Below are positions 1 through 64,000 of a stretch of DNA of 64,000 nt, piece by piece. Numbering within the stretch: the stretch's first letter is position 1; each line of letters opens with the position of its first letter. Under the pieces are notes generated by a model. It searched no databases. It saw only the letters and a program-made list of their open reading frames with translations, and was not told the DNA's origin. Origin of the DNA: Algoriphagus machipongonensis (GTDB lineage Bacteria > Bacteroidota > Bacteroidia > Cytophagales > Cyclobacteriaceae); the NCBI RefSeq assembly GCF_000166275.1, contig NZ_CM001023.1:3289001-3353000 (forward strand), read 5' to 3'. The position numbers and the translations under genes are program-made.

Positions 1-1
1 C

Positions 2-562
2 TATATTGAATTAATAAAGGAAGCTCATGTAATTCTTTTGCAATTGGAATCCCCAATAGAGACAGTTGAATATATAGCCGATCTAGTTTTTCAGAGCGGT
101 ACAAAACTTATATTGAACCCCGCTCCAGCTCAAAAATTAAGTGAAAGCTTATTAGAGAAAGTTTGGTTGCTAACGCCGAATGAAACCGAAGCAAGTCTTC
201 TGACTGGAATAGATGTGATTGATCAAATATCAGCACAGCAAGCTGCTGAACATCTATTAAAAATGGGTGTTAAAAACGTAATTATTACCTTGGGTGAAAA
301 CGGAAGTCTTTTATCCAATCCTGAAACTGTGGAACACTTTCCTGCTTTTAAAGTAACAGCAAAAGACACAACTGCAGCTGGAGATGTATTTAATGGTACA
401 TTGGCCGCTTCCATAACGAATGGCAAATCATTGCAGGACGCCATTTCTTTTGCCTCGGCTGCAGCATCCATTTCAGTTACGCGAGAAGGTGCTCAATCAT
501 CCATACCTACACAATCCGAAATAGAATTTTTTCTACAAAAACATCAAAAACAACGGACATGA
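2..562 (+). CDS. rbsK: Ribokinase, PfkB family (3' part; 5' end outside window)
   Basis: Carbohydrate kinase of the PfkB/ribokinase family, phosphorylating ribose to ribose 5-phosphate in the cytoplasm. The reading frame is open to the left edge, so the N-terminal part is missing and the first ATG-like codon is not the true start. Visible motifs are NPAPA (just before the substrate/nucleotide lobe), the TPNETEA signature, and near the C-terminus the anion hole and catalytic base region DTTAAGDVFNG with the catalytic Asp in GD. The stop overlaps the next gene by four bases (ATGA), so both are probably co-translated. Its pairing with an ADP-ribosylglycohydrolase suggests that released ribose is the substrate, which is an inference. 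The family is certain; ribose as substrate is likely, and another pentose or nucleoside is possible. Confidence 0.88.
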   Translation, partial: YIELIKEAHVILLQLESPIETVEYIADLVFQSGTKLILNPAPAQKLSESLLEKVWLLTPNETEASLLTGIDVIDQISAQQAAEHLLKMGVKNVIITLGENGSLLSNPETVEHFPAFKVTAKDTTAAGDVFNGTLAASITNGKSLQDAISFASAAASISVTREGAQSSIPTQSEIEFFLQKHQKQRT

Positions 563-1977
563 AAAACCCAATCATAACTTCTATCCTATTGGCTATTTGT
601 TTGGTTTTATCTTCTTGCAAAGACTCTGAAAAATCCCAACTAAATGAGAATGAAGATGTCATAAAAGACCCCACATTTTCCTATAAAGCTTATTCACACA
701 AACCTACAGATCTTGTAATTTCCCGGTCAGAATACGCCAATAAATTATATGGATTTTGGCTTGCCGAATGTATTGCAAATTGGACTGGATTAGTTACAGA
801 GATGGATAAGGTTGGAAATATTGGGGAGATCAAAACCGGCGATTTCTACACCAGAGAAGATTGGGGAACTCCAGACCTACCCAACATTTGGTCAGGTGAC
901 AATCCAAGTGATTTATCAGAAACGATAGACTTTGTATTTAGAGGCGAAGGCGAAGTTTGGGGTGCTGATGATGATACGGACGTTGAATATATGTACCAGT
1001 ATTTGCTTTATAAAAACAAAACTTCTTTCCTAACTGGTGAGCAAATTCGGGAAGGTTGGCTTGAGCACATGAGACATGAGGAGGAAAACTACCTTTGGGT
1101 GGCCAATCAAAGGGCTTTAGATTTAATGCTTACTGGAGTTGTACCTCCTGCCACAAGTGATCCTGAAATTTCAAAAGACAGTATTTATCATAATTATTAC
1201 GAAATGATAGATGCCCAGTTGACTACCGAGATTTTTGGTTTTTTTGCTCCTACCCGCCCAGATGTGGCTTTGAAAATGGCAGAGATGCCTATTTTGACCA
1301 CAGCTAGAGAAAATGCCAAATGGATTTCTGAATTCTATGTAATCATGTATTCATTAGCCTCTTCTGTTGATCAAGATCTTTCAAAGAAAGAACAGACGCA
1401 ATGGATGGCAAATGAGGCGAGGAAAAGACTTCCTGAAGACTCTTATGCAGCAAAAATGTATGATTTCGTAAAAAGTAAATACGATGCAAAGGTACCTTGG
1501 GAGCAAGCTCGCGATGAGGTCTATACTCGCTACCAAGTGAACCAGGAAGATGGATATACTATCACCTCCCAAAACATTTACTGTAACGGTTGTTTTGTGG
1601 GAGGCATTAATTTTGCCTCAAGTATTGTCAGCCTTTTATACGGAGAAGGAGACTTAAAAGAGACCATAAAAATTGGTGTTTTAACGGGTTGGGATTCCGA
1701 TAACCCCACAGCAACTTGGGGCGGGCTTTTGGGATTTATGTATGGTAAAGAAGGAGTCGAAAATACATTCGGACGCAAATTTTCAGATAAATTCAATATT
1801 CATAGAACCCGGGTGAATTTCCCGAATGATGGAATGGACGATTTTACTAATATGGCCCAGACTGGCGTTTATATTGTAGATCGAGTAGTTCAAGAAGGAA
1901 TGGGTGGAGGTATCGATCTCGATAAAGACGTTTGGTATATTCCCTCGGTTGAATTAGATATAAAGCCTGGAAATTAA
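559..1977 (+). CDS. ADP-ribosylglycohydrolase family lipoprotein
   Basis: Member of the DraG/ADP-ribosylglycohydrolase family, which cleaves N- or O-ribosyl bonds with a dinuclear Mg site. The protein has 472 residues. A lipoprotein signal ends at LVLSSC (Cys20), so it is probably anchored in the envelope and not cytoplasmic as DraG is. Family motifs are KLYGFWLAECIANW near residue 60, the acidic run ADDDTDVEYMY near 135, and C-terminal GWDSDNPTATWGGLLG near 375, which corresponds to the metal-binding GxDxDxxAxxxGxxxG of DraG. It overlaps the ribokinase stop by 4 bp, suggesting that ribose released outside the cytoplasm is imported and phosphorylated. The natural substrate (nucleoside, ADP-ribose or an ADP-ribosylated glycan or protein) cannot be told from the sequence. 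Confidence 0.85.
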   Translation: MKNPIITSILLAICLVLSSCKDSEKSQLNENEDVIKDPTFSYKAYSHKPTDLVISRSEYANKLYGFWLAECIANWTGLVTEMDKVGNIGEIKTGDFYTREDWGTPDLPNIWSGDNPSDLSETIDFVFRGEGEVWGADDDTDVEYMYQYLLYKNKTSFLTGEQIREGWLEHMRHEEENYLWVANQRALDLMLTGVVPPATSDPEISKDSIYHNYYEMIDAQLTTEIFGFFAPTRPDVALKMAEMPILTTARENAKWISEFYVIMYSLASSVDQDLSKKEQTQWMANEARKRLPEDSYAAKMYDFVKSKYDAKVPWEQARDEVYTRYQVNQEDGYTITSQNIYCNGCFVGGINFASSIVSLLYGEGDLKETIKIGVLTGWDSDNPTATWGGLLGFMYGKEGVENTFGRKFSDKFNIHRTRVNFPNDGMDDFTNMAQTGVYIVDRVVQEGMGGGIDLDKDVWYIPSVELDIKPGN

Positions 1978-2004
1978 TTTGTTTTAATCTTCCAGCCTGA
2001 CAAT

Positions 2005-2032
2005 AGCCTACAGAATCCTGTAGGCTTTTTTT
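2005..2032 (+). terminator. Rho-independent terminator after the ribokinase/ADP-ribosylglycohydrolase pair
   Basis: A perfect 9-bp stem AGCCTACAG / CTGTAGGCT with a 4-base loop is followed by seven T. It lies 28 bp after the stop codon at 1977 and separates this pair from the GH43 gene. The following 226 bases to the GH43 start show no gene. Confidence 0.85.
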
Positions 2033-2258
2033 ATATCCATTTTAAGGATTCACTGTTATTCACAATAGAAAGTTCTCGAAACACCAGTATAAATAATTCA
2101 TTGTCAAAAGTTTAATCTTCTTTAGGTTCAGAAAAAATCAATCTCCCCAATTTACCAGCAGTTGTACATCGGTTTTTGGATCAGCCAACAAATTCCTCTA
2201 AATTCATTCAAAACCACTCTTTATCAGATTATTTCTATCTCTCCAAATACATCAATAC

Positions 2259-3269
2259 ATGACATTTGATTTAAAGTCTATCTTACCTGTTGAACCACAT
2301 GCCTTTGTTTTTACTTTTTTGATATTCATATCTATTTGTGCCCAGTCATTCTCTCAGCAACCCACCAACTACACTTCTTTTAAGCCAGGAGGCCAATGGT
2401 TAGCTGATGATGGAGAGCATATTGATAGCCATGGAGGAAACATTATTTATGTGGAATCAACACAAACTTATTATTGGTATGGCGAGCATAGAGGGACTCC
2501 CCGAGGTGCTTCTTGTTATTCTTCAAAAGACCTTTACAATTGGAAAAATGAGGGCGTAGTTTTAGAGAAGGGAGAAATTGAAGTGTTCGAAAGGCCAAAA
2601 GTTATCTATGATGAAGTGAATAAAAAATTTGTCATGTGGTTCCATTTTGATAATTCTAAATATTTGGCTGCGGAGCTGGGTGTTGCTGTAAGTGACACCC
2701 CTACTGGACCATTTGAAATTCAAGAGCATTACCGCCCTAATGGTCATGAGTCAAGGGATATCGGTATGTATTTCGAGCCAGATACCAAAAAAGCCTACAT
2801 AGGATATGCCGCAGATCATATCAACAAAACCATTAGAATGGTCGAATTATCTGAAAATTACTTGGCTACTACCTCCAAGGATGTTGATATTGAGGCGCAT
2901 TGTGAAGGCCCAGGAATACTAAAGAAAAATGGAAAATTCTACTTGTTAACAAGTGGATGCTCAGGTTGGACCCCTAACCCTGCGACTTATTACACTGCAG
3001 AAAACATTATGGGTCCATATACCAAACATGGTAATCCTTTTGTTGGAGATGCAGGAAACAATTCATTCAATTCCCAGCCCTGCTTTATTTTTAAAATCCC
3101 AGGCTACAAAGATGCATACCTCTATATGGGAGATCGATGGAATGGGCGTGGCAAGCCTGAATCCGAATATGTATTCCTTCCAATCACGATTACTGAAGAA
3201 GGAGAAATGGAAATCCATTGGTACAATGAATGGGATCTCAGCATGTTTACCCCAGAAAAGAAAAATTAA
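2259..3269 (+). CDS. Glycoside hydrolase family 43 protein, exo-beta-1,3-galactanase-like (GH43_24 type)
   Basis: Secreted five-bladed beta-propeller glycosidase of 336 residues. A hydrophobic signal segment (about 15-33) ends near SFSQQ. The conserved N-terminal pattern DSHGGNIIYV...YYWYGEH (57-76) and the run FERPKVIYDEVNKKFVMWFH closely resemble fungal and bacterial exo-beta-1,3-galactanases as I remember them. Glu111 (ERPK), Glu216 (EGPGI) and Gln273 (SQPCF) fall at the spacing of the Glu/Glu/Gln set of that subfamily, in which a Gln replaces the usual catalytic Asp base. The expected substrate is a beta-1,3-galactan side chain (arabinogalactan-like), though this is family inference. A PQQ-type dehydrogenase gene follows 69 bp downstream on the same strand. 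I chose the ATG that gives a complete signal peptide. Confidence 0.85.
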   Translation: MTFDLKSILPVEPHAFVFTFLIFISICAQSFSQQPTNYTSFKPGGQWLADDGEHIDSHGGNIIYVESTQTYYWYGEHRGTPRGASCYSSKDLYNWKNEGVVLEKGEIEVFERPKVIYDEVNKKFVMWFHFDNSKYLAAELGVAVSDTPTGPFEIQEHYRPNGHESRDIGMYFEPDTKKAYIGYAADHINKTIRMVELSENYLATTSKDVDIEAHCEGPGILKKNGKFYLLTSGCSGWTPNPATYYTAENIMGPYTKHGNPFVGDAGNNSFNSQPCFIFKIPGYKDAYLYMGDRWNGRGKPESEYVFLPITITEEGEMEIHWYNEWDLSMFTPEKKN

Positions 3270-3338
3270 CCCAATAGGGATTAATTATCTCACTTTAAAA
3301 AAGAGTGTTTTAAAATCCAGTTTTAACCATCCACTATC

Positions 3339-4514
3339 ATGAATAAGTTAATCAACACTTGTATTTTATCGGTTCTTTTGACCCAGTTTTCCTGTGCACA
3401 GAACAATTCATCCACCTCACCTACCCCAGAAGGCAATCTTGCAGTGGTAGAAGCTTTCCCAGCTTTGTCTTTTACCCGACCAGTGGATTTCCAGCATGCA
3501 GGAGATAATACCAAAAGACTGTTTGTTGTAGAGCAGAGAGGAGTAATTTCTGTTTTTGAAAATGATGCTAATGCCTCAGAAAAAACCGAATTCCTTTCTT
3601 TAGAAAGTCAAGTTGATGATTCCGGAAATGAGGAAGGCTTATTGGGGCTTGCTTTCCACCCTGAATTTGTGAGCAACGGCTATTTTTATGTGAATTACAC
3701 AGCATCCAATCCAAATAGAACAATTATTTCAAGATTTTCCGTTTCTGCTTCCAACCCGAATCAGGCAGATCCTGCAAGTGAACTGGTACTTTTGGAATTC
3801 GAACAACCCTACTCCAATCACAATGGAGGACAAATTTCCTTTGGTCCAGATGGCTTCCTTTATATCGCTGTAGGTGATGGAGGAAGTGGTGGTGATCCGA
3901 AAGAGAATGGTCAAAACAAAAATACGCTGCTTGGAACGATCCTTCGAATAGACGTAAATAAGTCAAACGGCTCAAAAAGCTATTCTATTCCTTCGGACAA
4001 TCCATTTGTTAATAACTCAAATGGATTTAGAGAGGAAATTTACGCTTATGGTCTTCGGAATCCTTGGAGATTTAGTTTTGACACCGCCAACGGACAGCTT
4101 TGGGTGGGTGATGTTGGACAAAATAAATTTGAAGAAATAGATATCATCAAAAATGGAGGAAACTATGGGTGGAACAGAATGGAAGGATTCCACTGTTTTA
4201 AACCATCCGATTGTGATAAAACAGGCTTGGAAATGCCAATTTGGGAGTATGACAGGTCAAATGGAGACATTTCTGTGACTGGGGGCTTTGTTTACCGGGG
4301 TTCAAATTTTAAGGAATTAGAAGGTTTATATGTTTATGCGGATTTTGTATCAGGAAGAATTTGGAGCTTAGATGCTTCTTCTCCTGCTAGCCCAGTCAAT
4401 AAAGAACTTTTCGATATGGACTTTGCTATTTCATCCTTTGGAGTCGACCAAGACCAAGAGCTTTACATCTGTGGTTTTGATGATAAAATATATAAGTTCA
4501 AAAAGATTAATTGA
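3339..4514 (+). CDS. PQQ-dependent sugar dehydrogenase family lipoprotein (soluble aldose dehydrogenase/HHIP type)
   Basis: Six-bladed beta-propeller of the glucose/sorbosone dehydrogenase family, 391 residues, oxidising aldoses in the envelope with PQQ. The N-terminus is a lipoprotein signal with lipobox TQFSC (Cys19). Family signatures are RPVDFQHAGDNTKRLFVVEQ (48-67), EEGLLGLAFHP (98-108), SNHNGGQISFGPDG (159-172, containing the likely catalytic-base His161), YIAVGDGGSGGDP, YGLRNPWRFSFD and GDVGQNKFEEID. No PQQ biosynthesis genes are in the window, so cofactor supply is unknown. It lies 69 bp downstream of the GH43 gene on the same strand, which suggests co-transcription and sugar oxidation after polysaccharide cleavage (inference). 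Confidence 0.88.
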   Translation: MNKLINTCILSVLLTQFSCAQNNSSTSPTPEGNLAVVEAFPALSFTRPVDFQHAGDNTKRLFVVEQRGVISVFENDANASEKTEFLSLESQVDDSGNEEGLLGLAFHPEFVSNGYFYVNYTASNPNRTIISRFSVSASNPNQADPASELVLLEFEQPYSNHNGGQISFGPDGFLYIAVGDGGSGGDPKENGQNKNTLLGTILRIDVNKSNGSKSYSIPSDNPFVNNSNGFREEIYAYGLRNPWRFSFDTANGQLWVGDVGQNKFEEIDIIKNGGNYGWNRMEGFHCFKPSDCDKTGLEMPIWEYDRSNGDISVTGGFVYRGSNFKELEGLYVYADFVSGRIWSLDASSPASPVNKELFDMDFAISSFGVDQDQELYICGFDDKIYKFKKIN

Positions 4515-4623
4515 GAATAATGGATTGACCCAAAAGAAGTAAATACAGATTGCATTTATTCCAAATAGGATAATTTAATACAAGACGCTCCCAAAAATTC
4601 TATCACTTCAAAAATTCGGTAAC

Positions 4624-4661
4624 AAAAAAAGCCTCTCCTTACAACAGGAGAGGCTTTTATG
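4624..4661 (-). terminator. Strong hairpin terminator for the HYR adhesin gene, possibly bidirectional
   Basis: An 11-bp perfect stem AAGCCTCTCCT (4629-4639) / AGGAGAGGCTT (4646-4656) with a 6-base loop has a long T-run on the minus-strand reading and four T on the plus-strand reading. It lies 14 bp beyond the stop of the minus-strand gene and between convergent genes. Confidence 0.88.
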
Positions 4662-4674
4662 TGTAATTAGGCTT

Positions 4675-7600
4675 TTACTTTTTGATCAATCGCTTGTTCA
4701 TAACCAGCTGACCGGTTCTTATCTGCACCGTATACAGTCCTGAACTCAAATGGTCAATATTGATCTTATAGACTGCGTTTCCGCTTTCTACTCCTTCTTT
4801 CTCATAAACCAATCTTCCGACAGCATCAAAGATCCTGATCCCCACATTGACTGTTTGATCCAGTTCAATTTCAAGGGTCACATCAGATTCTGTAGGATTC
4901 GGATACATATTGAAATCTCCGAATTTAGGTTCACGGCTTAGCTCAATCACCCTTTCGATGGTCTGGCCTGCACGATCGGTACTAAATACTGTAATCCTTG
5001 CTGTGGCAGGTATTTTAGCACCTTTCCAAATGATTGATTTACCAACCAGTTCAAAATCAGCATTCTCAGCGATGGCATAGGTATGCTGATCATCCACAGC
5101 ATCAATCGTTCTTAGATCACCAATCACACTTCCATTTCTGGTATCTCTCTTAAGGATGGTATTGCTCAACTTAATATCGGATGCCAATGGCTTATCTTCT
5201 ACAAGCACATTCACTGTTATCGGTTCCTCAAGTATAAACCAATCGTTTTCTGCCAGTCCTGTGTTAAACTTATAGAGTCCGGACTGAAGGGAATTATACG
5301 ATTCAGTATTGATGGTCAGGTCGATGTCTTTTCCTTCAAACCAATCAGAACTCATACTTGTGATCATTTTCTCGATTTCTTCAGAAGAAGTGTTCCAAGG
5401 AACAGTTACCAAATCAGTGACCACTCTCTTATTCTTGCCTTTTGCCTGATGGATGGCAATTGAACCACCCCCCAAGACTGTAGCAACATCCGAGTTATCA
5501 TCAGCTCCTTTACCGTTATCATAGATGAGGCCTGAGTCGCCCCAGATTTTGATTCGGAATTCATCCGGAACAGATCCACCGTTATAGTCTCCATCGAGAG
5601 CAACTAAGGTAAATTTATATCCTGGAACTCCATTGATGGTTCCTTCACCTCTGTATGTAGCTTTCTTACCGGATATCACCAAAGTACCTGATTCATGTAA
5701 GGTGGACTTGAAGTTCAAATCTGCTGCTTTGAATTGGAATTCAGTATTTCCATCCACTTGGCTGGATCCCTTCTTGTACTTAGAAACAAATCCAAAGTTT
5801 GCTTTACCTGTCAGGCTTTTATCTGCCATATATGCCCCTTCTGGAGACATAATCCAGCCACCACCGGTGACAAAGTTTCCATTCGGATCATAAATCGGTA
5901 AGTAAGCCACAGATTCTACGAGTCCTGTACATTCAACTATAGTTGCTGATATTTTATAGACAACTGGTAGGCTAATTAATTCATCATCCGCTGATAAAGT
6001 TATTGTTGCCAAACCTGAATCATCTGTCAAAGCGATTTCCTCATAGACTCCATTATCTAAGGAGAATGTTACCTCAACTCCCGCAACAGCAGGAGATACG
6101 GTTGCTTTTAGAACTGCATCGTTTCCTAGCGGAACAGGAGTACCTGATTCGGAAGCATCAATGGTTAAAGGTACATTATCAAATATAGTCACCGTGGCAT
6201 CAGCATTGGCTGTATTACCGACTGCATCCGTTACAGTTACCGAAACGACATTGTCGCCCAGGTTGTCGCAATCAAACGTAAAGGATGTTGGGCTAAATAC
6301 CACATCACTACAGTTATCGGTCGCTGCAAAAATATCAGTTGCCTGCAGCGTCACTGTGTTTGTTAAGCCCAGTACTGCCGTTGGTGTTGGCGTTATTACG
6401 GTAATCACCGGAGCAGTTACATCTTTTACAATGACATTTTGAATAGCAGTAGATCTATTTCCACTACCATCATCAAAGGTCCAATTGATTTGGTAAGTGC
6501 CTTGCGCTGTATATTCAGTTGGATCAGTAGTCGTTCCTGTGATTGTACCACCACAATTGTCTGTGGTGGTTGGAGCACCAACTGACACACTGCATTCACC
6601 TGTCGCATCAGCCAAGATTGGGATCACTGGTGCTTCCGCATCTAGTACGGTAACCCTGAAGCTCTGCTGTATCGCTCCGTTGCCCGCTGCATCTACAGCG
6701 TCCACCGTTACGGTAGTAGTCCCTACGGGGAAAAATGAACCGGGGTCAATATTATAGCTGATGGTAGCACCAGGGCAATTATCAGCCACAGTTGCATTGA
6801 AGTTCACCACTGCACCACACTTGTTAGGATCATTGCCCGTCGTAATATAAGCCGGAACGGTAATCACCGGAGCTTGTATATCTACTACGGTTACGGTAAA
6901 GCTCTGCTGTATCGCTCCGTTACCCGCAGCATCAACCGCATCTACAAATACAGTAGTAGTCCCTACTGGGAAAAATGAACCGGGGTCAATATTATAGCTG
7001 ATGGTAGCACCAGGGCAATTATCAACCACAGTTGCGTTGAAGTTCACCACTGCACCACAAGCATCGGCATCGTTGTTCACAGTGATGGGTGCTGGTACAG
7101 TCACTACAGGTGCTTGTGTATCTACTACGGTTACGGTAAAGCTCTGCTGAGCTGCTTTATTACCTGCTGCATCTTCCGCGTCCACCGTCACGGTAGTAGT
7201 TCCTACTGGAAAAGTAGCATTAACATAGAAATCAAGTGAATTTACAGAACCTAGGCCACTTAAGGTTATCAAGCCTCCGTTTCCACTGGTGGTACAATTG
7301 TCCGTAGCAGATACCCTCACGTTGACAGTGCCACTGCACGTACCAGGATCATTGCTCACCGTAATATCTGCAGGAACAGTCACTACTGGGGCAGTGTTAT
7401 CTTCTACTGTAATGGTGGTAGCTGCTTCGCTGAATGCCCCTTTGCTATCGGTAACTCTTAACGTAACTGGTGTTGTACCCAACGAGTAAGGCCCTGCCGG
7501 GCTTACGCTAAAGGAAATCTCATCACCATCTGGGTCAGAGGAACCATTGTCAAAATCAGCAGCGGTAGCGGTACCCTGACAATTTGCATTTGCAGAGACC

Positions 7601-9048
7601 GTGACAGGCTGTGCAACTGCGATCGGTGGCTTATTGCAGTAACCATTTGGATCGGTTATCGTCACCGTATAGGAAGCAGAGGTTTTATTCCCTGCAAAAT
7701 CTTCAAAAGTTAAACTGATTCTGATAGTTCCAATGTTGGCACAAGTATAAACTTCTCCATTAGAAATAATTGGGGGCTCAAATTCACAGTTATCATATTG
7801 TGCAATAAGTACTCCATTAGTAGTGGGATCGGCATCTGCGGTTCCATCAGGCCCAATTTCTAAGGTAACATCCTGAACCATTAATACTGGAGGGGTATTA
7901 TCCTCGACAGTAATAGTCGTAGCAGCTGTGCTAGAACCGCCTTTACCGTCTTCAACAGTCAAATTCACGGCTGTCACGCCCAATGGATAAGGTCCTACAG
8001 GACTGACCGAGAAGGTAAGTGGATCGCCATCGGGATCTGTCGAACCTCCATCAAAAAGACTAGCGGTAGCCGTACCCTGACAATTTGAATCAGCAGAGAC
8101 TGTAAGGGTTTTTGCTACAGCAATGGGTGGCTTATTTGGATTCAAAACAAAAATGACTTTGCCATTGTTACCGTTGCCACCGCCCTTTGTACCTGCGGTA
8201 ATCATGACGTTAGTAGCAGTATTTCTTACGTAGGATCCACCGCCACCGCCGTTAGTTATACTAGTATTAAAGGCCCCGCCACCTCCAAAGGCCCCGCCAC
8301 CTCCACTATAGCCACCGCCACCTCCACCGCCACCAAAACCAGCATCGACACCGGTTCCACCGGTTCCTCCTTTTAGGATTGTTCCTCCAACTCCGGGGCC
8401 GGCGCTTGGCAAATCAACTATATTAAGAGAATTATCTCCGTTTGCACCGCCGCTTAGATAACCACCTCCGCCTCCGCCTCCGTAAGCATCAGCGCCACTT
8501 TCACTAATCCAACCTCCACCTTGTCCTCCGCTTCCATTTGAACCTCCAGGAATCCCAGGGTTGCCGCCTGAAGTACCACCTGTCGTTGTATTAGTTCCAC
8601 CAAAGCCAGGACCAGAGCCGCCGCTACCGCCTCCTCCACCTGCGATAACTAAAGGATTGCTCATAAAGTATACTGCAGAAGCATCGCCTCCTCCAGGAGC
8701 TATACTTAACATTGAAATTCCATTAGCCCCTACTTTAGGCAGTGTTGCATTTGGTCCAGCGGCACCAATTCTCAATTCTAGAACATCACCAGGATTTACA
8801 GAGAATGTACCAATTGCAGTTGCTCCTTTTCCTCCACTGACTAACGAACCCCCCAATATATTTCCCCCATCCGCTCCTAAGACCTCAATTGCGACACTAG
8901 TCACCCCACTAGGGATAATATATTGTTGAATAGGACCACCTGAATAATCGAAATTTTGTGTTATATTAACAATTTGCCCTTGGGTCGTTGGAACTATGTA
9001 TAAAATTGAAATAAACAGCACACATATTCTGAGTAATTTTCCTATCAT
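4675..9048 (-). CDS. Very large secreted HYR-repeat protein with glycine-rich head and T9SS type A sorting domain
   Basis: Extracellular adhesin-like protein of about 1457 residues. The ATG at 9048 gives a compact signal peptide (MIGKLL...TQG-Q); an ATG at 9069 would add seven residues. Order along the protein: a beta-rich segment; a low-complexity Gly-rich region (about 8720-8170); two PPIAVA...DPDGD modules; a run of HYR domains with repeated VTVPAxITVxND, FPVGTTTVxVDAxDAAGN and DNCPGATISYN motifs; a Big-like segment; a TGGGWI module (around 5870-5450); and a C-terminal sorting domain with MYPNPT, VRIFDAVGRLVYE-like and SSGLYTVQI motifs ending in KRLIKK. HYR domains mediate adhesion; the tail predicts type IX secretion. 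It stands alone with its own terminator. Two HYR units are nearly identical at DNA level (see the repeat entry). Confidence 0.9.
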   Translation of the reverse strand: MIGKLLRICVLFISILYIVPTTQGQIVNITQNFDYSGGPIQQYIIPSGVTSVAIEVLGADGGNILGGSLVSGGKGATAIGTFSVNPGDVLELRIGAAGPNATLPKVGANGISMLSIAPGGGDASAVYFMSNPLVIAGGGGGSGGSGPGFGGTNTTTGGTSGGNPGIPGGSNGSGGQGGGWISESGADAYGGGGGGGYLSGGANGDNSLNIVDLPSAGPGVGGTILKGGTGGTGVDAGFGGGGGGGGYSGGGGAFGGGGAFNTSITNGGGGGSYVRNTATNVMITAGTKGGGNGNNGKVIFVLNPNKPPIAVAKTLTVSADSNCQGTATASLFDGGSTDPDGDPLTFSVSPVGPYPLGVTAVNLTVEDGKGGSSTAATTITVEDNTPPVLMVQDVTLEIGPDGTADADPTTNGVLIAQYDNCEFEPPIISNGEVYTCANIGTIRISLTFEDFAGNKTSASYTVTITDPNGYCNKPPIAVAQPVTVSANANCQGTATAADFDNGSSDPDGDEISFSVSPAGPYSLGTTPVTLRVTDSKGAFSEAATTITVEDNTAPVVTVPADITVSNDPGTCSGTVNVRVSATDNCTTSGNGGLITLSGLGSVNSLDFYVNATFPVGTTTVTVDAEDAAGNKAAQQSFTVTVVDTQAPVVTVPAPITVNNDADACGAVVNFNATVVDNCPGATISYNIDPGSFFPVGTTTVFVDAVDAAGNGAIQQSFTVTVVDIQAPVITVPAYITTGNDPNKCGAVVNFNATVADNCPGATISYNIDPGSFFPVGTTTVTVDAVDAAGNGAIQQSFRVTVLDAEAPVIPILADATGECSVSVGAPTTTDNCGGTITGTTTDPTEYTAQGTYQINWTFDDGSGNRSTAIQNVIVKDVTAPVITVITPTPTAVLGLTNTVTLQATDIFAATDNCSDVVFSPTSFTFDCDNLGDNVVSVTVTDAVGNTANADATVTIFDNVPLTIDASESGTPVPLGNDAVLKATVSPAVAGVEVTFSLDNGVYEEIALTDDSGLATITLSADDELISLPVVYKISATIVECTGLVESVAYLPIYDPNGNFVTGGGWIMSPEGAYMADKSLTGKANFGFVSKYKKGSSQVDGNTEFQFKAADLNFKSTLHESGTLVISGKKATYRGEGTINGVPGYKFTLVALDGDYNGGSVPDEFRIKIWGDSGLIYDNGKGADDNSDVATVLGGGSIAIHQAKGKNKRVVTDLVTVPWNTSSEEIEKMITSMSSDWFEGKDIDLTINTESYNSLQSGLYKFNTGLAENDWFILEEPITVNVLVEDKPLASDIKLSNTILKRDTRNGSVIGDLRTIDAVDDQHTYAIAENADFELVGKSIIWKGAKIPATARITVFSTDRAGQTIERVIELSREPKFGDFNMYPNPTESDVTLEIELDQTVNVGIRIFDAVGRLVYEKEGVESGNAVYKINIDHLSSGLYTVQIRTGQLVMNKRLIKK
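6640..7119. repeat. Tandem 240-bp HYR-coding repeats inside the adhesin gene
   Basis: Two consecutive copies lie exactly 240 bases apart. The block 6721-6780 matches 6961-7020 with one difference in 60 bases, and the flanking 40 bases (6781-6820 against 7021-7060) differ at three or four positions, while 6681-6710 is more diverged. A third unit at 7120 onward keeps the period but is more divergent. The pattern implies recent duplication or gene conversion. Confidence 0.85.
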
Positions 9049-9876
9049 ATTGTTCGATTTTAATTGCAAAAATTATTTTTAAAAAACACCTTATAATCTT
9101 GCTAATCGCAAGTGCTATTGTTCTTTGTTACCCTCTCTAAGGACTATTTGGTGAGCTGTAATAAAAAACAAATTCGGGTGCTTGTTTATCCAAGTCTTCC
9201 TATTGCTTTGTGAACAGAGGTGAGTGCTACTTTCAGATTTTATTTCGATGAAAATCTATTCATATTATTTAGAGTAGCTAAACGTATTTGAAACTCTAAT
9301 TCACGTCACCTCAATACACTTTAAGTTCTCATCATCAAATCTTAAAATGAATTGCCAGTTGATTTAAATGATACTCCAGGGATGATATTTTTTTTGATTT
9401 TTAAATAGCAAAAAATGTATTTAGCCCCGAAAGTTAAACTTGCTCAGAAACTAGATGGATTAAAATGAACATAGGACGAGGATACATAAAGACTGTCCCA
9501 GTATATGGTTTTATTTCCCGAGGAAAAATTATAAATCAGTTATTCATTCTAAATCGAATGGCGTGATCGATTCTTTTCCAGGGATCCTTGGGAAAATATA
9601 TTTGTGCTGATTGAGTCTTTTAGTTAAGAATCTGAGTTCTTTGAAATTTGACTTTTCTAAAGCTTATTTTTTTTCATTTCTTTTACCTGACAACTATTTT
9701 TGATTCAGAAACTGCCTTACTTTTTTTGATTTGGCCCATATTCTAACTAAAATCAACTATTAACTGCCCAATTTCCAGCCAAATACACCCTATTAAATTT
9801 GGCGACTCAGCAAGCAAATTTCAGCTATTTGCATATCAGAGTCTGAGTTATTTATTAACAATCCTAAATTTCAATT
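9049..9876. other. Long intergenic region between divergent adhesin and ion-channel genes
   Basis: About 830 bases with no credible coding frame. It must hold the divergent promoters of the adhesin (leftward) and channel (rightward) genes. Just upstream of the adhesin, on the minus strand around 9070-9085, an A/T-rich TAATTTTTGC resembles a Bacteroidota -7 box with one base too many. I found no tRNA, clear hairpin or terminal inverted repeats. The stretch near 9490-9530 looks superficially like an insertion-sequence end but has no partner. Confidence 0.5.
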
Positions 9877-10968
9877 ATGAGGTCCAGAAAGGTCTACTAC
9901 CCCTTTATTTTACTTATTCTATTTCTAAGCAGTTCTAAGCTTATTGCCCAATCGGAAGTCCCTTCCACTGACACCTTACTCGTAGGGATCGCTGGTAGTC
10001 AGCCCTTTGTGTTTTCAAATAGCGTAGAAAACAAAGGCATTGCTGTAGAAATATGGGAGGATTTAGCTGCAAAAAAGAATTGGAATTATCGCTATCAATA
10101 TTTCGACCAAGTGGATCTGGCGCTAAGCGAATTAGCAAAAGAAAATGTGGACCTAGTGGTCGGTCCAATAAGCATCACCTCCTCAAGATTGGAAAACATG
10201 CGTTTTTCCCAACCCTTCTATAATTCAAGTTTATCAATAGTATCAAGGTCTGATGAATTGACGCTTTGGCAGAAAGTCAAACCTTTCTTTAGCTTCAAAT
10301 TATTAATAGCGGTGGCTATATTTTTATTTATTTTAAGCCTTGTAGGTACTTTATTATGGTTAGCTGAGCGAAAAAACTCTCCAGAGCAATTTCCAAAAGA
10401 TCCTATCAATGGGATCGGAAACGGAATGTGGCTTGCTGTGGTGACTATGAGTACGGTCGGCTATGGGGACAAAGCCCCAGTTACTCTTGCAGGGAGAATC
10501 ATTACGGGGACTTGGATTATTATCTCTATTATTTTTGCTACGTCCATGGTAGCTGGCATAGCAAGCACCTTGACTTTAAATTCTCTTGGAGAATCTACCA
10601 TTTTGAACATAGAGGAGCTTTCAAACCAAAAGGCTAGCACATTAAGTGGATCTCCTTCCGCCACATTCCTGAAAGAAAATAAAGCCAAAGTAATTGATTC
10701 CAATTCACTTGATGAAGCAATTAGCAAACTGGAGTCAAAAGAAGTAGAGGCGGTAGTTTATGATAGACCACAGCTTCTCTATTATATCAAGCAAAATCAA
10801 AGTAAAAACTTACATCTTGCAAAGGCTGAATATTTCAAACAAGGCTATGGTTTTGCATTTCCGATAAATTCAGGCCTAGTATACGATGTAAACCGGGCCT
10901 TACTAGAATTAGCCGAAGATCAAGAAACTGAAAAAATAATAAACAGCTATTTGGAGAAAGATGAGTAG
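9877..10968 (+). CDS. Ligand-gated potassium channel, prokaryotic ionotropic glutamate receptor (GluR0-like)
   Basis: Predicted amino-acid-gated K+ channel of the inner membrane, 363 residues, close to the size of GluR0. Order: signal peptide (1-25); lobe S1 of a family-3 solute-binding domain (about 32-130); membrane helix M1 (142-162); pore loop with the K+ selectivity filter TMSTVGYGD (190-198); helix M2 (205-231); lobe S2 (about 240-360). In S1, Arg104 in ITSSRLENMRFSQPFY sits where glutamate receptors and binding proteins hold the ligand alpha-carboxylate; in S2, Asp296 in AVVYDRPQL sits where they hold the alpha-amino group. Both suggest an amino-acid ligand. The next gene on the same strand is an alanine/glycine:cation symporter, which fits. 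The architecture is clear; ligand identity and gating are inferred. Confidence 0.9.
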   Translation: MRSRKVYYPFILLILFLSSSKLIAQSEVPSTDTLLVGIAGSQPFVFSNSVENKGIAVEIWEDLAAKKNWNYRYQYFDQVDLALSELAKENVDLVVGPISITSSRLENMRFSQPFYNSSLSIVSRSDELTLWQKVKPFFSFKLLIAVAIFLFILSLVGTLLWLAERKNSPEQFPKDPINGIGNGMWLAVVTMSTVGYGDKAPVTLAGRIITGTWIIISIIFATSMVAGIASTLTLNSLGESTILNIEELSNQKASTLSGSPSATFLKENKAKVIDSNSLDEAISKLESKEVEAVVYDRPQLLYYIKQNQSKNLHLAKAEYFKQGYGFAFPINSGLVYDVNRALLELAEDQETEKIINSYLEKDE

Positions 10969-11264
10969 TTGACATTTGGCCCTACCTCACCTTCAAAATT
11001 TTATTAAGAATATATTTTTCTAAAACTCTATTGATTATGCTAGTGCTTAATAAGAAGGGCTACGATCAGGCAATTTTCAGTTTGAAAATCTAAGTAAAAG
11101 TATGCTTTTTCCCATAACACCTAATTTTCAAAGGCAATCGATCATGAATTAAGCCCATTTAAAATGATTCTTCTGCTATAATCTCAGAATTTTCACTTTC
11201 TTCGGGTTCGTAATAAACCCAAGCTTAAGAAAACTTTATAGATTTAGAAGTATACCAATAAAAA

Positions 11265-12686
11265 ATGAAAGAGATAGTAGAAGCAATAAATGCAGTAGTT
11301 TGGAGTGATGCCTTGATACTCCTTTGCCTTGGAGCGGGAATCTATTTTTCCTTTGCTACCAAGTTCCTTCAGGTGACTTATATCAAGGAAATGGTTCAAC
11401 TTCTTTTTCGAGGAGAGTCATCCAAAGAAGGAGTTTCCTCTTTTCAAGCTTTTGCCATAGCCATCTCAGGAAGAGTAGGTACAGGAAATATCGCCGGAGT
11501 AGCCACTGCCATAGCCATGGGAGGACCTGGAGCTATATTTTGGATGTGGGTAATCGCTTTTTTAGGAGCAGCATCAGCTTTTGTTGAATCTACTTTAGGC
11601 CAGATATATAAAGAAGTAGATAATGGAGAGTATCGAGGTGGACCAGCCTATTATATCGAAAAAGGAATTGGTCTAAAATGGTATGCCATGTTGTTTGCCT
11701 TCGCTACCATCCTGGCCACGGCTATTTTCATGCCTGGAGTTCAAAGTAACAGTATTGCTTTATCCGTTGAAAATGCTTTCAACATCCCCGTTACTTATAC
11801 AGGTATTATTATTACTGCCCTTTTGAGTTTGATCATCCTAGGTGGAGTTAAAAGAATTAGTAAAGTTGCTGAAATTGTCATTCCGTTTATGGCGGCAGCT
11901 TATATCCTAATGGCAGTTGTTATCATTATTTTAAACATTGCAGAAGTACCATCCATTTTTGCCTTGATCATTAAATCAGCCATGAATTTAGAGGCTGCTT
12001 TTAGTGGTGTTTTTGGAATGGCTATCGCTTGGGGTGTGAAAAGAGGAATCTACTCTAACGAAGCGGGACAAGGAACGGCACCACATGCTGCTGCGGCGGC
12101 TGAAGTGAGTCACCCTGTTAAGCAAGGCTTGGTACAAGGCTTTTCTGTTTATGTCGATACCATCTTCGTTTGTACCGCTACTGCCTTGATGATCCTTTTT
12201 ACAGGACAATACAATGTCGTAAATCCTGAAGGAGGGTTTATCGTAGAAAACCTGCCAGGAGTAGCTTTCGGGCCTGAATACACGCAATTTGCTGTAGGGA
12301 CTCAGTTCCCAACATTGGGAAAAGGCTTTGTAGCAGTTTCTTTAATGTTTTTTGCTTTTACGACGATCATGGCTTATTACTATATCGCAGAAACTAACCT
12401 GAGCTATTTAATCAGAAACACCAATAACAGATGGGGAATATGGGTTTTAAGAGTTGGTCTTTTAGGAGCTACTTTTTATGGTTCCATTAAGACTGCAGCA
12501 CTTGCTTGGACCATGGGAGATATCGGTGTTGGAATGATGGCATGGCTAAACGTAATCGCCATTCTATTACTAAGGAAACCTGCTTTGAAGGCCTTCAAGG
12601 ATTACAAAAAACAGAAAAAAGAGGGCAAAGATCCAAAATTCATCGCCAAAGATGTGGGTATAGAAAATGCCGATTTCTGGAAATAA
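11265..12686 (+). CDS. Alanine/glycine:cation symporter family protein (AGCS, AlsT-like)
   Basis: Sodium-coupled uptake of small neutral amino acids at the inner membrane. It has 473 residues with about 11 hydrophobic helices. Family signatures include SSFQAFAIAISGRVGTGNIAGVATAIAMGGPGAIFWMW (central part about 63-100), the GGVKRISKVAEIVIPFMA region, and MAIAWGVKRGIYSNEAGQGTAPHAAAAAE around 250-280, the ligand/cation-binding consensus of the AGCS family. Length is normal for the family. It is 296 bp downstream of the GluR0-like channel, with no terminator recognised between, so both may respond to the same amino acids. A terminator follows the gene. Substrate specificity between alanine, glycine and glutamine-like amino acids is not resolvable here. 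Confidence 0.93.
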   Translation: MKEIVEAINAVVWSDALILLCLGAGIYFSFATKFLQVTYIKEMVQLLFRGESSKEGVSSFQAFAIAISGRVGTGNIAGVATAIAMGGPGAIFWMWVIAFLGAASAFVESTLGQIYKEVDNGEYRGGPAYYIEKGIGLKWYAMLFAFATILATAIFMPGVQSNSIALSVENAFNIPVTYTGIIITALLSLIILGGVKRISKVAEIVIPFMAAAYILMAVVIIILNIAEVPSIFALIIKSAMNLEAAFSGVFGMAIAWGVKRGIYSNEAGQGTAPHAAAAAEVSHPVKQGLVQGFSVYVDTIFVCTATALMILFTGQYNVVNPEGGFIVENLPGVAFGPEYTQFAVGTQFPTLGKGFVAVSLMFFAFTTIMAYYYIAETNLSYLIRNTNNRWGIWVLRVGLLGATFYGSIKTAALAWTMGDIGVGMMAWLNVIAILLLRKPALKAFKDYKKQKKEGKDPKFIAKDVGIENADFWK

Positions 12687-12711
12687 CCTTCAATTGAAAC
12701 TTTATAAAATG

Positions 12712-12741
12712 AGCCGACATTTACTGTGTCGGCTTTTTTTA
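12712..12741 (+). terminator. Terminator of the AGCS symporter gene
   Basis: The 8-bp stem AGCCGACA (12712-12719) / TGTCGGCT (12727-12734) with a 7-base loop is followed by a T-run. It begins 26 bp after the stop codon. Confidence 0.85.
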
Positions 12742-12765
12742 TACCCTTAAAATCTTTCAAAAAGA

Positions 12766-12809
12766 AAAAGAAAAATGCCCCCGAAAAGCAATAACTCATT
12801 GGGGGCATT
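12766..12809 (-). terminator. Terminator of the RND efflux operon
   Basis: The 9-bp stem AATGCCCCC (12774-12782) / GGGGGCATT (12801-12809) on the minus strand is followed by a T-rich run (complement of the A-rich 12760-12775). It lies 25 bp beyond the stop of the RND pump gene. Confidence 0.75.
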
Positions 12810-12833
12810 CTTAATATTAATTACAATGATGAT

Positions 12834-15800
12834 CTAGTGGTGATCGTGTGCGCTCGGATCATAATTAGCTTCCAATTCAGCCAAAGTCTTTTTCCCATAA
12901 GCTATTTTGGTTATGACCACATACAAAACTGGCACAAAGAAGATTGCTAAGAATGTTGCTGCCAACATCCCTCCAATCACTGTCCAGCCAATGGTCTGCC
13001 TAGCTACCGCCCCTGCCCCATTTGATAAGGCAAGAGGAACCACACCTAGGATAAATGCCATTGAGGTCATGATAATAGGTCTCAATCTCAATTTAACTGC
13101 TTCCAGGGTCGCTTTCAGAATTGGCATTCCTACATCAACTCGCTCTTTTGCAAATTCTACAATCAAAATAGCATTTTTTGCAGCCAAGCCGATCAAGGTA
13201 ATCAAACCAATTTGGGCATAAATATTATTATCCAACTTCGGTAAGAAATGCAAAGCAATGATGGCTCCAAATGCACCTAATGGAAGTGCAAGTAAAACCG
13301 AGAATGGTACAGACCAACTCTCATATAAGGCTGCCAAAAGTAAGGAAACCAAGACAATTGCCAGTGCAAAAATCAGGATTGTGCTATTTCCAGAAGAAAG
13401 TTCCTCACGGCTCAAACCTGAGAAATCATAGCCATAACCTGCTGGCAGAACTTCTGCCGCAACTTCTTCTAAAGCAGTTATCGCTTGACCACTACTATAG
13501 CCTGGCGCTGCATTTCCATTTATCTCAACCGATCTAAATAGATTGTAATGCGCAATTGCAGAAGCATTCTCTACCACTTCATAATTTACCAATGCACTTA
13601 GCGGCACTGTCTCTCCACCTGTACTTTTCACATAATATTGCTGTAAATCGTCTATTCCAGCACGGTAAGAGGTATCCGCTTGTGCTACAACACGGAAGTT
13701 TCTTCCATATCTGGTAAAGTCATTCACATAAGCACTTCCCATGTAATTTGACATGGTGGTGAAGATTTCAGTCAAAGGAACTCCCAGTTTTTTCGCTTTT
13801 TCTCGATCTACTGTGACATGATAGCCTGGAGTCTTTGCATTAAAGAAACTGTAGGCCATTGCAATCTCAGGTCGCTGGTTTGCTGCAGCAAGGAATTGGC
13901 CCATCACGGATTCTAACTCCTTGATATCTCCCGAACTCGAACGCTGTTCTAGCATAAAGCTGAAACCTCCTGTTCTACCTAAACCAGGAATTGCTGGTGG
14001 AGCAACCACCACAACGTTTCCTTCAGTGATAGAAGAGAACTTCTGATTCAAGGTCCCCATAATCCCAGCCAACTGAAGGGATGGATCCTGCCTTTCCTCC
14101 CAGGGATCCATTTGTACAAAGAAAGTCGCTGAATTTGATTTAAAGGAAAAGCTAATCACGTTTAAACCACCAATACCCGTCACATGGTTGATACCTTCAG
14201 TATCAGCAAGGATCGTATTAATCTTGCTCATAACTTCTTGTGTTCGGTTACTTGAAGATGCTTCTGGCAATTCTAAAGTGATATATAATCTACCCTCATC
14301 CTCAGTTGGCAAGAACCCAGTGGGCTTGGTTTGAAACAAACCAAATGTTCCCGCAAAGATACAGATGAGTAAAATCAAGACGAGCGGTGCTCTTTTAATA
14401 CTAGCCTTTACTCCACTGGTGTAGTTATTTGTAGTTCGCTCAAACCATAAATTGAATTTGTAAAAGAACTTATTCAAGCCTTTTCCATGCTCATTTACCT
14501 CAGATGGTTTCAGCAGTAGCGTACAAAGTGCCGGAGTTAAACTCAAGGCTACAAACGCCGAAATCAATACAGAGATGGCAATCGTAATAGCAAATTGCTG
14601 GTACATTCTTCCTACAATTCCAGGAATAAATCCAACGGGAATAAATACTGCACTCAAGATCAAAGCTATAGCAATTACCGGTGCCGTAATATCCTTCATC
14701 GCCAACTTTGTAGCTTCTTTTGCAGAGATTTTTCTGGAATCTATATAATGCTGTACTGCCTCCACTACGACAATCGCATCATCTACCACAATTCCAATTG
14801 CGAGAACAAAACCAAATAGAGTCAGGGTATTGATCGTAAACCCTAATAGCGGGAAGAAAATAAATGTACCAATGATGGAAACTGGTATCGCTAATACAGG
14901 AACTAAAGTTGCTCTCCAACTCTGTAAGAACAAAAACACTACAAAGATCACAAGCAATAAAGCTTCACCAAAAGTGTGAAGTACCTCATCAATGGATACC
15001 TCCACCACAGAAACTGATTCAAATGGAACCGTATACTTCATATCTGTTGGGAAAGACTCCTGCAACTCATCCAAAGCACCATAAACTCCTTCGGCAGTTT
15101 CCAGAGCGTTACTACCTGGAGCCTGATAAATCAAGAGAATAGCTGATTCTTCTCCATCCAATGTAGAATACCTTCCATAATCAAATTGTCCTAACTCGAT
15201 TCTAGCTACATCTTTTAAAAACACGATAGAGCCATCCTGCGGATTCGTTCTTAACACGATATCTTCAAACTCTTCTGCTCGCTCTAATCGACCATTAACG
15301 GTAATTGGATATTCGAAAGCTTGATAATCGTATTGAGGCATACTCCCAACAGTACCAGCAGCTACTTGAAGGTTCTGTTCCTGAATGGCTGAAGTCACTT
15401 CTCTTGCAGTAATACCATATTGTGCAAGTTTATCAGGCTGAAGCCATACTCGCATACTAAAGTCCTGTCCAATGGCTGTAATATCTCCTACCCCATCCAC
15501 TCTCAACAAGGCATCCTTGATAAAAATATTGGCGTAATTGGATAGAAACTTCCGATCATGAGTTCCCTCTGGGGAAGTGATACTTAGCACCATCATGATT
15601 GATGGGTTCCTTTTTCTTACCACTACTCCCAAACGCCGTACGGCCTCAGGAAGAGAAGGCTCCGCAATGGATACCCTGTTCTGAACATCCAACGTGGCAA
15701 TGTCAATATCAGTCCCCACCTCGAAAGTGACATTCATTTGCATCTGCCCCGTACTGGTATTATTGGAAGATATGTATGCCATTCCAGGCGTTCCATTCAC

Positions 15801-16007
15801 TTGTGTTTCAATTGGAGTGGCTACGGTTTGCTCCACCGTTTTGGCATCTGCACCTGTATAATTTGCAGCGACGGATACCACTGGAGGAGTAATATCCGGG
15901 TATTGGGTCACAGGAAGATTTAAAATCGCTAATACTCCCACCAGCACTATCACAATGGATATGACCATTGCAGTTACCGGCCGTTTTATAAATACATCTG
16001 ATATCAT
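12834..16007 (-). CDS. RND efflux pump inner-membrane transporter (HAE1/AcrB type)
   Basis: Proton-driven multidrug exporter of 1057 residues, the standard AcrB length. It starts MISDVFIKRPVTAMV, typical of the family. Two sets of six helices flank large periplasmic loops. The proton-relay pair Asp409-Asp410 lies in AIGIVVDDAIVVVE (TM4), and the first periplasmic domain carries the VEQTVATPIE and TLDVQNRV motifs. A His-containing C-terminal tail (YDPSAHDHH) is seen. It is the last gene of a four-gene operon behind a TetR regulator, a TolC-like channel and a periplasmic adaptor; the spacing to the adaptor is 30 bp. Substrates are probably hydrophobic drugs or detergents, but the sequence does not specify them. 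Confidence 0.95.
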   Translation of the reverse strand: MISDVFIKRPVTAMVISIVIVLVGVLAILNLPVTQYPDITPPVVSVAANYTGADAKTVEQTVATPIETQVNGTPGMAYISSNNTSTGQMQMNVTFEVGTDIDIATLDVQNRVSIAEPSLPEAVRRLGVVVRKRNPSIMMVLSITSPEGTHDRKFLSNYANIFIKDALLRVDGVGDITAIGQDFSMRVWLQPDKLAQYGITAREVTSAIQEQNLQVAAGTVGSMPQYDYQAFEYPITVNGRLERAEEFEDIVLRTNPQDGSIVFLKDVARIELGQFDYGRYSTLDGEESAILLIYQAPGSNALETAEGVYGALDELQESFPTDMKYTVPFESVSVVEVSIDEVLHTFGEALLLVIFVVFLFLQSWRATLVPVLAIPVSIIGTFIFFPLLGFTINTLTLFGFVLAIGIVVDDAIVVVEAVQHYIDSRKISAKEATKLAMKDITAPVIAIALILSAVFIPVGFIPGIVGRMYQQFAITIAISVLISAFVALSLTPALCTLLLKPSEVNEHGKGLNKFFYKFNLWFERTTNNYTSGVKASIKRAPLVLILLICIFAGTFGLFQTKPTGFLPTEDEGRLYITLELPEASSSNRTQEVMSKINTILADTEGINHVTGIGGLNVISFSFKSNSATFFVQMDPWEERQDPSLQLAGIMGTLNQKFSSITEGNVVVVAPPAIPGLGRTGGFSFMLEQRSSSGDIKELESVMGQFLAAANQRPEIAMAYSFFNAKTPGYHVTVDREKAKKLGVPLTEIFTTMSNYMGSAYVNDFTRYGRNFRVVAQADTSYRAGIDDLQQYYVKSTGGETVPLSALVNYEVVENASAIAHYNLFRSVEINGNAAPGYSSGQAITALEEVAAEVLPAGYGYDFSGLSREELSSGNSTILIFALAIVLVSLLLAALYESWSVPFSVLLALPLGAFGAIIALHFLPKLDNNIYAQIGLITLIGLAAKNAILIVEFAKERVDVGMPILKATLEAVKLRLRPIIMTSMAFILGVVPLALSNGAGAVARQTIGWTVIGGMLAATFLAIFFVPVLYVVITKIAYGKKTLAELEANYDPSAHDHH

Positions 16008-16037
16008 CTGTTATTTAATCAAGTCTTTAAAAAAGAT

Positions 16038-17150
16038 TTATTGGGCAGCTGTTTGCTCTGTAATCTGAGCGCCCTCACGAAGTTTCTGGATCCCATTCAC
16101 CACGATCTTTACTCCTTCCTGCAACCCATTCCTTACGACTATATTTTCTCCGATTTGGGTTCCCAATTGGACTACTTGCTGCTTTACAGTGTTATCATCC
16201 TGTACTACATACACAAAGTACTCTCCCATTTGCTCCGTAACAGATTGATATGGTATCGTCAATTGCTCGCCAATATCCTGATTCAACACTCTCAAATTCA
16301 CTGTCATCCCCGCAATCAATTCTTTGTCAGGGTTGGGGAAATTCACTCTGATGTTGATCGTTCCAGAATGTCTCCCTACTGCTCTATCGATGGTAGTAAA
16401 TTCTCCAGAATAGGGATAAATACTTCCGTCACTCAGCTGGATTGTCATTAAAGAATCAAGTTTTTCCTCAGCTCTGAGTAAACGATTAAAGCGAGGAATC
16501 TCTTTTTCATTAATCACAAAATTCAATGCCATGGGATCTGTTGAAGAAAGGGTATTTAACAAGGGCTGTCCCGGTGAAACCTGAGATCCAAGTCTTACTT
16601 GGGAGATACCCACAGTTCCATCAAAAGGTGCCGTCAAAACAGAATAAGAATAATCAGTTTTTGAGGACTCCAGCTGTGCTTTTGCAAAAGCCATTTGAGA
16701 TTTCGCATCCAAAACTGCTGTTTCCGCATGATCCAATTGCTGTTTGGCAATCGCGTCTTGCTCGTCTAGCCTTTTATATCGCTCAAAATCTTTGACCAAC
16801 TTATTATAGTTAGCTTCAGCACTTGCTAAATTTGCCTCTGCTTGCTGCTGTGCTGCTGCATATTTGCTGCGGTCAATCTCATATAATCTCTGCCCTTTCT
16901 TGACTTCCTGTCCATCCTTAATGTAGATATTAGTGATGTATCCGCTAATTTGGGGTCTGAGCTCCACCTCATTCAAGGGAACTAGAGTCGCTGGGTAAGT
17001 ATCCACACCCGTTACAGACTTTTTTACAACCTGATAGGTGTCTACTAAGACTGCAGTAGGTGTTGGTGGTCCTGCCTGTTGTTTTGTACCGCAAGACATA
17101 ACCGTAAAAATCAGCGCTGAAAAGGCTACAATGCTAAAATTTGATTTCAT
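16038..17150 (-). CDS. RND efflux periplasmic adaptor (AcrA/MexA type) lipoprotein
   Basis: Membrane-fusion protein of 370 residues linking the RND pump to the outer-membrane channel. The lipobox VMSC places the acylated Cys at residue 20. A split lipoyl/barrel-sandwich region (PQISGYITNIYIKDGQEVKKGQ and later TAPFDGTVGISQVRLGSQV) flanks an alpha-helical hairpin rich in A, Q and K (about 95-165), followed by beta-barrel and membrane-proximal domains. It lies between tolC-like and pump genes with gaps of about 30 bp on either side, the usual adaptor-pump order. Confidence 0.95.
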   Translation of the reverse strand: MKSNFSIVAFSALIFTVMSCGTKQQAGPPTPTAVLVDTYQVVKKSVTGVDTYPATLVPLNEVELRPQISGYITNIYIKDGQEVKKGQRLYEIDRSKYAAAQQQAEANLASAEANYNKLVKDFERYKRLDEQDAIAKQQLDHAETAVLDAKSQMAFAKAQLESSKTDYSYSVLTAPFDGTVGISQVRLGSQVSPGQPLLNTLSSTDPMALNFVINEKEIPRFNRLLRAEEKLDSLMTIQLSDGSIYPYSGEFTTIDRAVGRHSGTINIRVNFPNPDKELIAGMTVNLRVLNQDIGEQLTIPYQSVTEQMGEYFVYVVQDDNTVKQQVVQLGTQIGENIVVRNGLQEGVKIVVNGIQKLREGAQITEQTAAQ

Positions 17151-17181
17151 TATATATTGAATTATAGATTCCTGTTTAATT

Positions 17182-18501
17182 TTATTCGATGATTCCTAAA
17201 GCTTTTTGAAGATCAAGCTTGCTCTCCAAAACCTGGAAAATTGCATTTAGGTGATTGATTTGAGCTGTTCTTAAATCAGATTCAGCCACAACCAATTCCA
17301 CATATGCCTTGATTCCCTCATCGTATTGAAGCTTTATGATATCATAGACTTCTTCTGCCATCTCCATATTCTCCCGGATATTCTCCCACTCGTAAATGCT
17401 ACTTTGATAATCAGAAAGTGCTACTTCGTATTCCGTCCTGATTTGACTTCCTAAGTTCTGTAAATCAATTGCTCCTCTTTCGACCTGAAGGTTGGCAACC
17501 CTAACTCTGTGATTTCTTTCGCCTCCTTTGAAGATTGGGAGAGAAAGTGTCAACCCCACTGAAGAAGTTGGGTAAGCCTGATTATATAAATTGGAAAAGC
17601 TTTCGTTGAAATAAAGCCAGTTGTACCTGTAATTCGCAGAAAGCTCAGGCAGGTAATTCCATTTTTCGTAGCTAGACTGGATTTCGGTCAATGTCTGCTG
17701 TGTCTGCATGATTTGATACTCAACTCTGTTTTCCAAAATGAGAGGCTCAGTATCATCCATATAGATTTCGGAAATCATTTCTTCCCGATCAAAAACAAGA
17801 GTAAAATCCAACTCATCAGGATATCCCATCAATTGCTTTAGATAAGCATATTTAGCTTTGAAAGAAGTTTCTACGCGGTTCAAGTCACTTTCTTCATTGG
17901 ATAAAGCGATACTTGCTCTCTGATAGTCGGTCTTATCTACTAAGCCAGATTCATATCTGTTTTTGGCATCTTGAAGCTGCTTTTGAAGCCGACCAATATT
18001 CTCCTTTAGGATGTTGAGTTGCTCTCCAGCCAATAAAATATCATAGTAAGCTTTGCTTACCTCAACAATGGTATTGATCCGGGTATTTTCAATTGCATCT
18101 TCAAGCTGTTCCCGATAATATTTTGAACTTTTTGAAGCAAATAGCTGATCTCGGTTAAAAAGAGTCTGGTTTACCTGAAAAAGTACATTAGAGTTCCAAG
18201 GCTGACCAAAGGTGATCAACTGATCACCAATTACCTGGGTCTGTAATTTGATATTATAATTTCCTCCTGCCGATACATCAACCTGAGGAAACCAACCCGC
18301 CAAACTGGCTTTGATCTCATGATCTCCAATTTCCTCATCAATCTGAGATTGACGGATCAAGGGGCTATTGAGCAATGCATACTCCAAAACCTGATCAAGA
18401 CTAATATCACCTTGAGGGATAGGCGATTCATCTTGTCCGTAGCTACTTGTTGAAATAAGCAATATGCTTAAAGCAACGAGTAAAACTTTTTTGTTAAACA
18501 T
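17182..18501 (-). CDS. TolC family outer-membrane efflux channel
   Basis: Outer-membrane factor of 439 residues that forms the trimeric exit duct of the RND system. It has a cleavable signal peptide (about 1-22, ending SSYG-Q). Two internally repeated helical coiled-coil segments are visible, for example ISLDQVLEYALLNSPLIRQSQ near the start and a second copy around LSLPIFKGGERNHRVRVANLQ. The SLPIFKGG motif is characteristic of the family. It lies 44 bp upstream of no other gene than the adaptor in its operon and about 45 bp after the regulator gene, so repressor, channel, adaptor and pump are probably one transcript. Confidence 0.93.
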   Translation of the reverse strand: MFNKKVLLVALSILLISTSSYGQDESPIPQGDISLDQVLEYALLNSPLIRQSQIDEEIGDHEIKASLAGWFPQVDVSAGGNYNIKLQTQVIGDQLITFGQPWNSNVLFQVNQTLFNRDQLFASKSSKYYREQLEDAIENTRINTIVEVSKAYYDILLAGEQLNILKENIGRLQKQLQDAKNRYESGLVDKTDYQRASIALSNEESDLNRVETSFKAKYAYLKQLMGYPDELDFTLVFDREEMISEIYMDDTEPLILENRVEYQIMQTQQTLTEIQSSYEKWNYLPELSANYRYNWLYFNESFSNLYNQAYPTSSVGLTLSLPIFKGGERNHRVRVANLQVERGAIDLQNLGSQIRTEYEVALSDYQSSIYEWENIRENMEMAEEVYDIIKLQYDEGIKAYVELVVAESDLRTAQINHLNAIFQVLESKLDLQKALGIIE

Positions 18502-18545
18502 AAAATTGAAATTGAATAATTTGATTTCTTTAATTTTCTATGAAT

Positions 18546-19121
18546 CTATTTTTTGATACCAGCCCAAATGAGGTTAGGTATTTCTTCCAGGTCCAAATTG
18601 TTTTTCGCCAGCTTTTTCCCAAAACTCTTTCTCACCTTGACAATAGAATTCACATTGGTATTAACCATGATGGAAAGGATAACAGGATTTATTTTTTTGA
18701 TGGCACCTTCTTCTACTCCCATTTCGAAAAATGAATAGCACCACTCATGCCAGATATTGGGTTTATTTTGATTCTCCTCAGAGTTAAAAGGAGAATTGAG
18801 AAATTGATCGTAAAAGCCGTGAATAGATGGGTTTTTAAAATAAAACTCAGAGAGATTTCTCCAGTAATTAAAAAAACGTTCTTCAAAATTGAGTTTCCTA
18901 TCATCCTTTGATGACACGAAGTTTTTGATCTGTTGTGAAGCATATTCAAACAGACCCAAGATCAATTCATCCTTACTTTGAAAATAGGTATAGATGGTAC
19001 CTGCTGCTACACCTGCATTTTTAGCTACTTGGCTTATAGGGCAGCCATGAAAGCCGTGCTCATTGATTAATTCAAGAGCGCTATCGAAAATACTGGTCTT
19101 TTTATCTGATAGTTTTTCCAT
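18546..19121 (-). CDS. TetR/AcrR family repressor of the RND efflux operon
   Basis: DNA-binding repressor of 191 residues if started at the ATG at 19121 (MEKLSDKK); an upstream in-frame ATG at 19142 adds MIERSFI. I prefer 19121 because it gives the usual TetR N-terminal length. The helix-turn-helix spans about residues 18-55: GCPISQVAKNAGVAAGTIYTYFQSKDEL, with GTIYTYF as the recognition-helix signature. The C-terminal ligand domain has no recognisable specificity. It is the first gene of the efflux operon on the same strand, and a 40-bp palindrome covers both possible starts, so autorepression together with control of the pump is likely. Confidence 0.92.
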   Translation of the reverse strand: MEKLSDKKTSIFDSALELINEHGFHGCPISQVAKNAGVAAGTIYTYFQSKDELILGLFEYASQQIKNFVSSKDDRKLNFEERFFNYWRNLSEFYFKNPSIHGFYDQFLNSPFNSEENQNKPNIWHEWCYSFFEMGVEEGAIKKINPVILSIMVNTNVNSIVKVRKSFGKKLAKNNLDLEEIPNLIWAGIKK

Positions 19122-19152
19122 AATGAATGAACGTTCAATCATTATGGAAAAA
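19113..19152. promoter_or_regulatory. 40-bp near-perfect palindrome, candidate TetR operator of the efflux operon
   Basis: The palindrome is centred between 19132 and 19133. The core TGAACGTTCA (19128-19137) is flanked by AATGAA / ATCATT, then CCAT / ATGG and TTTTT / AAAAA. Only one symmetric base pair (two positions) breaks the symmetry in 40 bases. It spans both candidate start codons of the TetR gene, so bound repressor would block transcription or initiation of the operon. Confidence 0.75.
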
Positions 19153-19254
19153 GAATAGTTCCTTGTTTCTTAAATTAGTTTAAAATTTTATTTGAATGGA
19201 ATATTTACCTACTTCTAAAAGAATGATTGTCAGATACATTACATAGTTAAAAAC

Positions 19255-20340
19255 TTACTTTTTCCCTCCCAGTTTTTTCTTAAACAGTTTCCAGAAATTT
19301 TCATTTTTTTCTGAGATAGGAATGTCATCACCCAATAAATAAGCATAGGCTTTTAAGGAACTATTTCTTTCCAAGGTGATTTTAAGCACACCTACCAAAG
19401 GGATAAACAAAACCATCCCCGATATCCCCCATAACCAGCCCCCAATCAATATGGCCAATAAAACCGCTAGGGCATTGACTCGTACATGGGCTCCCACTAC
19501 TAATGGGGTGATGATATTATTTTCTAACAATTGAATTCCCCACAGGACTAAAAATGTAATAAAAGGATAGAAAAGCGTATCAGTGGTCAAGAAAACATAA
19601 AGAATGGCAAAAAAAGAACTGATAAAGACTCCCACATAAGGGATTAAATTCATCAAGGCTATAAACACGGCAAAAAGCAGAAAGTATTTCAGCCCTATTA
19701 GGTAGAAAAACAATCCTGCCAATAAGGCTACTATCACTGAAACTTTGAGTATCCCTCCCAGGTAATGTTGAATCACTTTTCCAGTTTCTTCTGCCCAATT
19801 CAATACCTCTACATTTGATTCAGAAGATCTCTTGAAGAGAAATTCAACAAAAAAATCTTTATAATACATCAACAAAAAAATGTACAAGGGAATGATACCT
19901 GCTAATGTTATGGATTGACCAGTTGCAAAAACCGTTTCATTAACCTTACTCCATTCGATCGCTTCAGTATCGAAAATGGAGTCAAATTGTGGAACTTGTA
20001 CACCTAGTAATTCATTCAAATCATTTCTATAGTTCCCGACTTTTTGCATTAGCGAATCACCAATTTTTGGAAACTCACCGATGAGTCCTATCATTTGATC
20101 TAGCATCAAATACATCAATCCCAGAAAAAGGATACTCACTAGTAAAATACTCAAGAAAATAGATAAGCCCCTTGGAATTCTTCGAAGTTCAAACCAATTA
20201 GACAAGGGATTAAGAGCAAATGCAAAAAAAGCTCCCCAAACTAATGGCACTAGTATAAAATCTCCTTCCTTAAGAATTATTGCTCCAAGAACGATTGCCA
20301 GTAGCAAATTGACGGTATTCTGCAGGTATTGATTTTTCAT
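19255..20340 (-). CDS. AI-2E family transporter (PerM/TqsA-like permease)
   Basis: Inner-membrane protein of 361 residues with about eight predicted helices: three near the N-terminus, a long soluble linker (about 85-140), then a helical block. The motifs GLIPLYIFLLMYY-like (GIIPLYIFLLMYYKD) and ALMNLIPYVGVFIS followed by NNIITPLVVGAHVRVNALAVLLAILIGGWLWG (key parts ITPLVVG and GGWLWGISG) define the family. Members have been linked to autoinducer-2 export or to Na+/H+ antiport; which applies here is unknown. It is a single gene on the minus strand 113 bp upstream (in transcription terms) of the TetR gene, with no evident operon partner. Confidence 0.9.
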   Translation of the reverse strand: MKNQYLQNTVNLLLAIVLGAIILKEGDFILVPLVWGAFFAFALNPLSNWFELRRIPRGLSIFLSILLVSILFLGLMYLMLDQMIGLIGEFPKIGDSLMQKVGNYRNDLNELLGVQVPQFDSIFDTEAIEWSKVNETVFATGQSITLAGIIPLYIFLLMYYKDFFVEFLFKRSSESNVEVLNWAEETGKVIQHYLGGILKVSVIVALLAGLFFYLIGLKYFLLFAVFIALMNLIPYVGVFISSFFAILYVFLTTDTLFYPFITFLVLWGIQLLENNIITPLVVGAHVRVNALAVLLAILIGGWLWGISGMVLFIPLVGVLKITLERNSSLKAYAYLLGDDIPISEKNENFWKLFKKKLGGKK

Positions 20341-20466
20341 GGCTTATTTTAGAAAGATACAATTTAACCCTGTCCTTAAAAATGACATAGATCATGTCTG
20401 GACTAAATTTATTCTCAAATAATTTTTAATTTACCACCTTAACCCAACCCAAAATCTCCCAAACAA

Positions 20467-21321
20467 ATGAGAACCTCTCTACTTTTCATCTTTATTATTC
20501 TGCCTAATTTAATCTGGGCTCAAGCCAAAGTAGACACCATAGAGGTGTTTAGTGCTGCGATGAATAAAACACTGAAGGCTGCTGTAACCAAACCGGCTGG
20601 ATATGAAACATCATCAGAAAAATACCCTGTCATTTACCTGTTGCACGGCGGAAGTGGTGCCTTCGATGACTGGCATAAAAAAGTCACAGAGCCAGGCCTA
20701 GTCAACCGGATGGCAGAAGAATATAATTTAATCATCGTAACCCCGGGAGTGGGACCTTCAAGCTATTATTATGACAGTCCATTGATGGATTCTGTTCAGT
20801 ATGAAACCTATATCATTAAAGAGTTAATCCCTGAAATTGACAAAAACTATAAAACCTTAGCTAAAAGAGAATCCCGTGCAATTTCGGGTCTTTCTATGGG
20901 AGGACATGGAGCCATGATGCTTTCTGCCAAGCACCCAGAATTGTTTATTGCTGCTGGAAGCATGAGCGGAGTTATGAATATTGACACCCGGCTTTGGAAT
21001 GTTCCTGATGGATTTCGGGAATCCAGAAATTCACAGCAAAAAGCAATGCTTGGAGATGACCTGGTTTATGATGCGCCTTTTAATACTTTCACTGCAGTTG
21101 GATTTGTCGATAAAATGAAAACAAATGGAGTTGCTTTAACAATTGACGTTGGTGTCGATGATTTTCTGATTGCTACCAATAGGCAAATTCATGAGCTTTT
21201 ATTGAAGAATGAAACTGACCATGAATATACGGAGCGGCCAGGTGCTCATAGCTGGCCTTATTGGACAAACTCCCTTCCTTATCATCTTTTATTTTTCTCT
21301 AAGCACTTGAAATGGGAATAA
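20467..21321 (+). CDS. Secreted alpha/beta-hydrolase esterase (CE1/esterase D-like)
   Basis: Esterase of 284 residues with a signal peptide (1-18, ending IWA-Q). The oxyanion segment is VIYLLHGGSGAFDDW (55-69), the nucleophile elbow GLSMGGHG places Ser143, and the probable acid is in DVGVDDF with the catalytic His in GAHSWPYW near the C-terminus. This is the acetyl/feruloyl-esterase-like fold that also contains S-formylglutathione hydrolases; the signal peptide argues for an extracytoplasmic deacetylase or sugar-ester esterase. A clear paralogue is encoded at 47109-47960. It lies upstream of an acyltransferase on the same strand, 88 bp apart, with no evident functional link. Confidence 0.85.
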   Translation: MRTSLLFIFIILPNLIWAQAKVDTIEVFSAAMNKTLKAAVTKPAGYETSSEKYPVIYLLHGGSGAFDDWHKKVTEPGLVNRMAEEYNLIIVTPGVGPSSYYYDSPLMDSVQYETYIIKELIPEIDKNYKTLAKRESRAISGLSMGGHGAMMLSAKHPELFIAAGSMSGVMNIDTRLWNVPDGFRESRNSQQKAMLGDDLVYDAPFNTFTAVGFVDKMKTNGVALTIDVGVDDFLIATNRQIHELLLKNETDHEYTERPGAHSWPYWTNSLPYHLLFFSKHLKWE

Positions 21322-21409
21322 TTAGCGAATCCCAAACAATCATTTAAAAAAATATGCTTCACAAATTGCCCTAAATTTTGCTTTTTGCAACATAACCCAA
21401 CAGCAAACT

Positions 21410-22555
21410 ATGCTAAAATTTGATGCTATCAGGCCTTTTTATGATGCAGAAGCTAATTCCGCCATCCGGGAAATAGTGGATGATCCTATGATGGATGCCA
21501 TGATGAGTTTCACCTTTCCAAACGATACCAAAGAACATTGGAAAGACTTAATGCTTCACACGCATTCCCTTCGAGATTTCCAGATAAATTTTATTTATCC
21601 GGGGGTTAAAAAAGTGCTTGAAAAAAGCTCTGACGGTTTAAGTATTGGAGGTTTTGAAAATTTGGAGCCAAATACTGCCTACCTATTTATTTCAAATCAC
21701 CGAGATATCATTTTAGATACCTCATTGCTTAATGCCTCTTTGTATGAGAATGGCTTGGTTTTGACAACTTCTGCTATTGGAGATAATTTGATCAAGCAAC
21801 CCTTCTTATACACACTTTCTCGGCTAAACAGGAATTTTGCCATCAAGAGAGGACTACAGGGAAGAGCACTGCTGGAAAGTTCTCAAATTGCTTCCGCCTA
21901 TATCAAAAAGTCCCTTTTAAAAGAAAATAGATCTGTATGGACAGCCCAAAGAGAAGGAAGAACCAAAGATGGCAATGATGCAACTCATAGAGGAGTATTG
22001 AAAATGCTTACCTTATCTGAGGAGGGCAAAAACCCTTTTGGGTATTTTGAGAAAATCAAGGTCGTACCGATCTCCATTTCGTATGAATATGACCCTACGG
22101 ATATATTGAAAATGCCGGAACTTTTGGCTAAATCCAGAGATGAAAAATATGTCAAAAGTGAAAATGAAGATTTCCTAAACTTACTGAGGGGAATCATGGG
22201 CACTAAGAAAAGAATCCATATTCAAGTAAATGGAGTATTGGATGAGGAAATTGCTGAAATCGCAAAATCAGAATCCAACTTAAGTGATAAGCTGAGTCAA
22301 CTTGCATCAGTCATTGATCAAAAAATCTGGTCTGGGTACAAGTTATGGCCTAGTAATTACATTGCTCATGACCTGTTGTATGGAAATGAGGAATATGCTT
22401 CATTTTATACAGAAGAGGAAAAAAATGCTTATGAAAAAAGGTTGAAAAGCAAGGTAGATACAAGCAATGATCTAATGGTCAAAAATTTCTTGTCCATGTA
22501 TGCCAACCCAGTCAATAATCAGAAAGAAAGCTTAAAATCAGATGTAGAGACTTAA
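21410..22555 (+). CDS. 1-acylglycerol-3-phosphate acyltransferase-like protein (PlsC domain)
   Basis: Acyltransferase of 381 residues acting at the inner face of the membrane in phospholipid or related acyl-lipid synthesis. The acyltransferase box is NHRDIILD (His97 to Asp103), which has one residue more between His and Asp than the canonical HX4D; the block around TAQREGRTKDG (about 186-196) fits the Glu-Gly motif III. The protein is longer than ordinary PlsC (about 240 residues), with extra N- and C-terminal alpha-helical parts. The stop codon shares the bases TTAA with the stop of the convergent histidine kinase gene, leaving no room for a terminator between them. Confidence 0.82.
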   Translation: MLKFDAIRPFYDAEANSAIREIVDDPMMDAMMSFTFPNDTKEHWKDLMLHTHSLRDFQINFIYPGVKKVLEKSSDGLSIGGFENLEPNTAYLFISNHRDIILDTSLLNASLYENGLVLTTSAIGDNLIKQPFLYTLSRLNRNFAIKRGLQGRALLESSQIASAYIKKSLLKENRSVWTAQREGRTKDGNDATHRGVLKMLTLSEEGKNPFGYFEKIKVVPISISYEYDPTDILKMPELLAKSRDEKYVKSENEDFLNLLRGIMGTKKRIHIQVNGVLDEEIAEIAKSESNLSDKLSQLASVIDQKIWSGYKLWPSNYIAHDLLYGNEEYASFYTEEEKNAYEKRLKSKVDTSNDLMVKNFLSMYANPVNNQKESLKSDVET

Positions 22556-23772
22556 GTAATATTAAGCATTACTTTGGTGGTGGTACCCTCTCCTATTTCA
22601 GATTCAATAGCCATGGTTCCACGCATCTCCTCTACAAGTTTTCTTACAAAGCTCATCCCGAAACCGAAGCCTTTTTCTCCTTTGGTTCCAGATTCACTAG
22701 ATCCAGATTCTGTTAATAGTTTTTCGATTTTATCTTGACTCATTCCAAGTCCTGAATCTTTCACCTGAATATTTAACACAGAGAAATCCTTAGATAAATC
22801 AAGCCCTAATTTTACTTGAACACTTCCTCCTTCAGTAGTGAATTTGATAGAGTTTGAGATCAAATTCCCTATTATTTGCATCAATCGATGCCGTTTAAAA
22901 GGATAGGTTTGATGATTTTCCTCCAATGATACAGAAAGCTTAATTTTCTTGATCAAAGCCTGTGGAGCGAACATATCTAGGATTTTGGACCTTAGCGTCA
23001 ACAAGTTGAATTCATGATCTTTTGGCTCTCTAGTATGCTGATTATTTTGTTCAGAATTTTTAGTCAATATTTCATCAGCTAACTCCAAAATAGAATTCCC
23101 ACTATTTTGGATAAGTTCCATAAATTCCAAGACCTCCTGAATTTCAGATTCTGTCCCCTGAGATTTAATGATTTCAGCCAAACCCACAATTCCGGAAATC
23201 GGCCCCCTGATATCGTGAACTAGTTTTTTATGATCATGCTGAAGGCTATCCATATCAGCTTTGATCTGATGCACCATCTTATCCACCTTAAGTCTATCTA
23301 CTATCTGTCGGGCGATCATTTGAAGTAGCTCTCTTTTTTCGATATCAATTTCCTTTTCCTCTACATCCATCACGCAAAGAGCACCTAAATTAAAACCTTC
23401 TTTGGTAACTAGCGGAACACCTAGATAATAGGTTAAATTAGGGTTCTCCTTTACATAAAATTTATCTTTAAAGCGATCATCATCTCTCAAATCATTTATT
23501 TCCAAGACCTCCCCTTCCTCATGATACAAAGTGAATTGACAAACAGAATCTTCCCGAGGCATTTGAGAAAGGTCAATACCATTTTTGGAGATCGTCCATT
23601 GAGTATAAGAGTCAATAAGGTTAACTAAAGAAATTTTCGTTCCAGCAACAGTAGCTGCCATTTCAGCGAGCCAATCAATCCCTTGTTTTGAATCATAGTA
23701 ATCCAAGTCTAAATTGCTTAATGCCAGCAATCGTCCCAACTCGTTTTCTGAGCTATTATTTTCTTTATTCAT
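22552..23772 (-). CDS. GAF-domain sensor histidine kinase
   Basis: Cytoplasmic two-component kinase of 406 residues without membrane helices. A GAF domain (about 20-160, with CQFTLYHEEG and YYLGVPLVTKEGFNLGALCVMD) precedes a short linker, the phosphoacceptor H-box KLVHDIRGP (His186) and a HATPase domain with N-box IIGNLISNSIKF, G1 box DSGLGMS and G2 box GFGFGMSFV. No response regulator is next to it, so the partner is unlinked. The GAF domain resembles those in phytochrome-like or small-molecule sensors, but no chromophore Cys pattern is evident. It converges with the acyltransferase gene, with stops overlapping. Confidence 0.92.
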   Translation of the reverse strand: MNKENNSSENELGRLLALSNLDLDYYDSKQGIDWLAEMAATVAGTKISLVNLIDSYTQWTISKNGIDLSQMPREDSVCQFTLYHEEGEVLEINDLRDDDRFKDKFYVKENPNLTYYLGVPLVTKEGFNLGALCVMDVEEKEIDIEKRELLQMIARQIVDRLKVDKMVHQIKADMDSLQHDHKKLVHDIRGPISGIVGLAEIIKSQGTESEIQEVLEFMELIQNSGNSILELADEILTKNSEQNNQHTREPKDHEFNLLTLRSKILDMFAPQALIKKIKLSVSLEENHQTYPFKRHRLMQIIGNLISNSIKFTTEGGSVQVKLGLDLSKDFSVLNIQVKDSGLGMSQDKIEKLLTESGSSESGTKGEKGFGFGMSFVRKLVEEMRGTMAIESEIGEGTTTKVMLNIT

Positions 23773-23861
23773 CTTCAGCTAATTAGTAAGGGGATCTTAA
23801 AAAACAAAATTTAAATGAACGTAATTCAACTTATCAAAACATCATTTAAACCATCCACATT

Positions 23862-24455
23862 ATGCAGTATTTAAAAAGCTTTTTATTCCTAACCTGCTTT
23901 GCTTTTTCCATGATAAGCTTGGACTTACATGCACAGAAAAAGGAAAAAATGCCTATTGGGTTAATTAAAACCAATTATGGCAAAATTTTGATCGCCCTAG
24001 ACTCCCGAACTCCTAACCACCGCGACAGTTTCATAGAGCTCGCTCAGAAAGGCTATTGGGATAGCTTAACTTTTAATCGAGTGATTCCAAATTTTGTCAA
24101 CCAAGGTGGTTGCCCCGATACAGAGGAAGGATTTAATGATCCTGAATATTTGTTGGCCCCTGAAATCCACCCTGAACTCACACATGTTTATGGAGCAGTG
24201 GGCGCGGGAAGAGATGGAAACCCGGAGAAGATTTCTGCTCGATGTCAATTTTATATCATTCAAAATCCAGAGGGAGTTCATCGTCTGGATGGTGACTACA
24301 CTGTTTTTGCTCAAGTGATTTCTGGAATGGATGTGGTAGAAAAGATTGCAAAACTGGAAACTAACGATCAGGATGAACCCTTAATTCCAGTCACTATGAA
24401 GATCAAAATCAAGTATTTTTCACCCTCTAAAATCGAGAAATTAGGTAACTTGTAA
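23862..24455 (+). CDS. Secreted cyclophilin-type peptidylprolyl isomerase
   Basis: Prolyl cis-trans isomerase of 197 residues that assists folding in the periplasm. It has a signal peptide (about 1-24, LDLHA-Q). Cyclophilin motifs: GLIKTNYGKILIALD at the start of the fold, FNRVIPNFVNQGGCPD (compare FHRVIPxFMxQGGD), and FYIIQNPEGVHRLDGDYTVFAQVISGMDVVEKI. The catalytic Arg is present in NRVIP. The length is normal for a periplasmic PpiA/PpiB-type enzyme. It lies 35 bp upstream of a large AsmA-like gene on the same strand, suggesting co-expression and an envelope-assembly role. Confidence 0.92.
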   Translation: MQYLKSFLFLTCFAFSMISLDLHAQKKEKMPIGLIKTNYGKILIALDSRTPNHRDSFIELAQKGYWDSLTFNRVIPNFVNQGGCPDTEEGFNDPEYLLAPEIHPELTHVYGAVGAGRDGNPEKISARCQFYIIQNPEGVHRLDGDYTVFAQVISGMDVVEKIAKLETNDQDEPLIPVTMKIKIKYFSPSKIEKLGNL

Positions 24456-24490
24456 TATTGAAGAAACTATGGCTTTAATTTTTAGTCTCA

Positions 24491-27400
24491 ATGAAAGGAC
24501 TTTTTAGGAATTCGAAAATGTGGAAGTTTGGCTTAGGCTTTTTACTCATTTTTATATTGTTCTTACTACTTTTTCCGATTCTTTTTAAAGACCGACTTCA
24601 GTTGGCATTACAAAATGTTCTAGATAAACAGCTAGATATTGAAGTTGGTTTTTCCGAGCTCAATGTAAGCCTCATACGGCACTTTCCTTCTCTTACAGTT
24701 TCTATGGATGAGCTGTTTTTGGAAGGCTCTGCGCCTTTTCAAAATGACACCTTACTATATACCAAAGAGCTCGCATTGGGAATTAGTATCCCCTCCTTGT
24801 TTTCAGGAAACTACACTGTAGATGAGCTGTATCTTAAAGAAGCTGTGTTGAAACTCATGCGAGATCAAGAGGGCAATTCCAATTTTGATGTGGTAAAATC
24901 AAACCCTAGTGACAGTGTCAAAAAAGAAGAAACCAAAAATGATCTGAAATTAGAAATTGAGAAATTCTTCTTTAAAAACAGTAGTTTTTTGTATCAGGAC
25001 ACTTCACTGGATATGATATGTAAAGCTACTGGAATCGACTACAAAGGCAGTGGCATTTTAGAGAATGAAAATTTTAATTTGACGAGCGATATTGGAATTG
25101 ATGAGCTGCAATTACTCTATGAAGATTTTCCTATTCTAAATAGAAATCGAGTACTAGCCAGCCTACTTACTCAGATTAATACAGAGTCCACTTCTTTGAC
25201 TTTTTTAAGAAACGAGCTCCAGATCAATGAACTCCCGATGAATTTTGTCGGAAAACTAGAATTCATTCCTGGAGGATACGACATGAATTTCGTCCTCGAG
25301 TCATTTGACTCCAATCTTGGTGATATTCTTACTCTGGTTCCTCAGGATTTAATACCAGACCTTGCAAAAACCAGATTCTCCGGAAAGGGTGATATCGTAG
25401 CATCTTTGCAAGGGCTTTACCTACCAACAAAAAATGAAATGCCCGCATTGGTTCTCAATATGGGAGTTTCAGAAGGAGGAATTTCACATGAGAATGCCCC
25501 GGAACCCATAAAAGATCTAGGTTTCCGAATGAACCTACGCCTCCCTGCTCTGGACCCTGAACAAATAGAATTTGATTTGGATAGTCTAAATTTTGCCTTG
25601 GCCGATGGTTTCCTTTTAGGTGACTTACATGTGAGAAATCTAAATCCAACGGAGGTCAATTCTGTTTTCAAATCCGACTTGGACTTGGGTCTGTTGCAAC
25701 AAGCTTTAGGAACCAAAGCTGTAGAATACCAAGGGAAATTCAAGCTAGATTTAAATGCAGATGGCTATTTAAAAAGCGAATTAGATCCAAAAGAATTAAG
25801 AAACCCACAAGTGGTTTGGACAAGAATCCCAAAATTCAATTTACAAGCAGGGCTATCTGAAGGATATTTTAAACAGAGTCAATTACCTGAGGGAATTCAG
25901 GACATCTCCTTTGATTTAAAAGTAACCAGCCCAGACAGTCTGCCTGAAAATTTGGGTATTGCACTAGACAAATTGAATTTTCAGGTTTTAGATCAAGTGA
26001 CCTCGGGAAGTTTAAGCTATAATTTAAACCTTCAAAAGGATGTGAATGCAAACTTGATTAGCAGTTTTGACCTAGCCGATATTCCAAAATATTTACCTCT
26101 TGACTCATCCTATGTATTGAATGGGAAAATAACAATGGATTTGAAAGCATCAGGAAAACATAATTCTGAAATGAAGGAAATCCCGATCATTCAGGCAGAT
26201 TTCAAATTGGAAGATGGATTTATTCAAACCCCTTTTCATCCTGAATCAATTCAAGATTTATCAGTATTACTTTCAGCCAAGAGCAGTTCGGCCTCATATT
26301 CTGACCTGAAAATCGAAATTAATCCCATTCAATTCAACTTTGCAAACCAACCATTTTCAATAACTGCCAATCTCGAAAATATGGAAGACCTTACCTATGA
26401 CATGAGGTCCGAAGGAAGGCTGGATTTAGGCAAACTTTATCAGGTTTTTGGAATGGAAGGATATGATTTAGACGGCTTTTTGATCACTGACTTTAGGCTG
26501 AAAGGAAAACAAAGTGATGCAGTAAACGGAAACTTACAAAAACTTGATAATCAAGGAACTATTCAGGTTCAAGACATCATCTCTCGATCTGATTTACTTC
26601 CTTTACCTATAGATCTAAAAAAGGGTTTACTTGAATTCAATCAGGAAAAAATAACTTTTTCGGATTTTGTCACCTCCTATAATTCAAATGAAATAACTGT
26701 TGCAGGATATTTTTCAAATTACTTAGGCTATGCGATCGAACCGGGGGAATTACTAAAAGGAGAGATCAACCTTTCCTCTTCCTTTTTAGATCTAGATGAC
26801 TTTATGTTCTTCGGAGAAGAAAGTTCGGTAAAAGTAGATAGCCTGGGTACAGTTTCGGGAGTTATTGTTCCTCCACAGGATGTGGATGTCAAAATAAATG
26901 CAAAACTGGATTCTATCCATTTTGGAGAGATTATGATCCGAAATTTTAATGGGAATCTCTCTACAAAACCGGGAATTATTAGCTTAGACAAAACAGATTT
27001 AGAATTAGTCGGAGCAAATATATCCATGAAGGGTAATTATCAGGCCACGGATCCCTTTTCAGCAACATTTGCTTATCAGATTGATGCTAAGGAATTTGAT
27101 ATCAACCGTGCCTATCAAGAAATTCCAATGTTCAGGGAAATGGCCTCTTTTGCAGAATATGCCAATGGAATTGCCTCATTAAACTATAATTTAGAGGGTA
27201 AAATCAATGCTCAGATGGAGCCTATACTTCCTTCGATCAAGGGCAATGGAGTTTTAGGTTTGAAAAAAGTGAAATTGAAAGGCTTCAAATTAATGAATAC
27301 CATTGCCAAAGAAACCGAAAACACTGAATTGGAAGATCCTGATCTAAATGATGTGGAAATAGAAACTACGATAGAAAACAACCTATTAACCATCCCTAGG

Positions 27401-27610
27401 ACCAGATTGAGAATTGCAGGATTTAGACCGCGGTTTGAAGGTCAGGTGAGTCTGGATGGCGATATGAGTATTGCATTTCGATTGGGTTTACCTCCTTTGG
27501 GGATCTTCGGCATCCCTATAAAGATTACAGGGAATCAGGAGGAACCAAACATAGAAGTGGGCAAGATGACCGAAGGAGATGCCCTTGAGGAAGTAAAAGA
27601 AAATAATTAA
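24491..27610 (+). CDS. AsmA-like family protein (bridge-like lipid transport candidate)
   Basis: Large envelope protein of 1039 residues: a single N-terminal membrane anchor (about 12-31, GLGFLLIFILFLLLFPILF) followed by a long periplasmic beta-rich body. The N-terminal region fits the AsmA pattern (VLDKQLDIEVGFSELNVSLIRHFPSLTVSMDELFLEG in parts), and the C-terminus has the AsmA_2-like segment GLKKVKLKGFKLMNTIAK ... IPRTRLRIAGFRPRFEGQVSL ... LPPLGIFGIPIKITGNQEEPNIEVG. AsmA-like proteins are believed to move phospholipid between membranes. It lies 35 bp downstream of the cyclophilin gene and 25 bp upstream of the fucose cluster, so read-through into that cluster is possible. Confidence 0.85.
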   Translation: MKGLFRNSKMWKFGLGFLLIFILFLLLFPILFKDRLQLALQNVLDKQLDIEVGFSELNVSLIRHFPSLTVSMDELFLEGSAPFQNDTLLYTKELALGISIPSLFSGNYTVDELYLKEAVLKLMRDQEGNSNFDVVKSNPSDSVKKEETKNDLKLEIEKFFFKNSSFLYQDTSLDMICKATGIDYKGSGILENENFNLTSDIGIDELQLLYEDFPILNRNRVLASLLTQINTESTSLTFLRNELQINELPMNFVGKLEFIPGGYDMNFVLESFDSNLGDILTLVPQDLIPDLAKTRFSGKGDIVASLQGLYLPTKNEMPALVLNMGVSEGGISHENAPEPIKDLGFRMNLRLPALDPEQIEFDLDSLNFALADGFLLGDLHVRNLNPTEVNSVFKSDLDLGLLQQALGTKAVEYQGKFKLDLNADGYLKSELDPKELRNPQVVWTRIPKFNLQAGLSEGYFKQSQLPEGIQDISFDLKVTSPDSLPENLGIALDKLNFQVLDQVTSGSLSYNLNLQKDVNANLISSFDLADIPKYLPLDSSYVLNGKITMDLKASGKHNSEMKEIPIIQADFKLEDGFIQTPFHPESIQDLSVLLSAKSSSASYSDLKIEINPIQFNFANQPFSITANLENMEDLTYDMRSEGRLDLGKLYQVFGMEGYDLDGFLITDFRLKGKQSDAVNGNLQKLDNQGTIQVQDIISRSDLLPLPIDLKKGLLEFNQEKITFSDFVTSYNSNEITVAGYFSNYLGYAIEPGELLKGEINLSSSFLDLDDFMFFGEESSVKVDSLGTVSGVIVPPQDVDVKINAKLDSIHFGEIMIRNFNGNLSTKPGIISLDKTDLELVGANISMKGNYQATDPFSATFAYQIDAKEFDINRAYQEIPMFREMASFAEYANGIASLNYNLEGKINAQMEPILPSIKGNGVLGLKKVKLKGFKLMNTIAKETENTELEDPDLNDVEIETTIENNLLTIPRTRLRIAGFRPRFEGQVSLDGDMSIAFRLGLPPLGIFGIPIKITGNQEEPNIEVGKMTEGDALEEVKENN

Positions 27611-27634
27611 GAATAAGTACAAAGTGATTTATTT

Positions 27635-28714
27635 ATGGAATCAATAAACCCATTAAGAATACTAGTAGTAGGCTGTGGCAACATGGGAGCTTCCCATGCC
27701 AAAGCTTATCATCAATTAAAGGAATTTGAGATTTGCGGTTTGGTATCTAGAGGGGAAAGCAAAAGTAAATTAAATCTATCGCTGGAAGCTAATTATCCGC
27801 TTTTTGAAGACTTTGAAGAAGCGTTATCCACTAGTAAACCTGATGCAGTTTGTATCAGCACCTACCCTGATTCACATGAGGAATTTGCTCTAAAATCCTT
27901 GGAAGCCAACTGTCATGTTTTTATCGAAAAGCCTTTAGCAGACTCGATTGCTGGTTGTGAAAAAATCATTGCCAAAGCTGCTGAAAAAAACAGGAAGGTG
28001 GTAGTTGGTTATATTTTAAGACACCACCCTTCTTGGATTCGATTTATTGAGGAAGCAAAAAAAATGGGAAAACCGCTCGTCATGAGAATGAACCTAAACC
28101 AGCAAAGTCAAGGGTTTATGTGGGAAGTGCATAGAAACCTAATGAAGAGCCTTAGCCCCATTGTAGATTGTGGAGTACATTATATCGATGTGATGTGTCA
28201 AATGACTCAATCCAAACCTATCTCCGTTTCAGCAATTGGAGCGAGACTTACGGAGGAAATTTCATTAGACAATTACAACTATGGGCAACTGCAAATTCGC
28301 TTTGAAGATGGATCTGTAGGCTGGTATGAGGCAGGTTGGGGTCCTATGGTCAGTGAAACCGCCTTTTTTGTTAAAGATGTTTTTGGCCCAAAAGGATCCG
28401 TATCCATCACTGCAAAAGAAGCTGGAGGAACAGGAAAATCAGATGATGTAGACAGTCATACCAAAACTGAATCTATCAGAGTTCACCATGCCGAAATCAA
28501 TGAAAAGAACGAATTCACTCAACCTGATGAGTGGATTGACATGAAAGATGAACCTGGCCACCAAGAGCTTTGTAACCGCGAACAAATATTCTTTTTGAAA
28601 TCTATTCAAGAGGGCCTTAATTTAGATGATCATTTAAGTGATGCTTTGAACAGTCTGAAAATTGCTTTTGCCTGCGATGAATCGGTAAAAACCGGTAAAA
28701 CAATCATGCTATAA
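27635..28714 (+). CDS. Gfo/Idh/MocA family oxidoreductase at the head of the L-fucose cluster
   Basis: NAD(P)-dependent dehydrogenase of 359 residues. The Rossmann motif GCGNMGASHA (13-22) and the EKP motif (98-100, in HVFIEKPLAD) are intact; the C-terminal part is the usual alpha/beta substrate domain, with YILRHHPSW and the VDCGVHYIDV region supplying the conserved His. It is the first gene of a run of six same-strand genes for L-fucose catabolism. No step in the standard oxidative pathway requires this family, so it may oxidise a related sugar or an alternative anomer; that is inference. It lies 67 bp upstream of the SDR gene. Confidence 0.88.
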   Translation: MESINPLRILVVGCGNMGASHAKAYHQLKEFEICGLVSRGESKSKLNLSLEANYPLFEDFEEALSTSKPDAVCISTYPDSHEEFALKSLEANCHVFIEKPLADSIAGCEKIIAKAAEKNRKVVVGYILRHHPSWIRFIEEAKKMGKPLVMRMNLNQQSQGFMWEVHRNLMKSLSPIVDCGVHYIDVMCQMTQSKPISVSAIGARLTEEISLDNYNYGQLQIRFEDGSVGWYEAGWGPMVSETAFFVKDVFGPKGSVSITAKEAGGTGKSDDVDSHTKTESIRVHHAEINEKNEFTQPDEWIDMKDEPGHQELCNREQIFFLKSIQEGLNLDDHLSDALNSLKIAFACDESVKTGKTIML

Positions 28715-28781
28715 CATACGGCGATTCAGGATACAGATAGAGTTCAAGCCAATCAAAAGAATTAAAATTTCAATAAATATC

Positions 28782-29537
28782 ATGATTGATAAAACAGTAG
28801 TAATTACAGGCGGAGCAAGTGGGATTGGGCTGGCTATGGTCAAGAAATTTGCAAGCGAAAAAAGCAAGGTATTTCTTCTTGACCTCAACCCGGAAGGTGA
28901 ACAAGTGAGTGAAGAATTGCAGGAAAAAGGTTTCCAAGTCACTTTTATAAAATGTAATATCGCTTCTACCTCTGAGGCTGAGGAAGCATTTACCAAAATC
29001 CCCGGGAAAATCGATGTATTAATCAACAATGCGGGTGTATCCCATGTAGGTAATTTAGAGAATACCAGTGAAGAGGATTTTGACAGAGTTTTTCAAGTCA
29101 ATGTAAAAGGCATGTTTAACTGTGCCCGAGCTGCCATTAGTAAATTAAAGCAAGACGGTGGGGGGTCGATTCTGAATATGGCTTCTGTGGCCGCTACTAT
29201 TGGCATCCCAGATCGATTTGCCTATTCCATGACCAAAGGTGCTGCTTACTCCATGACTTTGAGTTTGGCTAGAGATTATGTTGCTGATGGCATTCGATGC
29301 AATTGCCTTTCTCCAGGAAGGGTGCATACGCCATTTGTGGATGGTTTTATCGCTAAAAATTACCCCGGAAAAGAAAAGGAAATGTTTGAAAAACTTTCTG
29401 CTACCCAACCAATCGGTAGAATGGGGACACCAGAGGAAATCGCCAATTTGGCTTACTTTGTAAGTTCGCCTGCTGGAAGCTTTATCACTGGAACAGACAT
29501 CCCAATTGATGGCGGATTCCTAGGACTAAAAATGTAA
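28782..29537 (+). CDS. SDR oxidoreductase, probable 2-keto-3-deoxy-L-fuconate dehydrogenase
   Basis: Classical short-chain dehydrogenase of 251 residues. The NAD-binding TGGASGIG (9-16), NNAG (82-85) and catalytic Ser135, Tyr148 and Lys152 are all present. In the oxidative L-fucose pathway an SDR converts 2-keto-3-deoxy-L-fuconate to 2,4-diketo-3-deoxy-L-fuconate, which the FAH-family hydrolase encoded 51 bp downstream would cleave; this adjacency is the basis of the assignment. The C-terminal RCNCLSPGRVHTPFVDGF region resembles enzymes of this group. A generic SDR acting on another ketose is the alternative. Confidence 0.83.
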   Translation: MIDKTVVITGGASGIGLAMVKKFASEKSKVFLLDLNPEGEQVSEELQEKGFQVTFIKCNIASTSEAEEAFTKIPGKIDVLINNAGVSHVGNLENTSEEDFDRVFQVNVKGMFNCARAAISKLKQDGGGSILNMASVAATIGIPDRFAYSMTKGAAYSMTLSLARDYVADGIRCNCLSPGRVHTPFVDGFIAKNYPGKEKEMFEKLSATQPIGRMGTPEEIANLAYFVSSPAGSFITGTDIPIDGGFLGLKM

Positions 29538-29588
29538 ATAAATCAGGAATTGAATTCAATTCCATCATAAAACTTAATACCCAAAAAA

Positions 29589-30449
29589 ATGAAACTAATT
29601 CGTTTTGGAGAAGCTGGTAAGGAAAAGCCAGGAATTATTGACAAAGAAGGTAACTATTTAGATTGCTCTGCATTTCAGGAAGATTGGGACGAATCTTTTT
29701 TCGAAAATAATGGACTTGATCGACTTGACGCTTGGTTAGAAGCCAACCTTGATAGTCTTAATAAAATTCCTGAAAACAGTAGAATCGGCTCTCCTATTGC
29801 GAGACCTTCCAAGATCATCTGCATTGGTCTTAACTACCGCAAGCATGCTATAGAATCCGGCATGCCAGTACCTGAGGTTCCTATTATTTTCATGAAGGCA
29901 ACATCTTCTCTATGTGGACCCAATGACAATATTTTGATTCCTAAAAACTCCGAAAAAACCGACTGGGAAGTAGAGTTGGCTGTCGTAATCGGAAAACGTG
30001 CAAAATATGTTAGTAAGGAAAACGCAATGGATTATGTGGCTGGGTACTGTGTTCACAACGACGTTTCTGAGCGTGATTTCCAACTTCATCATGGAGGACA
30101 ATGGGTCAAAGGAAAAAGTGCAGATAACTTCGCTCCTTTAGGTCCTTTTTTAGCAACCAAATATGAAATCCCTGATCCTCACAATTTGAGGCTTTGGTTG
30201 AAATTGAATGGCAAAACATTGCAGGATAGTAATACTTCTGATTTGGTATTTGATATTCCTACATTAATCGAACACCTAAGTCAATACATGACACTTTTAC
30301 CTGGAGATGTAATTTCCACAGGTACTCCAGCTGGAGTTGGGCTAGGACTTACCCCTCCTACTTACCTTAAGGAAGGAGATGTAGTAGAATTAGGAATCGA
30401 GGGACTTGGAGTGGCAAAACAAACGGCAATCAACGATCCTGAAGCATGA
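29589..30449 (+). CDS. Fumarylacetoacetate hydrolase family protein, probable 2,4-diketo-3-deoxy-L-fuconate hydrolase
   Basis: C-C bond hydrolase of 286 residues. An N-terminal short domain precedes the FAH catalytic fold. The divalent-metal ligands are Glu127 and Glu129 in DWEVELAVVIG and Asp158 in VHNDVSERD, and the substrate loop GTPAGVGLG (245-253) is intact. In the non-phosphorylating fucose route this enzyme splits 2,4-diketo-3-deoxy-L-fuconate to pyruvate and L-lactate. The stop overlaps the start of the fuconolactonase gene by 4 bp (ATGA), which supports one operon. Gene order (dehydrogenase, hydrolase, lactonase, dehydrogenase, permease) supports the specific substrate. Confidence 0.87.
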   Translation: MKLIRFGEAGKEKPGIIDKEGNYLDCSAFQEDWDESFFENNGLDRLDAWLEANLDSLNKIPENSRIGSPIARPSKIICIGLNYRKHAIESGMPVPEVPIIFMKATSSLCGPNDNILIPKNSEKTDWEVELAVVIGKRAKYVSKENAMDYVAGYCVHNDVSERDFQLHHGGQWVKGKSADNFAPLGPFLATKYEIPDPHNLRLWLKLNGKTLQDSNTSDLVFDIPTLIEHLSQYMTLLPGDVISTGTPAGVGLGLTPPTYLKEGDVVELGIEGLGVAKQTAINDPEA

Positions 30450-31276
30450 GACTGGATTCACACCAGCATTTTTGGAAATACCATCCTAAAAAGCACGAGT
30501 GGATTACTGATGACATGAAGGTTATCCGGGAAAACTTTCTTCCGGATGACCTGATTCCACTTCTTGAGCAACAGGAGCTCCAAGGTTGTGTGGCTGTTCA
30601 AGCGGACGAAAGCTTATCTGAAACAGCTTTCCTTATGGATTTGTCAACGGAATATGAGCAGATAAAAGCAGTAGTTGGCTGGGCTGATCTAGGAAGTGAT
30701 GACTTGGATAAAGATCTGGATCTATTTTCCAATCAGCCAAAACTCAAAGGATACAGAGAAATTCTACAGGCAAAACCGGTGGAGTACATGCTTCGAAAGG
30801 AGTTTATCCGAGGAATTGAAAAGCTGGGAAAAAGAGGATACACATACGATATTCTTGTTTTCCCAAATCAATTAGAGGCCACATTGGAATTTCTAAAAAA
30901 ATGTCCGGAACAACCATTTGTAATAGACCATTTGGCCAAACCTTACATTAAGTTAGGAACATGGAGAGAATGGAAAAAAGAAATGAAACCTCTGGCTGAA
31001 AGAGACTATGTCTATTGTAAAATCTCCGGTATGGTCACAGAGGCAGATTGGAAAAACTGGAAAAAAGAGGATTTCAACCAATACATGGAAATCGCTTTGG
31101 AACAGTTTGGTCCCAAGCGTCTAATGTTTGGTTCGGATTGGCCTGTATGTAAAGTTGCGGCTGAATACGAACAAGTATTTGAACTGGTAGATGAGTTCAC
31201 CAATAAGCTTTCTCCATCGGAAAAAGCGATGATACTTGGCGAAACCGCATCCAACTTTTACGGGATTAAGGAATAA
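30446..31276 (+). CDS. Amidohydrolase family L-fuconolactonase
   Basis: TIM-barrel hydrolase of 276 residues that opens L-fucono-1,5-lactone to L-fuconate. Visible metal/catalytic residues: His6 and His8 (SHQHFW), His162 in FVIDHLAKP, and Asp231 in MFGSDWPVC, the pattern of the amidohydrolase-2 lactonase group (COG3618). Length is normal. The start overlaps the preceding stop (ATGA). Context with a fucose dehydrogenase and FucP makes fuconolactone the most likely substrate over rhamnono- or galactonolactone. Confidence 0.9.
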   Translation: MRLDSHQHFWKYHPKKHEWITDDMKVIRENFLPDDLIPLLEQQELQGCVAVQADESLSETAFLMDLSTEYEQIKAVVGWADLGSDDLDKDLDLFSNQPKLKGYREILQAKPVEYMLRKEFIRGIEKLGKRGYTYDILVFPNQLEATLEFLKKCPEQPFVIDHLAKPYIKLGTWREWKKEMKPLAERDYVYCKISGMVTEADWKNWKKEDFNQYMEIALEQFGPKRLMFGSDWPVCKVAAEYEQVFELVDEFTNKLSPSEKAMILGETASNFYGIKE

Positions 31277-31300
31277 AAAAAGATTGACAAAAACCCAAAA

Positions 31301-32071
31301 ATGGATTTAAAATTAAAAGATAAAGTAATTCTTATCAGTGGTGGTGCCAAAGGAATTGGAGGAGCTATTTCCAACGGCCTAATTGATGAGGGAGCCATCC
31401 CAGTGATTATTGACCCTTCAAAAGAAGAGGGCAGTAAAATTTTGGAGAGAGCGCCACTTCACTCCATGCAAATCCCCATACGACTTAATAATGCCAGCGA
31501 TGCCGAAAAAGCGGTTAAACTAACCTTGGAAAAATTTGGCAGAATCGATGGTGTAGTCAACAATGCTGGCGCAAATGACAGCGTTGGATTGGAACATGGA
31601 AGTCCGGAAGAATTTGAAAAATCTGTAGCAAAAAATCTTCATCACTATTATCATTTGGCTCACTTTGCCTTGCCTCACCTAAAAAAATCTCAAGGAGCCA
31701 TTGTGAACATCAGTAGTAAAACTGCTGTCACCGGGCAGGGTGGCACCTCTGGGTACACTGCTGCCAAAGGTGCTCAACTTTCCCTAACTCGTGAATGGGC
31801 AGTCGAGCTTCTACCCTATAAAATCAGAGTCAACGCAGTCATACCTGCAGAAGTTTATACTCCCTTATACCAAAATTGGATTCAAACTTTTGATGATCCA
31901 GAACAAAAACTTGCAGATATTACTAAAAACATACCTCTTGGAAAGAGAATGACCAGTCCGGAAGAAATTGCCGCAATGAGTATTTTCTTACTTTCTGAAA
32001 AAGCCTCTCATATTACAGGCCAACACCTGTTTGTAGATGGAGGATACACCCACCTTGACCGATCCCTTTAA
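31301..32071 (+). CDS. SDR oxidoreductase, probable L-fucose 1-dehydrogenase
   Basis: Short-chain dehydrogenase of 256 residues that would oxidise L-fucose to its 1,5-lactone. The glycine motif SGGAKGIGG (13-21), NNAG (87-90) and catalytic Ser139, Tyr152 and Lys156 are present. The segment KNLHHYYHLAHFALPHL and the NAVIPAEVYTPLYQNW loop resemble L-fucose dehydrogenases in my recollection. It is 24 bp after the lactonase gene, and its last base is the first base of fucP (TAATG), so the two are translationally coupled. Which of the two SDRs acts on the free sugar is inferred from position beside fucP and sequence feel. Confidence 0.85.
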   Translation: MDLKLKDKVILISGGAKGIGGAISNGLIDEGAIPVIIDPSKEEGSKILERAPLHSMQIPIRLNNASDAEKAVKLTLEKFGRIDGVVNNAGANDSVGLEHGSPEEFEKSVAKNLHHYYHLAHFALPHLKKSQGAIVNISSKTAVTGQGGTSGYTAAKGAQLSLTREWAVELLPYKIRVNAVIPAEVYTPLYQNWIQTFDDPEQKLADITKNIPLGKRMTSPEEIAAMSIFLLSEKASHITGQHLFVDGGYTHLDRSL

Positions 32072-33387
32072 TGAGCAATCCAACCCAAAAACCTGCACTA
32101 GTACCCAAAAAATTAATTCTACCATTTATTCTCATCACTTCCCTTTTTGCATTATGGGGTTTTGCAAATGACATTACCAATCCCATGGTGGCAGCCTTCA
32201 AAAGGGTGTTGGAATTGAATAACACTCAGGCTTCCTGGGTTCAGATGGCTTTTTATGGAGGGTATTTCACCATGGCCTTACCTGCGGCTTTTTTCATTAA
32301 AAAGTACTCCTATAAAACTGGAATTCTCCTAGGTCTAGGACTTTATGGTTTTGGAGCCTTGCTATTTTACCCGGCAGCTGCTTGGGAAAGCTATGGATTC
32401 TTCCTGGCCTCACTTTATATTTTGACATTCGGCTTAGCCTTTTTAGAAACCACAGCCAACCCCTACATCTTATCCATGGGACCTGAAGAAACAGCTACCC
32501 AACGATTGAACTTGGCCCAGGCTTTTAACCCAATGGGAGCATTGGCAGGTCTTTTTGTTGCCAAGCAATTTATTTTGAATGCTTTGCAGTCTAACGAAAC
32601 GGATGCAGACGGGAATATCATTTTCTCTTCTCTAGATGAGTCAGCTAAAGCTGTGATCCGTACTGCAGATTTGATGGTTATCAGAAACCCTTACGTAATG
32701 CTTGGGCTTGTAGTCATAGCCATTTTGGTAATTATTGCGCTGGTCAAAATGCCAGAAAATAAAGAAACTGGGAAGATTGAATTTCGAGCGACCATGAAGC
32801 GCTTGCTCTCCAAAAGAAATTTTGTGGAAGGCACACTTGCACAAATGTTTTATGTAGGAGCCCAAATCATGGTTTGGACCTATATCTACCAATACGCTGA
32901 GGTGCTGGGCATATCGAATGCATCTGCCGTAAATTATGGATATGCTGCTTTAGTAGTTTTCCTGATTGGTCGATGGGTATGTACTTTCTTATTTAGATAC
33001 TTTGCTCCTGCTCGTCTATTAATGATCTTTTCAGTTCTAGCGATTGCATTCACTGCAGGAGCTATCTTTTTACCAGGAATGACTGGACTTTATAGCCTTG
33101 TAGGGATTTCATTTGCAATGTCCTTGATGTTCCCAACGATTTATGGAATTGCCTTAGAAGGGTTAGGAGATGATTCGAAATTTGCCGCTGCTTATTTGGT
33201 GATGGCAATTGTGGGTGGAGCCATTATGCCTACGCTCCAAGGAATGATCATGGATATCGGCGGATCTGGTTATGACGATACGTTAATCCTAGGCGTACCT
33301 GAAGTGAACTTCTCATTTATCCTCCCTCTATTCTGTTTTGTGATGGTTTTGTTGTTTAGTGTGAGGGTGAAAGAGATTGTAAAGTAA
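32071..33387 (+). CDS. fucP: L-fucose:H+ symporter
   Basis: Major-facilitator permease of 438 residues with 12 predicted helices importing L-fucose with a proton. FucP-specific signatures are SLFALWGFANDITNPMVAAFK near 24-44 (key residues FALWGFANDITNP), the GLAFLETTANPYI block near 130, and LAQAFNPMGALAGL. The Asp in the WGFAND motif is the proton/sugar coupling residue in E. coli FucP. Start and preceding stop overlap as TAATG. It is the transporter of the catabolic operon; a mutarotase reading frame follows 130-150 bp downstream. Confidence 0.95.
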   Translation: MSNPTQKPALVPKKLILPFILITSLFALWGFANDITNPMVAAFKRVLELNNTQASWVQMAFYGGYFTMALPAAFFIKKYSYKTGILLGLGLYGFGALLFYPAAAWESYGFFLASLYILTFGLAFLETTANPYILSMGPEETATQRLNLAQAFNPMGALAGLFVAKQFILNALQSNETDADGNIIFSSLDESAKAVIRTADLMVIRNPYVMLGLVVIAILVIIALVKMPENKETGKIEFRATMKRLLSKRNFVEGTLAQMFYVGAQIMVWTYIYQYAEVLGISNASAVNYGYAALVVFLIGRWVCTFLFRYFAPARLLMIFSVLAIAFTAGAIFLPGMTGLYSLVGISFAMSLMFPTIYGIALEGLGDDSKFAAAYLVMAIVGGAIMPTLQGMIMDIGGSGYDDTLILGVPEVNFSFILPLFCFVMVLLFSVRVKEIVK

Positions 33388-33539
33388 AATGCTGGAAAAT
33401 CTTTTGAGTTTGAAAATTGCTTTTTTGTAGCGAAAGTATTCAAAGTCAACTTCATACCCACAACTCTAAAAACTTTACTTATACCAAAAAGCTTAGCAAC
33501 ATTTAAATTCAAAATAGAAATGAATACCCAAACATTTGT

Positions 33540-33860
33540 TTGATATGTGACCTGAAAAATGAAGAAGAGGCAATTCAAGCCTATGTGGATTGTCACAAGG
33601 CAGTCGCGCCTGAAATATTAGAAAGCATCCGAGTTGCGGGAGTATTACAAATGAGCATTTACCGCTGGCAGAATCGACTGACCATGATTCTAATCGGGGA
33701 CGAAGAATTTTCTTTTGAGAAAAAAGCAAAGCTTGATGAAGGAAACCCAAAAGTGCAAGAATGGGAATCCTTTTTAGGACAATATCAGACCAATTTACCC
33801 GGTACTCCTGCCAATTGGCGCTGGGCTATTACAGAGAAAATCTTTGAATTTAAAGCCTAA
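33540..33860 (+). CDS. L-rhamnose/L-fucose mutarotase family protein, 5' end apparently frameshifted
   Basis: RhaM-type mutarotase (DUF718 fold) of about 106 readable residues, interconverting sugar anomers before oxidation. Conserved parts are DLKNEEEAIQAYVDCHKAVAPEI (with the likely acid/base His in DCHK), the GVLQMSIYRWQNRLTMI strand, and FSFEKKAKLDEGNPKVQEWE. The only in-frame start is a TTG at 33540. An ATG at 33520 begins MNTQTFV and then meets TGA at 33541-33543; inserting one T in the GTTTG at 33538-33542 would fuse it to LICDLK, recreating the family's usual first beta-strand. So the gene is frameshifted, mis-sequenced by one base, or initiates at TTG. It closes the fucose cluster. 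Confidence 0.8.
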   Translation: MICDLKNEEEAIQAYVDCHKAVAPEILESIRVAGVLQMSIYRWQNRLTMILIGDEEFSFEKKAKLDEGNPKVQEWESFLGQYQTNLPGTPANWRWAITEKIFEFKA

Positions 33861-34076
33861 GAAATCTCTACTTCTGTAGTCAAAACACATAAATAAACAG
33901 CAGCAGGTCTATTGGATTTCTGAATTGGAAGGCTTTTCAATTATTTTGATTCAATATTTTTTTGCCAGCAATTCATCAATAAGGAGCCTGAACTTTAAGT
34001 TTTTAATTTTAAATTCCCGATTTTGGAAGAAGTAAAATTTATTGAACCTTTTAACAACTCCCAAAATTAGCTCTCC

Positions 34077-34991
34077 ATGAAAAAAACTGGATTTTTACTT
34101 TTGTTTCTCGCAACTATGTTATCAGCACAAGCCCAACATATCATCCTTCCATTATGGGAAGGCACTCCTCCACTTCAAAAAGAAATGGATTTGGAAGAAG
34201 AGTTTGTTCAGGAAGAAATTATAAGAATAGGAAATGTTCAAAAGCCTACGATAGAGGTATTTCTTCCTACGAAACAAATTTCCACAGGAAAGGCAGTTGT
34301 GATTTTCCCAGGAGGAGGATACTCCATTTTAGCATATGATAAAGAAGGTACTGACTTTGCCAAGTGGCTGAATGCTCAGGGTATTGCTGGGATCGTCGTA
34401 AAATATAGATTACCAAGATCTCAATCTTTGACCGATAAAAAAGAAGTTCCCTTACTGGATGCTCAGCGTGCCATCCGAATGGTTAGATCTCAGGCAGAGG
34501 AATGGAATATTGACCCAACTCAAGTGGGTGTCATGGGCTTTTCTGCAGGTGGGCATTTGGCATCTACAATAAGTACCCAATATGATCATGAAGTAGAAAG
34601 ACCTAAGGACGCGATTGACCAATTATCTGCAAGACCTGATTTTTCTGTATTGGTTTATCCTGTGATTTCATTCCGGGATGCTTCAGCTCATAGTGGATCC
34701 CGAATGAACTTGATTGGAGAAAATGCTCCACAAGAACTTGTTGACCGCTTTTCAGGAGAACTTAATGTAACCGAAGAAACTCCACCTGCCTTTTTGGTGC
34801 ATGCCCAAGATGACAATGGCGTCCCTATTGAAAACAGCTTTTTATACTACAAGGCGCTACATGAGAAGAGAATACCCGCTTCACTTCATATTTATCCAAA
34901 AGGAGGGCATGGATTTGGTTTTGGATTTGGCAGAGGCCCCGTTTCCAATTGGAGAAATGTGTTGTTAGACTGGATGGTTGATTTGAAGTAA
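34077..34991 (+). CDS. Secreted acetylesterase/lipase (alpha/beta-hydrolase, BD-FAE/Axe-like)
   Basis: Esterase of 304 residues with a signal peptide ending LSAQA-Q (about residue 19). The oxyanion box is VIFPGGGYSILAYDKEG, of the HGGG-type (here PGGGY, 78-82), the nucleophile elbow GFSAGG places Ser156, and the catalytic His is in GGHGFGFG near the C-terminus, with Asp in HAQDDNGVP. Such enzymes remove acetyl or feruloyl groups from plant or algal polysaccharides and sit near glycoside hydrolase genes. Nearby GH43 and GH39-like genes fit that, but none is in the same operon. Confidence 0.87.
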   Translation: MKKTGFLLLFLATMLSAQAQHIILPLWEGTPPLQKEMDLEEEFVQEEIIRIGNVQKPTIEVFLPTKQISTGKAVVIFPGGGYSILAYDKEGTDFAKWLNAQGIAGIVVKYRLPRSQSLTDKKEVPLLDAQRAIRMVRSQAEEWNIDPTQVGVMGFSAGGHLASTISTQYDHEVERPKDAIDQLSARPDFSVLVYPVISFRDASAHSGSRMNLIGENAPQELVDRFSGELNVTEETPPAFLVHAQDDNGVPIENSFLYYKALHEKRIPASLHIYPKGGHGFGFGFGRGPVSNWRNVLLDWMVDLK

Positions 34992-35076
34992 AAGACAGCA
35001 AACTGAAGGTAAGGAAGTTAGAAGTTGTCTTCCTGAGCTAAATTGAAGTGCCATAACAAAACCTTTTTTAATAGGA

Positions 35077-35107
35077 CTTCGATCTCGATAGCTATACGGG
35101 ATCGAAG
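35077..35107. repeat. Palindromic element resembling a REP-like or CGATAGCTATCG-type repeat
   Basis: The 8-bp arms CTTCGATC (35077-35084) and GATCGAAG (35100-35107) enclose a 15-base centre that itself contains a near-palindrome CGATAGCTAT. It sits between the acetylesterase and HAD genes with no T-run, so a terminator is less likely than a repetitive extragenic palindrome. Only one copy was noticed in this window. Confidence 0.4.
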
Positions 35108-35179
35108 CCTTACACCAATGTTACAACTTTAAAATCTTACCACTTTGCAACTTTACCACTCCATTAATTTTCCAATCTG

Positions 35180-35869
35180 ATGATCAAAGTAATAGCCTTC
35201 GATGCCGACGACACCTTATGGGTTAATGAACCATTTTTCCGAGAAGCTGAAGAGGAATTTGCCAACCTACTTGAGGCGTTTATGCCCAGACATAGCAGCA
35301 TCAAAGAACTCTATCGTACAGAAATAGAAAATCTAGGCTTGTACGGGTATGGAATAAAAGGCTTTATGCTTTCTATGATACAGACTGCTTTACGGATTTC
35401 TGATCATAAAATACCCGTAAAGCTCATCGATCGAATTTTGGAAATTGGCTATGATATGATGGAAAAGCCAGTAGAACTTCTTCCTGGGGTAGAAGAAGTT
35501 TTAGAAGAATTAAAAGGAAACTTTCGTCTTGTAATGGCTACCAAAGGCGATTTGGTGGACCAAGAGAGAAAATTGAAAAAATCTGGTCTCGATCATTATT
35601 TCCACCATATCGAAATTATGAGCGAAAAGAAAGAAGCGGATTTTGCAAAGCTGATTCGCCATCTTGATGTGGCTCCGGAAGAATTTCTGATGATGGGTAA
35701 TAGCCTTAAATCAGACGTACTCCCTGTACTCGAACTTGGAGGTCACGCCATTCACATTCCCTATCATATTACCTGGACTCATGAAATGATAGAGCATGAA
35801 ATCGAACATGATAATTTTTATCAGGCAGAGCATATTTCTCAAGTCATCCCAATCATTCGTGAAATGTAA
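35180..35869 (+). CDS. HAD superfamily hydrolase
   Basis: Cytoplasmic phosphatase-like protein of 229 residues. HAD motif I is AFDADDTLW (nucleophile Asp8 and the Asp two residues on), motif II lies in VMATKGD, with motif III Lys in the QERKLKKSG region, and motif IV in MMGNSLKSDV. The helical insert between motifs I and II is a C1-type cap. The class is close to phosphoglycolate phosphatase/haloacid dehalogenase relatives; the substrate is unknown. It is a single plus-strand gene, 86 bp from the convergent ABC exporter gene. Confidence 0.85.
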   Translation: MIKVIAFDADDTLWVNEPFFREAEEEFANLLEAFMPRHSSIKELYRTEIENLGLYGYGIKGFMLSMIQTALRISDHKIPVKLIDRILEIGYDMMEKPVELLPGVEEVLEELKGNFRLVMATKGDLVDQERKLKKSGLDHYFHHIEIMSEKKEADFAKLIRHLDVAPEEFLMMGNSLKSDVLPVLELGGHAIHIPYHITWTHEMIEHEIEHDNFYQAEHISQVIPIIREM

Positions 35870-35954
35870 ATGGTTATTAAGGTATTAAATACTCCATTTC
35901 GCTTCACCCAAATTATTCTAGACTTATAACGGCCTATTACTATTTTATAGCACC

Positions 35955-37700
35955 TTAAATTCTCGCCTGATAGGTATACAATTGGTAGTACCTTCCCTCT
36001 AAAGCAATCAAATCCTCGTGTTTACCTTTCTCCACAATTTTGCCTTGTTCGATCACTAAAATTTGATCTGCCTGACGAATTGTGCTCAACCTATGTGCAA
36101 TCACAAAAGTAGTTCTCCCTTTCATCAGATCTTTTAAACTAGCCTGAATCAAAGTTTCTGACTCCGTATCCAAATTGGAAGTAGCTTCATCCAAAATCAA
36201 AATTCTAGGATCTGCCAAAATCGCCCTTGCAATCGCTATTCTTTGCCTTTGACCACCGGAAAGCTTAACTCCTCTTTCCCCTATCAAAGTATCTAAACCC
36301 TCCTCAAATCGATCTGTGAATTCCTGAACGTGTGCAGCATGAACAGCTTGCTGAAGTTGATCCTCTGAGGCATCAGGTCTTGGGAAAAGAATATTTTCCC
36401 GAATCGTCCCTTCAAACAAAAAATCATCTTGAAGCACCACTCCCAACTGGGAACGAAAAGACTCTAAAGTTACAGACTGAATATCAACCCCATCCACTGT
36501 GATCATTCCTGCATCCGGATTTAAAAAAGTTGCTGCTAGGCCGGCAATGGTGGTTTTTCCCGAACCTGAAGTTCCTACTAGAGCAGTTACTGATCCAGCT
36601 GGGGCTTCAAAACTCACCTGTTTGACCACTTCTTTTCCTTCCTCGTAGGCAAAGGACACCTTATCAAAAATGATGTTTCCCTTCAATTTATCAAGCGTCT
36701 CTGTTCGTTTTTGATCATCAGCTTCAAGCGGAGTATTCATAATCTCCTCTGTTCTATCCAAACCAGCAAATGCCTCGGTCAATTGGCTCCCAATATTTGA
36801 CATTTGCACAATTGGAGCGATCATAAATCCCAAGTATAAGGTAAAAGCTAAAAAATCACCAAAAGTTAATTGCTCCTGCATGATCATGTAGCCACCCAAG
36901 CCCATGATTCCAGCAGATGCCAATCCCAATAATAAAGTACCTGCTGAAGTCACAAAACTAGTAGCTGTCAAACTGGATTTCACGTTCTGAAATAGCTCAT
37001 CAACCCCTTTCCCAAAGGTCACTATCTCTTGTTGCTCGGCATTAAACCCCTTGATTACACGAATACCTCCTAAAGTCTCGGTCAACCTACCTGTGACTTG
37101 TGCATTGATTTTACCCCTTTCCCTAAAAATAGGCCTGATTTTACCAAAAGCTTTTAAGGAAACAAGTCCAAAAACAACCACTGGGAGGAGAACAAATAGG
37201 GTCATTTTTGGAGAAATACTAATCAATAAGAAAAGAGAAATAATGGCAGTAATAATCCCTCCTATCATTTGTGCAAAGCCTGTCCCAACTAGGTTTCTAA
37301 CACCTTCCACATCTGTCATAATTCGGGAAACCAGCTCACCGGTTTTGGTATTATCAAAAAAGCGAATGGGAAGTTTGATGATATGAGATTGAACCTGTGA
37401 TCTCAGTTTTGCGATGAGGTTTTGAGCCTCTACACTCAAGATTTGTGTCAAGGCGTAAGAAGTGACCGACTGCACAACAATAGCCGCTACTACGGCAATT
37501 ATAAGCCATTTGAGCATATTTAAATCATTGCTCGGTATCACATCATCCACCAGGTATTTACTGGCTCCCGGCAAAACCAGACTTGCCAATCTACTGATGA
37601 TAATCAAAAATAAGCCTAAAAAAAGATGCCTTCTTCTTGGCCAAATAATGGTTTTAAAAACCTGACCTATCGTGATTTTACGCGCTGCTGTTTGAGCCAT
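35955..37700 (-). CDS. ABC transporter, fused permease and ATPase (MsbA/multidrug exporter type)
   Basis: Half-transporter exporter of 581 residues. The six-helix transmembrane domain occupies about 20-310 and the ATPase about 340-578. Walker A is GTSGSGKTT (376-384), the signature LSGGQRQRIAIARA, Walker B ILILDEATS and H-loop AHRLSTI are intact. Homodimeric exporters of this type flip lipids (MsbA), lipoglycans or drugs; there is no neighbour that identifies the cargo. It is transcribed alone, divergent from the AraC-type regulator with 238 bp between. Confidence 0.93.
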   Translation of the reverse strand: MAQTAARKITIGQVFKTIIWPRRRHLFLGLFLIIISRLASLVLPGASKYLVDDVIPSNDLNMLKWLIIAVVAAIVVQSVTSYALTQILSVEAQNLIAKLRSQVQSHIIKLPIRFFDNTKTGELVSRIMTDVEGVRNLVGTGFAQMIGGIITAIISLFLLISISPKMTLFVLLPVVVFGLVSLKAFGKIRPIFRERGKINAQVTGRLTETLGGIRVIKGFNAEQQEIVTFGKGVDELFQNVKSSLTATSFVTSAGTLLLGLASAGIMGLGGYMIMQEQLTFGDFLAFTLYLGFMIAPIVQMSNIGSQLTEAFAGLDRTEEIMNTPLEADDQKRTETLDKLKGNIIFDKVSFAYEEGKEVVKQVSFEAPAGSVTALVGTSGSGKTTIAGLAATFLNPDAGMITVDGVDIQSVTLESFRSQLGVVLQDDFLFEGTIRENILFPRPDASEDQLQQAVHAAHVQEFTDRFEEGLDTLIGERGVKLSGGQRQRIAIARAILADPRILILDEATSNLDTESETLIQASLKDLMKGRTTFVIAHRLSTIRQADQILVIEQGKIVEKGKHEDLIALEGRYYQLYTYQARI

Positions 37701-37938
37701 GAAATAGTTTATTAAGCTTGAAAAACCCCAAATTTTGAATTCCAGTTCAAAAAGGAGATGATTTCACATGAGATAAAGAAAATAAAAGAAATATTATTTT
37801 TAACAATCCGAAAAATGAGGATAAGATTCTCTTTTCTACCAGAAATACTTAGTTTAATTTCTTTAAAAAAAATACCATTTAAAGAATTGCCAAATCAGGT
37901 TAATTCATCCACTTTACTGTAACCAGAAACTTCTTGAA

Positions 37939-39732
37939 ATGGAAAAACAAACTGAAAAAAGCATCTCCATAGCTGTTCTTCCATTTAAGAACATCAGCAA
38001 TAGCGAGGAAAATAATTTTTTCTGTGATGGTATTACTGAAGAAATCATCAATGCATTTTCTAGGATCGAGCAATTGAAAGTCACTTCACGTACTTCCAGT
38101 TTCTATTTCAAAGACCATAGCTATTCTCTTCAAGAAATTTCTGAAAAGCTTGGAGTAAATGTGATACTCGAAGGTAGCGTACGCGTTTCGGGAAATTCTT
38201 TGCGAATTCGTGCTCAATTGATCGATGTAATAGAAGACACAACTTTTTGGACAGAAACTTGGGACAGAAAGAAGGAAAACCTTTTTGAGATACAAGATGA
38301 AATCAGTCTCATCATTGCCGACAAACTTAGAGAGCATGAAGGTCATTTGACAATTTCGGACCAACTTGTAAACTTCCCAACCCAAAACATCACAGCTTAT
38401 GAACATTTACTGAAAGGTCGGTATCATTTTTATAAGTGGAATCCCGAAGATGTAAATATTGCTATAAATGAATTTGAAAAAGCATTAGCATTAGACCCAA
38501 ATCTAATTGATGCACTTCTTGGCAGTGCCGATAGTTACAGTTTTATGGCCGTTGCTGGTTTTGCTCCTAGAGAAGAATCCTGGATGAAAGCGGTTGAAGC
38601 TATGCAATTAGCAAAAGTACTAGACCCTAATCATGCCGGACTAAATTTGATGTTATCCCATCATGCTTTTTTCACGGAAGCAAATTTTTCATCCGCAATG
38701 AAATTCATTCAAAAAGCTGTCGTGGCAAGACCTACCTACGCAGAGGCTCATCAGTTTCTTTCTTTTTTCAATACACTCAAGGGAGATTTCAACAAAGCTA
38801 AAGAGCATATTCTCTACGCTAAATCAGTTGACCCGCTCAATCCAGAAACTAGATTTTTTCAAGCTAATTACCTCTACAGAACAAACGAACTTGATGAAGC
38901 AATCAAGATATTAAATGCATTGTTGGAAGAAAATGAAAAGAACCTTCCTGCACTTATTGTCAGCACATACATACACATCAAAGAAAATCGATTAAAGGAA
39001 GCCAAAGCACTAATAAAAAAAACACCAAATGAAGTTTTTACTCCTGACGAAAAATTGGGTTTAAATACTTTAGTGGATGTCTTGACAGGAAATCAGGATA
39101 CTGAATTGCTGAAGGAATTGGAAGAACATGCAAATGATCCTTTGGCCCATCATGCACATTCCTATTTATTTATCATTTATGCCAATCTTGGACGTTTTGA
39201 TGAGGCATTCGCTGTATTAGAGAAGATATTTAAAGACAAATCTTCTATTCTTCTGCTTGGATTCAGTGATCCTCTTTCAGAGCCTATCAAATCCGACCCC
39301 AGGTATGCTGAATACCATAAGCGAATTTACCCTGAGGTTAGTGACCTTCATAAAGTCAAAAGGACACAGTCTAAATCTTTTGATAATGCAAACGCTAAAG
39401 CTCAGGTGGAAAGACTGCAAGGTTTTATTGAATCGGAAAGCCCATTTTTAAATCCATCGCTAAGCCTTCGGTCTCTGGCCGAACAAACTGATATTCACCC
39501 CAACCAATTATCCTGGTTACTCAACGAGTATTTAGGGAAAAATTTTAATGAATTCATCAATCAAAAACGTGTAGAGCATTTTAAGAAATTGGTTGTTGAC
39601 CCTTCCAATTCTCACATCTCTTTAATTGGATTGGCCTATGAGAGCGGATTCAATTCAAAAACTGTTTTTAACACTGCTTTTAAAAAAGTCACTGGAATGA
39701 CGCCCAAGGAATACCAGAAAAGTCAATCCTAG
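37939..39732 (+). CDS. TolB-like/TPR/AraC-type transcriptional regulator
   Basis: Three-part regulator of 597 residues. The N-terminal domain (about 8-135) begins SIAVLPFKNISNSEENNFFCDGITEEI, the TolB-like/adenylate-cyclase-associated FlgO-type fold; residues about 150-440 form TPR helices (for example NEFEKALALDPNLIDALLGSADSY and a KAKEHILYAKSVDPLNPETRFF unit); the C-terminus (about 490-597) is an AraC HTH domain with LSLRSLAEQTDIHPNQLSWLLNEYLG and ISLIGLAYESGFNSKTVFNTAFKKVTGMTPKEYQ motifs. No membrane helix or sensor sugar domain is present. It lies directly upstream of a zinc-independent alcohol dehydrogenase and DUF4386 gene, and a candidate operator is found in the gap, so it probably controls them. 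Confidence 0.85.
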   Translation: MEKQTEKSISIAVLPFKNISNSEENNFFCDGITEEIINAFSRIEQLKVTSRTSSFYFKDHSYSLQEISEKLGVNVILEGSVRVSGNSLRIRAQLIDVIEDTTFWTETWDRKKENLFEIQDEISLIIADKLREHEGHLTISDQLVNFPTQNITAYEHLLKGRYHFYKWNPEDVNIAINEFEKALALDPNLIDALLGSADSYSFMAVAGFAPREESWMKAVEAMQLAKVLDPNHAGLNLMLSHHAFFTEANFSSAMKFIQKAVVARPTYAEAHQFLSFFNTLKGDFNKAKEHILYAKSVDPLNPETRFFQANYLYRTNELDEAIKILNALLEENEKNLPALIVSTYIHIKENRLKEAKALIKKTPNEVFTPDEKLGLNTLVDVLTGNQDTELLKELEEHANDPLAHHAHSYLFIIYANLGRFDEAFAVLEKIFKDKSSILLLGFSDPLSEPIKSDPRYAEYHKRIYPEVSDLHKVKRTQSKSFDNANAKAQVERLQGFIESESPFLNPSLSLRSLAEQTDIHPNQLSWLLNEYLGKNFNEFINQKRVEHFKKLVVDPSNSHISLIGLAYESGFNSKTVFNTAFKKVTGMTPKEYQKSQS

Positions 39733-39744
39733 CACCACTTTTTT

Positions 39745-39787
39745 GGTTCGAAATTATAATTCCGAACCTCTTCCTACTATTCCGAAC
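39745..39787. promoter_or_regulatory. Candidate AraC-type operator upstream of the alcohol dehydrogenase gene
   Basis: A 24-base near-palindrome (39745-39768) has arms GGTTCG and CGAACC with one symmetric mismatch. A third half-site ATTCCGAAC (39779-39787) repeats the one at 39759-39767 with an exact 20-bp spacing, two helical turns, as AraC-family proteins favour. It lies 12 bases after the regulator stop and 53 bases before the dehydrogenase start. Confidence 0.6.
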
Positions 39788-39840
39788 AATAACTCGACTC
39801 GCTTTTACTCTATTTGTCATGAATCTAAAAACAAAAAATC

Positions 39841-40827
39841 ATGGCGAGCAAAATGAAAGCAATAGTAGCTACAGGATATGGAACCCCTGAGGTTTTCCAA
39901 TTACAATCAGTTACCAAACCTGAACCAAAAGCGAATGAAGTCCTTGTGAAAGTGAAGACATCTGCTGCAACCAAAGCAGATGCGATGATGCGTACCGGGA
40001 AACCATATTTTGCTCGATTGTTCATTGGCTTGACTAAACCGAAAACAGGTATTCCAGGAACTGGATTCGCAGGAATCGTGGAACAAGTCGGAGAGAACGT
40101 TTCAAACTTCCAAGTCGGTGATCGAGTCTTTGGTGAAACAGCCTTTGGCTTTAAAGCTAATGCAGAGTTTCTGACTGTTTCTGAGAATGGTGTGATTCTC
40201 CCACTTCCAGAAAACATCGAATTTGCAGCGGCTTCTAACTTCTGCGATGGGCACCTTACTTCGTATAACTTCCTAAAAGAAATTGCTGACGTAAAACCTG
40301 GACAAAAGGTGCTGATAAATGGCGCATCAGGCGCACTTGGAATGTCAGCTGTACAAATCGCCAAGTATCTAGGAGCTGAAGTAACGGGAGTTTGTGGCGA
40401 TAGGAATGCAGGACTCATCAAGTCCCTCGGTGCTGACAAGGTCCTCGATTACTACAAAGAAGATTTTACTCAAAGTGAAGACCGTTACGATATCATTTAT
40501 GATACGGTGGGTAAAAGCTCTTTCAAAGCATGCAAAGGCATCTTAAAAGATAAAGGCATCTATCTATCACCTGTTCTTCAGTTTCCTCTAATGATTCAAA
40601 TGGTGATAACCTCATTTTTTAAAGGCAAGAAAGCAAAGTTTCAAGCAACTGGCGCTAATAAGGAGGAAAAGCTTCGATTCATGCTATCAGAGGTCCTTGA
40701 AATTTATAAGGCAGGAAAGCTCAAGACTGTTATTGACCGTCAATTCCCATTAGAAAAATTGGCAGAAGCACACACCTATATTGATTCAGGACATAAAAAA
40801 GGCAATGTCGTCATCTATAATGCCTGA
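39841..40827 (+). CDS. Zinc-independent medium-chain alcohol dehydrogenase/quinone oxidoreductase family
   Basis: NADPH-dependent oxidoreductase of 328 residues in the MDR superfamily. The catalytic-domain part PGTGFAGIVEQVGENV, a nucleotide-binding LINGASGALGMSAVQIAKYLGAEVTG (key G-x-x-G, with AxGxxG replaced by the GASGALG type) and the VLDYYKEDF turn are typical of quinone reductase-like members. No zinc-site cysteines are seen. It follows the AraC-type regulator by 108 bp behind a candidate operator and is 37 bp ahead of a DUF4386 gene, forming a probable regulated unit. The substrate is unknown; enone or quinone reduction is the family expectation. Confidence 0.88.
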   Translation: MASKMKAIVATGYGTPEVFQLQSVTKPEPKANEVLVKVKTSAATKADAMMRTGKPYFARLFIGLTKPKTGIPGTGFAGIVEQVGENVSNFQVGDRVFGETAFGFKANAEFLTVSENGVILPLPENIEFAAASNFCDGHLTSYNFLKEIADVKPGQKVLINGASGALGMSAVQIAKYLGAEVTGVCGDRNAGLIKSLGADKVLDYYKEDFTQSEDRYDIIYDTVGKSSFKACKGILKDKGIYLSPVLQFPLMIQMVITSFFKGKKAKFQATGANKEEKLRFMLSEVLEIYKAGKLKTVIDRQFPLEKLAEAHTYIDSGHKKGNVVIYNA

Positions 40828-40864
40828 ATTAAACCATTCAAAATTAATCTAAACCCTAAAAATC

Positions 40865-41539
40865 ATGGAAAAGAGATTTTATAAACTTACTGGACTTCTA
40901 TACTTAATTGTGATTATCTGTGCAGGTTTCAGTCAGGGATATATTCGCGGAACCATAATTATTCCAGGTAATGCTTTAGCTACCGCTACAAATATTTTGC
41001 AAAATGAAAGTTTGTTTCGATTAGGGTTGTCATTGGATTTGATAGCATTCATCATTGATGCTGTCATATCGGTTCTTCTTTATCAAATGTTTAAACCGTT
41101 TGGAAAAAACTTAGCGATGGTATCTGCTGCCTTGAGATTGATCGCTCATCCAGCTATAGGAAGCCTGAATTTGTTAAATCACTATATGGCAAATCTGGTC
41201 TTGGGTGGAGAATCTTTCCTTTCAACATTTGATCAAGCTCAGCTAGAATCACTGAGCCTACTATTTATGAATGCACACCAATATGGATATCTCATTGCAG
41301 GAGGTTTCTTTGGCTTACACCTACTACTACTTAGCGTTTTGATTTATAAATCAGATACCATCCCGAATATTTTCGGAAGCTTTCTTCTAGGATCAGCGAT
41401 AGGTTACCTACTCGAAACATTCGGTAATTTCAATATGCCTGGATATGAAGATTATACTGCATTAATCGTAGGGTTTGCTGCAGCTTTAGGAGAAGTCTCA
41501 TTTACCTTCTACTTGTTGTTCAAGAGTAAGAAACAATAA
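40865..41539 (+). CDS. DUF4386 domain-containing membrane protein
   Basis: Integral membrane protein of 224 residues with about six helices. It matches the DUF4386 pattern: FYKLTGLLYLIVIICAGFSQ at the start, then ATNILQNESLFRLGLSLDLIAFIID, and the late DTIPNIFGSFLLGSAIGYLLET segment. Function is unknown in the family; members are often found beside stress or oxidoreductase genes. Its close spacing to the alcohol dehydrogenase gene indicates co-transcription under the upstream AraC-type regulator. Confidence 0.85.
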   Translation: MEKRFYKLTGLLYLIVIICAGFSQGYIRGTIIIPGNALATATNILQNESLFRLGLSLDLIAFIIDAVISVLLYQMFKPFGKNLAMVSAALRLIAHPAIGSLNLLNHYMANLVLGGESFLSTFDQAQLESLSLLFMNAHQYGYLIAGGFFGLHLLLLSVLIYKSDTIPNIFGSFLLGSAIGYLLETFGNFNMPGYEDYTALIVGFAAALGEVSFTFYLLFKSKKQ

Positions 41540-41872
41540 ACAATCGGATACAAATAAATTGGCAGACATCTTTTTTGAGATAACTTAAAACTGAGCCAAA
41601 ATTTGTTCCCATGACTATTCAATTCTGAAATTTCATTTTTGTTTAGGCTAATTCTATAGCAACCTTTCTTCAAGGGCTAAAGTCAAGAAGCTATTAGTAA
41701 AGTTCAGAAAACCACATTAAAACACTTAACAAACTCCATTCAGTTAGATTATCCCAAATACTGTAATTTTTCTTCAATGGTCAGGATTTACTAATGAGAA
41801 CCAGTAACTTATGATTTAGATTTCGACCCTCATGTTTTCGCATGCTTTTTAAAAAACAATTAACCCAAACCT
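41540..41872. other. Intergenic region before the GH39-like gene
   Basis: 333 bases of low-GC sequence. I see no coding frame, hairpin terminator or operator-like palindrome. It presumably contains the promoter of the GH39-like glycosidase. Confidence 0.4.
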
Positions 41873-43579
41873 ATGAAACCACTTTTAATAAAAACCCTTC
41901 TAACAATCCTCGTATTCCCCTTCACGATCATCCATCTGAGAGCTCAAGAACAAGTTGAAAAAGTAAACATTCAGGTGAATCTAGATGAAAAAATAGGTGA
42001 AATGGACCCCATTTGGGCATGGTGGGGTTATGATGAGCCTAATTATACATACATGAAAGATGGTAAAAAGTTGCTGTCAGAAATAGCTTCTCTAAGTCCT
42101 GTTCCTGTTTATGTCAGAGCACATAGCTTGTTGGTGACCGGTGAAGGAACCCATGCATTAAAGTGGGGATCAACCAATGCCTACACAGAGGATGCTGATG
42201 GTAACCCTGTGTATGACTGGACAATTGTAGACAGGATTTTTGATACTTACATCGAAAGAGGTATGAAACCTTTTGCACAGATTGGGTTTATGCCTGAAGC
42301 ACTTTCATCCAAACCCGAACCTTACAGGCACCATTGGTATCCGGGAGCACCTTACGAAGAAATTTATACAGGTTGGGCATATCCTCCAAACGACTATAAG
42401 AAATATGGAGAACTTGTTTACCAATGGGTCTTACACTGCGTAGAGCGTTATGGCAAAGAAGAGGTTGACAGCTGGTACTGGGAGGTATGGAACGAGCCTA
42501 ACATAGGTTACTGGCAAGGTACCATGGAAGAGTATTTTATGCTATATGATTATGCCGCCGATGCGGTAAAAAGAGCGCTACCCACAGCCAAAATTGGTGG
42601 GCCAGAAACTACAGGTCCGGGATGGGATAAAGCTGCAGAATTCTTAACCGCATTTTTAGATCATGTACGGGATGACAAAAGCTATGCAACTGGTAAAAAA
42701 GACATTCCACTGGACTTTATTTCTTTTCATGCCAAAGGCAGCCCCAAGTTGGTAGATGATATGGTTCAAATGAATATTGGAACGCAGTTGCGGGATATAA
42801 GTGAGGGCTTTAGAATTGTGGCTTCCTATCCAGAATTCAAAGATCTACCGATTATTATCGGAGAATCTGATCCAGAAGGTTGCGCCGCTTGCTCAGTAAA
42901 TGATTATCCACAAAATGATTATAGGAATGGGACCATGTATGCCAGTTATACCGCTGCTGCATTTTCTAGAAAGTATGAGTTGGCTGACCATTTTGGAGTG
43001 AATTTATTGGGAGCAGTGACTTGGGGATTTGAATTTGAAGATCAACCATGGTACGCTGGGTTTAGAGATATGGCTACCAATGGTGTAGATAAGCCTGTTT
43101 TAAACGTCTTTAGGATGTTTGGTATGATGGAAGGTGATCGGGTAAAAATAAATCAGGATGGACTTGCCTATGATTTTCTAGAGGTAAGAGATCATAGTGT
43201 TCGTGAAAAGCAAGATATCAACGCAATCGCATCAAAAAGTGATCGAAGTGCTGCTGTGATGGTTTGGAATTATCATGACAACAATGACTTAACTGTTCCG
43301 GATGCATCCGTAAGTCTTCAAATTAAAGGCGTGTCTGGAAAAAAAGTATTAATAAATCACTATCGGGTAGATCAGGAACACAGTAACTCCTACACACTTT
43401 GGAAGAAAATGGGATCTCCACAAGCCCCTTCTAATGAACAGATTGAAGCACTTGAAAAAGCTGGCCAACTTGAGTTATATACTTCTCCTTTTTGGGTAGA
43501 ATCAAAGGATGGTACGGTGGAAATTGAGCTGACAATACCAGCTCAGGGCATTTCCCTTTTTAAACTGGAGTGGAAATAG
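41873..43579 (+). CDS. GH39-like glycosidase (beta-xylosidase-type TIM barrel)
   Basis: Secreted glycoside hydrolase of 568 residues with a signal peptide (about 1-24, ending HLRA-Q). The clan-A acid/base is Glu208 in VWNEPNIGYW, and the nucleophile candidate is Glu331 in IIIGESDPEG, giving the usual spacing for a GH39-type barrel. A C-terminal beta domain (about 440-568) contains AVMVWNYHDNNDL, as in GH39 xylosidases and iduronidases. Substrate specificity is not evident from the sequence; xylose-, iduronate- or other pyranoside-specific members all occur. It stands alone, 79 bp upstream of the methyltransferase gene. Confidence 0.82.
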   Translation: MKPLLIKTLLTILVFPFTIIHLRAQEQVEKVNIQVNLDEKIGEMDPIWAWWGYDEPNYTYMKDGKKLLSEIASLSPVPVYVRAHSLLVTGEGTHALKWGSTNAYTEDADGNPVYDWTIVDRIFDTYIERGMKPFAQIGFMPEALSSKPEPYRHHWYPGAPYEEIYTGWAYPPNDYKKYGELVYQWVLHCVERYGKEEVDSWYWEVWNEPNIGYWQGTMEEYFMLYDYAADAVKRALPTAKIGGPETTGPGWDKAAEFLTAFLDHVRDDKSYATGKKDIPLDFISFHAKGSPKLVDDMVQMNIGTQLRDISEGFRIVASYPEFKDLPIIIGESDPEGCAACSVNDYPQNDYRNGTMYASYTAAAFSRKYELADHFGVNLLGAVTWGFEFEDQPWYAGFRDMATNGVDKPVLNVFRMFGMMEGDRVKINQDGLAYDFLEVRDHSVREKQDINAIASKSDRSAAVMVWNYHDNNDLTVPDASVSLQIKGVSGKKVLINHYRVDQEHSNSYTLWKKMGSPQAPSNEQIEALEKAGQLELYTSPFWVESKDGTVEIELTIPAQGISLFKLEWK

Positions 43580-43658
43580 AAGAGGAATAACTTTCACACA
43601 ATAAATTGAAGTCTTATCATTCTACATTTTTCAAATTAATAATGTACCACCAATTCAA

Positions 43659-44657
43659 ATGAGTAAAACAGACGTATTAAAATCCATTCGTGAACTTGCT
43701 GGTTCCGTTTTCGAAAACTCAATTGATTATGAAAAGGGAAAATATGGTCTCGATGAGATCTACAATCATTTCCAAAAAATAACCAGTATTACAGGCTTTG
43801 ACTCCAGGATTGAAAACTTAGCAGCAGTTCCCACAGCTAAAGGCAAAGCATTAGGGCTAAATTATGCTGCACAATGTTTATTGGATTACAAAAGAACTTT
43901 GAAATTCATCAAAGCAATTGTTTTAGCTATTACTAAAAAACTCAATGAAAATCCAGAAAAGGAAGTTCGTGTTTTTTACGCCGGATGCGGTCCATATGCG
44001 ACCTTTTTAACACTAATCGCTCCCCTATTCCAAGCAAATCAGGTACAATTTTCACTTTTGGAAATAAATAAAAACTCAGTAGTATCTGCCAAAAAATTGA
44101 TCGATTCCCTCGACTTATCAGACTATCTAATTGAATTTCACATTGGAGACGCAGTGACATTTAAAGTTCCAGATTCAGACTCATATGACATCGTTATTAG
44201 CGAAACTTTAGACGCCTTATTATACCGGGAATGCTATGTTCCTATTTTAGTCAATCTACTCCCCCAATTCAGGAATGATGTCCTATTATTACCTGAAAAT
44301 GTACTGATAGACCTATCCTTTTCGAGCAGTTCAGACAGCAAATCCGAGGTAAAAGAATTAAAGATGGGAAATGCATTTAACGTTCGAGAAGCTATTTCTG
44401 CTTTACCTATTTCAGAGAGTATCCCTGCCGAGTTTCCTGAAAAAAAAATTGATTTGACCAATGTGAACTTGGATACTTTTGAAAAGCTATTCTTAGATAC
44501 TAGAGTTAAAATCTATCAAGACATCTGGTTGGAAAGGAATGAATCCTCTCTCACCGTACCTTTTGAATCTATCCTTCAAAAACCAAATGATAGCAATTCC
44601 ATTACTTTCACTTACCAAATGGAGCCAGAAATTGAACTGAAATGTAAATTTGAATGA
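43659..44657 (+). CDS. Class I SAM-dependent methyltransferase with a PRMT-like double-Glu motif
   Basis: Methyltransferase of 332 residues. A helical N-terminal domain (1-100) precedes the Rossmann core: motif I VFYAGCGPYATFLT (105-118), the acidic SAM-ribose contact Glu135 in FSLLEIN, and the post-II segment DIVISETLDALLYRECYVP with Glu182 and Glu191. The two Glu are spaced as in the double-E loop of protein arginine methyltransferases (SExxxxxxxxE), and the next strand (NDVLLLPENVLIDLSF) resembles the PRMT beta-barrel entry. No THW-loop equivalent was recognised, so substrate class is open. It is about 125 bp ahead of an Asp/Asn-hydroxylase-like gene. Confidence 0.75.
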   Translation: MSKTDVLKSIRELAGSVFENSIDYEKGKYGLDEIYNHFQKITSITGFDSRIENLAAVPTAKGKALGLNYAAQCLLDYKRTLKFIKAIVLAITKKLNENPEKEVRVFYAGCGPYATFLTLIAPLFQANQVQFSLLEINKNSVVSAKKLIDSLDLSDYLIEFHIGDAVTFKVPDSDSYDIVISETLDALLYRECYVPILVNLLPQFRNDVLLLPENVLIDLSFSSSSDSKSEVKELKMGNAFNVREAISALPISESIPAEFPEKKIDLTNVNLDTFEKLFLDTRVKIYQDIWLERNESSLTVPFESILQKPNDSNSITFTYQMEPEIELKCKFE

Positions 44658-44781
44658 GATAGTGTATATTATAAAAATTCATCAATCTGTAAACTCAGGG
44701 AGTTATAATTGATTTTTCATAAATTTTAGATTTAATAGTATATTTTTAATTCAACAGGTGTTAATAAAACTCCAACCTCAG

Positions 44782-45366
44782 ATGGAAACAAAGCAAGAAA
44801 CAAAAGACAGAATCCAATTACCTTTTAAATTCGATGTAGAGAAAATGGTTTTAGAGGCGAAGGCTTTGAAACAAAAGGAGTATGAATATTATAATGTTAT
44901 CCCCTTACGTTCTCCGGCACATTTGGTAGACACCTCATTGCCATTCCCCCCGCCTGCTGATGATTATGCAGATGGAACCTGGACTGATTGGCTTGATACA
45001 CCCGCTTTAAAAAGCAGTCCCTATTTAAAAAGCATTATCGAATTTTTTAGCGAATACACTACGGTAAATCTTGTTAGGTTATTGTTTTTAGCTCCAAATT
45101 CCATTGTCAAGGAGCATACTGACCCAACTTTAGGACTAGAGCAAGAGAAATCTATGATTCGCTTGACCATCCCTGTAGATAACAATGAAGGTGTAGAGTT
45201 TTATTTAAATGATGAGTTAGTCCCAATGAAAGTTGGAGAATGTTGGTATTTACGATTGACTGATCCTCACCGAGTTTTTAACAAAGGCACCACCGACCGT
45301 ATCAATCTTACCATCGATATCATCCCAAATGATCAAATAATAGAAATCTTGAATAAGGCTATGTAA
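44782..45366 (+). CDS. 2-oxoglutarate/Fe(II) oxygenase, aspartyl/asparaginyl beta-hydroxylase-like
   Basis: Fe(II)-dependent dioxygenase of about 194 residues from the ATG at 44782; an in-frame GTG at 44758 is possible but less likely. The iron-binding triad is His112 and Asp114 in VKEHTDPT and His163 in LTDPHRVFN, and Arg173 in TTDRINLTI is placed to bind 2-oxoglutarate. The fold around VRLLFLAPNSIVKEH resembles the Asp/Asn hydroxylase family, as do the double-stranded-helix strands MIRLTIPVDNNEGVEFYLND. Probable substrates are a protein or peptide side chain. It follows the PRMT-like methyltransferase on the same strand, so the two may modify the same target (inference). Confidence 0.8.
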   Translation: METKQETKDRIQLPFKFDVEKMVLEAKALKQKEYEYYNVIPLRSPAHLVDTSLPFPPPADDYADGTWTDWLDTPALKSSPYLKSIIEFFSEYTTVNLVRLLFLAPNSIVKEHTDPTLGLEQEKSMIRLTIPVDNNEGVEFYLNDELVPMKVGECWYLRLTDPHRVFNKGTTDRINLTIDIIPNDQIIEILNKAM

Positions 45367-45585
45367 ATGCCAGATCAATTCGACATAGCATGTAATTTTC
45401 TTCAAGCTCTAAAATTCTTAGGCACCCAATATTGGGAGTAGTTTTTCAAGAAGACACTTTCAGATGACCTAAACTATCTTGAAATAAGCTTATTGAAACC
45501 TCTAAAATTATATATTTATAGAAATATTAATGTTTAGAGATTGGAGTAGAACAAACACCTTCTTTATAAAGCTCAACCAACTACT

Positions 45586-46176
45586 ATGAACAAGAAGAAG
45601 AAATTAAAAAAATTACTTTACGAAGCTTTTGTTCTTTTTGTCCCTGTGATGCTGGGTGTATACCTAGGCCTTTTGGCTAATAACTGGAGTAAGGAAAAAG
45701 AAGAAAAGGAGCAATCCGAAAAAGTACTTCAAAATTTATTTCAGGAAATAAACAACAATTTAATTTCCACAGAGGAATCATTAGCTTATTTTGTCCAATT
45801 GAGAGATAGCATCTACTATTTAGAAAACCGAAGCTCATTACCCTCTAATTTTTCGTTTTGGAAAGGCCTTAACCCACCACTTTTAAAAGATGCTTCTTTC
45901 CAATCAGCCACTTTATCTGGAGTACTTACCCGATTTGATATTGATTTATTGGAACAACTTTCCAGTGTTTACAAACTTCAGGATGATTTAGAACTTCAAT
46001 CTAATACCTATGTACAAAGTGTGACAAGCCAAATAGGGGATGAAAAATTCACGAACAATAAGTACTTAATCATCCTAGAAAACTATGCTCATGATCAAGT
46101 TAGCACCGAAGAAAGGCTACTTTCTGAGTTGATGAAAGCCAAAGAGATTATTTCCGAAAAAATAGTCAATCCATGA
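45586..46176 (+). CDS. DUF6090-like membrane protein
   Basis: Protein of 196 residues with a basic N-terminus (MNKKKKLKKLL) and a single membrane helix (about 13-32, FVLFVPVMLGVYLGLLANNW), followed by a charged, coiled-coil-prone soluble region. This organisation is that of the Bacteroidota DUF6090 family, of unknown function. The stop overlaps the next start (ATGA), so it is translated with the TraB/Tiki-like lipoprotein. The orientation suggests a C-terminal domain in the periplasm or cytoplasm depending on topology, which I cannot resolve. Confidence 0.65.
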   Translation: MNKKKKLKKLLYEAFVLFVPVMLGVYLGLLANNWSKEKEEKEQSEKVLQNLFQEINNNLISTEESLAYFVQLRDSIYYLENRSSLPSNFSFWKGLNPPLLKDASFQSATLSGVLTRFDIDLLEQLSSVYKLQDDLELQSNTYVQSVTSQIGDEKFTNNKYLIILENYAHDQVSTEERLLSELMKAKEIISEKIVNP

Positions 46177-47066
46177 AGCAAATATCATTCATAAGTTTGT
46201 TTTTCTTGCTTTTCTCCTGCTCTGAGCCATCTCAAAAACAGCAAGAACAAGACTCAAAAGATATTTTTTCAGGGCTTATGGATGATTTCCCAATCATCGA
46301 CAAAAAACCTAGCCACCAAGTGCTAACGCTTGGCGTATTTCATTTTGATAGAAGTAGAGATGGCAGTGATGTGGTAGCCAAAAATCATATTGACATTACA
46401 ACCGATGAAAATCGGTCTGAATTAGATGAGATAATCAAAAAATTAGAAGAATTTAATCCCTCCAAAATTGCAGTTGAGTGGAGGCCTGAATACCAAGATA
46501 GATTAGATTCACTATTTCGGGAATACCTGGAAGGAAACTACTCGTTAGAAAAAAATGAGGCTTTTCAGATTGGTTTTAAACTTGCAAAATCTCTCGGCCA
46601 TGATAAGGTGTATTGTGTAGACAATAATCCACCGATGCCTGAAAGCATTAACGAAATAGATGACTGGGAAGCTTATGCAGATAGTTTAGGACATCTAGAA
46701 TTATGGCAATCTTACGATCAGGAAAACTTAAGGTACAATACCTTTATGGACACTATACAGCGAAATCTGAATGTGAAGGATTACCTGCTTCTTATTAACT
46801 CTAAAAAGAATTCAGTCCGTAACAAACAAATTTGGACTACAGGCTTGGTGAATGTAGGCTATTTAGATAAATATGTCGGGGCAGATTTATTGGGTAGATG
46901 GTATCGTAGAAATGCTCGTATTTATGCAAATTCCAAAAACCTGGTAGACACGGATGAAAATTTATTAATCATTTATGGAGGAGCACATAAATGGATTTTG
47001 GATGAATTATTCGAATCCTCTCCAGATTTTCAAGTAATCCAGTTTAATGATTTAATAAGGAATTAA
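46173..47066 (+). CDS. DUF5694-like TraB/Tiki-superfamily lipoprotein
   Basis: Lipoprotein of 297 residues (lipobox LFSC, Cys16). Two GX2H motifs at the ends of the fold, GVFH (54-57) and GGAH (269-272), plus Glu-rich VEWRPE between, are the hallmark of the TIKI/TraB/EreA superfamily, whose members are metal-dependent proteases or related hydrolases. The long region between contains RYNTFMD and IWTTGLVNVGYLDKYVGADLLGRWYRRNARIY segments (key residues NVGYLDKYVGADLLG). It overlaps the DUF6090-like gene by 4 bp. Enzymatic activity is inferred from the fold only. Confidence 0.72.
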   Translation: MKQISFISLFFLLFSCSEPSQKQQEQDSKDIFSGLMDDFPIIDKKPSHQVLTLGVFHFDRSRDGSDVVAKNHIDITTDENRSELDEIIKKLEEFNPSKIAVEWRPEYQDRLDSLFREYLEGNYSLEKNEAFQIGFKLAKSLGHDKVYCVDNNPPMPESINEIDDWEAYADSLGHLELWQSYDQENLRYNTFMDTIQRNLNVKDYLLLINSKKNSVRNKQIWTTGLVNVGYLDKYVGADLLGRWYRRNARIYANSKNLVDTDENLLIIYGGAHKWILDELFESSPDFQVIQFNDLIRN

Positions 47067-47108
47067 ACTCAAACTTCCTGAAAGTTACTTTCTCACTCCC
47101 CAATTGGA

Positions 47109-47960
47109 TTATTTCTCCAGTAAACTTGCAAAAAACACCATGTGGTATGGAAGGGCATTCTCCCAATATTTCCATGAATGGCCTCCGTCTCGCTCTGTGT
47201 AATCATGTGAAATTCCTTCGAAAACCAATCTTCTGTGCAATTCTCTGTTGGGTTGAATTAAAAAGTCATTTACCCCACAGTCGATCATCAAATGGATTCC
47301 ATGTTCTTTGTAAACGTCGATATTATTGATAATACTTACCTCTTCGTAACGCTCTGGAAACTCTTCTTTGCTTCCCAAGATACCCGCAAATCCTTTTCCC
47401 ACATCAATCATTGCTTGTTGTGGAAGACCCCATCCCTTAAGATCAGGATTTAAAGCTCCGCTCATACTTCCAGCCGCCAAAAACAGCTCAGGATGCTTAG
47501 CTGATAAATACAATGCTCCAAATCCACCCATAGATAAACCAGTTATCGCTCTCCCCTCTTTTTTGGCGATAGTTCTGTAGTTATTATCCATATAATTGAC
47601 AACATCTTTAGAAATGTAGCTGTCGAACTGGCTATTCTCAACCACTGGGCTATCTATGTAATAACTAAATGCCTCACCTTCCGGCATCACAATGATAAAT
47701 CCGTATTGATCAGCCAGTTTTTGGATTAAAGCTTTGTCTGAAATCTGCTTAGTCCAATCAGAAAACTTACCTACACCTCCATGTAATAAGTAAAGTGTGG
47801 GAAAATTTTTCTCTACCTGCTCATAAGAACTTGGAGTAACAACTACTGCTTTATAGGTAATCGAGGTTTTAGAGTTAGTTATTTGTACTGTATCTGATAT
47901 TGCAAAACTTGAAGATACTATTGCTGAAAAAAGAAATAGAAGAAGGGCTGTGTATTTCAT
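47109..47960 (-). CDS. Secreted alpha/beta-hydrolase esterase, paralogue of the 20.5-kb gene
   Basis: Esterase of 283 residues from the ATG at 47960; an upstream ATG would add 20 residues without a signal peptide, so I chose the start that gives MKYTALLLFLFSAIVSSSFA. The box TLYLLHGGVGKFSDW, the nucleophile elbow GLSMGGFG and terminal GGHSWKYW are intact, and the YYIDSPVVENSQFDSYI segment parallels YYYDSPLMDSVQYETYI of its paralogue at 20467-21321. Substrate is unknown; the CE1/esterase-D fold suggests deacetylation or an ester of a sugar. Confidence 0.85.
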   Translation of the reverse strand: MKYTALLLFLFSAIVSSSFAISDTVQITNSKTSITYKAVVVTPSSYEQVEKNFPTLYLLHGGVGKFSDWTKQISDKALIQKLADQYGFIIVMPEGEAFSYYIDSPVVENSQFDSYISKDVVNYMDNNYRTIAKKEGRAITGLSMGGFGALYLSAKHPELFLAAGSMSGALNPDLKGWGLPQQAMIDVGKGFAGILGSKEEFPERYEEVSIINNIDVYKEHGIHLMIDCGVNDFLIQPNRELHRRLVFEGISHDYTERDGGHSWKYWENALPYHMVFFASLLEK

Positions 47961-48115
47961 AAATATCTTGATTAGGGTCTGAATTAAACCAATTTTATTT
48001 ATTGTTACAAAATGATACAATAGAAATACGGAAAATAAATTGATTTTTTATTTTCCTTTCTTGGCTTGTGAAAAAAAGACTTAACCAACAGTTATAATTG
48101 CATAAGATTTTCGGC

Positions 48116-48149
48116 AATAAAAAAGCCTCCCAATTTCTCAGGAGGCTTT
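48116..48149 (-). terminator. Terminator of the DUF1573 gene
   Basis: The 9-bp stem AAAGCCTCC (48122-48130) / GGAGGCTTT (48141-48149) with a 10-base loop is followed on the minus strand by a T-run (complement of the A-rich 48116-48122). It begins 22 bp beyond the stop at 48171. Confidence 0.85.
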
Positions 48150-48170
48150 CATTGTAGGTAGTATTTATCT

Positions 48171-48566
48171 TTATTTCGTCTTTGGAAGGACGTTAGAAAT
48201 CAAGGATACTTTTTCTATTGGCTCTGAAGCATTAGAATAGATTCTTACAACAGAATTTTGTTTCCCCATTTTTCCAGTTGAATTAAACGAAACTTTAATT
48301 TCCGCTGTTTTTCCTGGAGCGATAGGGTCTTTTGGCCAACTTGGAACAGTACAACCACAAGTTGCTGCAACGTTGGAAATAATTAGGGGTGTTTTTCCTG
48401 AATTGGTTAATTCAAAAGTGTGAGATACTTTGTCTCCTTGGGTAATATCCCCAAAGTCCACTGACTTTTCCTTAAAGGAAATAACAGCTCCTGAGGCTTC
48501 CTGTGCATTTGCATTAAGGACAAGCGCAAATACAAAAAGACTAAATAAAACGGCAATTTTTTTCAT
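48171..48566 (-). CDS. DUF1573 domain-containing secreted protein
   Basis: Small exported protein of 131 residues, with signal peptide MKKIAVLFSLFVFALVLNANA followed by an immunoglobulin-like DUF1573 fold: FKEKSVDFGDITQGDKVSHTFEL, the conserved CGCTVPSWPKDPIAPG and NSTGKMGKQNSVVRIYSN. The C-G-C motif is a family feature of unknown role (perhaps metal or disulphide). DUF1573 proteins are abundant in Bacteroidota and function is not known. It stands as a single gene with its own terminator. Confidence 0.9.
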   Translation of the reverse strand: MKKIAVLFSLFVFALVLNANAQEASGAVISFKEKSVDFGDITQGDKVSHTFELTNSGKTPLIISNVAATCGCTVPSWPKDPIAPGKTAEIKVSFNSTGKMGKQNSVVRIYSNASEPIEKVSLISNVLPKTK

Positions 48567-48678
48567 GACTTTACTATCTGTTAGTTTTCAAATATTCAAC
48601 TTTTCTGACTAGCATCAAAACAACGTAAATAAACACTAGCTGGTTTCAATAATGAAAATACCTTGCCAATTTTTCATT

Positions 48679-50124
48679 TCAAAGGCTATCTTCAGTTGCT
48701 TTTACAAAAAATAAAGGATTGAAATTCACTAGATAAAGTTCTTCCGTGGCTCTGGTGATAGCAGTATAAAGCCATCTGGTAAAATCCTGATCTATTTGAT
48801 CTTCTTTTAAATAGCCCTGATCCACAAATACGGCTTTCCACTGCCCCCCTTGCGCCTTATGGCAAGTCAAGGCATAAGCAAACTTCACCTGTAAAGCATT
48901 CAAGTAAGGATCCTTTCTAATGAGCTCCATTCTCTCTTTTTTGCTAGCGACATCTGCATAATCCTCTGCCACCTGTTGATAAAGACTGCGGTATTGGTCT
49001 CGTGTAAGTGATGGACTGGGCGCATATAGTGTATCTAAGAGTACTTTCGCCTCAAACTGGGGTTCGTCTGGGTAATCCAGCAAGCGTAGTTCTAAAGTCG
49101 CAAAACGGAACCCATACAACTCTTCAAAAGATTTTATTTTGGTCACTTCAGCCATGTCTCCATTGGCAAGAAAATTCACCCGGTCAGACTCAGCCATATA
49201 AGTATAATTGTTCTTAACGATCATCAATAAATCTCCTCCGCAAATTTCATCTTCATAGAAATGGATGGTTTGACGAATATAAAGGTTGTATTGAACTGCG
49301 GATTTATTGGATCTTGTGACGATCGTTGTGTTTTCCGTACCATACTTGTCATAGGCATAGCGAAGCCCATCTTCCAGGCGTTCCCCTGTCATCTTAAAAG
49401 TATCCTTAAACAAATTGGTACTGATTTCTATCTTAGGAGTTTCTTGGGTTAATTGCCCCCTGAGTTGGGTAGCATTGTAGAGAATGCCAGACTCTAACTT
49501 TTGCCTCATCACCTCAGTCAACTCGATTTGGTCTGCGGTTAATCTAAAATGCCTCAATAGGTACCCAGCATCCAAAGCAGGGCTGTACTCACTTCCCACC
49601 GGTGGCAATTGGGCAGTATCTCCCACGAAGATCAAGCGATTTCCAGAACCCTGGAAGGTAAAGCGGATCAGATCTCCCAAAAGGGTTCCTGACATTCCTC
49701 CATCATCTGCAATCATGGAAGATTCATCTACGATGAACACAGTATCCTTGTAGTAGTTTTTCTGAAGAATAAACCCATTCCCAAGACTTCCATCCTCCCC
49801 TTTGGGCTTGTAGATGATTTTATGAATGGTAAAAGCAGCCCTTTGGCTATAATTACCCATCACCTTGGCTGCCCTGCCTGTTGGAGCTAAGAGTAATGCC
49901 CGCATATTCAAACGAGGAAGGGATCGAACCAAGGCTGAGATCACAGAAGTCTTACCTGTTCCTGCATATCCTCTTAAAACAAAAGTAGGTTCGGAGCTGG
50001 TATCAGTCTTCAAAAAAGCATTCATCTTCTCAAAAAACTCCCTTTGACCATGAGTGGGAGGAAAAGAGAAATTTTTGATCAATAAATCCGAGGGCTTCGG
50101 CAAGTGCTGATTATCTTTAGCCAT
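48679..50124 (-). CDS. RecD-like superfamily I DNA helicase
   Basis: ATP-dependent DNA helicase of about 481 residues; I chose the ATG at 50124 (MAKDNQHL), leaving 14 bp to the divergent Nudix gene. An ATG at 50145 would overlap that gene's start. Helicase motifs: Walker A GYAGTGKTS (52-60), VFIVDESSMI (motif II, DEAx), GDTAQLPPVG (motif III) and late TCHKAQGGQW plus LYTAITRATEELYLV (motifs V-VI). It resembles the AAA_30/UvrD_C_2 proteins of Bacteroidota, with no RecBC subunits nearby, so function is in DNA repair or recombination, details unknown. Confidence 0.9.
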   Translation of the reverse strand: MAKDNQHLPKPSDLLIKNFSFPPTHGQREFFEKMNAFLKTDTSSEPTFVLRGYAGTGKTSVISALVRSLPRLNMRALLLAPTGRAAKVMGNYSQRAAFTIHKIIYKPKGEDGSLGNGFILQKNYYKDTVFIVDESSMIADDGGMSGTLLGDLIRFTFQGSGNRLIFVGDTAQLPPVGSEYSPALDAGYLLRHFRLTADQIELTEVMRQKLESGILYNATQLRGQLTQETPKIEISTNLFKDTFKMTGERLEDGLRYAYDKYGTENTTIVTRSNKSAVQYNLYIRQTIHFYEDEICGGDLLMIVKNNYTYMAESDRVNFLANGDMAEVTKIKSFEELYGFRFATLELRLLDYPDEPQFEAKVLLDTLYAPSPSLTRDQYRSLYQQVAEDYADVASKKERMELIRKDPYLNALQVKFAYALTCHKAQGGQWKAVFVDQGYLKEDQIDQDFTRWLYTAITRATEELYLVNFNPLFFVKATEDSL

Positions 50125-50138
50125 AGAAGCGAATGTAA

Positions 50139-50648
50139 ATGTCAAAAGACGAAATCAGCAAGGAAATAGAATCAAAATTTGGAAATCAGCTTAGAGTTAG
50201 GGTAAATGGCATCTTAATTCAGGATGAAAAGCTGTTAATGGTCAAGCATCTTATGGGGAATGGCAAAATTCTTTGGTCAGTACCTGGAGGAGGAATGAAT
50301 TTTGGGCAATCTGCCTCAGAGAATTTGCAAAGAGAATTCCTGGAAGAAACGGGCTTAAATGTTAAAATAACCAAATATTTGTTCGTTCATGAGTATTTAG
50401 ACCCTCCTTTACATGCGATGGAGCATTTTTTTAGTGTAAAATCCACAGGAGGTTGTTTGAAACTCGGAGAAGATCCCGAACTTAGTAGGGAATTCCAGAT
50501 TTTGAAAGAACTTACTTGGATGAGTCTGGATGACATTAAATCTGTTCCAAAAGAATCCATTCATCAAATATTTAGACAAATTAAATCCCTTGATGACTTA
50601 GGTTTGTGGAAAGGATATTTTAATTTTGGAAATAATTCCATAAAATAG
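50139..50648 (+). CDS. Nudix hydrolase
   Basis: Nucleoside-diphosphate-linked hydrolase of 169 residues. The Nudix box runs from Gly51 to Leu73 (GGMNFGQSASENLQREFLEE...), with RE at 65-66 and EE at 69-70, but the first Glu of the consensus (G-x5-E) is Gln57. Catalytic metal-binding Glu residues of the REUxEE part remain, so activity is plausible. It is divergently arranged with the helicase gene 14 bp away and followed by a pilin-like hypothetical gene. Substrate is unknown. Confidence 0.85.
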   Translation: MSKDEISKEIESKFGNQLRVRVNGILIQDEKLLMVKHLMGNGKILWSVPGGGMNFGQSASENLQREFLEETGLNVKITKYLFVHEYLDPPLHAMEHFFSVKSTGGCLKLGEDPELSREFQILKELTWMSLDDIKSVPKESIHQIFRQIKSLDDLGLWKGYFNFGNNSIK

Positions 50649-50697
50649 CACGTTTAAAAAACCTTCAACCTTACCTTGATTTTAAAAATTAATCAAA

Positions 50698-51279
50698 ATG
50701 AATCTAACTAAAGTATTATCCTTTGTCTTCCTTTTAGCGGCACTAGGTCTTGGCTACCTTCTTTGGAAAGGCGTTGACGATGTAGTGGAAACTGAAAAAA
50801 GAATTGCTTTGATTGAAGCAGCAGTCATTGAAAAGCTTCAAATGCTGAGAGATGCAGAATTAGCATATCAAGCTTCTAACGGAGAGTACGCAGATAACTG
50901 GAATGATCTTAAGAATTTCATCCAAACAGGTAAGATCTGGATCGTAGAAAGAAAAGAAACAACTAAATTATTGGAATACGGTAAAGAAGAAACAACCGTA
51001 ACATTCGATACTTTAGGCTCTGTTAACGTAAAAGACTCATTGTTCAACGAAAGAAAATATCCTGACTTCAATCTAGAAGCTTTGGCAGTCGTTCCAGGTT
51101 CTGGAGGAAAGCAGTTTGAATTCTTCGCGGATAAAATCGAAAGAAACAGTTATGAAATTGCTGTATTCGAGATTAGAGACCCTGCTCCAGTTAATCCTGA
51201 AAGACAACTTAACAACAACGAAAAAGCTTTAAAAGTAGGATCCAGAACTGATGCTTCTACAGAAGGTAACTGGAAATAA
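50698..51279 (+). CDS. Conserved hypothetical protein with N-terminal membrane anchor
   Basis: Protein of 193 residues with one N-terminal hydrophobic helix (about 5-22, VLSFVFLLAALGLGYLLW) and a soluble remainder. The stretch MLRDAELAYQASNGEYADNWNDLKNFI resembles the processed-pilin pattern in pseudopilins (YxxxNGxYxxxW), but there is no prepilin peptidase site that I recognise. It precedes DUF3822 and coaD in a gene order I know from Bacteroidota genomes, so a conserved housekeeping role near the envelope is likely. Function is not assigned. Confidence 0.6.
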   Translation: MNLTKVLSFVFLLAALGLGYLLWKGVDDVVETEKRIALIEAAVIEKLQMLRDAELAYQASNGEYADNWNDLKNFIQTGKIWIVERKETTKLLEYGKEETTVTFDTLGSVNVKDSLFNERKYPDFNLEALAVVPGSGGKQFEFFADKIERNSYEIAVFEIRDPAPVNPERQLNNNEKALKVGSRTDASTEGNWK

Positions 51280-51291
51280 TCCAAAAGGATT

Positions 51292-52110
51292 TTGGAAAAC
51301 ACTCTGAAAGTATACAAAAGTGATAAGTTTGATGTGGAGGACACAACAAGCTTATCACTTTTTTTATATCCCCACTCATTAGCAATATTCGCTAAGGACA
51401 AGAATCTTGCGAATATTGGTATACATTATTACACCTCCTTTGATTGGGATGATTTGGATAAAATAGTGGTATCAGACCCACTGTTAAAACTGGATCTTCC
51501 AGCCAAACTTTATATCCACCAACCGGTATTTAGCTTGGTTCCTGGAGTTTTGTTCCAACCTGGACAAGAGGAAAGCTACCTATCCTTTGCAGGAAAGATG
51601 GAAAAAGACCTGTTTTACTATTCTTCACCCATGGATAGCAATAACATACAGCTTGTATCCTTTCTTTCTAAAAAAGCTAAGAAAGCTTTAGAAGCACGGT
51701 TTTCTGAGCTATCCTATCATCATGGAGCAAGTTCCTTTCTCTCCTACCTATTCAAAGAGCGGTTCAATCTTATAGGACAGGAGATTTCTGTCTGCATTAT
51801 TGACAATTACATTTATCTCGCAGCTTTTACTGATCAGGAAATTTCTGTCTTCAATATTTTTGAAATCAAGAGCCGAGAGGATATTCTGAAATATATCAGT
51901 ATTTTGATCACACAGCTGGGTTATGAAAAAAACCACGTAAGGATAACTGTCTACGGAGCTACCGAACATTATGAGGTGACTGAAAATTGGGCAAAAGATT
52001 ACTTCTTACATTTCAGAATTTTGAGACCACATTCCAATCAAAATTATTCACATGGGTTTAAGCATTTGAAGTCAGGTGGACTTTTTGAAGCATTTTGGCA
52101 ATTCGAATAA
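51292..52110 (+). CDS. DUF3822 family protein
   Basis: Protein of 272 residues starting at TTG (51292), the only suitable start in this frame near the upstream stop (12 bp away). It matches the Bacteroidota DUF3822 family, thought to have an actin-like ATPase fold; the segment ISVCIIDNYIYLAAFTDQEISVFNIFEI is the second-domain phosphate-loop-like strand pair. It is four bases ahead of coaD and behind the hypothetical 193-residue gene, the gene order seen in related genomes. Function is unknown. Confidence 0.78.
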   Translation: MENTLKVYKSDKFDVEDTTSLSLFLYPHSLAIFAKDKNLANIGIHYYTSFDWDDLDKIVVSDPLLKLDLPAKLYIHQPVFSLVPGVLFQPGQEESYLSFAGKMEKDLFYYSSPMDSNNIQLVSFLSKKAKKALEARFSELSYHHGASSFLSYLFKERFNLIGQEISVCIIDNYIYLAAFTDQEISVFNIFEIKSREDILKYISILITQLGYEKNHVRITVYGATEHYEVTENWAKDYFLHFRILRPHSNQNYSHGFKHLKSGGLFEAFWQFE

Positions 52111-52113
52111 AAG

Positions 52114-52569
52114 ATGAAAAAAATAGCCATTTTCCCTGGATCCTTTGATCCCTACACGATGGGCCATCATGACATTGTTGTCAGAAGCTTGAAACTTTTT
52201 GATGAAATCATCATTGGGATAGGCTACAATTCGACCAAACAAAATCGCTACTTTGATATAGATTTAATGGTCAGTAAAATTGAGGAGGTTTATAAGGATA
52301 TCCCTCAGGTAAAAGTGATCGTTTACAACGAGCTTACCTCTACTTTAGCAAAAAAGCACAACGCAAATTTCCTTATTCGAGGTTTAAGAAACACCACTGA
52401 CTTTGAATATGAAAACTCAATCAGTCAGATGAACCGATATCTAAATGATGAGTTGGAAACAGTCTTCCTGATCACCTCTCCTCCTATTGCAGCGATAAGT
52501 TCTACGGTCATCCGAGAAGTACACCGCTATGGTGGTGATGTCGCAGAATTCCTTCCTTATAAGATTTGA
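52114..52569 (+). CDS. coaD: Phosphopantetheine adenylyltransferase
   Basis: Cytoplasmic enzyme of 151 residues that joins ATP and 4'-phosphopantetheine to dephospho-CoA, the fourth step of CoA synthesis. The nucleotidyltransferase motif is in FPGSFDPYTMGHHDIV, with TMGH (15-18) as the HxGH box, and ISSTVIRE near 131-138 as the ISSxxxR motif. Length is normal for CoaD. It ends by overlapping the convergent Nudix gene by 13 bp. Confidence 0.96.
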   Translation: MKKIAIFPGSFDPYTMGHHDIVVRSLKLFDEIIIGIGYNSTKQNRYFDIDLMVSKIEEVYKDIPQVKVIVYNELTSTLAKKHNANFLIRGLRNTTDFEYENSISQMNRYLNDELETVFLITSPPIAAISSTVIREVHRYGGDVAEFLPYKI

Positions 52570-53246
52570 GGCTTGGGGTGACCTTTAATAAACTGCTTAA
52601 ATAAGTATCGCATAGATGGATATGAATTAACTAAGGCAACTTTGGCATCACCTTCATAAAACCATCGAATATCATCAATCCCTTCCTCCTTTTGTGGAGT
52701 CATCCCCTTATCACTAATACACTCCATTTCATACCAATAGGTCTTTTTAAGAATGCTTTTCCGGTTTTGGGAATACGTATGCCAGGTATTGTAAAGATGC
52801 TTGGTAGCCTTTACTTTGATAGCACACTCCTCCTCCACTTCTCTTATTGCACACTCTTCGGGAGTCTCGCCTTTTTCAAATTTTCCTTTTGGGAAATCCC
52901 ATTTGCCCAATCGGTAAATTAATAAAACCTGATGTTTCTTGTTGGTTACCACGCCACCAGCAGCTTTGATGATGTTAAAACGACTTTTTACAAACTTCTT
53001 CAAAACAGATCTGTCTTTTGAGACCAAGGTAATAGAATCTAAATCCTTTAATTTCCTTGTCCTCATGACATACAATATCTTGATTATCAGATCATGAGAA
53101 GGCTCATGAAAAAGCACATCATCCTTCCAATCTATCTTTTCCGGTAACTCCTCTGATGCTTGGTAAATCGACTCATAGCTTTTTTTGGCTTCGAGCTCCT
53201 CATAGGAAATCAAGTTCAAGGGCTTGTCGTTTACAAAAATTCTCAT
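52557..53246 (-). CDS. Nudix hydrolase with N-terminal extension
   Basis: Protein of 229 residues: an N-terminal part of about 95 residues of unknown function followed by a Nudix domain. The box is GKFEKGETPEECAIREVEEECAI (key residues G121, E127, R135, E136, E139, E140); its usual final Gly is Ala142. Such Nudix proteins next to coaD and pyrE are common in Bacteroidota, so a housekeeping nucleotide-cleaning role is likely. It converges with coaD and diverges from pyrE. Confidence 0.82.
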   Translation of the reverse strand: MRIFVNDKPLNLISYEELEAKKSYESIYQASEELPEKIDWKDDVLFHEPSHDLIIKILYVMRTRKLKDLDSITLVSKDRSVLKKFVKSRFNIIKAAGGVVTNKKHQVLLIYRLGKWDFPKGKFEKGETPEECAIREVEEECAIKVKATKHLYNTWHTYSQNRKSILKKTYWYEMECISDKGMTPQKEEGIDDIRWFYEGDAKVALVNSYPSMRYLFKQFIKGHPKPQIL

Positions 53247-53343
53247 GGTAAAACATCGTCTTAAATGTGGTCAATCGATCAAAAATGCATAAAAAAATCA
53301 GCAGCAACAACCTTCAGGAAAGTTTATCACTTATTTTTGGGGT

Positions 53344-53988
53344 ATGGAAATTTTAGACTCAAGCGTAGCTGCAGAAGTAGCAGATAAATTACTGGAAATT
53401 AAAGCGATTCAATTAAAACCTGAATCCCCATTCACTTGGGCTTCCGGATGGAAGTCTCCAATTTATTGTGACAACAGAATTTCTTTGTCTTTTCCTGAGG
53501 TTAGGAATTTGATCAAAGACCAACTGGTCAAAAGTGTAATGCACTATTTCCCAGAAGCAGAGTCCATTGCGGGTGTTGCTACTGCAGGAATCCCTCAGGG
53601 AGCATTAATTGCCAATGACCTTGAACTTCCTTTTATCTATGTGAGGTCGAAGCCAAAAGGTCATGGTATGGAAAACATGATAGAGGGCAAAGTTACACCA
53701 GGTCAAAAGGTAGTTGTTGTGGAAGACTTGGTCTCAACTGGAGGAAGCTCATTAAAAGCAGCCGCTGACTTAAAAAAAGCAGGTTTTGAGGTGTTAGGAA
53801 TGGTAGCCATATTTAGCTATGGTTTTGATATCGCTTCTGAAAACTTTAAAAATGCAGGAATTAAATTAATCTGCCTGAGCCATTATGAAGCCTTGCTTCC
53901 AAGAGCTATCAAGAAAAATTACATAAGCGATGAAACGTTGAAGTCGCTTTCATCATGGAGAAAAGATCCAGGAAGTTGGACACCATAA
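53344..53988 (+). CDS. pyrE: Orotate phosphoribosyltransferase
   Basis: Enzyme of 214 residues that joins orotate to PRPP giving orotidine 5'-phosphate in pyrimidine synthesis. The PRPP-binding VVVVEDLVSTGGSSLKAA (near 118-135) and SPFTWASGWKSPIYCDNR near the start are family-specific. Length is normal. The gene is preceded by a short promoter region shared with the divergent Nudix gene and followed by a stem-loop at 54047-54090. Confidence 0.96.
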   Translation: MEILDSSVAAEVADKLLEIKAIQLKPESPFTWASGWKSPIYCDNRISLSFPEVRNLIKDQLVKSVMHYFPEAESIAGVATAGIPQGALIANDLELPFIYVRSKPKGHGMENMIEGKVTPGQKVVVVEDLVSTGGSSLKAAADLKKAGFEVLGMVAIFSYGFDIASENFKNAGIKLICLSHYEALLPRAIKKNYISDETLKSLSSWRKDPGSWTP

Positions 53989-54046
53989 AAATGAAAATTT
54001 CTCATTAAATTTTTTATCAAAATGAATACCCACCTTCCGGTGGAAA

Positions 54047-54090
54047 GGGAGTCGAAATGCTTATCTATTAATTTAAGCGCTTCGACTCCT
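54047..54090 (+). terminator. Long stem-loop downstream of pyrE (terminator or palindromic repeat)
   Basis: 17-base arms (54047-54063 and 54074-54090) pair with about three mismatches around a 10-base loop: GGAGTCGAA opposite TTCGACTCC. A second small hairpin CACC/GGTG lies at 54031-54043. No long T-run follows, so a terminator is likely but a repetitive palindrome cannot be ruled out. Confidence 0.55.
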
Positions 54091-54145
54091 ATCATTTTTA
54101 CATTAAAATATCTTGAAGTCAGCCTCTATTTTAGCCCTGGGAAGA

Positions 54146-54664
54146 TTAGGAGTTTTCAGACCTAACAGTGTTTGGATAGATTCTATAATGACTCATTAAG
54201 CCCACTAATAAAAATATAGCTAGCAAGCCAACAAGCATCCATTTGGAAGTCGTAAAGATGGAAGCTAGGGTTGCAAGTACCTGATGTCTTTCTGGGAAGT
54301 CATTCAAAATTCCAATAATCAGGATATTCTCAAAGAAATCCATAACAAAGATCCCCAAAGGGAGAATTGCTACTTTGCTTGATTTCCAAAAAATTCGCAA
54401 CAATCCGATAGCAAGAAGTCCATACACGAGCATGTAGGGGAAATCCAAAGCGATTATTCCAAATTTGTATGCATTCCTCTCGGAAAGTGAAAGATTTCCA
54501 AGTGATTGGTACGCCTGATCTACAGAATAGGCGAATTTTAAGTCCAATGCATATTCAGAAGGAAGAAAATAATTCAACAACACGTTGAATAAAAAGAAAA
54601 GTAGAGTTAGAAAAACCAGCGTCGACCTTTTCTTAAGCCATAAAAAAATTGCTTTTAAAATCAT
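54146..54664 (-). CDS. Hypothetical four-helix membrane protein
   Basis: Protein of 172 residues with about four membrane helices (near 14-30, 72-92, 97-118 and 142-160). No family is recognised. Charged stretches YSVDQAYQSLGNLSLSERNAYKFG and DFPERHQ lie between helices. It is on the minus strand, single, between pyrE and the gamma carbonic anhydrase gene. I give no function. Confidence 0.65.
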   Translation of the reverse strand: MILKAIFLWLKKRSTLVFLTLLFFLFNVLLNYFLPSEYALDLKFAYSVDQAYQSLGNLSLSERNAYKFGIIALDFPYMLVYGLLAIGLLRIFWKSSKVAILPLGIFVMDFFENILIIGILNDFPERHQVLATLASIFTTSKWMLVGLLAIFLLVGLMSHYRIYPNTVRSENS

Positions 54665-54756
54665 AAAAAATGTATTTAAACCAAAGAATATTAATTAAAA
54701 GTAACTAAATACTACCATTTCAAAAAATAATGGGATTAAATAATCGCATCAAGTCA

Positions 54757-55269
54757 TTATTTTTCAAACCACTTAGCATACATGGGGTAATTTTTAGCCG
54801 TCCTATCAATTACTTCCTGCATATTCTCTCCTGTATCCTTTACTTTTTTTGCAGGCATTCCTGCATAAATAGAATTGGCTTCCACAACGGTCCCAGCAAG
54901 AACCACTGCTCCGGCAGCAATTACAGCGCCTGAATGGATTACAGCTCCATCCATTACAATAGCCCCCATTCCTACCAAAACCCTATCGTGAATGGTGCAA
55001 CCATGAACAACGGCATTATGAGCGATTGAGACCTTGTTCCCAATAATTGTGGGGAATTTTTGGTACGTACAGTGGATGACTGCCCCATCTTGTATATTGG
55101 TATCGTCCCCAATTTTAATAAAGTGAACATCGCCCCTAATAACAGCATTAAACCATACGGTACAGTTATTTCCCATCTCTATTTCTCCTACAAGAGTTGC
55201 ATTGGGTGCCAACCAACAATTTTCACCTAATTTTGGCTCTTTTGAATTCACTGGAACAATTAATGCCAT
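54757..55269 (-). CDS. Gamma carbonic anhydrase family protein
   Basis: Left-handed beta-helix (hexapeptide-repeat) protein of 170 residues from the ATG at 55269 (MALIVPV); the longer frame to 55296 adds nine residues without support. Metal-ligand His residues appear in GAVIHCTYQ and SIAHNAVVHGC, and the hexapeptide repeats run through LVGMGAIVMDGAVIHSGAVIAAGAVVLAGTVV (key GAxxxxG turns). The Cam-type family includes both active carbonic anhydrases and YrdA/PaaY-like proteins; activity is not certain here. Confidence 0.9.
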   Translation of the reverse strand: MALIVPVNSKEPKLGENCWLAPNATLVGEIEMGNNCTVWFNAVIRGDVHFIKIGDDTNIQDGAVIHCTYQKFPTIIGNKVSIAHNAVVHGCTIHDRVLVGMGAIVMDGAVIHSGAVIAAGAVVLAGTVVEANSIYAGMPAKKVKDTGENMQEVIDRTAKNYPMYAKWFEK

Positions 55270-55353
55270 AGCTTGTTTATAGATGTTGAAATTCAAATCT
55301 AAGAAGATCTTAAGAGTGAATTTTAATTTTGTAAATGAAACTTTTTAAAAAAA

Positions 55354-55385
55354 TTGGAGTTTACATGTATATACATATAAATTTG
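55354..55385 (+). promoter_or_regulatory. Candidate Bacteroidota promoter of the YceI gene
   Basis: A -7 box TAAATTTG (55378-55385) matches TAnnTTTG, with a TTG of the -33 element at 55354-55356, 21 bp upstream. The start codon at 55418 would give a short leader. A perfect 12-base palindrome ATGTATATACAT (55365-55376) occupies the spacer, a possible regulator site. Confidence 0.5.
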
Positions 55386-55417
55386 CACATTCAACTTTAT
55401 CTTAATAATCAGTAGAA

Positions 55418-56143
55418 ATGAAAACTATTAAACTAACTGGATTCTTACTAGCAAGTGCTTTACTTACATTCTCATGTAACAAGCCGTCTGAAACAGTAGA
55501 AACATCTGAAGCAAAAGAAGTAGCAACTTTAGAAGGTAAAAGCCTAAGCATTGATCCTGAAGCAACTACCATCGCATGGAGAGGTTACAAACCAACTGGA
55601 CAACACTTTGGTAAAATTCCTGCTGTAAATGGTGAATTGGCGCTAAGTGGATCAGAAATTACTGGAGGTAAATTCACCTTCGATATCACAGGTCTTAAGA
55701 TCGAAGATATGGAAGAGACTGATGAGAGCTACGGTAAGCTTTATGGTCATTTGCAATCAGCAGATTTCTTTGATGCAGAAAACCATCCTCAGGCAACATT
55801 TGAAATTACTGAAGTAATGCCTTTCTCAGAATCAGATAAAATTGCAGTAGAAGAGCAATTTGAGTCAGAAAACACGCCAAAAAGTGCAACTGAACTATCT
55901 CCTGAGCAACCAACGCACTGGATCTCAGGTAACCTTACTATGAGAGGTAATACAAAAAACATCAAATTCCCTGCAGCAGTATCCATTGACAATGGTGTAG
56001 TATCTGCTAAAGCTGGATTTAACATTGACAGAACTGCATGGGGTCTATCTTACGGTGACGAGGCTGATGCAGTAGATAAGACAAAAGATAAATTTATCTA
56101 TAACACGGTTTCTTTAAACCTTAATGTTACAGCATCTGAATAA
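55418..56143 (+). CDS. YceI family lipoprotein
   Basis: Lipoprotein of 241 residues (lipobox TFSC, Cys20) with a lipocalin-like YceI domain, which binds polyisoprenoid or similar lipids in the periplasm. Signatures: ATTIAWRGYKPTGQHFGKIP, the GLKIEDMEE segment, YGHLQSADFFDAENHPQATFEITEV and the C-terminal WISGNLTMRGNTKNIKFP. A Glu-rich insertion of about 30 residues (ESENTPKSATELSPEQPTH) lengthens the domain. A terminator follows. Confidence 0.93.
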   Translation: MKTIKLTGFLLASALLTFSCNKPSETVETSEAKEVATLEGKSLSIDPEATTIAWRGYKPTGQHFGKIPAVNGELALSGSEITGGKFTFDITGLKIEDMEETDESYGKLYGHLQSADFFDAENHPQATFEITEVMPFSESDKIAVEEQFESENTPKSATELSPEQPTHWISGNLTMRGNTKNIKFPAAVSIDNGVVSAKAGFNIDRTAWGLSYGDEADAVDKTKDKFIYNTVSLNLNVTASE

Positions 56144-56165
56144 GCTTCCTGAAGTTTATTCTTTT

Positions 56166-56200
56166 AAAAAGAGGAATTCGATTCGAATTCCTCTTTTTTT
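56166..56200 (+). terminator. Terminator of the YceI gene
   Basis: The 15-bp perfect stem AAAAAGAGGAATTCG (56166-56180) / CGAATTCCTCTTTTT (56184-56198), with a 3-base loop, runs into a T-stretch. It is only 9 bp before the start of pabB at 56209. Confidence 0.85.
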
Positions 56201-56208
56201 GTATCCAA

Positions 56209-57465
56209 ATGGAAAAATTCCCTTTCAGCTACAAACCTGACTTTCCTGACTGGCAACAAAAACTGTTGTACTGGGCAGACCAAACCCAGCCCTTTTTAGC
56301 CTATTTTCAAGGGAATCAATACCCCTATCCCGAAAACCCCTTCGAACATTTATTATTTACTGGAAACCAAGAACTGAAAGAAGCTGAAATCTGGGATGAT
56401 TCATTAAAAATTCAAAAGGTTGGAATAATTGGGTATGATTTTAAAAACAGGCTGGAAAAGCTTGAAAGTAATAATCCTACCCTCATCCCACTTCCTGATT
56501 TGTGCTTTTTCCAGCCTCAAATCTCTTTATGTATCCATGAAGAGGAAGTCCATAGTAAAACCAACCTTTCTCTTTCCTTTTGGCAGCAGGTTGAAGCCAT
56601 TTCTTTACCGAAAGTAAATACTAGTTGCCAGATCAACCCCTTGTTAAGCAAAGAGGAGTATATAGAATCTGTGCTCAAAATCCAGGATTTCATCAAAGAG
56701 GGCGAAACCTACGAGTTGAATTTTTGTCAAGCGTTTACGGGTGATTTTGTCAATTGGGATCCTATTTCAGCTTTTCATAAACTCCAGAAGCTCTCCCCTA
56801 TGCCATTTTCAGCACTCTTCAAGGCAAAGACCCAATGGTTGATTTCCGCATCTCCCGAACGTTTTCTAACCAAAAAAGGAAGGAAATTAATTGGTCAACC
56901 TATCAAAGGCACTATTCACCGTGGGAGCAATCAGAAGGAGGATTTGGCTAATAAATCAGATTTACTTGCAAGCGAAAAAGAAAGAGCTGAGAACCTGATG
57001 ATCACAGATTTAACCCGGAATGACTTGTCCAAGGTTTCACTTACAGGTTCAGTTAAAGTAGATGAGCTTTTTGGCATTTATCCTTTTCCAAGAGTCTTTC
57101 AAATGATCAGTACAGTTTCGTCTATTTTAAAACCCGGGGTTGGATTTGAGGAAATCATCCAGGCAACTTTCCCGATGGGCAGTATGACGGGAGCACCTAA
57201 AATCCGTACCATGAAACTGATTGAAGAACTGGAAAATTTCAAAAGAAATTGGTTTTCGGGAGCCATTGGCTGGATAGATGAGCAAGGCGATTTTGACTTT
57301 TCTGTTGTCATCAGAAGTATCATTGCTGATTTAGAGATTAAAAAACTTTATTTTGGTGTTGGCAGTGCCATTACCTCAGATGCAAATGCAGCCTTAGAAT
57401 ATGAGGAATGTCTATTGAAAGCTCAAGTGCTGCTGGAAGTACTCGATGGAAAATCCAAAAACTAA
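56209..57465 (+). CDS. pabB: Aminodeoxychorismate synthase component I (anthranilate synthase I-like)
   Basis: Chorismate-utilising enzyme of 418 residues. Signature parts: GETYELNFCQAFTG (about 166-179), ISASPERFLTKKGRKLIGQPIKGTIHRG (residues about 219-246, with PIKGT), the RAENLMITDLTRND block and FPMGSMTGAPKIRTMKLIEELE. PIKGT in place of the anthranilate synthase PIAGT supports PabB (4-amino-4-deoxychorismate, folate pathway), not TrpE. It overlaps the start of dinB by 20 bp. No amidotransferase (PabA) gene is adjacent. Confidence 0.88.
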   Translation: MEKFPFSYKPDFPDWQQKLLYWADQTQPFLAYFQGNQYPYPENPFEHLLFTGNQELKEAEIWDDSLKIQKVGIIGYDFKNRLEKLESNNPTLIPLPDLCFFQPQISLCIHEEEVHSKTNLSLSFWQQVEAISLPKVNTSCQINPLLSKEEYIESVLKIQDFIKEGETYELNFCQAFTGDFVNWDPISAFHKLQKLSPMPFSALFKAKTQWLISASPERFLTKKGRKLIGQPIKGTIHRGSNQKEDLANKSDLLASEKERAENLMITDLTRNDLSKVSLTGSVKVDELFGIYPFPRVFQMISTVSSILKPGVGFEEIIQATFPMGSMTGAPKIRTMKLIEELENFKRNWFSGAIGWIDEQGDFDFSVVIRSIIADLEIKKLYFGVGSAITSDANAALEYEECLLKAQVLLEVLDGKSKN

Positions 57466-58543
57466 TACAGTCAGAAAAATCATACATGTGGATATGGATG
57501 CTTTTTATGCATCTGTAGAACAAATGGATCATCCTGAGTGGAGAGGGAAGCCTTTGGTAGTGGGTGGAAGTCGTGCCCGAGGAGTAGTGGCTGCCGCCAG
57601 CTATGAAGCTAGGAAATATGGTGTTTATTCTGCCATGGCCTCCAGTATTGCTGTACGAAAATGTCCCCACCTTATTTTTGCCAAACCCAGATTTGATCGA
57701 TACCGTGAATTATCCCTGATGATTCGAGAAGTGTTTTACGAATACACTGATTTAGTTGAGCCTTTGTCCTTAGATGAGGCATTTTTAGATGTGACAGAGA
57801 ATAAAAAAGGAATAAACTCTGCAATATTAATTGCCAGGCAAATCCGGCAAAAGATTAAAGAGAAGACAAACTTAAACGCCTCTGCTGGAGTCAGCTATAA
57901 CAAGTTCCTTGCTAAAATTGCTTCAGATTTAAACAAGCCCAATGGTCAAGCATATATTTTACCGGAAGATGCAGAAGAGTTTTTAGAGAAACTTCCCATT
58001 GGAAAATTCTTTGGAATCGGTAAAGTCACTGCTGAAAAAATGCAGAAAATAGGAATACATAATGGGGCTGATTTAAAACAGTTTTCCCTTCAATTTCTCT
58101 CTAAAAAATTCGGTAAATCAGGACTTCATTATTTCAATATTGTAAGAGGAATTCACCTTTCTGAAGTCCAGCCACATCGGGTTAGGAAATCTCTCAGTGC
58201 AGAAAACACTTTTGAGGTAGACCTAACCACTGATGAGGAACTGCTCAATAAACTACAGCCTATCTACGAAGAGGTCATTCGAAGACTTGACAAATCAGGC
58301 ATCAAGGGTAGAACTGTCACTTTGAAATTGAAATACTCTGACTTTAGTCTTCAAACCAGGAGCAAAACTTTAGAGCAATATCCTGATAAAGAAATGATTT
58401 GGGAGATCGCAAAGGAACTATTAGAGCAGGAAGTGGTTTCTAAACCCGTTCGTTTATTAGGGCTAGGACTTTCCAATTTAAATATCACAGAAGAGCATGA
58501 GCATTTCGGGGAGCAACTGAAGATTCCTTTCGAAAAAGAATAG
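57446..58543 (+). CDS. dinB: DNA polymerase IV
   Basis: Y-family translesion polymerase of 365 residues. The metal-binding motifs HVDMDAFYASVEQ near the start and LSLDEAFLDVT (about 107-117) are intact, as is SAGVSYNKFLAKIASDLNKPNG. The little-finger domain (about 245-350) is present, and the C-terminus ends in a short Phe-containing tail (IPFEKE) that could be a beta-clamp-binding tail. The ATG lies 20 bp inside pabB, so translation is coupled; no LexA-like site is evident. Confidence 0.95.
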   Translation: MENPKTNTVRKIIHVDMDAFYASVEQMDHPEWRGKPLVVGGSRARGVVAAASYEARKYGVYSAMASSIAVRKCPHLIFAKPRFDRYRELSLMIREVFYEYTDLVEPLSLDEAFLDVTENKKGINSAILIARQIRQKIKEKTNLNASAGVSYNKFLAKIASDLNKPNGQAYILPEDAEEFLEKLPIGKFFGIGKVTAEKMQKIGIHNGADLKQFSLQFLSKKFGKSGLHYFNIVRGIHLSEVQPHRVRKSLSAENTFEVDLTTDEELLNKLQPIYEEVIRRLDKSGIKGRTVTLKLKYSDFSLQTRSKTLEQYPDKEMIWEIAKELLEQEVVSKPVRLLGLGLSNLNITEEHEHFGEQLKIPFEKE

Positions 58544-58641
58544 CTCCGAACCTTTTTACAGATCTTCGTAAATAAACAGCAAAGTAAACTGCCATTTTGT
58601 CCGCATTTTATTAATTTCGCATCCCGAAAGTATTTCTATAC

Positions 58642-60120
58642 ATGGATAATTTAATTAAAGACATTGATATCATCTCTGGAGAAGAGGCACAAGCATGCGA
58701 CTTCAAAACTACCGTAGATGAGAATACGGGTAAATCCCGAAAATTATATATTGAAAGTTATGGCTGTCAGATGAATTTTTCTGATTCTGAAATTGTGGCT
58801 TCCATCATGAAGGAAAATGGATTTGACACCACCTCTGATTTCAATCAGGCTGATGTGATTTTCCTAAATACTTGCTCTATTAGAGAAAAGGCAGAGTTAA
58901 CTGTCAGGAAACGACTTACCGACTTCAATAAAGCCAAAAGAAATAAGCCTGAAATGACCATTGGAGTTTTGGGATGCATGGCTGAGAGGCTAAAAGACAA
59001 GCTTCTGGAAGAAGAGAAGATTGTTGATGTGGTTGTTGGGCCAGATGCATATAGAGACCTTCCCAACTTGGTTTCCTCAGCTGAAGACGGAAACAAAGGA
59101 GTCAACACCTTTTTATCAAGAGAAGAAACGTATGCAGACATTGCTCCAGTAAGATTAAATTCTAATGGAGTTACAGCTTTCATTTCTATCATGAGAGGCT
59201 GTGACAATATGTGCTCCTTCTGTGTAGTCCCATTTACCAGAGGAAGGGAAAGAAGCCGTGATCCACATTCTATCGTAGCAGAAGCTCAAGATCTTTACGC
59301 CAAAGGGTACAAGGAAGTGACTCTTTTAGGACAAAATGTAGATAGCTACAAATGGTCGCCAGAAGAAAACAACAAAGCAAGGCTTAATAAAAAAGAGGAG
59401 GCTGTTAGTTCGGTAATTAATTTCGCAAACCTTTTAGAGATGGTAGCGCAAGTTTCTCCTACTCTAAGAGTTCGATTCTCCACTTCACATCCAAAGGACA
59501 TCACGGATGAGGTTCTTTATACGATGAAGAAGTATGACAACATCTGTAAATACATTCACCTACCTGTTCAGAGTGGAAACAGCCGTGTTCTAGATTTAAT
59601 GAATAGAACTTATGACAGGGAATGGTATCTCAATCGAGTGGAATCAATTCGTAACATTTTGGGTGACGAATGTGGAATTTCCTCGGATATGATTGCAGGG
59701 TTTTGCTCCGAAACTGAGGAAGAACATCAAGACACTTTGACCTTGATGGATATCGTAAAGTACGATTTCTCTTACATGTTTTTCTATTCCGAAAGACCTG
59801 GCACCTTGGCAGCAAAGAAGTATGAAGATGACATTCCGCTCGAAGTCAAAAAGAGGCGATTGGCTGAAATCATCAGCAAGCAAAGCAAACTCTCTCACGA
59901 AAGAAATAAATTAGACATCGGAAAAGAGCAAGTAATTCTAATTGAAGGAATTTCTAAGAAATCCGATCAAGAATATCGAGGCAGAAACTCCGCAAATAAA
60001 GTAGTGATCATTCCGTCGGGTGATTATGGCATAGGAGATTATGTCTTGGTGAAAATCAAAGACTGCACTCCTGCTACTTTATTTGGAGACATCCTTGAAG
60101 TAAACCCTACGCTTTCATGA
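58642..60120 (+). CDS. miaB: tRNA-2-methylthio-N6-dimethylallyladenosine synthase
   Basis: Radical SAM methylthiotransferase of 492 residues that thiomethylates A37 of tRNAs. The N-terminal UPF0004 cluster has Cys in [21 protein letters not shown] and GCMAERL; the radical SAM cluster is [20 protein letters not shown] (CxxxCxxC). A C-terminal TRAM domain (about 425-490) is present. The N-terminus is about 40 residues longer than the E. coli enzyme. The stop overlaps the next start (ATGA). Confidence 0.95.
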
Positions 60121-61406
60121 TTTCAAATTCGGAAATACAAACTGTCAAGCAAAGGTTTGGAATCATTGGAAATAGCCCTTTGCTAAATCATGCCATTCAA
60201 GTGGCAATGCAGGCATCTCCAACAGATATGACGGTGCTTATCACAGGTGAAAGTGGTAGTGGTAAGGAAAGTTTTTCCAAAATCATCCACTCACTCAGTA
60301 AGAGAAAACACGGTAAATTCATTGCCATCAACTGTGGAGCCATTCCGGAAGGAACTATTGACTCAGAACTTTTCGGACATGAAAAAGGCTCATTTACAGG
60401 TGCTCATGAAGCTCGAAAAGGCTATTTTGAGGTAACAGATGGCGGATCAATTTTTCTAGATGAAATAGGTGAAATGCCACTTGGCACCCAAGCTCGACTT
60501 TTGAGAGTTTTGGAAAATGGTGAATTCATAAAAGTTGGCTCGTCGAAAGTTCAAAAAACCAATGTCCGGGTTATCACTGCCACCAATGTCAAGCTTCTTA
60601 ATGCGGTAGAAAAAGGAAAGTTTAGAGAAGATCTATATTATAGATTAAACACCGTTCCGATTTTCGTCCCTCCCCTTCGTGAGCGAGGAGAAGATATAGT
60701 TCTGCTTTTCAGAAAATTCACTTCGGACTTTTCTGAAAAATATCATGTCAAACCAATTTCCTTAGATCATGAAGCCCAAAGGCTGTTGATGAGATATCCA
60801 TTCCCTGGGAATATTCGTCAGCTTAAAAACCTAGCGGAGCAAATTTCTCTTCTGGAAGAATCACGTGAGGTAAATGGCGAAACAATTTCAAAATATCTCC
60901 CAACAGACAATTCCAGACTCCCGATGGCGTTAAGTCATCAAAGTTCCGGTAAAGAGGCAACGGATTTTTCTGAAAGAGACATCTTGTATAAGGTTCTTTT
61001 TGAGATGAAAAAAGACATGAATGATCTCAAGAAACTCGTGTTGGAAAGCTATCAGAGCGGAGGATTAAATCAAAGTATCATTCAAAAGCACCAAGGGCTA
61101 TTTGAAGATATGGATAGCGGGATCACTCCTAAAGAAAAATCAGATTCTTCTTCCAATTACTCAGTACCTTTGGTCATCTCTCCCCAGAAGAACAACGAGC
61201 CTTCGGAGGAGTATGAAGATGAAGGAATAGAAGATATTTTCCATGAGGAAGATGATAATTCACTTTCTTTGGAGAAAAAAGAAAAGGAAATGATCCTTAA
61301 AGCTTTGCGCAAGCATAATAACAAAAGAAAATATGCTGCAAGCGACCTAGGAATCTCCGAACGAACACTCTACAGGAAGATCAAACAATATGAAATTGAT
61401 CAATAA
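60117..61406 (+). CDS. Sigma-54-dependent transcriptional activator without sensor domain
   Basis: AAA+ activator of 429 residues. Walker A is GESGSGKES (44-52), the sigma-54 loop is GSFTGA (91-96; usual GAFTGA), Walker B is [10 protein letters not shown] with Asp115-Glu116, and the sensor segment [20 protein letters not shown] is intact. An acidic, low-complexity linker (about 320-385) precedes a Fis-type HTH ([28 protein letters not shown]). There is no receiver or GAF domain. It overlaps both miaB (4 bp) and lptE (17 bp), so its expression is tied to those genes. Confidence 0.92.
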
Positions 61407-61935
61407 AACGTATCTACAACTCCTTTTGGGAGCGTTTTTGACTCTGAGTCTATCAGGTTGCTCGGTCAATTATAGCTTCACAGGAACTACCATCAATTAC
61501 GAGGAGGTACAGTCTTTTTCCGTAGAAAACTTTTTTAATGATTCTGGAGGCGGGCCTGCAAATATGCAGCAGCTATTTACTGAATCATTGAAAGAATACT
61601 ACCAGAGAAATACACAACTGGAACTCGTCAGATCGAATGGTGACTTACAGTTTGCGGGAGCTATCAATAGGTATTCCCTCACACCACAATCTGCGGTATC
61701 TAGTTCCAATCCTAACTTACCTGATCGTGCAGGTCAAATGAGGCTTACCATAGCCGTAGAAGTGGAATACCTAAACCTGAAAAATGAAGAGGAAAATTTA
61801 AGAAGGACATTTTCGTTTTTTAAGGATTATGACCCTAGAACCACGACCTTATTAGATGTAGAAAATCAACTGGTTGAAGAAATATTTGAAAATATTATTC
61901 AAGATGTCTTTACAGCCACGGTAGCAAACTGGTAA
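61390..61935 (+). CDS. lptE: LPS-assembly lipoprotein LptE (Bacteroidota type)
   Basis: Outer-membrane lipoprotein of 181 residues with lipobox LSGC (Cys24). The pattern VNYSFTGTTINYEEVQSFSVENFFN and the following QLFTESLKEYYQRNTQLELVRSNGDLQFAGAI segment match Bacteroidota LptE proteins, which plug LptD during LPS insertion. The start lies 17 bp inside the sigma-54 activator gene. Identification is by pattern; a different lipoprotein of the DUF4390-like type is a minor alternative. Confidence 0.85.
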   Translation: MKLINKTYLQLLLGAFLTLSLSGCSVNYSFTGTTINYEEVQSFSVENFFNDSGGGPANMQQLFTESLKEYYQRNTQLELVRSNGDLQFAGAINRYSLTPQSAVSSSNPNLPDRAGQMRLTIAVEVEYLNLKNEEENLRRTFSFFKDYDPRTTTLLDVENQLVEEIFENIIQDVFTATVANW

Positions 61936-61968
61936 ATTCCCTATATTAAAAGCCCAAAAGCAAAAAGA

Positions 61969-62727
61969 GTGAACGCAGCGCAGTTTATAGAAATTATTAA
62001 GAAATCAGAATTTCCTGAAAAAAGTGATATTCTAGCACTTAAAAAGATTCAGGAAAATTTTCCGTATTTCCAGATACCTCATGTTTTAACTGCCCGTTTT
62101 GATTATCTAAAAAATCAGGAGAAACACGGAGAAGCTCTTGGTTTTGCAGCGATCACTAGTCCCGATAGAATCTGGCTAAAGGAGTTGATCGAGAAAAAGC
62201 CTAGCGTTGCTAAAGAGGCTCTAAAATCAGGAGAAAAAGAAGATTTGCTTCCAGAGGAAGCGAAAGGAAATAAAGACCCTAACTTAAGGACACAGTCCTT
62301 GGTAAAACTTGGTAATGACCTAAAAGGCACTCCATCACCCGCTGAAAAGCCTGCAGAGGAAAAACCAAAGCCGGTTCGAAGAAAGAGAAGAGCTCCAAAA
62401 GATGACTTAATCGAAACGATCAAAAAGAAAGAGAAAAAGACGATCGTAGATGCTAAAAAGAAAGAACAAATTGATTTGATCAAAGCTTTTAGCAAGAAGT
62501 CAATCAAAATGGCGACGATAAAAGAAATCGAAGCCAATCAAAACACAGAGAACCTTGCTGAAAAAAGCACCAAGATTAATGACAACTTGATCTCAGAATC
62601 TTTTGCAAAATTACTTGTCTCCCAAGGCAAAAAGCCGAAAGCAAAGCAAATTTATGAGAAATTGATGTTGAAATTTCCGGATAAAAGGTCTTACTTTGCG
62701 GACTTGATTGAAAAACTGAAAGAATAA
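61969..62727 (+). CDS. Conserved hypothetical protein with basic linker and C-terminal TPR-like segment
   Basis: Protein of 252 residues starting at GTG (61969), 34 bp after lptE. An N-terminal helical part (AAQFIEIIKKSEFPEKSDILALKKIQENFPYFQIPHVLTAR in pieces) is followed by a Lys/Glu/Pro-rich linker (about 95-165) and a terminal TPR-like helix pair (LVSQGKKPKAKQIYEKLMLKFPDKRSYFADLIEKLKE). I do not recognise a function. It lies between lptE and secG in an order seen in related genomes, hinting at an envelope role. Confidence 0.72.
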   Translation: MNAAQFIEIIKKSEFPEKSDILALKKIQENFPYFQIPHVLTARFDYLKNQEKHGEALGFAAITSPDRIWLKELIEKKPSVAKEALKSGEKEDLLPEEAKGNKDPNLRTQSLVKLGNDLKGTPSPAEKPAEEKPKPVRRKRRAPKDDLIETIKKKEKKTIVDAKKKEQIDLIKAFSKKSIKMATIKEIEANQNTENLAEKSTKINDNLISESFAKLLVSQGKKPKAKQIYEKLMLKFPDKRSYFADLIEKLKE

Positions 62728-62737
62728 TCCTAATTAT

Positions 62738-63103
62738 ATGTTTACTTTATTAATCACCATTATACTGATTTTAGCAGTATTGCTAATCTTGGTCATCCTA
62801 GGTCAAAACTCCAAAGGTGGAGTTGGAGCAGCTTTCGGTGGTAGTGCTTCCCAAATCATGGGAGTTACCCGTACCGGAAACGTTCTTGAAAAAGCAACTT
62901 GGGTTTTGGCAGTATCTATCTTGGTACTTTCATTAGCAACTTCTGCTTTCTATTCAGGAAGTCAGCCAAACCAATTTTCTTCCCCTAACATTGAAAGCGC
63001 GAAGCAACAAACCGTATCGCCTACGTTTGGAAATGACGAAAGCGTTCTTCCAACAGAAACTACTCCTGCTACTAGCGAGGACACCACTTCTGGGGGTGAA
63101 TAA
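62738..63103 (+). CDS. secG: Preprotein translocase subunit SecG
   Basis: Small inner-membrane subunit of 121 residues of the SecYEG channel. Two hydrophobic helices (about 3-22 and 56-72) flank the conserved QNSKGGVGAAFGGSASQIMGVTRTGNVLEKATW loop (key parts GQNSKGGVGAAFGG and TGNVLEKATW). The C-terminal Ser/Thr/Glu-rich tail of about 45 residues is longer than in E. coli SecG. It follows the hypothetical gene by 10 bp, and a terminator follows. Confidence 0.92.
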   Translation: MFTLLITIILILAVLLILVILGQNSKGGVGAAFGGSASQIMGVTRTGNVLEKATWVLAVSILVLSLATSAFYSGSQPNQFSSPNIESAKQQTVSPTFGNDESVLPTETTPATSEDTTSGGE

Positions 63104-63126
63104 GTAAGAAAAACAAAACATTTGTT

Positions 63127-63157
63127 AAAGTCTGCTCTAAAAGGGCAGACTTTTTTT
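63127..63157 (+). terminator. Terminator of the secG operon
   Basis: The 9-bp stem AAAGTCTGC (63127-63135) / GCAGACTTT (63145-63153) with a 9-base loop is followed by further T. It starts 23 bp after the secG stop. Confidence 0.85.
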
Positions 63158-63267
63158 GTTTGTCTAAGTTTGAACTGGTATTTTCCAATCTAGTAGTCAC
63201 CAAAATTCTGGTCGCCTTGATTTGATTTTGAGCTATCGGAATTCTTTTTACCATCCAATTCACCTCT

Positions 63268-64000
63268 ATGTACTCAAAACCTATTCGTCTCGAGGATCTT
63301 CATATCGAGAATTGGCCCAACCTAATACTATGGGCAGCACCAATCATGTTCCTTTTAGTTTTTATAGAATGGGGCATCAGCGCTTACCAAAAAAAAGACA
63401 CCTACAATACCAAAGACTTTTTTGCAGCATCCACTATCGGCTTGGTTAACGTAGGGATCTCTGCTTTGATTAAAGTGGCCACTTTCGGTTCAGCTCTGTT
63501 CTTTTACAATATTTCTCCATTTACGATCCCTGTGACTTGGTGGTCTTTTATCCTTTGCTTTATTGCGATCGATTTCGCCAGGTATTGGGCACATAGAATT
63601 GCTCATGAGCAACGTTTTTGGTGGGCGACACACATTACGCATCACAATAGCTCAAAGTACAATTTATCTGTCTCTTTTCGTTTGGGATGGACACAGCACA
63701 TCAAAGTCATCTTCTTCTTCCCAGTGATGTTTATGGGCTTCAACCCATTTGTCTTTTTCATCTGCCATCAAATTGCTGTTCTTTATCAATTTTGGATCCA
63801 CACAGAATACATCAAGAAGCTACCTAAGCCTATTGAATTTATTTTCACTACTCCATCCCACCATCGAGTACATCATGGCAGCGACGCGCATTACCTTGAT
63901 AAAAATTACGGTTCAACGTTTATTATTTGGGACAGGATGTTTGGCACTTTTATGCCCGAGGCAGAAAGACCTACTTACGGGATAACCAAGCCTGTAACTT
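63268..64000 (+). CDS. Sterol desaturase/fatty acid hydroxylase superfamily protein (3' end beyond window)
   Basis: Integral membrane di-iron oxygenase of at least 244 residues; no stop occurs before the window ends. The iron-binding His clusters are HRIAH (109-113), THITHH (121-126) and HHRVHH (198-203). Helices are near 20-35, 58-79, 92-106, 147-175 and so on. Such enzymes hydroxylate or desaturate sterols, carotenoids or fatty acids. It begins at the ATG 63268, about 110 bp beyond the secG terminator. The substrate is unknown; neighbours give no hint. Confidence 0.9.
   Translation, partial: MYSKPIRLEDLHIENWPNLILWAAPIMFLLVFIEWGISAYQKKDTYNTKDFFAASTIGLVNVGISALIKVATFGSALFFYNISPFTIPVTWWSFILCFIAIDFARYWAHRIAHEQRFWWATHITHHNSSKYNLSVSFRLGWTQHIKVIFFFPVMFMGFNPFVFFICHQIAVLYQFWIHTEYIKKLPKPIEFIFTTPSHHRVHHGSDAHYLDKNYGSTFIIWDRMFGTFMPEAERPTYGITKPVT

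Follow-up and report, generated by a model that had tools for sequence, protein, structure and literature searches.

A predicted GluR0-type potassium channel gene and its AGCS symporter neighbour in Algoriphagus machipongonensis

The window analysed here, a stretch of 64,000 nucleotides from Algoriphagus machipongonensis, carries on its forward strand the gene of a predicted ligand-gated channel, followed by that of an amino-acid symporter. In the ORF listing and the translation of the window, the reading frame of the channel starts with ATG and contains zero internal stops. The features of the locus are:

9877..10968, + strand: predicted GluR0-type K+ channel gene, 363 aa (ORF, Pfam, phmmer, residue alignment)
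9877..9951, + strand: probable signal peptide, residues 1-25, ending in ...LIAQ (hydropathy peak; cleavage site placed by eye)
9973..10251, + strand: S1 half of the predicted amino-acid-binding domain, residues 33-125 (alignment to 1ii5 and 2pyy)
10186..10188, + strand: codon of Arg104, at the position of the GluR0 Arg for the alpha-carboxylate (invariant in 71/71 relatives)
10291..10365, + strand: predicted transmembrane helix M1, approximately residues 139-163 (hydropathy; borders approximate)
10453..10470, + strand: predicted K+ selectivity filter TVGYGD, residues 193-198 (invariance in 71/71 relatives; K+ channel matches)
10489..10569, + strand: predicted transmembrane helix M2, approximately residues 205-231 (hydropathy; borders approximate)
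10588..10956, + strand: S2 half of the predicted amino-acid-binding domain, residues 238-360 (alignment to 1ii5 and 2pyy)
10654..10656, + strand: codon of Pro260, Thr in GluR0 and NpGluR0 (Pro in 70/71 close relatives)
10762..10764, + strand: codon of Asp296, at the position of the GluR0 Asp for the alpha-amino group (invariant in 71/71 relatives)
10969..11264, + strand: intergenic gap between channel and AGCS genes, 296 bp (ORF coordinates)
11164..11222, + strand: AGCS leader core containing an inverted repeat, 59 bp (found at 11/14 other AGCS loci of the genus)
11265..12686, + strand: AGCS sodium:alanine/glycine symporter gene, 473 aa (TIGR00835, PF01235)

The channel protein matches several Pfam families above their cut-offs, namely SBP_bac_3 (63.3 bits), which spans the pore, Lig_chan (49.6 bits), Ion_trans (40.2 bits) and Ion_trans_2 (37.7 bits); Lig_chan-Glu_bd lies half a bit over its cut-off (30.5 bits vs 30). 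NCBIfam yielded nothing but matches far below cut-off. Among solved chains searched with phmmer, GluR0 of Synechocystis (1ii5, 1iit) is the top match with a whole-sequence E of 1.3e-27, and residues 33-124 and 244-347 of the channel align to the GluR0 S1S2 structure 1ii5 in two pieces around the pore. The structure 2pyy (NpGluR0, of Nostoc punctiforme) aligns likewise in two pieces and ranks third (among the best 60 of 408 matches). A profile built from 71 relatives also places GluR0 first, with the GlnPQ binding domain 6h30 ahead of 2pyy (fourth). Among the solved matches listed (the best 60 of 408, and 8 by profile), GluR0 and one other homologue are the only bacterial iGluR ligand cores. 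The pore stretch alone retrieves K+ channels (e.g. Kv1.3, 7wf4; mll3241, 2zd9; 1orq) together with iGluRs (best 60 of 266). The hydropathy profile has an N-terminal peak centred at residues 14-20, where the putative signal peptide lies, and two further hydrophobic segments between the binding halves.

This organization is that of the Group 1 prokaryotic iGluRs, of which Ger et al. (2010) described 12 proteins with the same architecture and filter and with a conserved Arg and Asp (PMC2950845). The window protein, too, has a two-part binding domain interrupted by M1-P-M2 (alignment, Pfam, hydropathy), a K+ filter of the TxGYG form (TVGYGD, residues 193-198), and an S1 Arg and an S2 Asp (R104 and D296) that align with the residues for the alpha-carboxyl and alpha-amino groups; by the description in that paper, the likeness extends to binding halves that flank two helices and a K+-type filter, with Arg and Asp conserved. 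An earlier note, made from the letters of this DNA, had read the GluR0 domain order, the TVGYGD pore and the retention of Arg104 and Asp296 at this locus, and all three readings are borne out. Domain order, the alignment in two parts to the solved cores of GluR0 and NpGluR0, and the invariant filter and ligand residues point to an intact GluR0-type channel at 9877-10968, predicted to be K+-selective and amino-acid-gated; taken jointly with the AGCS gene being a separate unit, this reading has in our estimate a probability of about 0.82.

Residues were counted over 71 aligned relatives, chosen from 120 listed, with 60-88% identity to the window protein. R104, D296, T193, G195, Y196, G197, D198 and Q112 are invariant in all 71. 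The family and phylum searches also gave 41 distant Bacteroidota homologues, all of which (41/41) keep GYGD; R104 is present in 39 of them and D296 in 38. With GluR0 (slr1257; 1ii5, 1iit, 1iiw) the channel shares the order of S1 and S2 around a two-helix pore, the Arg/Asp clamp, the DRP motif at the clamp Asp, the dimer-interface Gln and the GYG filter (for GluR0 as given in PMC13099474). Q112 aligns with GluR0 Q127, which is reported as needed for dimerisation, K354 being the other residue named there (PMC13099474). The two proteins differ in the distal pocket, where a Thr of GluR0 is replaced by Pro260, in K354, which by manual count is not kept and stands opposite Tyr336 of the channel, and in the host phylum. 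NpGluR0 resembles the channel as a bacterial iGluR ligand core with a two-piece alignment and in its G-S loop, and differs from it by a Thr where the channel subfamily has Pro260. Pro260 for Thr and Tyr336 for K354 were counted as departures against the GluR0-type explanation.

Proline at position 260 is found in 70 of the 71 close relatives, in three of four closer homologues and in only 2 of the 41 distant ones, and the aligned residue is Thr in both GluR0 and 2pyy. In AMPA receptors this Thr corresponds to T655, a residue in contact with the gamma-carboxylate of glutamate. Because Pro260 stands in place of the GluR0 Thr, glutamate would be no safe guess; an alpha-amino acid is the probable ligand, though not necessarily glutamate. 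Compared with its A. yeomjeoni (G017) orthologue, the channel has a dN/dS of 0.053 at a dS of about 2, near saturation, and dN/dS amounts to 0.05-0.08 in the 4 of 10 pairs that allowed its calculation, with dS of 1.4-2.4. Like the architecture, the residues and their conservation, the low dN/dS is established here, and it suggests a maintained protein under constraint.

The channel is patchily held, and most species of the genus are without it: it occurs in 5 of 72 genomes of the genus, the window's own included. At E <= 1e-40 it has matches in 16/245 genomes of a family sample and in 29/395 of a phylum sample, mostly at 28-38% identity; matches of at least 55% identity are confined to four genomes of the family sample and two of the phylum sample, again with the window's own counted. 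The nearest named relative found among genome contigs is that of A. yeomjeoni (83%), and G017 is placed in the window's own genus. Named close relatives come from Algoriphagus, Brumimicrobium, Bizionia, Gelidibacter and a Dysgonamonadaceae MAG, and a 64% relative among the matches listed is filed under Candidatus Scalindua rubra, also a MAG. In one MAG (L008) the reading frame of the channel is split.

The next gene is, as the earlier note had it, a sodium:alanine/glycine symporter. It is a clear member of the AGCS family, in which we saw nothing unusual, with 485.2 bits for TIGR00835 (agcS, NCBIfam; cut-off 272.65) and 540.3 bits for PF01235 (Na_Ala_symp, Pfam; cut-off 24). An AGCS orthologue, defined by at least 70% identity, is present in 34 of 60 genomes of the genus, and 29 of these 34 are without the channel. 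The two genes adjoin on one strand and in the same order in three of the five carriers of the genus, which represent three species; the gap measures 296 bp in the window, 306 bp in G017 and 217 bp in G018, and in G017 the outer flanks of the pair are different. In the other two carriers, G001 and G032, both fragmented assemblies, channel and AGCS lie on different contigs. The stretch upstream of AGCS is free of the channel over 641 bp in G001 and 239 bp in G032, and downstream of the channel AGCS is missing over 2.4 kb in G032 and only 0.3 kb in G001.

Outside the genus, tblastn with the window's symporter protein (E <= 1e-10) detected AGCS beside relatives of the channel in 0/11 loci with long flanks (1.3-8 kb a side, uneven) and 0/45 with short flanks (about 1.5 kb, some shorter). 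Four genes occur in both sets (L016-L018 and L032 are the same as L067-L070); L011, a 31% partial match, was left out of the 11, and L003, the same contig as in G017, was counted once. A distant AGCS would have shown, since the second AGCS of the genus, at 33-38% identity, was detected with the same query at E < 1e-53. When the neighbouring ORFs within 4 kb of the channel at 16 loci were compared all-against-all, matches were obtained within the same genus only, so that a shared neighbourhood beyond it did not emerge. Nine chosen neighbour proteins, seven from outside the genus and two from G001 and G032, comprise by Pfam three methyltransferases, a peptidase, an acetyltransferase, a protein with an MscS-type domain, two members of conserved families of unknown function and one protein without a match; the seven from outside the genus have unrelated functions.

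Upstream of AGCS lies a leader core that contains an inverted repeat (GGGTT...AACCC). It was looked for in 15 AGCS loci of the genus, the window included, out of the 34 genomes with the orthologue; alignment A2 took 13 of these loci, and G032 and G052 were tested separately. At 11 of the 14 other loci, the core scores 28-53 vs shuffle maxima of 15-19, with 43-56 identical bases of 58-59, and lies either some 40 or some 130 bp away from the AGCS start; at the remaining three (G009, G032, G052) it does not rise above the shuffles. Among the 11, the channel stands beside AGCS in two (G017, G018) and elsewhere in one (G001), an apparent scar is found in one (G044), and seven have none. Hence, nine of the 11 leader loci, or nine of 13 examined loci without an adjoining channel, carry the leader with no channel beside AGCS. 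These data fit a regulatory leader that would belong to AGCS and be independent of the channel, present in the majority of the species examined but not in every one. AGCS is read as a unit of its own, more widespread than the channel. Rfam at gathering score gave zero matches over 9000-13000, and hence none upstream of AGCS. A sigma-70 promoter scan of 9100-12900 remained at chance level (12 found vs 11.2 expected); the sigma-70 model does not suit Bacteroidota. An operon of channel and AGCS is disfavoured by the 296-bp gap, the AGCS leader and the neighbourhood data.

The history of the locus is illuminated by G044, which is close to the window by its AGCS (92%) and has no channel there. Upstream of AGCS, G044 has the orthologue of a window gene at 3339-4514 that resembles by eye a PQQ-type sugar dehydrogenase and whose orthologue stands upstream of the channel in G018. 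The intergenic regions of G044 and the window are homologous, and the upstream end of the G044 region corresponds to the last codons and the stop of the channel: 15/15 bases match, followed by further matches across a 4-base gap that run unbroken into the homologous intergenic sequence. In a local alignment with the whole channel gene, the G044 intergenic region scores 19, which shuffled sequences equal (mean 16.4, maximum 26), and among 11 other loci of the genus (nine without the channel, two with it elsewhere) three score 19-22 at other parts of the gene; in comparison with the last 60 nt of the channel gene, the score is reached by 2 of 2000 shuffles. The match is probably a deletion scar from a channel formerly there, for which the evidence is positional. 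In the channel tree, the window groups with G017 (support 84/87 in the small tree and, for a six-row set, 97/97 in the large one), and a grouping of the window with G018 and G001 is rejected (AU p 2e-6), that with G018 barely so (p 0.046). In the AGCS tree, the window stands with G018, G001 and G044 at 87/87, nine other rows including G017 are set apart at 99/96, and a grouping of the window with G017 is rejected (AU p 1.8e-5). The conflict between the two trees and the apparent scar in G044 make both loss of the channel and its exchange within the genus likely.

From the pairing, the earlier note had suggested that amino-acid sensing is coupled to membrane potential and uptake. In such a module, an amino acid would open a K+ conductance that sets the potential, or compensates charge, for Na+-coupled uptake of alanine or glycine. 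Strand and order are the same in the window, G017 and G018 despite the different outer flanks in G017, and in the close relative G044 the corresponding position carries what appears to be a remnant of the channel; both points speak for a module. We nevertheless consider it unlikely: the genes are 296 bp apart, the AGCS leader is also present without the channel, the channel was not seen beside AGCS in two of five carriers (both fragmented assemblies), AGCS adjoins relatives outside the genus in none of the 11 and 45 loci, and the channel is missing in 29 of the 34 genomes of the genus that have an AGCS orthologue. The conservation of the pair that the note had proposed to look for thus did not materialize beyond the genus. 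Confinement to this strain, which it had named as counting against its proposal, does not apply, as three species hold the pair, although pairing is absent outside the genus in the loci examined. Still less likely appears a more specific version, according to which a Bacteroidota GluR0 subfamily with Pro260 would be opened by another, perhaps small neutral, amino acid, and AGCS would adjoin in some Algoriphagus species because the membrane potential links the sensing of an amino acid to its uptake. The best reading is that AGCS is probably a local neighbour rather than a functional partner of the channel, in an arrangement presumably inherited inside one genus. The persistence of the pair in three species, in G017 with other outer flanks, leaves some room for such a link.

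Two other explanations concern the channel itself. Its patchy occurrence (5/72 in the genus), the conflict between channel and AGCS trees (AU p 2e-6 and p 1.8e-5), the apparent deletion in G044 and the split frame in the MAG L008 might be taken as signs of a stray mobile acquisition or a decaying gene that has no present function; the intact frame in the window, the dN/dS of 0.05-0.08 (4/10 pairs, dS 1.4-2.4) and the functional residues invariant in 71/71 relatives make this very unlikely. Alternatively, the channel may lack ligand gating in the cell and serve turgor control as a plain K+ leak or a stretch-responsive pore. The distal pocket is altered by Pro260; where the consulted Results passages of PMC13099474 describe how GluR0 rescues the growth of Escherichia coli, they mention no added ligand, and the Discussion of that paper considers membrane tension as a possible factor. 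Yet the clamp Arg and Asp are invariant in 71/71 relatives, which would not be required of an unused site, and this account, too, is improbable in our view. The channel is a further member of the known GluR0-type family, and its pairing with AGCS is no evidence for a new system.

The GluR0-type channel favoured here could operate in the following manner: The S1 and S2 halves would together make up a clamshell in the periplasm, which would shut around a free amino acid, with Arg104 holding the alpha-carboxylate and Asp296 the alpha-amino group of the ligand. Closure of the clamshell would then open the inverted two-helix TVGYGD pore, and K+ moving down its gradient would change membrane potential and turgor. 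In this scheme, homology is the basis for predicting how the protein is oriented in the membrane and how it assembles, as well as its K+ selectivity, its gating by a ligand and its physiological use. GluR0 is likewise viewed in PMC6385376 as a binding protein combined with an inverted K+ pore, and it is located in the plasma membrane (PMC13099474). K+-uptake-deficient E. coli grows with GluR0, whose soluble domains are needed for the rescue, and loss of GluR0, which affects cell volume, leads to faster shrinkage after KCl upshock; this 2026 result is called the first physiological function for GluR0 (PMC13099474). Given these effects on E. coli growth and on shrinkage, a role of the window's channel in K+ balance and cell volume is our best guess, by analogy with GluR0.

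The finding in the window is an ordinary one, a known protein type in a genus that is mostly without the channel. A diverse Bacteroidota set with a changed ligand pocket would nevertheless be useful material for studying the amino acids that gate early iGluRs and the reasons for which bacteria retain these channels or lose them. The string 'Bacteroid' is absent from the main text of Ger et al. 2010 (PMC2950845), and a limited search of the open-licence literature found no described GluR0-type example from Bacteroidota. In this respect the earlier note, which knew of none, agrees with the literature searched, but sequence databases contain many relatives: among 5.8 billion proteins, a search returned at least 1164 relatives of the channel at E <= 0.001 among 7999 candidates scored. 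Among the best 120 of these 1164, the named relatives are annotated as substrate- or solute-binding proteins.

Around the adjacent genes for the GluR0-type K+ channel and the sodium:alanine/glycine symporter (AGCS), the window contains the following features:

4675-9069, HYR-domain protein of 1464 aa with a Por secretion tail (domain search)
11164-11222, AGCS leader block, containing an inverted repeat
12834-19142, past AGCS, RND-type efflux genes and a TetR-like gene (named by eye)

The HYR-domain gene separates the dehydrogenase-like gene at 3339-4514 from the channel and is absent at the corresponding position of two compared genus genomes, G018, which has the channel beside AGCS, and the channel-less G044. 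The order of the RND-type efflux/TetR-like stretch is common to the window and G044 and is found in part in G018 and in a further genus genome, G037. The leader block recurs in 11 of 14 other genus loci examined; its inverted repeat reads GGGTT...AACCC with variable arms (e.g. GGGTTC...GAACCC in G037), and a search of positions 9000-13000 gave no Rfam match at the gathering score.

In G044, an apparent remnant of the channel gene's last codons and stop lies on the minus strand of the extracted locus (L071, 7942-8276), flanked by the dehydrogenase-like gene and AGCS. The channel frame of a Dysgonamonadaceae MAG (L008, 1372-2505) is broken into two ORFs, reflecting either decay or an assembly error. 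Outside the genus, at 8163-10165 of locus L070 (G594), a 55% channel relative has an MscS-type domain gene 150 bp downstream, a single occurrence; this neighbour would fit a role in turgor.
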